From assembly GCA_035530055.1 (NCBI GenBank), contig DATKVN010000009.1, positions 1 to 37,544 of the forward strand: a stretch of 37,544 bases of DNA. Reading direction: 5' to 3'. How positions within the stretch are numbered: the stretch's first letter is position 1; the number at the start of each line of letters is the position of its first letter. Made by a program: the position numbers and the translations under genes. The notes under the pieces are model-generated. The model made no database searches, was not told the DNA's origin, and was given only the letters and a program-made list of their open reading frames with translations. The stretch comes from a bacterium (GTDB taxonomy: Bacteria; UBA6262; WVXT01). This document shows positions 1 to 37,544 of the stretch, one piece after another.

Positions 1-530
1 CACTCCAGTTACCAGCATTATCCTTATGCCGCACATATACTGTTTTTGTCCCATCACCAGTTGTTAGCGTCCAGGACTTACTCGTAGCATAATCCTCTTC
101 ACTACTAAAGACCACTCCATCATTACTGAACTGCATCTTGCTTACTCCACTACCACTATCGCTTGCCCAAAGAGTCAATGTAACTGAGGTGGAGTCCGTA
201 GATTCAGCTCCATCATCTATTAATATTGTCCCGCTTGGCAGTGTATTGTCCAGAATTATGGTATCACTTATAAGACCACCCCAGTTACCAGCATTATCTT
301 TATACTGCACATATACTGTCTTTAGTCCATCACCAGCTGTTAACGTCCAGGACTTACTTGTGGCATAATCCTCCTCACTACTAAAGCTCACTCCATCATT
401 ACTGAACTGCATCTTGTTTACTCCACCACTATCGCTTGCCGAAAGAGTCAATGTAACTGAGGTAGAGTTTGCATATATATCTCCACTATTTATTGATATT
501 GTCCCTGTTGGTGGTATAGTATCCGGCACA
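1..530 (-). repeat. 276-bp in-frame tandem repeat coding the Ig-like units
   Basis: The segment starting CCAGTTACCAGCATTATC at position 5 recurs at 281, a period of exactly 276 bp (92 codons). Similarity extends over most of the unit. It encodes the repeated Ig-like domain of the partial surface protein and probably continues beyond the left edge. Confidence 0.85.
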
Positions 531-1201
531 GTCATAGATACTGAAACACTCTGACTACCACCCTTACTACTGGTAAAACTTATTGTACCCGTATAGGTCT
601 CAGGAGTTAGTGTTCCTCTATTCACCATTGCCGACACATACTGTAATCCCCCAGGTGCTACACTACCTCCGGATGAGGATAAACTTAACCATGATAACCC
701 TTCACTTACACTCCAATTGAGCGTACTCTCTCCTGTATTTTGTACTGCAAACTGGCAAGTTGTGCCACCTTCTCCAAAATTATACGAGCCAGGACTTACT
801 GATAACTGCGCTGGCAATGGTACCCTCATGCTTACAGAAAGATATGCATAACTCGTACTAAACAGACGATCATAGAATTTTACTGTACCGCTATAAGTCT
901 GCCCTGGGGTTAGTCCTGTTCTGTTAACACTCACTTGTACCTGTGCAGGTTGTGGGGCTCCTACATTTCCAGGGTCAGGGAATGTCCCCCCGCCACATAT
1001 AACCCAGCCTGGCTTACTCTCTACCCCGTACGGTATCTGGTATCCAATACCAAAAGTGCTTGTCAGTGTAACTGTAAGACTAGTTTCATACGTTCCAAAA
1101 TTAAGCGATGAAGGTTCTACCCATAAAGCAAATGCACTTGATACAAAAAGTGTGTTTATTATAATTAAGAAAAATACAATTTTAAATAATTTTGTTTTCA
1201 T
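1..1201 (-). CDS. Secreted BACON/Ig-like repeat protein, C-terminus beyond window
   Basis: An open frame of 400 codons runs from ATG at 1201 to the left edge without a stop, so the gene is partial at its 3' end. Residues 1-25 are a signal peptide (MKTKLF, hydrophobic core, then SSAFA before LWVEP). Next come two BACON-like beta-sandwich units (about 27-125 and 126-218, with LNFG and YNFGEGG openings and GxTYxGTI ends). Then come two near-identical Ig-like repeats of 92 residues containing SVTLTL, KMQFSNDGV, YATSKSWTL and VYV..KDNAGNW. It lies 77 bp downstream of a PorV-like gene on the same strand, so the two are probably co-transcribed. I infer a cell-surface or exported protein. No catalytic motif is seen, and whether it ends in a sorting domain cannot be seen here. 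Confidence 0.85.
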   Translation of the reverse strand, partial: MKTKLFKIVFFLIIINTLFVSSAFALWVEPSSLNFGTYETSLTVTLTSTFGIGYQIPYGVESKPGWVICGGGTFPDPGNVGAPQPAQVQVSVNRTGLTPGQTYSGTVKFYDRLFSTSYAYLSVSMRVPLPAQLSVSPGSYNFGEGGTTCQFAVQNTGESTLNWSVSEGLSWLSLSSSGGSVAPGGLQYVSAMVNRGTLTPETYTGTISFTSSKGGSQSVSVSMTVPDTIPPTGTISINSGDIYANSTSVTLTLSASDSGGVNKMQFSNDGVSFSSEEDYATSKSWTLTAGDGLKTVYVQYKDNAGNWGGLISDTIILDNTLPSGTILIDDGAESTDSTSVTLTLWASDSGSGVSKMQFSNDGVVFSSEEDYATSKSWTLTTGDGTKTVYVRHKDNAGNWS

Positions 1202-1244
1202 TTTATATCGTCCTCTTACTCATTTCTTTCACCCTCACCTTACT

Positions 1245-1265
1245 CCTCTCCCCTCAAGGGAGAGG
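1245..1265. repeat. Short palindrome between PorV-like gene and surface gene
   Basis: CCTCTCCC-ctcaa-GGGAGAGG forms an 8-bp stem in the 77-bp spacer. There is no T-run on the minus strand, so it is unlikely to be a full terminator. It could reduce expression of the downstream cargo or stabilise the upstream message. Confidence 0.55.
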
Positions 1266-1278
1266 AACTTGTGGGTTA

Positions 1279-2400
1279 TTAGGGCCTCAACTTTTCATTT
1301 GCTCTTTTCATCATCTCCAGAGCCCTCTCGTTCTCAGGATCCAACCCCAGAATCTTGTTGAACTCAAGTATTGCCTCAGGATACTTGCCCTCATTATAGT
1401 ATTCCATCCCTCTCTTAAATGCCCTCTTTATCATCACTGCCTTTGCCTCTTTGCCAAACCTGGTCACTATCCCTATCCTGTGCGTATATCCTAATTCTCC
1501 AAAATGGACAAGCGCATAGTCTATCTGGAATACGTTAACCTTTATCCCTCCTCCAAAACTTATCCCATTCCCTAAGTCCTGACCACTCTTGTATCCCACC
1601 CTCAGTGCAATTAAATCCCTCACCCAGTACTCTATCCCCAAACTTCCATAGAAATCGTTATCATTGGGAAGATTACCATCTATCGCTATGGTCAGTGGGT
1701 CTCCAAATACTTCCTTCCTTATGCCCACTCCAAACTTGAAGTTTAACGGAAGACTTCCTTCCTCTTTTTGAAACTTCACTTTGCTTCCCAGATTCTGCAA
1801 ATTTACACCAATGACAAGCTCCTCCAGTCCCTTTACCTTAAGCCATCTACCCAAACCACCAATAACACCTATATCAATACCAAATGCAGACGAGGATTCT
1901 TTCTCTAACTTCTGTTGAATGAACTTCAGGTTTATCCCTCCATATATCCCATAATAAGGTAGTTTCCTGGCATAGGATAGAACTCCTAAAAAGTCAGAGG
2001 CTCCAACCTTTTCTGTCTTTACATCGCTAGCTGTATATCCCTGAATCTTATCCATAGATAGATAGTTGATGCTTCCGGCAAATGTGCCCAGGGTGGGATG
2101 GGGGTAGGTATAGCCGAAATATTGCGAGCTTATACTTTCAAACCATAGATTGTACATAAAGGAGGCTTCCTGGCTGTCTATCCTTACTAAACCTGCCGGA
2201 TTCCAGAACACACTGGTTATATCATTGCAGATTGCTACCTGTGCCTCTCCCATTCCCACTGCCCGGGGTCCAACTCCTATCTTCAGGAAGTTTGCTCCTG
2301 TTGTTCCCGGGTCTGAGGCGTATGTGAGATTGATAAATTGAGAGGCTAACAGGAAAATAAATGTAATTAAAATGGTCTTTGGAACCTTTAATCTGTTCAT
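1279..2400 (-). CDS. PorV/UPF0164-like outer-membrane beta-barrel with C-terminal TPR
   Basis: The protein is 373 aa from the ATG at 2400, which has GGAGAG 8 nt upstream and starts a good signal peptide (MNRLKVPKTILITFIFLLA). An in-frame ATG at 2427 lacks this. The mature start has the PorV/PorQ signature: FLKIGVGPRAVGMGEAQVA followed by SVFWNPAGL. The middle is alternating beta-strand sequence (GGINLKF, GVNLQNLG, VGIRKEV, LRVGYKSG, GISFGGGIKV) typical of these barrels. The last 55 residues are a TPR-like helix pair (AFKRGMEYYNEGKYPEAILEF, then LDPENERALEMM). In Bacteroidota, PorV shuttles T9SS cargo at the outer membrane; that role here is inference. It is the first gene after a riboswitch and an 11-bp-phased promoter, and a secreted-protein gene follows. 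Confidence 0.82.
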   Translation of the reverse strand: MNRLKVPKTILITFIFLLASQFINLTYASDPGTTGANFLKIGVGPRAVGMGEAQVAICNDITSVFWNPAGLVRIDSQEASFMYNLWFESISSQYFGYTYPHPTLGTFAGSINYLSMDKIQGYTASDVKTEKVGASDFLGVLSYARKLPYYGIYGGINLKFIQQKLEKESSSAFGIDIGVIGGLGRWLKVKGLEELVIGVNLQNLGSKVKFQKEEGSLPLNFKFGVGIRKEVFGDPLTIAIDGNLPNDNDFYGSLGIEYWVRDLIALRVGYKSGQDLGNGISFGGGIKVNVFQIDYALVHFGELGYTHRIGIVTRFGKEAKAVMIKRAFKRGMEYYNEGKYPEAILEFNKILGLDPENERALEMMKRANEKLRP

Positions 2401-2415
2401 ATTTCTGACTCTCCG

Positions 2416-2481
2416 TTGGTCGAGCATTCTTCAGGGTGCCAATTGGTCAGGCATTTATCACCTCCCTTTCGGGAGGACTCC
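2416..2481. repeat. Interspersed palindromic repeat in PorV-like leader
   Basis: This contains GGTCGAGCATTCTTCAGGG, GGTCAGGCA and the hairpin CCTCCC-tttc-GGGAGG (2461-2476). The first part resembles the element at 10711-10792 and the second part recurs at 19963-20018 and 24699-24822, so this looks like a joined pair of dispersed elements. It lies between the riboswitch terminator and the start codon. Confidence 0.65.
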
Positions 2482-2488
2482 ATTCCAT

Positions 2489-2535
2489 AAAAAAGCCGGG
2501 TTACCAAAAATTTTTAATCTTCGGTAACCCGGCTA
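2489..2535 (-). terminator. Riboswitch-linked intrinsic terminator
   Basis: Read on the minus strand, AGCCGGGTTACC (2535-2524) pairs perfectly over 12 bp with GGTAACCCGGCT (2505-2494), followed by a run of T. The 5' arm is also the 3' strand of the upstream aptamer, so folding of the aptamer and of the terminator should compete. This is a standard off-switch layout. Confidence 0.8.
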
Positions 2536-2650
2536 CCCCCCATCCAGCGTTCTGGGTGTGGGGCCCGTAGTTTTGCCCCGACTTCTCAGTCGGGATCCCA
2601 AAAATTCGGGACGCCCTCCGATTACTCGGAGTTTGCCTTTGTCGGATTTT
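2522..2650 (-). ncRNA. c-di-GMP-I (GEMM-I) type riboswitch, interrupted by a hairpin insert
   Basis: On the minus strand the GEMM-I landmarks appear in order: GGCAAAC (2637-2631); stem-loop CUCCGA-GUAA-UCGGAG (2631-2616) with a GNRA loop; GCAAAACUACGGGCC; a P3-like helix; and GGUAGCCGGGUUACCG (2537-2522). The normal GGGACGCAAAG junction after the GNRA stem is replaced by GG, about 37 nt containing two hairpins (2577-2594 and 2596-2611), then GGGGCAAAA. Known GEMM-I RNAs bind c-di-GMP. Whether this one still does is uncertain because the insert sits at the ligand-proximal junction. It heads the PorV-like/surface-protein transcription unit and ends in the terminator at 2489. Confidence 0.72.
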
Positions 2651-2757
2651 TCGCCTTATGTAAATGGTAATTACAAATCAGTATACTCTCTGTTTGTAAC
2701 ATTTATATAAACGAATTGTAAAATCTTTGTCCATTTGACTTGCAATCTTCCTCTCTA

Positions 2758-2822
2758 AGTATATACCGTTGATGTTATGGATAGGTTAAGAAATTGTTAA
2801 TTTTTCGTTAATTTTTCGTTAA
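2758..2822 (-). promoter_or_regulatory. Promoter with five 11-bp-phased TTAAC boxes
   Basis: On the minus strand TTAAC occurs at 2822, 2811, 2800 and 2789, with ATAAC at 2778, each exactly 11 bp apart. A -10-like TATACT begins 10 nt after the last box (2763-2758), and there is no -35 hexamer. Direct repeats at 11 bp are typical of OmpR/PhoB-family response regulators, and the Bacillus PhoP box is TTAACA-like. The same boxes and the same 10-nt spacing occur upstream of the second PorV-like gene. Confidence 0.72.
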
Positions 2823-2878
2823 TTTTTAAGCGGGTGTTTTTTAAGGCGGGATTATAGTGGAGGGATTATCACGTAGAA

Positions 2879-4105
2879 CTATCGCTCTGCGGCTACAATT
2901 TGGTGGGGGAATGAACGGTAGGAGGAGAGCATTCCCACATGGGACAGGTGTTTCCTCTTTGTTATCTCAAATTCTTTTCTGTATTTATCTTTTACAGATT
3001 CGGCAGCAGGAATTTTAATTTTCAAAAAATTGACGAACTTTCCATTACGAACTACCCTAAAGTCTAAATGTGGCCCTGTAGATAATCCACTCGCCCCCAC
3101 ATAGCCAACCACCTGACCCTGCTTTACCTTAACCCTTCTCTTTATTCCTTTTCCATATCGAGAGAGGTGACCATAAGTGGAGTAGTAACCATTTTGATGT
3201 CTGACCTTAACAAACCTTCCATAGTCGTTTTTCCATCCCACGTAAGTTACCGCTCCATCTCCAATACTTACCACGGGAGTACCTAAAGGAGCGGCGTAGT
3301 CGATACCCAGGTGTGGACGATAGTACTTCAGAATCGGATGGAATCTCTTGTAGGAGAAATAAGAACTAATTCTACGATAGTTCAGGGGAGAGCGTAAGAA
3401 TTTTTTCCTTAATGATTCACCTTCTATAGTATAATAATCTTTAAGACCTTCCGGGTCTTCAAAAAGTATTGCTGTATGACTTCCCTCTTTACCCAAATAC
3501 TGGGCAGCCAGTATCGTTCCATCGGAAAATTCTTCTCCGTTCTTATAAAATCTTTCCCAAACTAACTTGAACGTATCTCCGGGACGGGGTTCGGTCAGGA
3601 AATCGACCTGCCAGGCGAATATATCGGCAAACCTCATAGTAAGTTCCGGAGATTGTCCAATCTGAACCATAGACTCATAAAGAGAACTATCTATTTTTCC
3701 TATTAGTCCAAGAAGACGTTTCTCCAAAGGTATTTTCTCGTGGAAGGCGATTAGCTCTCCAGAAGGAGATTTCTTGACCCCATATATATCGAGAGGTCCT
3801 GAATAGTAATTGAATCCTTCCAGAACCCCGCTTGTAGAAATGATTATTTCATAACTGTCACCCGGGTAGCACTTTCTGGTATCGAAAAGCGGATTTATCA
3901 CTTTCTGTAAAACGAGAATCTCCTTAGGAGAAATTCCCTGGCCACTCAGACAACTGTAAAGGGAATCACCCCGGGCAAATGTTCCTGTTGAGACAACAAC
4001 ATCCGGGGGAGATAAATCGGCCACATCCCTATTCTGAAAAAGAGAGATAAGGATAAGCGAACCTATCAGCAAGAAAAAAGCCAAGAAAATATAAGCCCTT
4101 CTCAT
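2879..4105 (-). CDS. M23-family peptidoglycan metallopeptidase, membrane-anchored
   Basis: This is a 408-aa protein with one N-terminal membrane segment or uncleaved signal (residues 4-23), a periplasmic spacer (about 30-240) of the kind that precedes M23 domains in MepM-like proteins, and a LytM/M23 domain (about 245-365). Zinc and catalytic motifs are HxxxD in RPHLGID (H265, D269), YGHLS (H313) and GPHLDF (H346, D348). The last normally reads HxH, so one zinc ligand is Asp here; the Asp form may still bind metal. The likely role is cleavage of peptidoglycan cross-links during wall growth, but a catalytically altered activator is possible. It is the last gene of the minus-strand block before the riboswitch region. 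No strong Shine-Dalgarno is seen. Confidence 0.85.
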   Translation of the reverse strand: MRRAYIFLAFFLLIGSLILISLFQNRDVADLSPPDVVVSTGTFARGDSLYSCLSGQGISPKEILVLQKVINPLFDTRKCYPGDSYEIIISTSGVLEGFNYYSGPLDIYGVKKSPSGELIAFHEKIPLEKRLLGLIGKIDSSLYESMVQIGQSPELTMRFADIFAWQVDFLTEPRPGDTFKLVWERFYKNGEEFSDGTILAAQYLGKEGSHTAILFEDPEGLKDYYTIEGESLRKKFLRSPLNYRRISSYFSYKRFHPILKYYRPHLGIDYAAPLGTPVVSIGDGAVTYVGWKNDYGRFVKVRHQNGYYSTYGHLSRYGKGIKRRVKVKQGQVVGYVGASGLSTGPHLDFRVVRNGKFVNFLKIKIPAAESVKDKYRKEFEITKRKHLSHVGMLSSYRSFPHQIVAAER

Positions 4106-4170
4106 CTTTAAGCGGAGCTATCCTTCCGCTATTCCTTTCAACCGTTTATATTGCAAAACCAAATTCTGGG

Positions 4171-4983
4171 TTACCCGCTCCCCAAGGAGTTGGAAATTGT
4201 AGCAAACTCTTCTATGCTTAGGGTTTCTGCCCTGCGAGCGGGTGAGATATTCAATCTTTCCAAGAGTTCCTCTAAGAGAGGTTTATCTATTTTTAGAACA
4301 TTGCTAATGGAATTACTCAATTTCTTCCTTCTCTGGGAAAAGGCTCCGTGAACAATTTCAAAGAATAGCTTTTCATCTTTTACTTTTATTCTGGGACGCT
4401 CCAATAGTTTCAACTTAATAACAATCGAATCGACATCTGGCTTGGGACGAAATACATTTCTGGATACATTGAATCGCTTTTCCACATAGCAATGATACTG
4501 TACCAGAATGGATAATGAACCATAATCTTTGCCCCCGGGGCTAGCTGTAATTCTCTCTCCCACCTCTCTCTGGAGCATAAAGGTAGATTCCGACCACCCT
4601 TTCATATTTAGTAATTTTGCAATGATCGGTGAAGTTATATAATAGGGTAAATTTGCAATAACCTTTACGGACGACCTGGAGCCTGAGCCTAAAAACTGGG
4701 AAATATCCAATTTTAAAAAATCTCCTTCTATAATTTCCACGTTTTTGTAATTTTTCAGTTCTTCCCGAAGAAAACTACATAGTTTTTTATCAATCTCTAT
4801 AGCAATAACTTTCTTTGCCTGGGAAGCAATCTTGCCAGTCAGAATTCCTTTCCCTGCACCGATTTCCAACACTATATCTTTGGGACTCAGTTCGGCAGAA
4901 GAGACTATCTTCCTGGCAATATTATGGTCAACCAAAAAATTCTGTCCCCACCGCTTGCGCGGTCTAAATCTTTCCATTACCAT
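4171..4983 (-). CDS. rsmA: 16S rRNA dimethyladenosine transferase RsmA/KsgA
   Basis: RsmA dimethylates two adjacent adenosines in the 3' terminal helix of 16S rRNA late in 30S assembly. The 270-aa product starts MVMERFRPRKRWGQNFL, typical of the family. It has SAM motif I (VLEIGAGKGILTG), an acidic AIEID motif, a GDFLKLD segment and the target-adenine motif NLPYYITSP. The frame is open 20 codons further upstream, but that stretch is palindromic repeat DNA, so I place the start at 4983. GGAG 10 nt upstream of it comes from the repeat palindrome itself. A second ATG at 4977 is also possible. pdxA lies upstream on the same strand and the M23 gene 65 bp downstream. Confidence 0.93.
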   Translation of the reverse strand: MVMERFRPRKRWGQNFLVDHNIARKIVSSAELSPKDIVLEIGAGKGILTGKIASQAKKVIAIEIDKKLCSFLREELKNYKNVEIIEGDFLKLDISQFLGSGSRSSVKVIANLPYYITSPIIAKLLNMKGWSESTFMLQREVGERITASPGGKDYGSLSILVQYHCYVEKRFNVSRNVFRPKPDVDSIVIKLKLLERPRIKVKDEKLFFEIVHGAFSQRRKKLSNSISNVLKIDKPLLEELLERLNISPARRAETLSIEEFATISNSLGSG

Positions 4984-4992
4984 CTTTTGTAC

Positions 4993-5117
4993 GCTCCGAT
5001 GAATCGGAGCGACTACCGACACCAAAAAATAGGGTAGCCGCAACCTTTAGGTTGCGTCAAGACGCAGACTGAAGTCTGCTACTCCTTTTCTAGACGCAGG
5101 CTGAAGCCTGCGACTAC
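4993..5117. repeat. Cluster of four short palindromes between pdxA and rsmA
   Basis: Visible units are GCTCCGAT-ga-ATCGGAGC (4993-5010), GCAACCTTTAGGTTGC (5040-5055), and two related hairpins of form ACGCAGnCTGAAGnCTGC (about 5062-5085 and 5094-5117) ending in CTACTCC or CTACC. The last one overlaps the pdxA stop codon (TAG, 5116-5114). The ACGCAGACTGAAGTCTGC form recurs at 26185. Confidence 0.75.
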
Positions 5118-6121
5118 CGTTTTTTTTCCATTAACTTTGTTGCTAGTTTTATTGCCTCGATAAAACTCTGGGGATTTGCTTTATTCTGCCCGGCAATATC
5201 GAAACCTGTTCCGTGGCATGGTGAAGTGCGGACAAAGGGCAAACCCAAGGTAACGTTAACACTTTTGGTGTAAGATAAAAGCTTTACGGGAACCTGCCCC
5301 TGGTCGTGATACATTGCTATAGCTAAGTCGTATCTGCCTCCAGCAGTATCATAAAATCCTTTATCGCTGGGAAGAGGCCCATTAATGGCTATCCCTTCTT
5401 TTCTCGCCTCTTCTATAGCCGGAATAATCGTCTCAATTTCTTCCTTACCCAGAACTCCCCATTCACCGGCATGGGGGTTTAAGGCACAGACTCCTACTCT
5501 GGGTGAATCTATTCCCAAAGCCTTCATCGCCTCCACTCCCAATCTTATGGCCAGAAGAATCTTTTCTTTACTAAGCGAAGAGGCTACCTCTTTTAAAGGG
5601 AGATGTCGGGTCACTAAGACTACCCTTAAATTCCCTCCCACCAGCATCATAGCGAAATCTTTCGTTCCGGTAAGTTCGGCTAAGAGCTCTGTATGCCCGG
5701 GATAAGAAAATCCTGCATCTTCCATCGATTTCTTACAGAGGGGAGCAGTAACCATACCTTTAGCTTTACCACTCTGGACTATTTCAACTCCCTTCTTTAT
5801 ATATTCGAATGTTGCCTTACCACACATAGGATCGACTCTCCCTGGTTTCAGTTTATTGATGTCTATATTGCCTAAATCAAAGAGGTCGATAACACCATAA
5901 TTGAATCTTGCCTTTCTAATATCTTTGATGGGATTAAGCCTCAGCTCTCCTTTCGGGCACACACCTTTCGAAAACTGTAAAACCGACGCTAAAACTCTGG
6001 CATCACCAACTACTATCGGTTGACAAATATTATATGTATCGGGTAGACTCAAAACCTTGACAATAACCTCAGGCCCTACTCCTGCAGAATCACCCATAGT
6101 TATGACAATCTTAGGTGGCAT
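5114..6121 (-). CDS. pdxA: 4-hydroxythreonine-4-phosphate dehydrogenase PdxA
   Basis: PdxA oxidises 4-phosphohydroxy-L-threonine in the DXP-dependent pyridoxal phosphate pathway; it is an NAD- and metal-dependent cytosolic homodimer. The 335-aa protein carries the N-terminal MGDSAGVGPEV motif, PGHTELLA, the metal/substrate segment LNPHAGE, and YHDQGQVPVKL plus TSPCHGTGFDIAG near the C-terminus. Two ATGs are adjacent. GGAG lies 3 nt before the first (6124) and 6 nt before the second (6121), so 6121 is preferred. The stop codon TAG is provided by the flanking palindromic repeat. PLP made by this pathway is the cofactor of alr, three genes upstream. PdxA2-like paralogues exist, so the exact substrate is not proven. 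Confidence 0.92.
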   Translation of the reverse strand: MPPKIVITMGDSAGVGPEVIVKVLSLPDTYNICQPIVVGDARVLASVLQFSKGVCPKGELRLNPIKDIRKARFNYGVIDLFDLGNIDINKLKPGRVDPMCGKATFEYIKKGVEIVQSGKAKGMVTAPLCKKSMEDAGFSYPGHTELLAELTGTKDFAMMLVGGNLRVVLVTRHLPLKEVASSLSKEKILLAIRLGVEAMKALGIDSPRVGVCALNPHAGEWGVLGKEEIETIIPAIEEARKEGIAINGPLPSDKGFYDTAGGRYDLAIAMYHDQGQVPVKLLSYTKSVNVTLGLPFVRTSPCHGTGFDIAGQNKANPQSFIEAIKLATKLMEKKR

Positions 6122-6142
6122 CATTCACTCCGTTAGAAGGAA

Positions 6143-6247
6143 GGGACGACACGGCGGTCGTCCCCTACAGTCTGTCATCCTGAACTTGTTTCAGGATCTC
6201 TTTCTTTTCAAGAGATGCCGAAACGGGTTCGATAAATCGAACCCCTA
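6143..6247. repeat. Three palindromes between aldolase gene and pdxA
   Basis: GGGACGAC-acggc-GGTCGTCC (6143-6164), ATCCTGAA-cttgt-TTCAGGAT (about 6177-6197) and GGGTTCGATAAATCGAACCC (6225-6244). The last is followed by CTAC, which read on the minus strand gives the TAG stop of the aldolase gene. The first and last types recur at 11937 and 21483. Confidence 0.75.
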
Positions 6248-7012
6248 CATTCCCTTAAGTTCTTTCACTACACTCTTGCAGGCTTCATAGAAAATTCCCA
6301 CATCTACAGAAAAAGAGATATACTGAACTCCCTGAGCAATCCATTTCTTTGCAGCTTTAACATCATCAACAAATGTGCCCACGGCGAGTCCAGCTTTTTT
6401 GGAGATACTGACTACTTCTTTCATTTTCTCTACGACTTTAGGATCGTTCACCTGGCCGGGTATATTGAGTGATTGAGAAAGGTCGTAAGGTCCAACGAAT
6501 ATAATGTCCAGGCCCTCAACCGACAAAATCTCTTTCAGGTTACTTATTCCCTTTGTCCCTTCAATATGGGGTATGGTTATAGTCTCTCTATTAGCATCTT
6601 CAAAATATTTGTAGCGGTCCGAAGCAGAATAGTCAGCAGCTCTCACAAAGCGACACACCCCGCGGCTTCCCCGGGGAGCAAACTTGGCCGATTGAACCAA
6701 CCTTAAGGCATCTTCTTTATTCCCAATTTGCGGAACCTCCACACCACCTGCACCGATATCTAAAGCTCTCAGTATCAATCCAGGCTCATTTTCAGTCACC
6801 CTTATGATCGGCGTGATATCTACTAACTCTGCTGCCCTTATCAAATTCTGTCCAGTCTCCACCGACACAGGTCCATGTTCCATATCAATTATAACGAAAT
6901 CGAACCCTGCCTTTCCAGCAATCTCCACTGAAGCTGGATCAGTAAACTTCATAAATGGGCCCAGCGCAACTTTGCCTTTCTTTATAATCTCCTTTACTCT
7001 ATTTTTCTTCAT
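6245..7012 (-). CDS. HpcH/HpaI-family aldolase (2-oxo-acid aldolase)
   Basis: This 255-aa TIM-barrel class II aldolase resembles HpcH/HpaI and related 2-keto-3-deoxy sugar-acid aldolases, which cleave 4-hydroxy-2-oxo acids to pyruvate and an aldehyde. The family's key residues are visible: IDMEHGP (H46), R71 in IIRVTE, the glycine-rich GAGGVEVPQ, SRGVCR, metal ligand E151 in IPHIEG and D177 in GPYDLSQSL. AGGAG lies 6 nt before the ATG at 7012. It sits between a MITE that ends alr and a palindrome that supplies its own TAG stop. The substrate cannot be assigned from sequence, and nothing around it suggests an aromatic-catabolic cluster. Confidence 0.88.
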   Translation of the reverse strand: MKKNRVKEIIKKGKVALGPFMKFTDPASVEIAGKAGFDFVIIDMEHGPVSVETGQNLIRAAELVDITPIIRVTENEPGLILRALDIGAGGVEVPQIGNKEDALRLVQSAKFAPRGSRGVCRFVRAADYSASDRYKYFEDANRETITIPHIEGTKGISNLKEILSVEGLDIIFVGPYDLSQSLNIPGQVNDPKVVEKMKEVVSISKKAGLAVGTFVDDVKAAKKWIAQGVQYISFSVDVGIFYEACKSVVKELKGM

Positions 7013-7022
7013 TCTTCACTCC

Positions 7023-7156
7023 TGAATTCCGGGGACACAATACTTAATTATCCTAAATTCTTCTGCCTTTCACTTTTTCAACATTCTTCTCATTGTCTGC
7101 AAAATTCGACGACAGTATCTTGAACATCTTAATTAAGTATTGTGTCCCCGGAATTC
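7023..7156. mobile_element. MITE-like element with 27-bp perfect terminal inverted repeats
   Basis: The left arm at 7023-7049 starts GAATTCCGGGGACACAATAC. Its exact reverse complement is at 7130-7156, leaving an 80-bp AT-rich core with no ORF. I recall similar GAATTCCGGGGACACAATAC ends around REP-associated tyrosine transposase genes in other genomes, but this was not checked. No transposase is in the window. The right arm is read through by alr and supplies its last codons (EFRGHNT) and TAA stop. Confidence 0.82.
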
Positions 7157-8308
7157 CTTTTTGTAGATTCGTGGAACTCTCTTACTAATCCCGCAGACTA
7201 CCTCGTAGGTAATAGTCCCGGTCAGTTTAGCAATCTCATCGGCAGTTATCTTCTCTTTTCCTTGAGAACCGATTAATACTACTTCCTCGCCGACCTTAAC
7301 ATTTGGCAAGGAAGTAACATCAACCATACACATATCCATACATACCCTTCCCACAAGGGGAACTCTTTTTCCACAAATCAACACCTCAGCCCGATTCGAC
7401 AGCAAACGATTGTATCCATCAGCGTAGCCTATGGGAAGTGTTCCAATTATAGAGTCCCTGTTTGCTTTCCATGTTCGGCCGTAACTTATGCTCGTTCCTT
7501 TCTTCACTCTCTTTATAAATACAATTTTCGTCTTGAGTTGCATTACCGGTTTTAAGTCTATCTCTCTTTCTGCTCCCTCAAAGGGAATAAGACCGTAAAG
7601 CGATATCCCGGGCCTGGCTAAGTTGAAATGGGCATCTGAATACCTGAGAATAGCTGTAGAGTTAGCCGCATGTCTATATTTTATGTTTATATTATCTCGC
7701 TTGAGCTCATTGATAACTGATTGGAACTTTCCAATCTGCTCCATAGTGAACTGGTAATCGCTATCTGCTGCTGCAAGATGGGTGAAGATTCCCTCAACAA
7801 TTATCCCTGGCAACTGGATAACTTTCTTGACAAGACTTGCAGCATTTTCCGCTGAAATGCCGATGCGTCCCATTCCCGTATCTACTTTTATATGAACTTT
7901 TACTTTCTTCTTTCTTCGCTTGGCAATTTTAGAAAGCTCTTGGGAAGCCTGAAGGCTACAAATTGTGGGTGAAAGATTATATCTTAGAATATAAGTAAAA
8001 TTGGACAAGGGGTAAACACTTCCCAGAATAAGGATGGGTGCTGTAATCCTTCTCTTTCTCAAGAATATTCCTTCTTCAATATTGGCTACTCCTAAAAGCT
8101 TCGCTCCACAAGACAGACTGGCGCGAGCAATTTCTTCCATACCATGACCATAACCATCAGCCTTAACTACCGGAAGTAAGGATACACTTTTCCTGAGTTT
8201 TCTTTTTATCTCTCGGAAATTATGTCTGAAGGCACCTAAATCAATTTCAGCCCAGGTTGGCCGGAGAAAAGGAAGAACATAATTGGAAGGATAATGATAT
8301 TTTGGCAT
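7133..8308 (-). CDS. alr: Alanine racemase
   Basis: Alanine racemase is a PLP enzyme that interconverts L- and D-alanine for peptidoglycan. The 391-aa protein has the PLP-lysine motif VVKADGYGHG (K49) in the TIM barrel, DTGMGRIG, HAANS, ARPGISLYG, the opposite-face catalytic tyrosine in SISYGRTW (Y276), the GYADGYNR segment and RVCMDM near the C-terminal beta domain. Its last seven residues and stop are encoded by the inverted repeat of the element at 7023-7156, so the native C-terminus was probably replaced or truncated by insertion. It starts 3 nt after dnaB ends, so translation is probably coupled. Confidence 0.95.
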   Translation of the reverse strand: MPKYHYPSNYVLPFLRPTWAEIDLGAFRHNFREIKRKLRKSVSLLPVVKADGYGHGMEEIARASLSCGAKLLGVANIEEGIFLRKRRITAPILILGSVYPLSNFTYILRYNLSPTICSLQASQELSKIAKRRKKKVKVHIKVDTGMGRIGISAENAASLVKKVIQLPGIIVEGIFTHLAAADSDYQFTMEQIGKFQSVINELKRDNINIKYRHAANSTAILRYSDAHFNLARPGISLYGLIPFEGAEREIDLKPVMQLKTKIVFIKRVKKGTSISYGRTWKANRDSIIGTLPIGYADGYNRLLSNRAEVLICGKRVPLVGRVCMDMCMVDVTSLPNVKVGEEVVLIGSQGKEKITADEIAKLTGTITYEVVCGISKRVPRIYKKEFRGHNT

Positions 8309-8311
8309 ATT

Positions 8312-9649
8312 TTATTCAGGTTGTTTTGTTAAATTCTCAAAAGAAGTATATTCATTCAAAAATTTCAGCTTCACTGAACCGGTAGGACCATTTCGTTGTT
8401 TTCCAATAATTATTTCTGTAACTCCCGGGAGAGCATTTTTGGCGTCGTAATAATCTTCTCGATAAATAAAGATAACCAGGTCGGCATCCTGTTCTATTGC
8501 CCCGGACTCCCTCAAATCGGAAAGTTGTGGCCTTTTCGATGTTCTCTTTTCCGTCTCCCTGGACAACTGGGAGATAGCTATAACAGGAACCTTTAATTCC
8601 TTAGCCATACTTTTTAGAGAGCGTGTAATTTCCGAGATATCCTGCTGTCGATATTCGGACCTTCCCGTGCGGCCAGGCATAAGTTGTAAGTAATCGACGA
8701 TGATTAGAGATAGTCCCCGTTCAGATTGTAATCGCCGGGTTCTGGCTTTCATCTCTAAGACCGAAATTGCAGGAGAATCGTCGATGAAAATGGGAGCGTT
8801 GGAAAGAACGGAAGCGGCATTGGTTAGAGGAGTCCAGTCCTTCTTATCTATGAAACCTGTTCGCACTTTATGTACACTCACTCTAGCCATTGAACATAGA
8901 AGGCGCAAAACTAATTCTTCTCGGGACATTTCCAAACTGAAGATTGCTACCGGAAGAGATTCGTTAACTCCTACATTACGAGCAACACTCAAACAGAATG
9001 AGGTCTTTCCCATGGAAGGACGTCCAGCAACAACTATTAGATTTGAGGCATAGAATCCTCCTGTCTTCCTATCCAAATCTATAAACCCTGAAGGCACTCC
9101 AGGAACCTTCTCTTTCTTCTTGTATAAACTTTCGATAGTCTCAATACTCCCATGTACCATTTCAGAAACAGGGATAAATCCTGCTTGAACTTTGCTCTGG
9201 GTGATACCGAAGATTGCCTGCTCTGCCTGGTCCAGAATTTCACTGACGTCCTTGGTATCGGTATAGCCATCGGTTACAATCTGCGTAGCTACTCTAATTA
9301 AATTTCTGAGGACCGCTTTCTCCTGCACAATCTTGGCATAGTACTCAATATTAGCTGCTGTGGCAACACTATCTATCAGATTACTCAGATAGGTAGCACC
9401 ACCCACTTCTTTGAGTAGCTTTGCCTTTCTTAACTCTTCAGCAGCAGTAACGAAGTCAACTGCTTTATTCTTATCGTAGATATCGATAATCGCCCGGAAA
9501 ATCGTCTGGTGTACTTCACTATAAAAACTTTCCTCTCTCAAAAAATCTATAGCCTTAGCAATTGCTTCCTTTTCGATAAGCATCGCTCCCAATACCGAGC
9601 GCTCAGCTTCCAAGTTCTGTGGTGGAATTTTATCTATTAAATCGACCAT
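8312..9649 (-). CDS. dnaB: Replicative DNA helicase DnaB
   Basis: DnaB is the hexameric replication-fork helicase. The 445-aa protein has the N-terminal primase-interacting domain (PPQNLEAERSVLGAML, residues 9-24), a linker, and the RecA-like ATPase domain. This includes Walker A GRPSMGKTS (209-217), SLEMS, Walker B-type IIVDYLQLM (316-324), the DLRESGAIEQDAD motif and the arginine-containing IGKQRNGPTG near the end. No intein is present. AGGGGC lies close upstream of the ATG. It follows rplI by 13 nt, as in many bacteria with rpsF-ssb-rpsR-rplI-dnaB. Confidence 0.97.
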   Translation of the reverse strand: MVDLIDKIPPQNLEAERSVLGAMLIEKEAIAKAIDFLREESFYSEVHQTIFRAIIDIYDKNKAVDFVTAAEELRKAKLLKEVGGATYLSNLIDSVATAANIEYYAKIVQEKAVLRNLIRVATQIVTDGYTDTKDVSEILDQAEQAIFGITQSKVQAGFIPVSEMVHGSIETIESLYKKKEKVPGVPSGFIDLDRKTGGFYASNLIVVAGRPSMGKTSFCLSVARNVGVNESLPVAIFSLEMSREELVLRLLCSMARVSVHKVRTGFIDKKDWTPLTNAASVLSNAPIFIDDSPAISVLEMKARTRRLQSERGLSLIIVDYLQLMPGRTGRSEYRQQDISEITRSLKSMAKELKVPVIAISQLSRETEKRTSKRPQLSDLRESGAIEQDADLVIFIYREDYYDAKNALPGVTEIIIGKQRNGPTGSVKLKFLNEYTSFENLTKQPE

Positions 9650-9662
9650 TTTTTGCCCCTCC

Positions 9663-10106
9663 CTACTCTTTTACTACCCAGACTTTTACTCTCCCTGTAA
9701 CTTTTGGATGAATTCTAACTTCCACTGTATAGATTCCCAATTTCTTGATCGGCTCATCCAGAAGTATATCTTTTTTATCCACATCTATTCCTTTGGAAAG
9801 TAGAGCTTCCCGAATATCGGAAGAAGTAACCGCCCCAAAAATTTTCTCACTCTCTCCTGTCTTTACAGTAATGGTACAAGAAATTTTATCTAACTTGCTG
9901 GCAAATGTGACTGCTGATCTCAAAATCTTCTCATCTTTCTCTCCTTCTTTTCGCTTCTCCTCTTTCAACCTGCGGATATTCTTCTCGTTAGCCTCCCAGG
10001 CCAGGCGGCGAGGGATGAGATAGTTCCGAGCATAACCAGCGCTAACCAAGATTACATCTCCTCTCTCACCAAGGCTTTTAACTGTCTGACACAGTATGAC
10101 TTTCAT
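9663..10106 (-). CDS. rplI: Ribosomal protein bL9
   Basis: bL9 is a two-domain, rod-like 50S protein. The 147-aa product begins MKVILCQTVKSLGERGDVILVS, typical of the family, has the GYARNYLIPRRLA motif, a long charged connecting helix (KNIRRLKEEKRKEGEKDEKI) and a C-terminal domain containing IFGAVTSSDI. The ATG at 10106 follows AGGGGGAAGG directly. An in-frame ATG at 10130 would add eight residues not found in homologues, so it is rejected. rpsR is upstream, separated by 300 bp of repeats. Confidence 0.96.
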   Translation of the reverse strand: MKVILCQTVKSLGERGDVILVSAGYARNYLIPRRLAWEANEKNIRRLKEEKRKEGEKDEKILRSAVTFASKLDKISCTITVKTGESEKIFGAVTSSDIREALLSKGIDVDKKDILLDEPIKKLGIYTVEVRIHPKVTGRVKVWVVKE

Positions 10107-10138
10107 CCTTCCCCCTAATTTCTTCTCCAAAATTTGTG

Positions 10139-10282
10139 GGTAGTGTAGCCCTTTATGGGCGTAATTCTTACGGGCATGAAGCCCTACACTACCAAATCAT
10201 TATTCGTAGTTTAGCCCTTTATGGGCGTAATTTTTTACGGGGACAAGCCCCTACACTCCTTTATAAGTCCCGATTTATCGGG
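10139..10282. repeat. Two copies of the GTAGTGTAGCCC palindromic repeat plus a small hairpin
   Basis: Copy 1 spans 10139-10193 and copy 2 about 10206-10257. Both follow the pattern GTAGTnTAGCCCTTTATGGG - spacer - GGGC..AAGCCC - CTACACT and fold back on themselves. Further copies are at 17412-17464 and 21543-21595. A separate hairpin, TCCCGATTTATCGGGA, lies at 10267-10282. From 10283 to 10406 I see no gene or site. Confidence 0.85.
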
Positions 10283-10406
10283 AAGCTACAATATTTGGAA
10301 AGATCGTTTGTGAAGCTCTTGGAATTTCAGCCAATAACTAGGAAAAATTAAAGGTATGACTTTCTAATCCAGAATAAATGGAATATCTTGGAGAGAATGA
10401 CATCTT

Positions 10407-10688
10407 CTATCTCGTGGTGAATGGTAATAAACTGATACTTCTTGCTCTCTTTACGGCTCTACTCAAGCTACGCTGGTGCTTAGCACAGTTTCCAGTAATC
10501 TTATTGGATAGAATCTTGCCTCTATCTGTAATGTAACTCCTGAGGAGAGCTATATCTTTATAATCGATATACTCTATCTTCTTTATACAGAAACGGCATA
10601 CCTTCTTTCGAAAAGGCCGATACCGTCTCCTCCTGGGATCGAAGCCTCCTCTTCTTCCTCTACTTTTCTTTTCTCCATTGGCAACCAT
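10407..10688 (-). CDS. rpsR: Ribosomal protein bS18, zinc-ribbon (C+) form
   Basis: bS18 binds bS6 on the 30S platform. The 93-aa product has the core motif [20 protein letters not shown] and the C-terminal [14 protein letters not shown]. It has VCRFC (C31, C34) and NCAKH (C68, H71), a CxxC plus CxxH set suggesting a zinc-binding form; E. coli S18 lacks it. AGAGAG lies a few bases upstream of the ATG. It lies between ssb and rplI, the usual place. Confidence 0.96.
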
Positions 10689-10710
10689 TTTTTCTCTCTT
10701 TCTAATAATC

Positions 10711-10792
10711 GTAGGTCGGGCACTCTTCAGAATGCCGTCTGGTCAGGCACTGTTTACAGTGCCGATTCCGTCACCCTAAAGGGCGACCGACC
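10711..10792. repeat. Palindromic repeat between ssb and rpsR
   Basis: Outer arms GGTCGG (10714) and CCGACC (10787) enclose smaller hairpins such as GGCACTGTTTACAGTGCC. The GGTCGGGCACTCTTCAG part resembles the element at 2416. Confidence 0.65.
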
Positions 10793-10797
10793 TGAAT

Positions 10798-11250
10798 TCA
10801 AAACGGAATTTCGTCTTCCGATTCACTCCCTTTTATTTCTTCGTCTTTGGGAAGTTCTTTCTCTTCCAAAACCCCTTCTGGTGGAGGAGCTTGCTCAGTA
10901 GCCTTAACTTCGCCTTTAGCCCCAAGCATCTGCATCTGATTAGTTATAATTTCTGTTACATATCTTTTGTTTCCACTCTTGTCTTCCCAGCTACGCGTTT
11001 CCAGTCTCCCCTCAATATACACGTGGCTTCCCTTCTTGAGATATTCGCCACAAATCTCGGCCAACTTTCTCCAGACTACTATCCTATGCCATTCCGTCCT
11101 CTCCTGTTGATTACCTTTCTGGTCTTTCCAAACCCTGTTCGTTGCTATTCTAAAATTTGCTACAGCATCACCATTCGGTGTATACCGAAGTTCTGGATCA
11201 CTACCCAAACGACCAATTAGAATAACTTTATTGACAGTGCCTCTAGCCAC
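10798..11250 (-). CDS. ssb: Single-stranded DNA-binding protein
   Basis: SSB coats single-stranded DNA during replication and repair and recruits partners through its C-terminal tip. The 150-aa protein has an OB fold (about 1-108, with [28 protein letters not shown] and [11 protein letters not shown]), a short acidic/proline linker, and the diagnostic tip DEIPF. It lies 19 nt downstream of rpsF and upstream of rpsR, the conserved order. Confidence 0.97.
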
Positions 11251-11269
11251 TATTAATCCCCCTTTCTAT

Positions 11270-11635
11270 TTAGACATCACTGGTTGGGCTTTCTTTTCCC
11301 TTCTCATCTTTTGACTCCTCACTGGTTACTTTTTCCTCTTTCAGTTTTTTCTTGTCTACCTTCACGATTAAGTGTCTGATTACTTTATCAGTAACGCGAT
11401 AATTCTTTTCCAATTCAGCAATCAGAGTCGGCGGAGAATTAAAATTTAGGCAATACATAAAACCTTCTTTATAACCTTTTATTTCATACCCCAGCTTCCT
11501 GCGTCCCAATTTATTACAGGAAATTACCTCGCCCTGCCCCTGAGTTATGATTTTCTCAAACTTTCTGGCAAGTTCCTCCAGTTCTTCGGTTGATAAATCT
11601 GGTGGACAAACAAAGATACTTTCGTAAGTAGGCAT
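11270..11635 (-). CDS. rpsF: Ribosomal protein bS6
   Basis: bS6 pairs with bS18 in the 30S subunit. The 121-aa protein starts MPTYESIFVCPPDLS, has LGRRKLGYEIKGYKEGFMY and YRVTDKVIRHLIVKVD (both typical), and ends in a charged K/E/S-rich tail from about residue 97. GAGG lies 7 nt before the ATG. It is the first gene of the rpsF-ssb-rpsR-rplI-dnaB-alr group, preceded by a long hairpin-rich leader and a clear promoter. Confidence 0.96.
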   Translation of the reverse strand: MPTYESIFVCPPDLSTEELEELARKFEKIITQGQGEVISCNKLGRRKLGYEIKGYKEGFMYCLNFNSPPTLIAELEKNYRVTDKVIRHLIVKVDKKKLKEEKVTSEESKDEKGKESPTSDV

Positions 11636-11850
11636 AAGATATCCTCACTTTGTTCGGATACTTCCATCGGGGCTTCGCCCCTCTGGCGTTCCAAAATGCT
11701 CCTCTTCGTCGCATTTTTTCGCTGTCACCCCTTGGGAGAAATCAGATTATTTCTCCCAAACCCTCTAATCCGCATCCCGATTATTATCGGGATGCTTATA
11801 AAATTTATTTCCTCCTATAGTTCCCAAAAAATGTCTGTGGGAAAAATTTA
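11636..11850 (-). other. Hairpin-rich 5' leader of rpsF
   Basis: About 210 nt between promoter and rpsF hold four hairpins: 11772-11795 (GCATCCCGAT/ATCGGGATGC), 11734-11757 (GGGAGAAAT/ATTTCTCCC), 11693-11717 (AAAATGC/GCATTTT) and 11669-11681 (GGGGC/GCCCC). On the minus strand an AGGAGG at 11816-11811 is not followed by any ATG or GTG at a usable distance. This suggests repeats were inserted between an old ribosome binding site and the gene. Leader autoregulation by S6:S18 is known in other bacteria; I cannot recognise that motif here. Confidence 0.55.
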
Positions 11851-11855
11851 TTAGA

Positions 11856-11884
11856 ATTATATAAAATTAGCCTCGGCATTGCAA
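11856..11884 (-). promoter_or_regulatory. Sigma-70 type promoter of the rpsF operon
   Basis: On the minus strand TTGCAA (11884-11879) is followed by a 17-nt spacer and a perfect TATAAT (11861-11856). It faces rpsF. Confidence 0.75.
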
Positions 11885-11890
11885 GAAGAA

Positions 11891-11958
11891 AATCCCTTCC
11901 ACTGTAGGGATTGACGGTTCTGTCAACCCAATCAATGGACAGACACGGCGGTCTGTCC
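11891..11958. repeat. Small palindromes downstream of ychF
   Basis: AATCCC/GGGATT (11891-11912), TTGAC-ggttct-GTCAA (11911-11926) and GGACAGAC-acggc-GGTCTGTCC (11937-11958). The last is of the same type as 6143-6164. Confidence 0.6.
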
Positions 11959-11976
11959 CTACACGATATCTATGGT

Positions 11977-13041
11977 CTAGACGTGAAATCTAAAACGCAC
12001 TATATCACCATCTTGAATTTCGTAATCCTTTCCCTCTATCCTGACCAATCCTTTCTCATGGAGTATCTTCTCATCACCCTTCTCTAAATCTTTAAAGGAG
12101 AAGACCTCGGCCTTGATAAATCCTTTCTCCATATCAGAATGTATCTTCCCTGCTGCCAATACGGCCGGAGAACCTCGTTTTATTGTCCAGGCTTTTACTT
12201 CGGTCCCCACAACAGTGAAAAAAGTAATTAAGTTGAGCAACCTATAAGAAGACAGTATCAGACGCTCCAATGCGCCCTTTTCTATACCCAGCTCTTTTCT
12301 AAATTTCTCCCTTTCTCCTTTCTCCAATTGAGTAATTTGAGCTTCCACTTCTGCCGACACACTCAAACTCTCAGCCCCTTCACCTTGGGCATACTCCTCC
12401 ACCTTCTTCCCCGAACCGGGGTCCTTCTCATCCACGTTAGCCAAATATAGAACTGGTTTCGCTGTAAGTAAGTTGTAGGAGGCTCGTAAATCTTCAGGAA
12501 CTTCTGTTCTCCTTGCAGAGATTCCCTTCTCCAAGCCTTCTTTTATCTGTTCCAGTGTTTTCAGTTTTTCTTTAGCTTTTTTATCGCCACTTTTAGCTGA
12601 ACCGCTCAATTTTTCAATATTTCGCCCCACCACTTCCAAATCTGCCAGCATAAGCTCGGTGTTGACAACTTCGATATCCCTCACCGGATCGATATCTCCC
12701 ATAACATTAACTACCTTCTCATCTGGAAAACAGCGAACGAGGTGGACTAAAGCATCCACCTCCCGAATATGGGATAGAAATTTGTTTCCCAGACCTTCGC
12801 CCTTCGATGCTCCCTTTGCCAGACCGGCCACATCTAAGAATCTTATCGTAGTATGGGTCAACTTTTGAGGTTTATAAATCTCTCCTAGCTTCTCCAGCCT
12901 CTCATCAGGAACTTCCACAATTCCAACATTAGGCTCGATAGTACAGAAGGGATAGTTGGAAGCTGGAGCATGACCCGTAGTTAGAGCATTAAACAGTGTC
13001 GATTTCCCTACGTTGGGAAGACCAATAATTCCTAATTCCAT
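11977..13041 (-). CDS. ychF: Ribosome-binding ATPase YchF (Obg family)
   Basis: YchF is a universally conserved Obg-family P-loop protein that prefers ATP and binds ribosomes. The 354-aa product starts MELGIIGLPNVGKSTLFNAL (G1). It has FLDVAGLAKGASKGEGLGNKFL (G3 region), LANVDEKD in place of the NKxD of true GTPases, a coiled-coil hairpin (about 130-200), and a C-terminal TGS-like domain ending VRIEGKDYEIQDGDIVRFRFHV. The ATG at 13041 matches homologues. The 15 extra codons upstream are encoded by the terminator hairpin of hppA, so that longer start is rejected. Confidence 0.95.
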   Translation of the reverse strand: MELGIIGLPNVGKSTLFNALTTGHAPASNYPFCTIEPNVGIVEVPDERLEKLGEIYKPQKLTHTTIRFLDVAGLAKGASKGEGLGNKFLSHIREVDALVHLVRCFPDEKVVNVMGDIDPVRDIEVVNTELMLADLEVVGRNIEKLSGSAKSGDKKAKEKLKTLEQIKEGLEKGISARRTEVPEDLRASYNLLTAKPVLYLANVDEKDPGSGKKVEEYAQGEGAESLSVSAEVEAQITQLEKGEREKFRKELGIEKGALERLILSSYRLLNLITFFTVVGTEVKAWTIKRGSPAVLAAGKIHSDMEKGFIKAEVFSFKDLEKGDEKILHEKGLVRIEGKDYEIQDGDIVRFRFHV

Positions 13042-13052
13042 ATCTTTTCCCG

Positions 13053-13087
13053 AAAAAAAGGAACAGGCAAAAAAAGTACCTGTCACC
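13053..13087 (-). terminator. Intrinsic terminator after hppA
   Basis: On the minus strand GGTGACAGG pairs with CCTGTTCC across an 11-nt loop, one bulge included, followed by seven T. It separates hppA from ychF. A T-run also follows on the plus strand. Confidence 0.7.
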
Positions 13088-13098
13088 TTTTTTGTTTT

Positions 13099-15195
13099 TT
13101 ATAGGAAGAGGATGACCAACCAGTTGTGGAATGCCAGAATCGTATTAGCAAATACTAAAGATACAATAGCCATCAACTTCAATAAGATATTTAAGGAGGG
13201 ACCCGCTGTATCCTTGAAAGGGTCTCCCACAGTATCTCCGATGACCGAAGCCTTATGCACTTCCGAGCCCTTTCCACCTAAATTGCCTTCCTCAATATAT
13301 TTTTTGGCATTGTCCCAGGCTCCACCTGCATTAGCGAGAAATATTGCCAGGGGAACTCCTGTAACAAGAGAGCCAGCCAAAAACCCACCCAGTGCTTCCA
13401 CTCCTAAAATGGTCCCTACGATGAGAGGCAAGAGGACAGCTGCAATTCCTGGAACCACCATCTCTCTCAAAGCTCCCCGAGTGGCAATATCCACACAGCG
13501 AGCCGAATCCGGCCTTGCCGTACCAGCCATAAGCCCGGGAATCTCCCTGAACTGCCTTCTCACTTCTTCCACGATTTTAAAAGCCGACCTGCCCACTGCC
13601 TGCATTGTGGCTGCAGAAAAGAGAAAAGGAACCACACCGCCGATAAACAGTCCAGCAACAACCTGTGGTTTCATTATATTTATAATAAGTTGTGAAGTCA
13701 TTGTAACTTCGTCATATACGCTCAATCCAACTGTCTGGGCAAAAGCAGTGAACAGAGCCAACGCAGTTAAAGCAGCAGAGCCAATAGCAAATCCTTTACC
13801 AATGGCTGCGGTTGTGTTGCCCACTGCATCGAGCCTTTCAGCTCGCCGCCTCACCTCAGGAGCCATTCCCGCCATTTGGGCAATGCCACAAGCATTATCA
13901 GCAATTGGTCCATAGGCATCTATAGCCACAGTCATCCCTGTGATGGATAACATCCCCACCGCCGAAAGAGCTATGCCAAAAATATTTGCAAACTTATAAG
14001 CAACAATAGTAGCCACTCCTATGGCTACTACAGGAATTGCTACACTGAACATTCCCGAGGATATTCCCTGGAGAATATTAATAGCTGGACCAGTGCGGGA
14101 TGATTCGGCTATATCTCGCACAACTTTGCCCGATGTATAATACTCCGCAGTAAATCCCACAACCATTCCCGCAGATAATCCCGAAAGAATGGCAAAGAAG
14201 ACATTGACTTTTCCATACCAGAAAGTTGCCAGGAAAAAGGCGCCAATTATGAAAAGAGAAGCGCTGGCAATCATTCCTTTACGCAGAGCTCTCTGAGGGT
14301 CTTCTCCCTCAGCGGTGCGGACGAAGAAGATTCCAATAATGGAAGAGATAATTCCCCAGGCAGGCAGAAGCAGTGCTAACATTACTCCCTTAATGTTTTG
14401 AAAAGCTACGGCAATAACAATTGCCGAAATTATTGCCCCTACATAGGATTCGAAAAGGTCTGCGCCCATACCCGTAACATCGCCAACATTGTCTCCAACA
14501 TTATCTGCAATCACTGCTGGATTACGAGGATCGTCCTCGGGAATGCCCGCTTCCACTTTGCCCACTAAATCCGCACCCATGTCGGCAGCTTTGGTATAGA
14601 TTCCACCACCAACACGAGCGAAAAGGGCTACAGATGAAGCCCCCATACTGAAACCAACGATAAGTTGGGTTGCCTCGATAATCCTATCCAGAAAGTTTTC
14701 ATAATGGAGACCGGCGTGGTGGAGAAAGATTAAGAATACAAGAGATAATCCGAATAGGCCAAGACCGGCAACACTAAGCCCCATTACTGCTCCGCCGGGA
14801 AAAGCGATCCCCAGCATTTCATTAAAGCTTTTGGTAGCTCCCTGGGCAGTACGGGCGTTCGAGCGAGTGGCAATCTGCATTCCTAAATAGCCTGCCAGAG
14901 CGGAACAGAATGCTCCTGCTACAAATGCTATTGCTGTCTTTTTAGCCACAAAAAAGTAAAGAACCACGCCCAAGGTAACCACGAAGAGAACAATCGCCGA
15001 AAACTCACGGAAAAGAAAGGCCATGGCCCCCTCGTGAATCATTTCCGATATCTCTCTCATCTTCTCTGTTCCCTGACTTTTTCTGAGAATCTTTATGGAG
15101 AGATAGACCACAAACAATAATCCAAGAAATCCTGCCCCTAAAGCACTTCCTATACCGGGTAAACCTCTGAGCGATTCAACCACTTCATCCTCCAT
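13099..15195 (-). CDS. hppA: Membrane-bound ion-translocating pyrophosphatase
   Basis: The enzyme couples pyrophosphate hydrolysis to H+ or Na+ pumping across the inner membrane. The 698-aa protein has about 16 hydrophobic segments and the family active-site motifs GGGIYTKAADMGADLVGKVEAGIPEDD, DNVGDNVGDVTGMGADLFESYVG and, near the C-terminus, GDTVGDPFKDTAGPSLN (each longer run quoted only up to its key acidic residues). GNTTAAIGKGFAIGSA has Ala where K+-independent enzymes have Lys, which points to the K+-dependent class. Whether the pumped ion is H+ or Na+ is not decided. Its start overlaps the DUF502 stop by one base (TAATG), so translation is coupled. Confidence 0.95.
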   Translation of the reverse strand: MEDEVVESLRGLPGIGSALGAGFLGLLFVVYLSIKILRKSQGTEKMREISEMIHEGAMAFLFREFSAIVLFVVTLGVVLYFFVAKKTAIAFVAGAFCSALAGYLGMQIATRSNARTAQGATKSFNEMLGIAFPGGAVMGLSVAGLGLFGLSLVFLIFLHHAGLHYENFLDRIIEATQLIVGFSMGASSVALFARVGGGIYTKAADMGADLVGKVEAGIPEDDPRNPAVIADNVGDNVGDVTGMGADLFESYVGAIISAIVIAVAFQNIKGVMLALLLPAWGIISSIIGIFFVRTAEGEDPQRALRKGMIASASLFIIGAFFLATFWYGKVNVFFAILSGLSAGMVVGFTAEYYTSGKVVRDIAESSRTGPAINILQGISSGMFSVAIPVVAIGVATIVAYKFANIFGIALSAVGMLSITGMTVAIDAYGPIADNACGIAQMAGMAPEVRRRAERLDAVGNTTAAIGKGFAIGSAALTALALFTAFAQTVGLSVYDEVTMTSQLIINIMKPQVVAGLFIGGVVPFLFSAATMQAVGRSAFKIVEEVRRQFREIPGLMAGTARPDSARCVDIATRGALREMVVPGIAAVLLPLIVGTILGVEALGGFLAGSLVTGVPLAIFLANAGGAWDNAKKYIEEGNLGGKGSEVHKASVIGDTVGDPFKDTAGPSLNILLKLMAIVSLVFANTILAFHNWLVILFL

Positions 15196-15830
15196 TAATC
15201 TTGAGAATTATTTTTCGTAATTTCGATAGAATAGTTTTCGGGAGTAATAATCCCAGCTGAAATTATCAACTTCATAGCCTCTTCCACCGTCATTTTTAGG
15301 GGAATTACTTCCTCCTCAGGAACAATCAAGAAGAAACCAGTAGTAGGATTTGGCGTTGTGGGAATAAGAAGGGAAAGTTTTCTTTTCCCTTTTTCCCCAT
15401 GGATGTTGGTTACGAAAGCAACCGTTTGAACTCCTTTGCGAGGATACTCCACCAGCACCACCTGGCGCAGGGCTGTCTTGGAGACAATTATCGTCTGAAT
15501 GATTTGTCTTATAGTCTGATAAATGCGGTTAACTACAGGGGCTTTGAGTAGCAGAACTTCTGGTAATTTAAGGATTTTTCTACCAACAATATTTGTGGCT
15601 ACCAGACCAATTATCCAGATGATGACGAAGGTTATTAGAACCCCTATAACCCTTAGCACAACAACAGGCATTTCTTGCAAAAGAGGAATCCTTATCAGTA
15701 AAGGCGCGAAAGATTTACTCACGAGATTAAACAGAATCCAGACGATATATAAGGTCAGTCCTATGGGCAAGAGGACAGCTAATCCAGCGAAAAATTGTCT
15801 TTCAATTATCTTTCTAAAATTGATAGCCAT
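15195..15830 (-). CDS. DUF502 family inner-membrane protein
   Basis: This 211-aa protein has two N-terminal membrane segments (about 14-34 and 57-80, the first opening FFAGLAVLLPIGLTLYI, which is the DUF502 signature). They are followed by a soluble domain with NRIYQTIRQI, VVLVEYPRKG, VAFVTN and IPTTPNPTTGFFLIVPEEEV. The function of the family is unknown. The one-base TAATG overlap with hppA suggests co-translation. An AAGGCAGG-type ribosome site precedes the ATG. I see no catalytic residues. Confidence 0.88.
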   Translation of the reverse strand: MAINFRKIIERQFFAGLAVLLPIGLTLYIVWILFNLVSKSFAPLLIRIPLLQEMPVVVLRVIGVLITFVIIWIIGLVATNIVGRKILKLPEVLLLKAPVVNRIYQTIRQIIQTIIVSKTALRQVVLVEYPRKGVQTVAFVTNIHGEKGKRKLSLLIPTTPNPTTGFFLIVPEEEVIPLKMTVEEAMKLIISAGIITPENYSIEITKNNSQD

Positions 15831-15887
15831 TTTAAACCTGCCTTTTCAATCCATCGTGCGAGGGGATTTGGTGTAGTAAGCATTTCT

Positions 15888-16007
15888 TGTAGCAGCAAAG
15901 CGTAAGCTTTGCCTTCTTATGTAGGGGACGGACTCTGTGCCGTCCCTCCTTCGGGCGACCACTGAGTGTCGCCCCTACTGAGGCAGAGCTATCGCTTTGC
16001 AGCTACA
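15888..16007. repeat. Nested palindromic repeats downstream of permease
   Basis: Outer near-perfect arms TGTAGCAGCAAAGCG (15888-15902) and CGCTTTGCAGCTACA (15993-16007) enclose two other hairpins: GGGGACGGACTCTGTGCCGTCCC (about 15923-15945) and GGGCGACCACTGAGTGTCGCCC (15953-15974), the latter flanked by CCTAC. This looks like one repeat inserted into another. Read on the minus strand the right edge gives the TAG stop of the permease. Confidence 0.72.
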
Positions 16008-17318
16008 CTATTTCCAAATTAGCCAGATAAAAGTAGAGCTGGCTAATACTGCAAAGAAGGTAAATGGCAAACCGATGCGAACAAACTGCATAAAATCTAC
16101 AGTATAGTTATGCTTCTTCAACATTCCACAGGCAACCACATTAGCTGAGGCACCAATAGGAGTAATGTTCCCTCCCACAGAAGCGCCAATCAACAGGCCA
16201 AAATAGAGAAGGTAAGGATCCATTCCCATTCCCAGGGATAAACTGCGCACGACGGGAAGCATGGTAAGGACATAGGGAACGTTATCTATAAACGCAGAAA
16301 GGAAGACCGAGCCCCAGACAATTGCCAAATAGGCCATTAATCTACTGTCTCCCGCAAAGCGTATAAAGAAACTGGCTAAATCATCAATAATTCCCGCTTT
16401 AGTTAAGGAGCCCACTATGAGAAAGATGCCGGCAAGAAAGAAGAAAGTCTCCCAGTCGAGAATCCTGATGTCACGGAAGAGGGTACTTCCCAGTTTTCCT
16501 CGATTAAATTTCCTAACTCCCAACCCAGTCAGCTCGTGCCACATTAAGCCAATAAAACCAAAGACCATACAAATAATCCCTGATAGATTAACTGAAAGAC
16601 GGTGGTCAATGGAAGTTCCCAGAAAAGAAGCTCCCACCAAGCTTAGAATCATAAAACCCAATAGAAAAGTTGGTATCCATGTTGTCACCTTAGCCCTTTC
16701 CACAACTCCCACACGTTCTTTATTTCTTCGAAAAACAGAATAGAGAACTCCCAGAGATGCCAATGCACCAAGTTGAATAGCAAAAAAGATGGAAGGTTTA
16801 CCGGAAAAAAAGAAAAAATCGTTAAAGTTCATCTCAGCGAATCCTGCCAGGATTATACTTGGCGGATCACCAACTAAGGTAGCTGCTCCCTGTAAGTTAC
16901 TGGAGATGGCAATACCGATCAAAAAAGGAACAGGACTCACTTTCAACTTCCGGGCGATTGCCAGAGCTATGGGAGCAACTATGAGGACAGTGGCCACATT
17001 CTCTACAAAAACAGAAATAGCTCCTGCCACCAGGCAGACTGAAAGAATTGCCCAGTTAACATATTTTGCCTTTACTACCAAAATGTTAGCCAAATAGGCT
17101 GGGACGCCAGAAAGACTGAACAGCTGAGCCAAAACCAGTGTCCCCCAGAAAATACCCAACACGTTCCAATTGATTATGGTGAAAATGTCAGAAAATCTAA
17201 TTATCCCGAAAAGGAACAAAACAGCACAGGCAACCCAGCATACCTGTGCCTTATACTGCTTCTTCCAGATAAAAAAAAAGTAAGCTATGACGAAAATAGA
17301 AAGGGTAAACAGTTTCAT
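16008..17318 (-). CDS. ArsB/NhaD-type (ion transporter superfamily) permease
   Basis: This 436-aa inner-membrane protein has about 11-12 transmembrane helices. Family motifs are VFVENVATVLIVAPIALAIA, NLQGAATLVGDPPSIIL, FLSAFIDNVPYVLTMLP and GASVGGNITPIGASANVVA, the two half-site signatures of ArsB/NhaD/SLC13-like transporters. The substrate may be Na+/H+ exchange, arsenite, or a dicarboxylate; no arsenic genes lie nearby, so NhaD-like or unknown is more likely. The gene stands alone, flanked by palindromic repeats on both sides, and ends at a TAG within one of them. Confidence 0.88.
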   Translation of the reverse strand: MKLFTLSIFVIAYFFFIWKKQYKAQVCWVACAVLFLFGIIRFSDIFTIINWNVLGIFWGTLVLAQLFSLSGVPAYLANILVVKAKYVNWAILSVCLVAGAISVFVENVATVLIVAPIALAIARKLKVSPVPFLIGIAISSNLQGAATLVGDPPSIILAGFAEMNFNDFFFFSGKPSIFFAIQLGALASLGVLYSVFRRNKERVGVVERAKVTTWIPTFLLGFMILSLVGASFLGTSIDHRLSVNLSGIICMVFGFIGLMWHELTGLGVRKFNRGKLGSTLFRDIRILDWETFFFLAGIFLIVGSLTKAGIIDDLASFFIRFAGDSRLMAYLAIVWGSVFLSAFIDNVPYVLTMLPVVRSLSLGMGMDPYLLYFGLLIGASVGGNITPIGASANVVACGMLKKHNYTVDFMQFVRIGLPFTFFAVLASSTFIWLIWK

Positions 17319-17332
17319 CTATCCACCTCTTA

Positions 17333-17493
17333 AGGGCGACCGCAAGGGTCTCCCCTACGCGACTGAGGATGAAGGGATAGTTTCAGGAGCTTCAAATCCG
17401 CCAGGTTTTCTGTAGTGTAGCCCTTTATGGGCGTAATTCTTACGGGCATAAAGCCCTACACTACCGAGCGACTCCGAAAACTATCCCTTCATC
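17333..17493. repeat. Composite palindromic repeat between pth and permease
   Basis: GGGCGACCGCAAGGGTC with CCCCTACGCG lies at 17333-17360. Then 16-bp perfect arms GATGAAGGGATAGTTT (17368-17383) and its complement (17478-17493) enclose a complete copy of the GTAGTGTAGCCC hairpin (17412-17464). One repeat family therefore sits inside another. Confidence 0.8.
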
Positions 17494-17495
17494 TC

Positions 17496-18113
17496 TTACC
17501 ATTTTATACTCATTGCTGCATCAATACCCTCAGTAATTATTACCTCTACCACCTGGCATGCTCTTCCCACCATCTCCTCCACAAAACTCTCTTCCTGTTC
17601 ACTAAATTTCTGGAGGACATATTCGGCGGGATCGAGATCTTCTTCCGGCCTACCAATTCCCAACCTCAAACGAGGAAACTCTTCTGAACTTAAGGATTCA
17701 ATTATAGATTCCAATCCATTATGCCCGCCAGAGGAGCCCCTTTTTCTCAACCTCAACTTTTCCTTTTCAAGATTAAAATCGTCACAAATAACCAGAATTC
17801 CCTCTTCCCCTATTTTGAGCCAATCGCATAGAGCCTTCACCGCTTCCCCACTACCATTTACAAAAGTCAAGGGCTTGGCCAGAATAATAGTTGGGAGAGA
17901 GAAACTTCTACTTAAAGCATTGGATGTCCACTTAAAAGTTTTGCGGCAAGAAACTGAGGAGTGCTTTTTCTCGCTAATCAGCGAAAGACATTTATGTCTG
18001 GTGAGCTTTATTCCCCATTGATTGGAGAGCGCATTTACCACTCTAAATCCAAGATTATGCCTTGTATATTCATACTGCTTCCCAGGATTGCCCAAACCAA
18101 CGACAAGCCTCAC
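17496..18113 (-). CDS. pth: Peptidyl-tRNA hydrolase
   Basis: Pth recycles peptidyl-tRNAs dropped from ribosomes. The 205-aa product begins VVGLGNPGKQYEYTRHNLGF with catalytic His in TRHN, has AKPLTFVNGSGEAV (family KPLTyMN), CDDFNLEKEKLRLRKRGSSGGHNGL with the catalytic Asp, and a C-terminal helix. The start is GTG, overlapping the rplY stop by 4 nt (GTGA), so coupling is likely. A Ser/Lys-rich stretch (about 45-72) replaces the usual short loop and is somewhat longer than normal. The gene order ctc-pth matches Bacillus. Confidence 0.94.
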   Translation of the reverse strand: MRLVVGLGNPGKQYEYTRHNLGFRVVNALSNQWGIKLTRHKCLSLISEKKHSSVSCRKTFKWTSNALSRSFSLPTIILAKPLTFVNGSGEAVKALCDWLKIGEEGILVICDDFNLEKEKLRLRKRGSSGGHNGLESIIESLSSEEFPRLRLGIGRPEEDLDPAEYVLQKFSEQEESFVEEMVGRACQVVEVIITEGIDAAMSIKW

Positions 18114-18919
18114 TGTTTAGCCCCTTCTTCCTTTTTCTCTTTCTTCTTCTCTTTCTTCTTTTCTTTTACTTTTTCTTTTTCTTTCTCCTTCCCCTTCTCT
18201 TTTTCCTTTTCTTTCCCTTCTTCTTTCTCTTCCTCTTCTTTTTCTTCTTTCTTTCCTTTACCAATAACCTCAGGTTCTGCAGCCTCTTCAGGAGCAACCT
18301 CCTCCTCAACCGGCTTCTCCTCTACTATAGTAGGAGCAATAATGCTTACCACAATCTTTTCCGGGTCGTCTAAAACTTCTACACCTTGGGGTATTTTTAA
18401 ATCCTTAATGGTCAAGGTCTCTCCTGCTTCTAAGGAGGAGACGTCACAAATGATCTTATCTGGTATTTTTGTTGGTAAACACTTTACTGCAATTTCGTGG
18501 ACAACGTGGTCGAGCACTCCTCCACTTTTCTCAACTCCAGGAGCTTCACCATAAATTTTAATTGGAACATTAACCTGAATCTCTTCTCTTAAAGATATGC
18601 GATATAAGTCGATGTGGAGCAAATCCCTGGTTACGGGATTTATCTGAATCTCTTTAATAATTACTGGTACAGGTTTTTCTCTTGTCTTGGAGGCAGCAGC
18701 TCCTGAGCCGGAAACATAAAGGGAGATAATCACATTCCCTCCGTGCTCTGTATGTAGAGCTTTAAAAAATTCCTTCTGGTCAATAACTACGGGTAGCACC
18801 GGCTCTTTCCCCCCATATAACACCGCCGGGAGCTTCCCCTCCCGACGCAGCTGATAGGTCCTGCCCTTGGTGGTATTCTCCCTCAGTTGAGCATTTAAGA
18901 CTACTTCTTCCTGAGCCAC
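18110..18919 (-). CDS. rplY: Ribosomal protein bL25 (CTC/TL5 form) with long K/E tail
   Basis: bL25 binds 5S rRNA. The 269-aa protein has the N-terminal 5S-binding domain (about 1-95, with GKLPAVLYGG and RDLLHIDLYRI) and the C-terminal TL5/CTC beta domain (about 100-195, VNVPIKIYGEAPGV, GGVLDHVVHEIAVKCLP and GETLTIKDLKIP). After these come some 70 residues of almost pure Lys/Glu. The tail comes from a purine-only strand. It is longer than in usual CTC proteins and is probably disordered. The gene is followed by pth with a 4-nt overlap and preceded by prs. Confidence 0.94.
   Translation of the reverse strand: MAQEEVVLNAQLRENTTKGRTYQLRREGKLPAVLYGGKEPVLPVVIDQKEFFKALHTEHGGNVIISLYVSGSGAAASKTREKPVPVIIKEIQINPVTRDLLHIDLYRISLREEIQVNVPIKIYGEAPGVEKSGGVLDHVVHEIAVKCLPTKIPDKIICDVSSLEAGETLTIKDLKIPQGVEVLDDPEKIVVSIIAPTIVEEKPVEEEVAPEEAAEPEVIGKGKKEEKEEEEKEEGKEKEKEKGKEKEKEKVKEKKKEKKKEKKEEGAKQ
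18121..18259. repeat. 139-bp polypyrimidine/polypurine tract
   Basis: The plus strand is pyrimidine-only except for one A at 18168, giving uninterrupted runs of 47 and 91 bp of C/T. It encodes the K/E tail of bL25. Such tracts with mirror symmetry can form triplex DNA and are prone to length change. Confidence 0.9.
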
Positions 18920-18940
18920 TTGTAACCTCCCAAAAAATAA

Positions 18941-19879
18941 TTAAACGAACAGCGTACTGACTGAAGTCTCTTTATGAATTCTCTTAATTGCCTCTCCCAA
19001 AAGCCCGGCAACTGAAAGGACAGTAATCTTTTTACATTTCTTTTCATTTCCTAAAATGATGGAATTGGTAATCACCAGCTCCTTCAGTTGAGACTCCTCA
19101 ATCTTTTGCACCGCCGAACCGGATAAGACTCCATGGGAACAGGCAGCAAAGACATCCCGAGAACCCTTCTCCTTTAATGCCTTGACCACGCCTGCAATTG
19201 TTCCCCCAGTATCAATCATGTCATCAAGAATAATCACATCTCTACTTTCAACTTCGCCAATGATATTCATTATTGAAGCCACATTGGCTGCTGGACGGCG
19301 TTTATCCACTAATGCCAGCGAAGCTTTTATCCTTTTGGCAAAAGCACGAGCACGTTCCACTCCTCCAGGATCAGGTGAAATTACTACTAACTTCTTTAAA
19401 CTTTTTTTCTCGAAGTAATCAAGCAAAACCGCTGTGGCATAGAGATTATCAACAGGAATTTTGAAGAAACCCTGAATCTGAGCAGCATGGAGGTCCATAG
19501 TGAGAATTCGATGGGGCCCCGCTGCGGTAATTAAGTCAGCAACCAATTTAGCTGTAATGGGAACACGGGGTTCGTCCTTCTTGTCCTGTCGACCATAACC
19601 GTAGTAAGGAATAACAGCTGTAATCCTCCTTGCAGAAGCCCGGCAAAAGGCATCGATCATGGTCAAAAGTTCCATTAGATTATCGTTTACCGGGGGACAG
19701 GTAGGCTGAACTATGAAACAGTCAGTTCCCCTAACGTTCTCCTTTATCTTCACCCTGCATTCACCATCAGCAAATTGCGTAACCATTGCCTTTCCCAGAG
19801 GGACTTTAACATATCTACATATCTCTTCAGCCAGTTTAGGATTTGCCCTTCCAGTAAATATCTTTAATGCATTTCCCAT
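18941..19879 (-). CDS. prs: Ribose-phosphate pyrophosphokinase (PRPP synthetase)
   Basis: Prs makes PRPP from ribose 5-phosphate and ATP, feeding the pyrimidine (pyrE), purine, His and Trp pathways. The 312-aa protein has KIFTGRANPKLAEEI at the start, FADGECRVKI, GYGRQDKKDEPRVPITAKLVAD (flexible-loop region; only its key motif is cited), ISPDPGGVERARAFAKR, and the PRPP-binding loop VIILDDMIDTGGTIAG. GAGAGGAG lies just before the ATG. It is located between glmU and rplY as in Bacillus. Confidence 0.97.
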   Translation of the reverse strand: MGNALKIFTGRANPKLAEEICRYVKVPLGKAMVTQFADGECRVKIKENVRGTDCFIVQPTCPPVNDNLMELLTMIDAFCRASARRITAVIPYYGYGRQDKKDEPRVPITAKLVADLITAAGPHRILTMDLHAAQIQGFFKIPVDNLYATAVLLDYFEKKSLKKLVVISPDPGGVERARAFAKRIKASLALVDKRRPAANVASIMNIIGEVESRDVIILDDMIDTGGTIAGVVKALKEKGSRDVFAACSHGVLSGSAVQKIEESQLKELVITNSIILGNEKKCKKITVLSVAGLLGEAIKRIHKETSVSTLFV

Positions 19880-19917
19880 AATAACTCCTCTCCTTATAAA
19901 TTAACTATCTCCATTGA

Positions 19918-20018
19918 CGCGAAGCTTTGCTTCGCTATTCCTTTATAACTTAATAATTCACTGGAGTCCTTGCGAAAGCAAGGTTTCGGTTTATCAACCT
20001 CCCTTTCGGGAGGACTCC
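19918..20018. repeat. Two palindromic repeats between glmU and prs
   Basis: GCGAAGCTTTGCTTCGC lies at about 19919-19935. A second element, with outer arms GGAGTCC (19963-19969) and GGACTCC (20012-20018), encloses CTTGCGAAAGCAAG and CCTCCCTTTCGGGAGG. The second is the uninterrupted version of the element at 24730-24800. Confidence 0.75.
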
Positions 20019-20060
20019 GGACCTTTCCTATGTCAAGAAATTCCTCAAGCGATGAACAAA

Positions 20061-21446
20061 CTATCTTTTAATCTTTTTCTTCCTATCCTTAATTACTTGC
20101 CTTGCTCTGGCAATAGCCAATTTACCCGCAGGTACATCCTCTGTAATCGTTGAGCCAGCACCAATGACTGCACCCTTTCCAATTTTGACCGGAGCTATAA
20201 ATTTTGCATCCGAACCAACAAATGTACCGTTGCCTATCCGGGTTATATTTTTCCTAACGCCATCAAAATTACAGGTAATTGTTCCTGCGCCTATGTTAAT
20301 GTCCTTTCCCAAAAAGGCATCTCCTATATAGGAGAGGTGAGAAACCTTTGTTCCCCGACCAATTCTCGATTTTTTTACTTCACAAAAATTTCCTACCCTA
20401 GCCTCCTCTCCAACGAACGTCCCTGGGCGAATGTGGGAAAAAGGACCAACCTTTGCTCTCTCAGCAATTTTGGCACCATAGATAAAGGACGCGCGGATCT
20501 CTACCCCATTTTCTATCTGGCAATTCTGAATGAAGGCATAAGGGCCCAGTTTACAATTTTCCCCAATTCTCGTCTTCCCTAAAATTGTCGAACCAGGATA
20601 AATAATCGTGTCCCTGCCAATCTTTACTGTGGAATCGATAAAAGTTGAGGATGGGTCGACAATTGTAACTCCCATTAGCAGCAAACGTTCTAAGTTTTTC
20701 ATATTAACATATTTTTGAATGTTTACCAGTTGTTTTCGATTATTTACTCCCTCAACCTCGCGGGAATCTTTAGTGATAACCATTCCTACCCTCTTGCCCA
20801 TCTCTCCCAAAATCTCTACTGCGTCCGTGAGATAATACTCCCTTTTTCTATTATCTGGCTTAATTTTATCTACCGCTTTAAATAGATCTTCCGCTCTAAA
20901 ACAGTACACCCCAACATTAACGCGATTAATTCTCCGCTCTTTTGGGGTAGCATCTCTCTCCTCTACTATTTTTATCCCTTTCCCATTACTATTCTCAATA
21001 ATCCTTCCATAGCCAGAGGGATTTTCCAAAGTAGTACCCAGGATAGTCAGAGAATTATCCTGTTTATAATGGGTTTGAATTAGCCTGTTCAGAGTTCTTC
21101 CACTCAAAAGAGGAAGGTCACTATAAACCACCAGGACATGGCCTCTATAATCCCTCAAGTTTTTTTTCACCTGAAGAACCGCATGTCCCGAGCCAAGTAA
21201 CTTGGTCTGCTTGACAAATTCAATCCCTCTTTTCCTCAGTGGTAGAAAATTCCTTAACACTTCGATTACCTTCTCCCCTTTATGTCCTAATACCAAATAA
21301 TTCTTCCGACAACCAGCCTTCAGGACAGCCTTCAACACATAAACGAGCATCGGCTGACCGCATATCTGGTGCAAAACCTTGGGCAAGGTCGATTTCATCC
21401 TCGTACCTTCTCCCGCCGCAAGAATAATGGAAACCAGATTTCTCAA
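20061..21446 (-). CDS. glmU: Bifunctional GlmU: GlcN-1-P acetyltransferase / UDP-GlcNAc pyrophosphorylase
   Basis: GlmU makes UDP-GlcNAc, precursor of peptidoglycan and lipopolysaccharide. The 461-aa protein has an N-terminal nucleotidyltransferase domain (IILAAGEGTRMKSTLPKVL at the start; VVYSDLPLLSG; NVGVYCF; YLTDAVEIL) and a C-terminal left-handed beta-helix acetyltransferase domain of hexapeptide repeats. The latter contains GPFSHIRPGTF, GNFCEVKKS, LSYIGDA and NIGAGTITCNFDG. The start is TTG, with GGTGG 8 nt upstream. Its end lies next to a repeat-filled spacer before prs, and tRNA-Gln and spoVG lie upstream. Confidence 0.96.
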   Translation of the reverse strand: MRNLVSIILAAGEGTRMKSTLPKVLHQICGQPMLVYVLKAVLKAGCRKNYLVLGHKGEKVIEVLRNFLPLRKRGIEFVKQTKLLGSGHAVLQVKKNLRDYRGHVLVVYSDLPLLSGRTLNRLIQTHYKQDNSLTILGTTLENPSGYGRIIENSNGKGIKIVEERDATPKERRINRVNVGVYCFRAEDLFKAVDKIKPDNRKREYYLTDAVEILGEMGKRVGMVITKDSREVEGVNNRKQLVNIQKYVNMKNLERLLLMGVTIVDPSSTFIDSTVKIGRDTIIYPGSTILGKTRIGENCKLGPYAFIQNCQIENGVEIRASFIYGAKIAERAKVGPFSHIRPGTFVGEEARVGNFCEVKKSRIGRGTKVSHLSYIGDAFLGKDINIGAGTITCNFDGVRKNITRIGNGTFVGSDAKFIAPVKIGKGAVIGAGSTITEDVPAGKLAIARARQVIKDRKKKIKR

Positions 21447-21482
21447 AATAGTTCACCACCCATAATCGAGACGCAAAGAAAT

Positions 21483-21595
21483 GGGTTCGATAAATCGAAC
21501 CCTTACAATAAGAAAAATACGGTTCTTCGCCAAAGGTTGTCCGTAGTGTAGCCCTTTATGGGCGTAATTTTTACGGGGACAAGCCCCTACACTAC
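21483..21595. repeat. Two palindromic repeats upstream of glmU
   Basis: GGGTTCGATAAATCGAACCC lies at 21483-21502, the same as at 6225. Fourth copy of the GTAGTGTAGCCC hairpin is at 21543-21595. Confidence 0.82.
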
Positions 21596-21646
21596 CAATA
21601 AAGCAGAACTTTACTCTACTACTACATTCATCACTTCAAATGTAAG

Positions 21647-21717
21647 CTGGGGAGATAGGATTCGAACCTATGATGGCGGCTCCAAAGGCCGCTGCCTTTC
21701 CGCTTGGCTACTCCCCA
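21647..21717 (-). tRNA. tRNA-Gln (UUG)
   Basis: This 71-nt cloverleaf has acceptor TGGGGAG/CTCCCCA with discriminator G, a D-arm with GCCAAGCGGAAAGGC, and anticodon stem GCGGC/GCCGC with loop CTTTGGA (anticodon TTG). The T-arm has GGTTCGAATCC. CCA is not encoded. It lies 21 nt downstream of spoVG, so it is probably processed from a spoVG read-through transcript. Confidence 0.95.
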
Positions 21718-21738
21718 ATCTACGAAAAGTAAATGGGT

Positions 21739-22116
21739 TTATTTTTTCTCTTTTTCTTCTTCTTTTTCTTCTTCTTTTTCTTCTTCTTTTTCTTTTGCCT
21801 TTGCTTTTGCCGGTTCTGTTGCTGGTACTTCACCACCCCCAAACTCAGTTCGAAGAGGAGTCTCCTTAATCTTTTCTTGATAGGCAACCAGAACTTTCTC
21901 CTCAATCATTCTGCGAACCTCGTTCTTTATTGGATGAGCTATGTCCTTATGACTGCCATCAGCCATTTTTCTCGAAGGCATCGCCACAAACAATCCATTC
22001 TGCCCTTGGATCACTTTTAGATTGCGAACCACAAAAGAGTCATCAAAAGTCACCGTAACAAACGCCTTTAGCTTCTCCTCATTCCTCGGGTAGACTCGCA
22101 CCTCCGTAATTTGCAT
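21739..22116 (-). CDS. spoVG: SpoVG family nucleic-acid-binding regulator with K/E tail
   Basis: SpoVG proteins bind DNA/RNA and influence division and surface traits in several bacteria. The 125-aa product starts MQITEVRVYPRNEEKLKAFV and has VTFDDSFVVRNLKVIQG, FVAMPSRKMADG and DIAHPI, all family marks. The C-terminus (about 96-125) is a Lys/Glu tail encoded by a 12-bp pyrimidine microsatellite. The ATG at 22116 has GGAGG 8 nt upstream. The longer frame from 22137 would include this ribosome site and is rejected. ispE is upstream and tRNA-Gln downstream. Confidence 0.94.
   Translation of the reverse strand: MQITEVRVYPRNEEKLKAFVTVTFDDSFVVRNLKVIQGQNGLFVAMPSRKMADGSHKDIAHPIKNEVRRMIEEKVLVAYQEKIKETPLRTEFGGGEVPATEPAKAKAKEKEEEKEEEKEEEKEKK
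21751..21795. repeat. 12-bp pyrimidine microsatellite in spoVG tail
   Basis: TTTTTCTTCTTC repeats about 3.5 times on the plus strand. The period is a multiple of three, so copy-number change alters tail length without shifting the frame. Confidence 0.8.
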
Positions 22117-22190
22117 CTTTGCTTCCTCCTTTACCAATCATCGGATGCTCAATAGGGTTAAAACTCACGCGCCATGAACGGCTAATTGGC

Positions 22191-22204
22191 GGTAATGAAT
22201 TACC
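22191..22204. promoter_or_regulatory. Palindromic operator-like site upstream of spoVG
   Basis: GGTAATGAATTACC, with 6-bp arms, sits in the 175-bp spacer before spoVG, about 75 bp upstream of its start. I see no clear -35/-10 pair and no gene in the rest of this spacer. Its role is unproven. Confidence 0.35.
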
Positions 22205-22291
22205 ATCACTGGCAGCATTGTAGTCGGAATTCTGAAAACAAATTTCCAGACAAAACCGACTGCTAAATCGCACCCTTCACTTTGAGCAGCT

Positions 22292-23212
22292 CTAAACTGT
22301 TTTTACCAGCCAAGTAGAAAATTTGTACTTCTCCATTCTCTTCTGTAACTTTTTCCCTACTCTCTGGTCCTTCAAAAGAGCAAAAACTGTCGGGCCACTG
22401 CCCGACATTAAAGCACAATCAGCACCTCCTTCCAGAAGCTCTTTTTTTATTTGAGAAATAACGGGATAGTAGGCAATAGCCACTTCTTCTAACCGATTAT
22501 AAATCAATTTCTCTACGCTGTCTTTCAAAATCTTCCTTATCTTGCCAACAATCAGAAGCGAACTTCCCGAAAGAGAAGATTTCCTTTTTCTTCCAGATTG
22601 ACACTGGCGAGTTTTTATTTTAATAATATTTACAGGCTCTGTCAACCCTATTTTACCAAGATGTCCATAAACCCACTTCGTGGAGAGCATAAAATCGGGC
22701 TTAATTAAAAGAACCCACTTCTTCTTTATCCCGGGAAGTGGGGTCACTATCTCTCCATACCCTTCCCCGAAAGCAGTATGGCCATAAAGAAAAAAGGGTA
22801 CATCACAGCCAAGTTGTGCCGATATGGGAAGTAGAGTGTTGCGTCCATAATTTAACTTCCATAATCTATTCAACCCCTTCAAGGTCGCTGCTCCATCGGA
22901 TGAACCACCACCCAATCCAGCGCCAACAGGAATATTCTTTATGATTTCTATGTTTATGCCCCTTTTGACTCCCGCATATCTCCTCAATAATGATGCTGCC
23001 TTATACACCAGATTTTTTGGGCCTTTTGGAACTAATGGATGGTCGCAGAGAACCTTTATCCCCTGGCTTTCAGTGTTGGATAAAATGATCTCATCATATA
23101 GACCTATAGTTTGGTAGATTGTCTGTAGCCTATGGTATCCCTTTCTCCCTCTGGGGAAATCGTCCAATACCTGTAAATACAAGTTTATCTTCCCATAAGC
23201 TCGAATTCTCAT
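22292..23212 (-). CDS. ispE: 4-(cytidine 5'-diphospho)-2-C-methyl-D-erythritol kinase IspE
   Basis: IspE is the GHMP kinase of the MEP (non-mevalonate) isoprenoid pathway. The 306-aa protein starts RIRAYGKINLYLQVL (typical AKINL motif), has the GHMP ATP-binding loop PVGAGLGGGSSDGAATL, CDVPFFLYG with the catalytic Asp region, and the C-terminal MSGSGPTVFAL. A Lys/Arg/Ser-rich insertion occurs at about residues 200-220. The start overlaps the upstream TPR gene stop by one base (TAATG). The presence of pdxA agrees with DXP chemistry being used in this cell. Confidence 0.95.
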   Translation of the reverse strand: MRIRAYGKINLYLQVLDDFPRGRKGYHRLQTIYQTIGLYDEIILSNTESQGIKVLCDHPLVPKGPKNLVYKAASLLRRYAGVKRGINIEIIKNIPVGAGLGGGSSDGAATLKGLNRLWKLNYGRNTLLPISAQLGCDVPFFLYGHTAFGEGYGEIVTPLPGIKKKWVLLIKPDFMLSTKWVYGHLGKIGLTEPVNIIKIKTRQCQSGRKRKSSLSGSSLLIVGKIRKILKDSVEKLIYNRLEEVAIAYYPVISQIKKELLEGGADCALMSGSGPTVFALLKDQRVGKKLQKRMEKYKFSTWLVKTV

Positions 23213-24678
23213 TATTCTTTCAATTGTTTCTTTGCGTTTCCTATTTTCTCCATTAACTTCTCGTTTTCTGCATCCAGTTCTAATGCTTTACGATATGCAT
23301 CAAGAGCTCTCCTGGTTTCACCCAGTTTATTATAAATATCACCAAGATGTTCATAAATTACAGGGTCCTTCATCAATTTTACTGCTTTTTTCAACTCTTC
23401 CCGAGCTCTTACATACTCCCCTTGCTGAAAGTATACCCAGCCCAGACTATCGATGTAGGCGCCGTTTTCGGGATCAATCTCCAGGGCTTTCTGAATATGT
23501 CCCAACGCCTCATTTAAATTTATACCGCGTTCAGCCCAGGAATAACCAAGGTAATTGCGCGCCTGAGCATGGCGGGGATTCATCCTGATTACTTCCTCCA
23601 AAGCTTCGTAAGAAAGGTTGAAATTTTTTAGCCGGTCATAACAGATACCCAGATGGAAATAGGCTTCTGTATTCTGTGGGTCATATTTTATTGCCTTAGA
23701 AAAAGCATCTACTGCCTCAGAATATTTCTTCTCTTCCTCCAGGCAAATTCCCAAAAAATACCAGATATTGGCATCCTCCGGTTTGAATTCAGTTGCTTCT
23801 TGCAGAACTTCTTTCGCTTTCTGATAATCGCCTTTCTGTAAATATATAATTCCCAGATGGAGATATGTCTCCATTACATCTTTCTGGAGGAAATTAATCT
23901 TCTCAAGGTATTCGATTGCCCGGTCCAAGTCTTTCTCCTGCTCGAAAATCAGAGCCATGCTGTGGAGAGCTCTTAAATTATGGGGATCTATCTCTAAACT
24001 CTTGGAGAAGTTTTCCTTCGCTTTGGAGACATCCTTAATAGAAAAATAGAGTGCACCGAGTTTATTATAAATCTGCGGATTTTCCGGGTCGATTTTTATA
24101 CATCTTAAGTACCCTTCTATTGCTTTTCTGTATTTACCCTGGAATTCGTAAATTGACGCCAGGGAAAGGCAAGCTTCCCATTGTTCCGGATCTATCTTAA
24201 TTATTTTTTTGTACTCCTCAATTGCCAGGTCAATTTTTTTCATCTCTTCGTACATTCTCGCTAAATCGAGCTTGGCTTCCAAATCTTCAGGATTCAACTC
24301 TATTATCTTTTTATAAAATTCAATGGCTTCCGAGTCTTGTTCTCTCCTTTTGTAAATCTCCGCCAAATACTGGTAAGCCTCTCGATTATTTTCCTGGAGA
24401 TTCAAAGTACCATAAAACTCCTCCACCGCCTCATCGAACTGCCCTAGAGCATAATATACTTTTCCCATCTCCATGTGAAGAAATGGTGAACTACTATCCA
24501 GTTGCACTGCCTTTTCATATTCCGAAGCAGCAGCTCTTATATCCCCGTCCTCATAATACATACTCCCCAAAAGGTAGTGGAAGACCGGCTCCTCCTCAAC
24601 CTCAGCTGCCTTGAGAGAAATATTGGGTAGCCAGCCAATCATCAAAAGAACAGTAACCAGTAGAAATATCTTTTTCAT
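23212..24678 (-). CDS. Secreted/periplasmic TPR-repeat protein
   Basis: This 488-aa protein has an N-terminal signal peptide (MKKIFLLVTVLLMIGW... to about residue 25) and then about 12-13 tandem 34-residue TPRs, for example YYALGQFDEAVEEF, LDPENGAYIDSLGWVYFQQG and NKLGETRRALDAYRKALELD. I place the start at the ATG at 24678, before the signal peptide, with AAGGTG upstream. An upstream in-frame TTG (24696) borders a repeat and is less likely. TPR arrays are protein-binding scaffolds. The partner is unknown, and no catalytic domain is present. It overlaps ispE by one base. Confidence 0.9.
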   Translation of the reverse strand: MKKIFLLVTVLLMIGWLPNISLKAAEVEEEPVFHYLLGSMYYEDGDIRAAASEYEKAVQLDSSSPFLHMEMGKVYYALGQFDEAVEEFYGTLNLQENNREAYQYLAEIYKRREQDSEAIEFYKKIIELNPEDLEAKLDLARMYEEMKKIDLAIEEYKKIIKIDPEQWEACLSLASIYEFQGKYRKAIEGYLRCIKIDPENPQIYNKLGALYFSIKDVSKAKENFSKSLEIDPHNLRALHSMALIFEQEKDLDRAIEYLEKINFLQKDVMETYLHLGIIYLQKGDYQKAKEVLQEATEFKPEDANIWYFLGICLEEEKKYSEAVDAFSKAIKYDPQNTEAYFHLGICYDRLKNFNLSYEALEEVIRMNPRHAQARNYLGYSWAERGINLNEALGHIQKALEIDPENGAYIDSLGWVYFQQGEYVRAREELKKAVKLMKDPVIYEHLGDIYNKLGETRRALDAYRKALELDAENEKLMEKIGNAKKQLKE

Positions 24679-24698
24679 GTTCACCTTCCCACTCAACG

Positions 24699-24822
24699 CG
24701 AAACAAGTTTCGCTACTCCAAAAAGACCCTGGAGTTCTTGCGAATCGCGTAGGGGCGACCCTTGCGGTCGCCCGAACCTCCCTCTCGGGAGGACTCCTAA
24801 AGACCCAGGAGTAGCAAAGCTA
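24699..24822. repeat. Nested palindromic repeats between DUF1015 and TPR genes
   Basis: GCGAAACAAGTTTCGCTACTCC and the element GGAGTTCTTGCGAA...CCTCCCTCTCGGGAGGACTCC are interrupted at 24749-24773 by GTAGGGGCGACCCTTGCGGTCGCCC. The uninterrupted relative is at 19963-20018. The edge GCAAAGCTA supplies the TAG stop of the DUF1015 gene. (Long runs are given only as key parts.). Confidence 0.75.
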
Positions 24823-26145
24823 ATCAATTTTATTAATTACTAAACCACTTAACAACTTGGGATAAAAAAATGTTGATTTTTTGGGCATTATCTCCCCGGC
24901 TTCAACTACCGCTTTAAACTCTGACACCTTTACCGGCCTGAGGAAAAAGGCTACACAATGCGAACCATCTCTTACTTTACTAACCGCCTCATTAATCTTT
25001 TCGGAATAGGTGATACTTTGTTGACTCTCCGGGGAAATTTTCAAAACCCTCTCGATAATCAAAGTATGTAATATTACTACATCGAGCTCACAAAAAATAT
25101 CTGCTCTTCCTTTAATCAACCCTTTAGTAATTCTTTCATCTTTTAAACTTAATAGGTAAAATTCATTCTCTCCCATATACATCCCTGTTCTGTGCTTTGC
25201 TTTCTCGTTTTCCAACTGACCCAATAGTTCTTTCAGGTTATTAAACTTTTTTATATCAAAATATTTCCCCGCCTCCGCAATTAATCTCTTTCCATCAAAC
25301 CCTGCAAAGCTCCTGATTGCTCGATGAATAGGCAAAATATCGAGCCCACCATTTTTCATATTTACGAAGTATGACATCACATAGTTATAACTCTCCTGGG
25401 CCGAATGTCGGGGATTATTCTCTCTCAATTCATTTCGGTACTCCAGGGCACTCTCATAACGATGGTGACCATCGGCGATAAACAATTTCTTATCTCTCAT
25501 TCCTTCCACCATCAAGTTAACTGACTTCTCCTCGTCTATTCTCCACAACCTATGCCTGACATTTTCTTCATTGATAACGTTGATTGACGGGTTTTCATTC
25601 CTCTTTTCCTTCCACAATTTATCAATTCTATTCTCTGCGTCCTCATATGTGGTAAAAACCTGGGAGAAGTTTGCCCTGCAAACCCGGAGAAGATTCAACC
25701 TGTCTCTCTTTGGCTCAGCCATTGTTCCTTCATGTGGTCGCACTATTCCTTTAGAGAAATCCTCCAACCGGGTAAGAGCTATAAAGCCACGCCTTTTAAT
25801 AATTTTTCCTTTACCTCCAGGAGCCACCTCTCCGAACATATCGCTTCTCAATTCATATTCCTGTTCCAGAAGATAGATAGCGGGCGAATCATCCCTTATT
25901 AGTATCTCTTCCTCAAGCCACTCCTGGAAAAACTGGGCTGATCTGTTATATCTATTATTGGCTTCATTATCGCCGGGAAATTTTTTTTCTAAAATGAGTC
26001 TGATTACGTTGTATGGACTCATCTCGTAGTACCTCTCCTGTGCCTCACTAGAGATAATATCGTAAGGTGGAGCAAGGACCCACGATAGCTCCTTTATTTT
26101 TTCTCGATTATAGAAAATGCCTCTAAAAGGAAGAATATTGGCCAT
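24820..26145 (-). CDS. DUF1015 family protein
   Basis: This 441-aa cytosolic protein has the DUF1015 features: MANILPFRGIFYN start, VLAPPYDIIS, NVIRLIL, RRGFIALTRLEDF, HEGTM, and the conserved FIADGHHRYESALEYRNE followed by VNMKNGGLDILPIHRAIR. The DGHHR motif resembles the ParB/Srx-type fold, in which some members are free-serine kinases; this link is only a suggestion. The ATG at 26145 is preferred over the upstream TTG (26157), with GAGG just before it. The stop TAG comes from a neighbouring repeat. It is downstream of pyrE but separated by a palindrome. Confidence 0.85.
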   Translation of the reverse strand: MANILPFRGIFYNREKIKELSWVLAPPYDIISSEAQERYYEMSPYNVIRLILEKKFPGDNEANNRYNRSAQFFQEWLEEEILIRDDSPAIYLLEQEYELRSDMFGEVAPGGKGKIIKRRGFIALTRLEDFSKGIVRPHEGTMAEPKRDRLNLLRVCRANFSQVFTTYEDAENRIDKLWKEKRNENPSINVINEENVRHRLWRIDEEKSVNLMVEGMRDKKLFIADGHHRYESALEYRNELRENNPRHSAQESYNYVMSYFVNMKNGGLDILPIHRAIRSFAGFDGKRLIAEAGKYFDIKKFNNLKELLGQLENEKAKHRTGMYMGENEFYLLSLKDERITKGLIKGRADIFCELDVVILHTLIIERVLKISPESQQSITYSEKINEAVSKVRDGSHCVAFFLRPVKVSEFKAVVEAGEIMPKKSTFFYPKLLSGLVINKID

Positions 26146-26184
26146 CCTCTGCCTCAAATTTATACGTCATAACTCATATTCCAA

Positions 26185-26208
26185 ACGCAGACTGAAGTCT
26201 GCTACTCC
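26185..26208. repeat. Short palindromic repeat after pyrE
   Basis: ACGCAGACTGAAGTCTGC followed by TACTCC, the same unit as at 5062. Confidence 0.75.
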
Positions 26209-26216
26209 TTATTAAA

Positions 26217-26810
26217 TTATCTGCTTCCCGGTTTTTGTAAAGGGATTCCCTTCTTACAAATCGGACACTCCTCGGGAGAATAAGTCTCTATATCTATTCT
26301 CAGAAGACTGTTTAAGGGTAAATTTAGGGTAACCAGCTCATCTGAAAGGGAAGGTTTGCTACGGTCAACAATTACTCCAATTCCTTCGACCTTTCCCCCC
26401 ATACCCTGCACAATCTCTACTATCTCCTTAACCGAACCACCTGTAGTGATTACGTCTTCTACAACTACCACTCTTTCCTCTTTTCGTATTTCAAATCCAC
26501 GACGTAATTTCATCTTGCCCTCTTCTCTCTCGTAGAATATGGCTCGACAGCCTAAAACTTTAGCCACCTCTTGACCAACGATTATTCCTCCAATAGCGGG
26601 AGAGATGACAGCATCAATCTTTGACCCACGAAGCTCAAGCCTGGAGGCGAGTTGATTACAAAGCTTTTCCGCCAAATCCGGATATTGAAGAACCAACGCA
26701 CACTGAAGATATTTTCCCGAATGTAAACCAGAAGAGAGCCTGAAGTGTCCGGAAAGCAGTGCACCACTTTTCTGGAATATCTCTAAAACCTCTCTCTCAG
26801 TCAACTCCAC
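26217..26810 (-). CDS. pyrE: Orotate phosphoribosyltransferase
   Basis: PyrE joins orotate and PRPP to give OMP, step five of UMP synthesis. The 197-aa protein has LLSGHFRLSSGLHSGKYLQ at the N-terminus, the ISPAIGGIIVGQEVAK segment, FYEREEGKMKLRRGF, and the PRPP loop VVVEDVITTGGSVKE. It ends CPICKKGIPLQKPGSR, a cysteine-bearing tail known in some thermophile-type PyrE proteins. The start is GTG, inside the end of pyrF (10-nt overlap). Last gene of the pyr operon. Confidence 0.95.
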   Translation of the reverse strand: MELTEREVLEIFQKSGALLSGHFRLSSGLHSGKYLQCALVLQYPDLAEKLCNQLASRLELRGSKIDAVISPAIGGIIVGQEVAKVLGCRAIFYEREEGKMKLRRGFEIRKEERVVVVEDVITTGGSVKEIVEIVQGMGGKVEGIGVIVDRSKPSLSDELVTLNLPLNSLLRIDIETYSPEECPICKKGIPLQKPGSR

Positions 26811-27496
26811 TTCTCCATCTCCTGCAATATCGCTTTAACTGCCTCAACAGGGTCGGGAGCTTCTATGATTGGCCTTCCTACAACGATATAGTCGGCTCCT
26901 TTCCTTAAAGCTTCGCCAGGAGCCATTACCCTTTTCTGATCATCGAGTAGAGACTTCTCCCCCACCAGAGGTCTTATCCCCGGGGTAATTATGAGAAAAT
27001 CTTTTCTGGTAGCCTTCCTGATGAGTTCAATTTCAAGAGGGGAAGCCACGACACCTTCCAATCCTGCGCTTTCGGCCATCTTCGCCAGAGCTACAACTTC
27101 ATCACCAATCTCTCTGGATATTCCCAGTTCCTTCATATCGGGAGAGTCTATGCTGGTCAAAATTGTAACTCCCCAGAGGAGAGGTCGGGGATGAACCAAA
27201 GCTGCCTCCTCCAACATCTTCCTCCCCCCAAGGATAGAGAGAGTCAAAGAGAAGACCCCGTGTCTTTGGGCCATTCTGACAGAGTTACTCACTACATTGG
27301 GAATATCACAATACTTTAAATCTAAAAATACTTTCCCTCCTTTTCTTACTACCATATCTAAAACTTTCGGGCCACAAGCAGTGAACAGGAAACTACCAAC
27401 TTTAAACAACTTCGCATAGGGAATCAGAGAATCGACTAAATTCTCTGCCTTTTCTATCTCCTCAACATCAAGGGCTACAATCAGCTTTTCGGACAC
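26801..27496 (-). CDS. pyrF: Orotidine 5'-phosphate decarboxylase
   Basis: PyrF decarboxylates OMP to UMP. The 231-aa TIM barrel has IVALDVEE, the catalytic DxKxxD motif in FLDLKYCDIPN (usual form DLKFHDIPN; the His is Cys here, with the catalytic residues kept), TPGIRP, and GADYIVVGRPI with the phosphate-binding Arg. The start is GTG, 16 nt inside pyrD, with GGGAG 6 nt before it. Confidence 0.95.
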   Translation of the reverse strand: MSEKLIVALDVEEIEKAENLVDSLIPYAKLFKVGSFLFTACGPKVLDMVVRKGGKVFLDLKYCDIPNVVSNSVRMAQRHGVFSLTLSILGGRKMLEEAALVHPRPLLWGVTILTSIDSPDMKELGISREIGDEVVALAKMAESAGLEGVVASPLEIELIRKATRKDFLIITPGIRPLVGEKSLLDDQKRVMAPGEALRKGADYIVVGRPIIEAPDPVEAVKAILQEMEKWS

Positions 27497-28425
27497 TTCA
27501 AGCTCCCTACTATTGATTTTATATCTTTAATTTTATTCTTTACCATATACTCTCTTATTCCATCAATAACCTTAATCGGGGTTAGGGGGTCAACGAAGTT
27601 ACCTGTGCCAATAGCAACAGCTTTCGCCCCAGCAATAATAAATTCTAAGGCATCACCGGCGGTCATAATTCCTCCTATACCGATTATGGGAATCTTCACT
27701 GCTTTATGGACTTCATAGACCATCCTGAGAGCTATCGGCTTAATTGCCGGACCGGAAAGTCCACCTGTAATCTGGCGTAATATGGGCTTTCTACTTTCCA
27801 CGTCTATTGCCATGCCTGAAAATGTGTTTATCAGGGAGACTCCATCCGCTCCCGCTTCCTCACACATCTTGGCAATAGAAGCTATATCCGTAACATTAGG
27901 AGAAAGCTTCACCATAAGGGGAAGGCTTATCGCCTTCCTTACTCTACTGACCACCTGATGAGTCGCTTGGGGGTTCTGGGCGAACATAAGTTTTCTGTCA
28001 TATTTAATGTTGGGACAGGAAAGATTCAATTCCAGCCCGGTAATCTTTTCTCCTTGCAAGGTCTTCGCCAGTTGCACATACTCATCTGTGGTCTCACCAG
28101 CAATACTCACAATTAAAGGAACATCGTATTCCCTGAAGAACGGTAATTTCTCATTAATAAACGCATCTATACCAATATTTTGTAGACCAATTGAGTTTAG
28201 GACCCCTGAGGCAGTCTCCACCATCCTGGGGGGTTCGTTTCCCAGCCTCGGCTTTAAAGTAATGGTCTTGGCAACAATTGCTCCCAGCCTATTTAAATCT
28301 ACAAGCTGGGCATACTCTTCTCCGTAGCCAAATGTTCCCGAGGCGACCATTACAGGATTTTTCAAAGAAATTCCTGCGAGCTCTATTGCTAAATTCGGGG
28401 GTTTCTCTTTTGCCTTTCGCATCAT
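27481..28425 (-). CDS. pyrD: Dihydroorotate dehydrogenase, class 1B catalytic subunit
   Basis: This is the FMN-dependent subunit that oxidises dihydroorotate, passing electrons to NAD through PyrK. The 314-aa barrel has NPVMVASGTFGYG, VAKTITLKPR, NSIGLQN, NLSCPN with the catalytic Cys that marks class 1, VKLSPN, TFSGMAID, GLSGPAIKP, GIGGIMTAGDALEFI and GTGNF. I choose the ATG at 28425 because it overlaps the pyrK stop as ATGA; an in-frame TTG at 28431 is possible. It overlaps pyrF at its 3' end. Confidence 0.95.
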   Translation of the reverse strand: MMRKAKEKPPNLAIELAGISLKNPVMVASGTFGYGEEYAQLVDLNRLGAIVAKTITLKPRLGNEPPRMVETASGVLNSIGLQNIGIDAFINEKLPFFREYDVPLIVSIAGETTDEYVQLAKTLQGEKITGLELNLSCPNIKYDRKLMFAQNPQATHQVVSRVRKAISLPLMVKLSPNVTDIASIAKMCEEAGADGVSLINTFSGMAIDVESRKPILRQITGGLSGPAIKPIALRMVYEVHKAVKIPIIGIGGIMTAGDALEFIIAGAKAVAIGTGNFVDPLTPIKVIDGIREYMVKNKIKDIKSIVGSLKCPKS

Positions 28426-29222
28426 TCCCAAATCAACTCCCCAGCGTCAAAGACAGGGCCATCTTTACAGACTCGCTTATAAGTGTAAGTAGAACCTTTG
28501 GTTTTAACCACGCAACCGAGGCAAGCACCCACTCCACAGGCCAAGCGTTCCTCTAAGGAAACCTGGCAGGGAAATCGATGTTTCCTGGAAATCTTTCCTA
28601 TCATTTTTAGCATCCCAGAAGGCCCACAGGCAAAGACCGTTGACTTAGGTTTATCCCCTGAAAGTGGTAGGCACTTTTGTAAAAGATCGCTGGCCAGACC
28701 CTTATATCCTTTTGTGCCATTTTCCGTAGCTACCTCCACCCGACAACCCAATCTCCTAAAATCTCCTTCGCACAGAAGTTCCTTTCTATTCTTAGCCCCA
28801 ATGAGAACGAGAATTGATAATTCGGGATTGGCAACGGAAATCGATTCTGCTAAGAAGAGAAGGGAAGCCACCCCTGTGCCTCCGGCTACAAGGATAATAT
28901 CTGATATCTTTGGGGTGGCAGATGGTAACTGATACCCCTTCCCCAAAGGACCCAGAATATCCAGATATTCTCCTCCCTTCTTTCTGCTTAAAATTTCTGT
29001 GCCTTTCCCCACAACTTTATACAGTATCTCAATCTTTTGACCTTGCGCACGATGGACGCTAAAGGGTCTGCGCAAAAGAGGAGGAAAACTTTTAGAAACT
29101 CTTACATGAATAAATTGGCCGGGCTTCGCCTGGCGAGCAATTTGAGGAGCAGAAAGGGCCATCTTATACCGTTCTGGCCCAATTTCCTCATTCTCTAAAA
29201 TCTTCGCATCAACCTGCACCAT
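28422..29222 (-). CDS. pyrK: Dihydroorotate dehydrogenase electron-transfer subunit
   Basis: PyrK carries FAD and a 2Fe-2S cluster and links PyrD to NAD+. The 266-aa protein has the FAD motif LLRRPFSVH, ILGPLGKGYQL, the NAD-binding VAGGTGVASLLFLA, CGPSGML, and the cluster motif CGVGACLGC with a fourth Cys in RVCKDGPVF. AGAGGA lies just before the ATG. It shares ATGA with pyrD. Confidence 0.95.
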   Translation of the reverse strand: MVQVDAKILENEEIGPERYKMALSAPQIARQAKPGQFIHVRVSKSFPPLLRRPFSVHRAQGQKIEILYKVVGKGTEILSRKKGGEYLDILGPLGKGYQLPSATPKISDIILVAGGTGVASLLFLAESISVANPELSILVLIGAKNRKELLCEGDFRRLGCRVEVATENGTKGYKGLASDLLQKCLPLSGDKPKSTVFACGPSGMLKMIGKISRKHRFPCQVSLEERLACGVGACLGCVVKTKGSTYTYKRVCKDGPVFDAGELIWE

Positions 29223-29338
29223 ATCTGTCCTCTTGGAAACATGGGGGATTTTTTCAGAACGACTTAAGGATATGCTTTTCCGCCTTCGGTAAAAAAAGAG
29301 GTTCCCTAGGAAGTGAGGATAAATTCGCCAAGGCTTTC

Positions 29339-30643
29339 CTAAACGAGCTTTCCATCTTTCATTACCACTTTACCCCCAACTATGGTAGTCACGGGGAATC
29401 CCTTCAACTCCATACCAATAAATGGGGAATTCTTACTCTGCGAAGTGAATTCGTTGCCAATTTTCTTTTTCAGATTCAAATCGATTATGGTGAGGTCAGC
29501 ATCAGACCCTATGGAGAGAGACCCTTTCTCCAGTCCCAGAATATTTGCCGGGTTCATAGTCAATTTTGCTATTGCTTGATTTAAGTTTAGTATCTTCTTA
29601 CTTACCAGATTTGTAAAAATCAAGGGTAACATCGTCTCCAGTCCGATTATGCCAAAAGGAGCTATATTATATTCTAAATCTTTCTCCACGTCCAGATGGG
29701 GGGCATGGTCTGATGCTATACAATCGATTGTGCCATCAGCCAGTCCTTCACATAATGCCTCGATATCGTCCTTAGTTCTTAAAGGAGGATTTATTTTCGT
29801 ATTAGTGTCATAACCCTGAACATCCTCTTCGGAAAGGGAGAAGTACTGGGGTGCGGTTTCGCAGGTTACCTTTATTCTCTTCTTCTTCGCCTGGCGAATC
29901 AGTTCCACAGAGCGACGGGTAGTAATGTGGGCTAAATGTAACTTTCCACCGGTCAGCTCTGCCAGGGCGATATCCCGAGCCACCATTATTTCCTCAGCCT
30001 GACTGGGTATTCCTTTTAAACCTAAAACTGTGGATGTAAATCCTTCGTTCATTACCCCATCCATAGAAAGGTTTAAATCCTCACAGTGAGAGATGACCGG
30101 GAGATTGAACATCTTAGCATATTCCAGAGCCCGTCGCATTGTCTGAGTGTTCATCACTGGTTTGCCGTCATCGGAAATCGCCACAATTCCAGCAATTCTC
30201 ATCTTCCCTATCTCTGCTATTTCCTCTCCTTTTCGTCCTTTGGTTATGCTTCCTATAGGATAAACATTCACTACTCCTTCCTGGGAAGCTGTAGTGAGAA
30301 TAAATTTCACCCCAGAGACAGAATCGACAACCGGCTGCGTATTGGGCATACAACAGATAGAGGTAAACCCTCCCTGCGCAGCAGCGCGGGTTCCGGAAGC
30401 GATTGTTTCCTCGTCTTCCCTACCTGGTTCTCGTAAATGGGTATGCATATCAATCAACCCAGGAGTGACCACCTTGCCCGTGGCATCAATGGTTGTCGTA
30501 GACCTGGTAACATCTCCCGGCCTGAATTTTGAAGATTCTCCAATCTTCATTATTTTTCCATTTTCAATCAGGATGTCTACTTTCTTATCAATCTTATTTT
30601 TGGGATCGACTACTCTTCCGTTTCTAATGACTAGTTTCAACAC
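29339..30643 (-). CDS. pyrC: Dihydroorotase
   Basis: PyrC cyclises carbamoyl-aspartate to dihydroorotate. The 434-aa amidohydrolase (type I) has PGLIDMHTHLREPG with the zinc His pair, MPNTQPVVD, AISDDGKPV, ISHCEDLNL, HLAHITTRRS and DCIASDHAPH, so all metal ligands are present. The start is GTG at 30643 or TTG one codon later; GGAGG sits 3 or 6 nt upstream respectively. A 116-bp spacer without a clear terminator separates it from pyrK. Confidence 0.95.
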   Translation of the reverse strand: MLKLVIRNGRVVDPKNKIDKKVDILIENGKIMKIGESSKFRPGDVTRSTTTIDATGKVVTPGLIDMHTHLREPGREDEETIASGTRAAAQGGFTSICCMPNTQPVVDSVSGVKFILTTASQEGVVNVYPIGSITKGRKGEEIAEIGKMRIAGIVAISDDGKPVMNTQTMRRALEYAKMFNLPVISHCEDLNLSMDGVMNEGFTSTVLGLKGIPSQAEEIMVARDIALAELTGGKLHLAHITTRRSVELIRQAKKKRIKVTCETAPQYFSLSEEDVQGYDTNTKINPPLRTKDDIEALCEGLADGTIDCIASDHAPHLDVEKDLEYNIAPFGIIGLETMLPLIFTNLVSKKILNLNQAIAKLTMNPANILGLEKGSLSIGSDADLTIIDLNLKKKIGNEFTSQSKNSPFIGMELKGFPVTTIVGGKVVMKDGKLV

Positions 30644-30668
30644 GCTCCTCCCGATATGATTGTGATTA

Positions 30669-31607
30669 CTATCTTTTCATACCCCGCTTATCTCCACCAG
30701 CCAGAAGGTAAAGCACTGCCATCCTCACCGCAATCCCGTTGGTAACCTGTTCGGTGATTACGGAGCGTGGCCCCTCTGCCACGGAAGAAGATATCTCTAT
30801 GCCTCTGTTCATCGGACCGGGATGCATTACCAGAAGATCTTTTTTCGCTCTTTTCAATCTTTCATCGGTAATGCCAAAAATTTCATTGTACTCCCGCAAG
30901 GAAGGAAATAGATTCTCTTTCTGTCTTTCTATCTGAATTCTCAGAATGTTAATCACATCAAGCTCATCAATTATCTCGTCCAGATCGTAGAAGATTTTTA
31001 CGCCCATCTGTTCAATCCTGGGAGGTATCAAAGTTGCTGGCCCTACCACATACACCTTTGCTCCCATCTTATTCAATCCCCAGATATTTGAGCGGGCGAC
31101 CCGCGAGTGGAGAATGTCTCCCACAATAGCAACCTTCAGGCCCGAAAGTTTCCCCTTTTTCTCCCAGATGGTGAACATATCCAACAGCCCTTGCGTGGGA
31201 TGCTCGTGAGTTCCATCCCCAGCATTAACTATGGAGGCACTTATTGTTCTGGCAAGAATCTGGGGAGCTCCTGCCATGGAATGGCGAATCACCACGAAGT
31301 CGGCCTTCATTGCTTCTAAAGTTTTTGCCGTATCGATTAGACTTTCGCCTTTGGCCACGCTGGAGTTTGAGGCGGAAATATTCAAAACATCGGCGCTCAA
31401 CCTCTTGGCTGCTAGCTCGAAAGAAATTCTGGTTCTCGTCGAGGGCTCGTAGAAGAGAAGCACCACCGTCTTACCCCGTAAAGGAGGAACCTTCTTTACC
31501 GAGCGGGTAAACAATTCCTTAAATGGCTTGGCTGTCTCTAGAATTAGATCTATCTCTTCTTTGTCCAGATATTCCAGGCCGAGCAAATCCTTATTTTTCA
31601 ACCGCAT
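30669..31607 (-). CDS. pyrB: Aspartate carbamoyltransferase catalytic subunit
   Basis: PyrB condenses carbamoyl phosphate and aspartate, the first committed pyrimidine step. The 312-aa protein has the carbamoyl-phosphate loop [60 protein letters not shown] and [13 protein letters not shown]. No pyrI regulatory subunit is seen, so this is the Bacillus-like, unregulated trimer type. It starts directly after the pyrR stop (TAA ATG) with GAGGAG 6 nt upstream. Confidence 0.96.
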
Positions 31608-32156
31608 TTATGACTCCTCTCTTACAACCACGCTGTCTTCGCCGTCCACTTCCTTCAAATTCACCGAGATAAGCTCTTTCTTAGAAGTGGGATAGGTTTT
31701 GCCTACAAAGTCGGGCTGGATGGGAAGTTCCCTAAGACCCCTATCGATTAGCACTGCCAATTTTATGACTTTGGGCCGGCCGAAATCTATCAGTTCATCG
31801 AGGGCAGCCCTTACAGTCCTTCCGGCAAAGAGAACATCGTCAACGAGGACTACTTTCTTATCGGTAATATCGAAAGGAATTTTTGTTTCCTTAACCAGAG
31901 GCTGATGTGCTATCGAATCCACATCATCGCGGTAGAGAGTGATGTCCAGAGCCCCCACGGGCACTTCCTTCTTCTCAATACTCTCTATCTCCCTGGCAAT
32001 CCGCTTGGCAAGATGGACTCCCCTGGTCTGAATGCCCACAATAACAAGGTCTTTTATTCCGCAACTCTTCTCCACAATTTCGTGAGCCATCTTCTTTATT
32101 GTCCGGGAAATTTCCTTTGCATCCATTATGGCTTTCTTGTTTCGGGATACCACCAT
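31608..32156 (-). CDS. pyrR: PyrR bifunctional regulator / uracil phosphoribosyltransferase
   Basis: PyrR proteins bind pyr mRNA in a UMP-dependent way and have uracil phosphoribosyltransferase activity. The 182-aa product has [26 protein letters not shown], the PRPP loop [43 protein letters not shown] lies 2 nt from the ATG. First gene of the operon pyrR-B-C-K-D-F-E. The leader is only about 60 nt and shows no attenuator hairpins, so control could be by translation or PyrR may act only as an enzyme. Confidence 0.95.
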
Positions 32157-32217
32157 ATCCTCCCTGCTTCTTATCTTATAGGAATCTCAAATCACCACTT
32201 AAATTTTTCCGCATCCA

Positions 32218-32246
32218 AATATACCATAAATAGTCTAAAAAGTCAA
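32218..32246 (-). promoter_or_regulatory. Promoter of the pyr operon
   Basis: On the minus strand TTGACT (32246-32241), 17-nt spacer, TATATT (32223-32218), about 60 bp upstream of pyrR. Confidence 0.75.
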
Positions 32247-32258
32247 ACTTTTCTTCCG

Positions 32259-32438
32259 CTGGAGTAGCGAGACTTGTTTCGCGATTAGTTATCGCAGAGC
32301 TGGAGTAGCGAGACTTGTCTCGCGATTAGTTATCGCAGAGCTGGAGTAGCGAGACTTGTCTCGCGATTAGTTATCGCAGAGCTGGAGTAGCGAGACTTGT
32401 CTCGCGATTAGTTATCGCAGAGCAAGCTCTGCTACTCC
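32259..32438. repeat. 41-bp tandem repeat, four copies, closed by an inverted half
   Basis: Unit starts CTGGAGTAGCGAGACTTGTC and repeats at 32259, 32300, 32341 and 32382, each exactly 41 bp; copy 1 differs by one base. It ends with GCAGAGCAAGCTCTGC-TACTCC, the inverted counterpart of the opening GGAGTAGC. This appears to be a dispersed GGAGTAG...CTACTCC palindrome that expanded internally. No spacers, so not CRISPR. Confidence 0.92.
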
Positions 32439-32450
32439 AAAATAAACAAA

Positions 32451-32490
32451 GGGACAGTCCCCTTTTTCCAGGGGGACAGTCCCCTTTTTT
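32451..32490. terminator. Twin GGGACAGTCCC hairpins with T-runs
   Basis: GGGACAGTCCCCTTTTT (32451-32467) and GGGGGACAGTCCCCTTTTTT (32471-32490) follow the HD-GYP gene. The T-runs suit the plus strand best; on the minus strand the second hairpin is followed by TTTGTTT. Stems are short, so termination is uncertain. It also resembles a dispersed repeat. Confidence 0.45.
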
Positions 32491-32507
32491 GCCAATCTAT
32501 CAGGTAA

Positions 32508-33728
32508 TCATTGATATCTGTTTTGAATTAACCCTGTCCCTTTATTTAACATCTCAAGAAAAGTCTCCACAACTTTCGGATCGAACTGCGTTCCACTATT
32601 TTCTCTCAACTCTTTAATTGCTCTCTCTTTAGAATATGCTTTCCTATACGGTCTTTCTGATAACATAGCATCAAAGGCATCAGCTACAGCCATTATCCTT
32701 GCTCCTATATCTATTTCCTCATCTCTGTAGTGGCTGGGATAACCTTTCCCATCATATCTTTCGTGATGCTGCTTGACCATATCAATTACTCCGTTAAGGA
32801 AAACAATCAGAGGAGCCAGTATTTCAGCGCCTTTAACCGAATGGAGCTTTATTTCTTCCCATTCTTCATCAGTTAATTTATCGGGCTTGAGAAGGATAAA
32901 GTCGTGCACTCCAATCTTACCAATATCGTGTAAATGGGAAGCCTGCCTGATAAGCTCTACCCGCTCAGGAGGGAGTTTCATCGCTTCAGCAATAGCTACA
33001 GCGTATTCAGCCACCATCTCCGAATGTCTCCTGGTATAATGGTCACGCGCATCGATAGTAGCTGCTAAGGTGGTAATGGTGCGCATATAAAGATTGCTTA
33101 AACTCTTGTAAAGTCTAACATTTTCGATAACTATAGCCACCTGAGCAGCTATCTGCTTGAGCAATCGAAAGTCTTCCTGATTAAAGATTCTTCTCGACTT
33201 TTTATTGTTTACATTGATAACTCCTATAACCTTATCCTTTATAGCCAAAGGAACACTCATTAGAGATTTATTATAATACTTCTCCTCACTTCTCTTAGCA
33301 AAGTGAGTCTCTTTCTCAATATTTTTCACCAAAATTGGCCTATTATGTTTTACTACCCAGCCCGAAATCTTATTTCCCACTTCAAGTTCTGTCTCCTTCA
33401 AAATTTTTTGTTCCAGTCCCTTAGCACATTCAACTGACAACTTGCCAGTCTTATCATTTATTAAGAGGATAGAGCATATTTTCACGTTCAGAATCGAACC
33501 CACCTTTTCCACGATTACCTTTAAAACATCCTCCATCTTCAACTTATTTGAAACATCTCTTTCTATCCTGTAGAGAAAAGATAGTGCCTTCGTCTTCTGA
33601 CTCACTTTTCTTGATAACTCTTTCCTGAGTTCTATCAGCTTACTATTGGTATTAACCAACTCCGAGGTCTTCTCTCCCAACTCTTCTCCCAGCTCTCTTA
33701 TTCTTCTGGCTAAATCTTCCTTCCCCAT
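32508..33728 (-). CDS. GAF/HD-GYP cyclic-di-GMP phosphodiesterase
   Basis: HD-GYP proteins hydrolyse c-di-GMP. The 406-aa cytosolic protein has an N-terminal coiled coil (about 5-55), a GAF sensor domain (about 65-205, with VIEKVGSILNVKICSILLIN and MSVPLAIKDKVIGVINVNN), and an HD-GYP domain. The last has HYTRRHSEMVAEYA, LHDIGKIGV, KLHSVKGAEIL, QHHERYDGKGYP and MAVADAFDAML, with all metal and GYP motifs present. I place the start at the ATG at 33728, which has GAGGAG 6 nt upstream; an upstream frame (to 33797) runs through the terminator hairpin. It is divergent from the PorV-like gene and shares a TTTAC-boxed promoter region with it. Confidence 0.92.
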   Translation of the reverse strand: MGKEDLARRIRELGEELGEKTSELVNTNSKLIELRKELSRKVSQKTKALSFLYRIERDVSNKLKMEDVLKVIVEKVGSILNVKICSILLINDKTGKLSVECAKGLEQKILKETELEVGNKISGWVVKHNRPILVKNIEKETHFAKRSEEKYYNKSLMSVPLAIKDKVIGVINVNNKKSRRIFNQEDFRLLKQIAAQVAIVIENVRLYKSLSNLYMRTITTLAATIDARDHYTRRHSEMVAEYAVAIAEAMKLPPERVELIRQASHLHDIGKIGVHDFILLKPDKLTDEEWEEIKLHSVKGAEILAPLIVFLNGVIDMVKQHHERYDGKGYPSHYRDEEIDIGARIMAVADAFDAMLSERPYRKAYSKERAIKELRENSGTQFDPKVVETFLEMLNKGTGLIQNRYQ

Positions 33729-33779
33729 TACTGACTCCTCGTAGAAACCCTCCCTCAAAAATTCCCTCACCTGAAAAAT

Positions 33780-33824
33780 AAAAAACCGAATTACCAAACC
33801 TTAATAATCTTTGATAATTCGGCT
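33780..33824 (-). terminator. Intrinsic terminator in the HD-GYP leader
   Basis: On the minus strand AGCCGAATTATC pairs with GGTAATTCGGTT (12 bp with two G-U pairs), then six T. Layout matches the riboswitch terminator at 2489-2535, including the AGCC start and GGTAA partner. It lies about 50 nt before the start codon. Confidence 0.72.
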
Positions 33825-33919
33825 ATAATCTATTTTTTGAACTCATGGCCCCTCTCCTAGTAAAACTAGATAGAAGTCGACTTTTATTCCCCGGCGCACA
33901 CTCCTCCTCTTTTTCTTCT
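33825..33919 (-). ncRNA. Structured leader, possible degenerate c-di-GMP-type riboswitch
   Basis: Upstream of the terminator a hairpin TCTAGT/ACTAGG and a helix GGCCATGA/TTATAGCC can form, placed like P2 and P3 of GEMM-I. The GGCAAAC and GNRA-loop landmarks are missing, so ligand identity is not supported by sequence. Only the position and terminator geometry suggest a regulatory RNA. Confidence 0.3.
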
Positions 33920-33925
33920 AAAAAG

Positions 33926-33977
33926 TTTATATCCAAAATATAACATTTGTGTAAAGAAATTGTAAATTTTTTGTAAA
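33926..33977 (-). promoter_or_regulatory. HD-GYP promoter with three 11-bp-phased TTTAC boxes
   Basis: On the minus strand TTTAC occurs at 33977, 33966 and 33955, exactly 11 bp apart. A weaker GTTAT is at the next phase (33944), then a -10-like TATAAA (33931-33926) follows 8 nt later. This resembles the TTAAC arrays of the two PorV-like promoters. Confidence 0.55.
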
Positions 33978-34000
33978 TTTTCCCAGAACCCACTTAGGAA

Positions 34001-34054
34001 TTAACAAAAAATTAACATTTTCTTAACCTATTCATAACATAACCCGTGTATAAT
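34001..34054 (+). promoter_or_regulatory. PorV-like promoter with four 11-bp-phased TTAAC boxes
   Basis: TTAAC at 34001, 34012 and 34023 and ATAAC at 34034 are exactly 11 bp apart. A perfect -10 TATAAT (34049-34054) starts 10 nt after the last box, the same spacing as at 2758-2822. TCTTAACCTATTCATAACAT here matches TCTTAACCTATCCATAACAT there with one difference. Confidence 0.75.
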
Positions 34055-34086
34055 ATTATTGGAACGAGAAAATGGAGACAGGTGAA

Positions 34087-35226
34087 ATGAAAAAAGAGAG
34101 ATTATTGATGGTATTGTTATTATGTTTGCTATTTGGAACCAGAGTGGCATTAGCAAAAGCAGTGACAGGAGTGGCAATTGTAAACCAGGCAATAGGGGTG
34201 AGGCAATTGGGTATGGGAGAAGTAGCCACAGGTCTATCAGATGATGCAGCAGCTATGTATTATAACCCGGCAGGTATTGCCACAGTAAGGAACATAGAAC
34301 TTAATGCCATGTATCATCAAAACATAATTGATACACGCAATGAAGCGCTAAACCTGGTTTATCCCTTGAAGGGAGGGCTACTCTTAGGTAACGAAGCAAG
34401 TATCGGCATAGGAGTACTTGCCTATCAAGGAGGAGATTTTGAGTGGATTCAGTTAAATCCAGATGAAACAATAAAGTCGAGGGAAACATTAAAAGCAGAG
34501 AGCGACTATCAGATAGGGCTATGTTACGCTCAAGAGATAGCCAGGTTTTCAGGAAATACCTATGCAGGAGTAATGGTGAAGTGGATTCAATCAACATTAG
34601 TGGAGGAATACAAAGCAGGGGCATTGGGGATAGATGTGGGAGTTTTGCATAAGGTAGGAGGGTTGGGCCTGGGAGTGGCGCTACAGAACATGGGGACAGG
34701 AATGAAGTTCATAGAGGAAGCAGATAGTCTGCCCCTTACCATAAGATTAGGAGGAAGTTATGAGAAAAAGATAGGCAGGATAGTAAAGATGGTAGTAGGG
34801 ATAGATGGAATAAAGGTACTGAAGGACGATATCAGATACAACTTAGGAGGGGAATGCTGGATAGGGGATATGTTAGGGATAAGAGGAGGGTATAAGATAA
34901 ATGATGACAACAAGGTTAGTATAGGAGCAAGTATAAGGTATAAATGGGTGCAGTTGGATTACGGGTATAGGATGATGGATGTATTGGACAATACCCACCA
35001 GGTGGCAATCACCTTACGCATGGGCTCTCCTGAGACAAGTAAAAAAGCAAAAGTGAGGCAGATGAAAAAGCATTACATAAGAGCAACGACGTATTACAAG
35101 AAAAGGATGTATAAAGAAGCGATAGTGGAGTGGGAGAAGGTATTAAAGATAGACCCGAATCATAAACAATCAAAAGAAGCGATAGAGAAAGCAAAAAAGA
35201 AAATGGAACAGACGGCAAAGAAATGA
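34087..35226 (+). CDS. PorV/UPF0164-like outer-membrane beta-barrel with C-terminal TPR (second copy)
   Basis: The 379-aa paralogue of the gene at 1279 starts MKKERLLMVLLLCLLFG with cleavage after VALA. GGAG lies 9 nt before this ATG; an ATG 15 nt upstream is also open. The PorV signature is GVRQLGMGEVATGLSDDAAA then MYYNPAGIA. Alternating beta strands follow (GLGVALQNMGTGMKF, LTIRLGGSYEKK, LGIRGGYK). A TPR-like tail (about residues 325-370: YIRATTYYKKRMYKEAIVEWEKVLKIDPNHKQ) closes it. It is 13 bp upstream of a secreted glycosidase-like gene with a FlgD/T9SS-like C-terminal domain, so the pair may act as export factor and cargo (inference). Promoter boxes as for the first copy. Confidence 0.82.
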   Translation: MKKERLLMVLLLCLLFGTRVALAKAVTGVAIVNQAIGVRQLGMGEVATGLSDDAAAMYYNPAGIATVRNIELNAMYHQNIIDTRNEALNLVYPLKGGLLLGNEASIGIGVLAYQGGDFEWIQLNPDETIKSRETLKAESDYQIGLCYAQEIARFSGNTYAGVMVKWIQSTLVEEYKAGALGIDVGVLHKVGGLGLGVALQNMGTGMKFIEEADSLPLTIRLGGSYEKKIGRIVKMVVGIDGIKVLKDDIRYNLGGECWIGDMLGIRGGYKINDDNKVSIGASIRYKWVQLDYGYRMMDVLDNTHQVAITLRMGSPETSKKAKVRQMKKHYIRATTYYKKRMYKEAIVEWEKVLKIDPNHKQSKEAIEKAKKKMEQTAKK

Positions 35227-35239
35227 TAGGAAAGAAAAG

Positions 35240-37141
35240 ATGAAAACAAAATTACACATACTCTTTATCATAGCTTTAAGCCTGCTGTGGCTGATATTGC
35301 CGCAAGTTGTGTGTCGGGGCCCAACCTATTATCTTGATGCTGCAAATGGTAATGATAGCAATATGTATGAAGTCTATAGCGTAGATGATGCTGGTAACAA
35401 GAGTGTGTCAGCGGAAATAGGGGCCTTTTCTACCGCATCAGATTCTCACAATATAACAATTGGTCCTAACAATGAATTAATAATAGGCGGAGAAAAGTTC
35501 TTTCCGATATTTGTCTGGAATCAGAGGATTTCAGGATTAAATTATCTCAAAAATTTGGGCATAAATACTATAGTAGGTTACGACGGCGGTGATGGACCTG
35601 TCATTAATTGGCTTGACGCAGGACAGGCAAGAGGTATTTATATGGTACCTCACGTTAATTACCTTGATGCAACTACAGCAGACCATCCCGCATTGTTAGC
35701 AGCGCTTATTTGTCACGAACCTGAGTTAGGATCAGCAGGCCCAAAGGAATATCCAAGTGAAATACAAGCGAGAGAAGATAATTTCAAAAGCCAATTTCCG
35801 GGAATACCAACGATTAATTTACTTACAGCATGCTTTTATGATTATTACAGATCTCGTATCTCATGGATGAACGGAGATTATTCTTGGTATGACCAGTATA
35901 TGGCACTGGGAGATATAATATCTTATGACCATTACCCCATAACAGGGTGGAATAAACCGGAAAGAATATATGAGCTTGGAGCAGCAACCAATGAGGCTTA
36001 TGTTGCTTATCTGTCTAAAAGTAAACCCGTCTGGCCAATCATTGAGGCCTCGGATCAAGACCTAAGCTGGACAGCTCCTGAAACAAGAGGTCCTTATGAT
36101 TATGAGATGAGGGCAGAAGCCTGGCTATCGATCGTGAATGGAGCAAAAGCAATTGGCTACTTTACAATAGCATTCAACCCATTTAGTTACAATAGGTTAA
36201 CTCCACAAATAGAGGCTGAGATGATCAGAACAAATTCACAGATCACTGGTTTGAAGGACATCGTCTTAGCAGAAGACCCAACAGATGTCAGTGTAAATGT
36301 CACCGCAACAAATGGTTTAACCGTTCAAACAATGGTCAAGAAATATAATAATAAGATTTACATTTTTGCTGTTGAAGGTGACAGTAGTTACGATTATACT
36401 GACAGGAAAAGCGGTGTTGCTACATTTACCGTAAACAGAATCCTCCAAGATGCTTATGTTACTGTCTATGATGAATCAAGAGCATTGCAAGCAACAGGCA
36501 ATAACTTTACAGACACATTTGACGAATTAGGAGTGCATATTTATATAACCGATTTGGGTAGCCCCGTAAATCAGGCTCCCACAGCCAACGCTGGATCGGA
36601 CCAGACGCTAATTGACGAAGACAACGATGGAGAAGAGCAGGTCACCCTTGACGGCTCAGCTTCACGAGACCCGGATGGTACAATTGTAAGCCTTATCTGG
36701 AGTGAAGGCAATTCACAGCTTGCTAATGGTATAAATCCAACGGTAACCCTATCCACTGGAGAACATTTAATTACACTAACTGTCGCCGATGATGGAGGGT
36801 TAACAGATACTGATACAGTAACCATTAAAGTGTTAAGAGAAGATAAAGAATTCGGAGAACTACCAGCAGATTGTTATAACAATCTGTTTAATCCATTAAA
36901 AGGAGAAAAAGCAATAATCGTAGTGGAATTATCAAAACAAGCTCAGGTAAGATTAGATCTTTATAATGCAAGAGGCCACAGAATAAGAGAACTCGCAAAT
37001 GAAGAAAAAGAAGCAGGGACACACAAGTACTACTGGGATGGTAGAAGTGGCAATGGCGATGTCGTTGGTTCTGGATTATATTTTGTCCATATACAGGTGG
37101 GAGACTATAAGAAGACAAAGAAGATTGTTGTGGTGAAGTGA
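35240..37141 (+). CDS. Secreted glycosidase-like protein with PKD and FlgD/T9SS-like C-terminal domain
   Basis: The 633-aa protein starts with a signal peptide (about 1-26). Residues 29-41 (YYLDAANGNDSN) look like the start of a parallel beta-helix protein. They run straight into an FN3-type end (YEVYSVDDAGNKSVSA, 44-59). A TIM-barrel-like domain (about 72-440) begins IIGGEKFFPIFVW and contains HPALLAALICHEPELG (E160 may be catalytic), IISYDHYPITGW and VWPIIEAS, glycoside-hydrolase-like but of unassigned family. Then comes a PKD domain (about 446-532, ANAGSDQTL, DGSASRDPDG). Last is a C-terminal domain (about 545-633) with VRLDLYNARGHRIREL, YYWDGRSGNG and SGLYFVHIQVG, like FlgD Ig and type IX sorting domains. 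It lies 13 bp after the PorV-like gene. Confidence 0.8.
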   Translation: MKTKLHILFIIALSLLWLILPQVVCRGPTYYLDAANGNDSNMYEVYSVDDAGNKSVSAEIGAFSTASDSHNITIGPNNELIIGGEKFFPIFVWNQRISGLNYLKNLGINTIVGYDGGDGPVINWLDAGQARGIYMVPHVNYLDATTADHPALLAALICHEPELGSAGPKEYPSEIQAREDNFKSQFPGIPTINLLTACFYDYYRSRISWMNGDYSWYDQYMALGDIISYDHYPITGWNKPERIYELGAATNEAYVAYLSKSKPVWPIIEASDQDLSWTAPETRGPYDYEMRAEAWLSIVNGAKAIGYFTIAFNPFSYNRLTPQIEAEMIRTNSQITGLKDIVLAEDPTDVSVNVTATNGLTVQTMVKKYNNKIYIFAVEGDSSYDYTDRKSGVATFTVNRILQDAYVTVYDESRALQATGNNFTDTFDELGVHIYITDLGSPVNQAPTANAGSDQTLIDEDNDGEEQVTLDGSASRDPDGTIVSLIWSEGNSQLANGINPTVTLSTGEHLITLTVADDGGLTDTDTVTIKVLREDKEFGELPADCYNNLFNPLKGEKAIIVVELSKQAQVRLDLYNARGHRIRELANEEKEAGTHKYYWDGRSGNGDVVGSGLYFVHIQVGDYKKTKKIVVVK

Positions 37142-37244
37142 TGCACATAGAGCATGAACCAGAACAAAGTTCGGTCGGCGGTTAGCGAAAATGAGTAATT
37201 TGGAAAGAATCGAAAACATAAAATTGAACACCGAGCATAGGTAA
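37142..37244 (+). other. Spacer before third secreted-protein gene
   Basis: About 100 bp. No promoter boxes of the TTAAC type and no terminator hairpin are seen, so the next gene is probably read through from upstream. Confidence 0.5.
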
Positions 37245-37259
37245 ATGGGGGCGGGTAAA

Positions 37260-37544
37260 ATGAAAAAAGAGAGATTATTGATGACAGAAGACAGAAAACA
37301 GAAAACTTGTAAGAAGCATTTTCTCGCTACTCGCTACTCGCTACTCGCTACTCGCTACTTTAATCTTAATATGGTTTCTACTGCCCCAGACTGTGGTCTT
37401 GGCATATACTATTACCGCATCTGCGGGCGCTGGCGGAAGTATTAGTCCCAGTGGAGCGGTATCGGTAAATGACGGTGCAGATGTCACCTTCACTATCATG
37501 CCGGACAACGGTTATGTGGTTGCTGATTTAGCAATTGGAGGGTT
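37260..37544 (+). pseudogene. Third secreted-protein gene, frameshifted at a heptamer repeat, partial
   Basis: It starts MKKERLLM, sharing its first 8 codons and upstream bases with the gene at 34087. It then enters a 7-bp tandem repeat. In the current frame it stops at 37445. One frame over, the sequence reads TLILIWFLLPQTVVLAYTIT then ASAGAGGSISPSGAVSVNDG and runs open to the right edge; this is a signal-peptide core and the start of a repetitive beta-rich secreted domain. No normal start codon exists in that frame after its stop at 37282. Loss of one heptamer (or gain of two) would join the frames. It may be a phase-off contingency gene rather than a dead one. Confidence 0.7.
37324..37358 (+). 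repeat. Five TCGCTAC heptamers
   Basis: TCGCTAC is repeated exactly five times, preceded by an ACAGAAGACAGAAAACAGAA run (37284-37303) also of tandem type. It sits between start codon and signal-peptide core of the third secreted-protein gene. Seven bp is not a multiple of three, so copy change shifts frame. Confidence 0.93.

Follow-up and report, generated by a model that had tools for sequence, protein, structure and literature searches.

Arrays of TTWAC boxes in 11-bp steps, mostly set at a fixed distance before a -10 element, quite likely represent a PhoB-type promoter code that runs a regulon of surface and c-di-GMP genes, some of which would need both the regulator and c-di-GMP for expression. 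The analysis starts from the window, i.e. the whole stretch of 37,544 nt, which corresponds to the complete contig C9 of a 1.68-Mb assembly (106 contigs, 96% complete). The relevant features of the window are as follows:

1279-2427, minus strand: PorV/PorQ-family outer-membrane protein with a C-terminal TPR (NF033709, over cut-off)
2494-2534, minus strand: intrinsic terminator, a 19-bp hairpin followed by a U run (from the fold; position taken from the fold string)
2520-2609, minus strand: c-di-GMP-I riboswitch aptamer (RF01051) in the PorV leader, downstream of both promoters
2680-2722, minus strand: tandem second promoter of the PorV gene, TTTAC/TTTAT/GTTAC at 11 bp, then 10 nt and TATACT
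2758-2763, minus strand: -10 element of array 1 (TATACT), 10 nt past the last box, without a -35
2774-2822, minus strand: array 1, five boxes in exact 11-bp steps, four TTAAC (2818-2822, 2807-2811, 2796-2800, 2785-2789) and ATAAC (2774-2778)
32508-33797, minus strand: GAF-HD-GYP protein, putative c-di-GMP phosphodiesterase with intact HDIGKIG...HHERYDGKGYP, facing array 3
33924-33977, minus strand: array 3, three TTTAC and GTTAT at 11 bp, then 10 nt and TAAACT, divergent to array 2
34001-34038, plus strand: array 2, four boxes in 11-bp steps, TTAAC (34001-34005, 34012-34016, 34023-34027) and ATAAC (34034-34038)
34049-34054, plus strand: -10 element of array 2 (TATAAT), 10 nt past the last box
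34072-35226, plus strand: PorV/PorQ-family protein (UPF0164 in Pfam; NF033709, over cut-off)
35240-37141, plus strand: secreted protein with PKD and FlgD-Ig domains

The first-pass annotation had described arrays 1 and 2 as five and four boxes at exact 11-bp steps, ending with ATAAC 10 nt before the -10, lacking a -35 and lying on opposite strands, and all of this is reproduced here. It had missed the arrays at 2680-2722 and 33924-33977 and the riboswitch at 2520-2609, all on the minus strand. The arrays of the window are not a product of chance. Box triples at 11-bp steps are absent from 300 dinucleotide shuffles of the window, which itself contains three to four overlapping triples, and TTAAC pairs at a distance of 11 occur five times as compared to a mean of 0.12 in such shuffles (n=300). 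The arrays of both PorV loci are conserved in relatives among the three other genomes of the genus (G001-G003; the own genome is denoted G000). G001 and G003 keep array 1 and the tandem promoter, the latter having a weaker -10 in G001, and array 3 is kept in all three.

The code extends beyond the window. The search pattern TTWAC-N6-TTWAC-N6-DTWAY-N10-TAWAMT (three boxes plus fixed -10), run alongside a reversed control, matches G000 eight times exactly and three times with one mismatch. At up to two mismatches, 19 matches (register-shifted overlaps counted) face none in the control, and G001, G002, and G003 yield 16, 15, and 29 matches vs. 0, 1, and 3. Among 60 genomes scanned, the four of the genus lie clearly above control and the 56 more distant ones near control level. 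After merging, the G000 loci amount to approximately 14 promoters, located on C9 (four), C20, C36, C39 (three), C46, C52, C65, C69, and C78, which are probably switched on by a PhoB-like regulator. In 10 of the 12 G000 arrays that a search by boxes alone retrieved, the -10 lies at exactly 10 nt, C65 being included by taking GTAAT as its last box; the spacing counts in G001-G003 are biased, as the search for some of these loci already included the -10. The four-box array on C46 (1251-1304) precedes a gene for a secreted protein of no known family, and its -10 (TATATACT) is off the usual 10-nt spacing. C101 carries a further, inverted array of five boxes (13349-13397), additional to the approximately 14 promoters, immediately ahead of a complete TTGACA-N17-TAACAT promoter, and similar inverted arrays are present in G001 and G003. 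Since the C101 array is inverted at an ordinary -35/-10 promoter, some arrays may act differently. The first-pass annotation had proposed a genome scan for such box series, with random positions or a lack of enrichment upstream of genes speaking against its reading. The arrays proved to be intergenic, gene-facing, and more frequent than in the controls in all four genomes of the genus.

The genes behind the arrays mostly relate to the cell surface, export, and signaling. Both PorV/PorQ proteins of the window exceed the NF033709 cut-off of 90 bits (195.9 and 127.1 bits), and neither reaches the equivalog cut-offs for PorV or PorQ of the T9SS. The genes at 34072-35226 and 35240-37141 probably form one operon, because only 13 nt separate them. 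Other array genes of G000 code for a Poly_export protein, an AMIN/TolC-like protein, a TPR protein, a secreted protein of 1808 residues with a weak FlgD-Ig match, an M23 peptidase together with a bactofilin, several unnamed secreted proteins (adhesin-like ones among the targets), single-domain response regulators, and a cluster in which response regulators are accompanied by a kinase and a GGDEF-like protein. The neighbor of the PorV gene at the contig edge (2-1201) codes for an incomplete protein that contains BACON and bacterial Ig domains. The label "Clostridia bacterium" attached to the relatives is probably wrong, as these genomes encode PorV/PorQ and TolC-like outer-membrane proteins.

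A part of the arrays is combined with c-di-GMP-I riboswitches, a link that the first-pass annotation did not contain. The aptamer in the PorV leader of the window scores just above the gathering threshold of RF01051 (37.2 vs. 35 bits) and is thus weak, and the leader is conserved in relatives. The 5' strand of the terminator overlaps the 3' end of the aptamer by 15 nt (2520-2534), an overlap that predicts a c-di-GMP ON switch. In total, 49 c-di-GMP-I aptamers are found in the genus (13 in G000, 12 in G001, 8 in G002, and 16 in G003), and a comparison within the same order gave one aptamer each in two genomes. This riboswitch is unusually abundant in the genus. Of the 49 aptamers, 14 are immediately preceded by an array promoter of equal strand (3/13 in G000, 3/12 in G001, and 8/16 in G003), and no such pair occurs among the eight riboswitches of G002. 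By our own arithmetic, approximately 0.05-0.1 pairs per genome would be expected by chance, even with all sites restricted to one tenth of the genome. Paired aptamers begin 10-94 nt after the -10, often at 10-16 nt, i.e. near the predicted transcript start. Inverted arrays are situated upstream of three further aptamers, on C101 (G000), C37 (G003), and C24 (G001), the C101 aptamer being a strong one (81.5 bits, the top score elsewhere in G000). The majority of array promoters are devoid of a riboswitch, and nine more riboswitches of G000 have no array promoter (C7, two on C14, C34, C36, C39:2300, C77, C81, and C89). A weight matrix detected no degenerate arrays upstream of these array-less riboswitches, and a relaxed threshold revealed no riboswitch beyond the known ones in the array leaders of G000.

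The first-pass annotation had suggested a common activator of the OmpR/PhoB family encoded outside the window, with PhoP-like boxes and no -35, and had advised a search for PhoB/PhoP-like regulators. The absence of a -35 and the PhoP-like box are borne out, and the activator is supported as a candidate. In the G000 assembly, only two proteins with an OmpR-type DNA-binding domain were found, RR1 and RR2, both in the signaling cluster on C52 and hence outside the window. RR1 ends 5 nt before an array, RR2 closes the cluster, and the kinase of this cluster has an sCache sensor domain. A third OmpR-type protein, RR-A, is encoded in G001-G003 between a gene for an RR-GGDEF-like protein and an array, which in turn precedes a response regulator gene and gyrB. 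In G003 (L328, 7713-9932), dnaA/dnaN-like genes and gyrB flank the RR-GGDEF-like gene, RR-A, the array, and the response regulator gene. In G000, contig C36 stops at the RR-A position, so the absence of RR-A is probably due to an assembly gap. G001 and G003 contain a fourth paralogue as well.

On sequence grounds, the class of these regulators is clear, namely OmpR/PhoB-type. The best curated model is PhoB (TIGR02154) for RR1 and RR-A and MtrA for RR2, all below cut-off; with TIGR02154, the regulators score 235.8, 228.1, and 247.3 bits vs. a cut-off of 296.2. The solved effector domains closest to that of RR-A are 8hml/8hig/8hih (titled OmpR-family regulators), RegX3, VicR/WalR, and PhoB; we take the first three entries to be GlnR. 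The recognition helices of RR1, RR2, and RR-A are nearly identical (TRTVDVHI/V..LREKL) and resemble those of GlnR and RegX3. As the three paralogues share this helix, each of them is a candidate for the cognate regulator.

From array geometry, genus-wide conservation, targets, riboswitch co-occurrence, and candidate regulators we infer the following mechanism. Each array would be an activator site within a sigma70-type promoter that lacks a -35. One or more of the three PhoB-like paralogues would bind head-to-tail on the 11-bp units (5'-TTWACNNNNNN) and hold RNA polymerase at the -10 placed 10 nt past the last box; the fixed 10-nt spacer and the missing -35 fit class II activation by an OmpR/PhoB-family response regulator. 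The promoters would drive a genus-specific surface regulon that comprises PorV/PorQ proteins, large secreted proteins, polysaccharide export, a TolC-like channel, an M23 peptidase with bactofilin, response regulators, and a c-di-GMP phosphodiesterase. For part of this regulon, the transcript would start close to a c-di-GMP-I aptamer, and full expression probably needs the phosphorylated regulator plus the right c-di-GMP level, an AND logic; in the leader of the window, c-di-GMP would switch expression on.

Three other explanations have to be considered. The arrays could be phased AT-rich tracts that cause DNA curvature or serve the alpha subunit of RNA polymerase as UP elements, with no specific regulator involved. 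The spacers are indeed A/T-rich, and 11 bp is close to the helical repeat. However, conservation falls on TTWAC with its C and not on plain A-tracts, and the box positions are high in information (41 sites). Moreover, the G003 counterpart of array 2 is longer by one unit of exactly 11 bp, which fits modular repeats, and we regard the tracts as the least probable of the alternatives. Only slightly more credible, and still very unlikely, is a regulator that represses at the arrays. The inverted C101 array beside its complete promoter would allow repression or class I activation at that site, whereas most arrays occupy the position of a class II activator, i.e. upstream of a -10 at a constant distance of 10 nt, a -35 being absent; repression does not need such phasing.

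The third alternative is a true Pho regulon, in which a PhoR/PhoB pair senses phosphate limitation and the surface genes assist the cell when it is starved of phosphate. One argument for it comes from other phyla. Public genomes were scanned with a four-box pattern of 54 nt (including N10 and the -10), and 30 first genes behind it outside the genus, a sample among the matches listed, were checked. A large share of this sample is phosphate-related, which is not to be read as a frequency, and includes genes for PstS, PstB, alkaline phosphatase, exopolyphosphatase, PhnF, and PhoB-type regulators. The box hence reads as Pho-type, and the targets in this genus are unusual. With this pattern, Pho-regulon genes are retrieved from Facklamia, Omnitrophota, and other genomes (L139, L161, L165, L181, L182, L183, L188, and L192), so the pattern may be generally suited to locating Pho-type promoters in different phyla. 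PhoB as the best curated match of RR1 and RR-A points in the same direction, but the scores stay under the curated cut-off and the sensor domain of the cluster kinase is sCache. A search for PhoU and PstS-like families found no Pst system in the genus. The single PF12849 match adjoins permease, ABC ATPase, and moaA-like genes and was rejected as PstS, since it sits in a tungstate-type cluster. No array precedes the gene of this tungstate-type binding protein or the fused Na/Pi-PhoU gene, and none of the annotated array genes is recognized as a phosphate-acquisition gene. A Pho regulon in this sense is therefore unlikely, though less so than the two explanations above. Of the first-pass reading, the common OmpR/PhoB-type activator is supported and the hint at phosphate limitation is not, given that the analysis found no PstS, an array-less Na/Pi-PhoU gene, and array genes for surface, export, and signaling functions.

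Returning to the surface and c-di-GMP regulon, a wider interpretation is put forward tentatively, at somewhat less than even chances: a Pho-box code that other phyla use for phosphate genes may have been rewired in one uncultured genus lacking Pst into a master switch for surface and attachment functions, with array plus c-di-GMP riboswitch as a repeated AND gate. If so, the two-component input signal would act at initiation and the c-di-GMP input in the leader. The target set suggests attachment or surface remodeling, and the recurring pairing of promoter type and riboswitch suggests two control layers evolving together. Surface targets here vs. phosphate targets elsewhere provide a testable case of regulon rewiring, and the regulon of an uncultured bacterium becomes readable from its DNA, with a promoter code, few candidate regulators, and a target set.

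Among the closest known systems is the Pho box of PhoB and Bacillus PhoP, in which 11-nt units are repeated directly and bound head-to-tail (PMC4415409). The unit length, the winged HTH response regulator, and the use of the same pattern on phosphate genes elsewhere agree with the arrays described here, whereas the targets (surface, export, and c-di-GMP genes), the failure to find Pst, regulators under the PhoB cut-off, and TTWAC boxes instead of the E. coli CTGTCAT differ. WalR/VicR (YycF) recognizes TGTWAH-N5-TGTWAH (PMC4168254) and controls envelope-remodeling genes (PMC9210968). Direct repeats are shared, and the targets here include an M23 peptidase gene; the longer arrays, the rigid gap to the -10, outer-membrane/PorV targets, and riboswitch leaders set the present system apart, and the regulators score far under the cut-off of the YycF model. 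The GlnR box is GTnAC-n6-GTnAC (PMC10704036), so that GlnR box, WalR box, and the 11-nt Pho unit display one shared geometry. With actinobacterial GlnR, the candidates have a nearly identical recognition helix and a similar box in common, but the annotated targets here include no nitrogen genes, the organism group is another one, and the regulators have two-component genes as neighbors. E. coli ArcA sites contain two to five direct repeats with 11-bp spacing (PMC3798270); they vary in position and orientation, in contrast to the one fixed distance to the -10 of the arrays. Finally, in C. difficile cmrRST, one operon is under the control of a c-di-GMP riboswitch and a response regulator (PMC8844915). 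There, the riboswitch is located on the regulator's own operon, while here the array-riboswitch pairs are spread across many surface genes.
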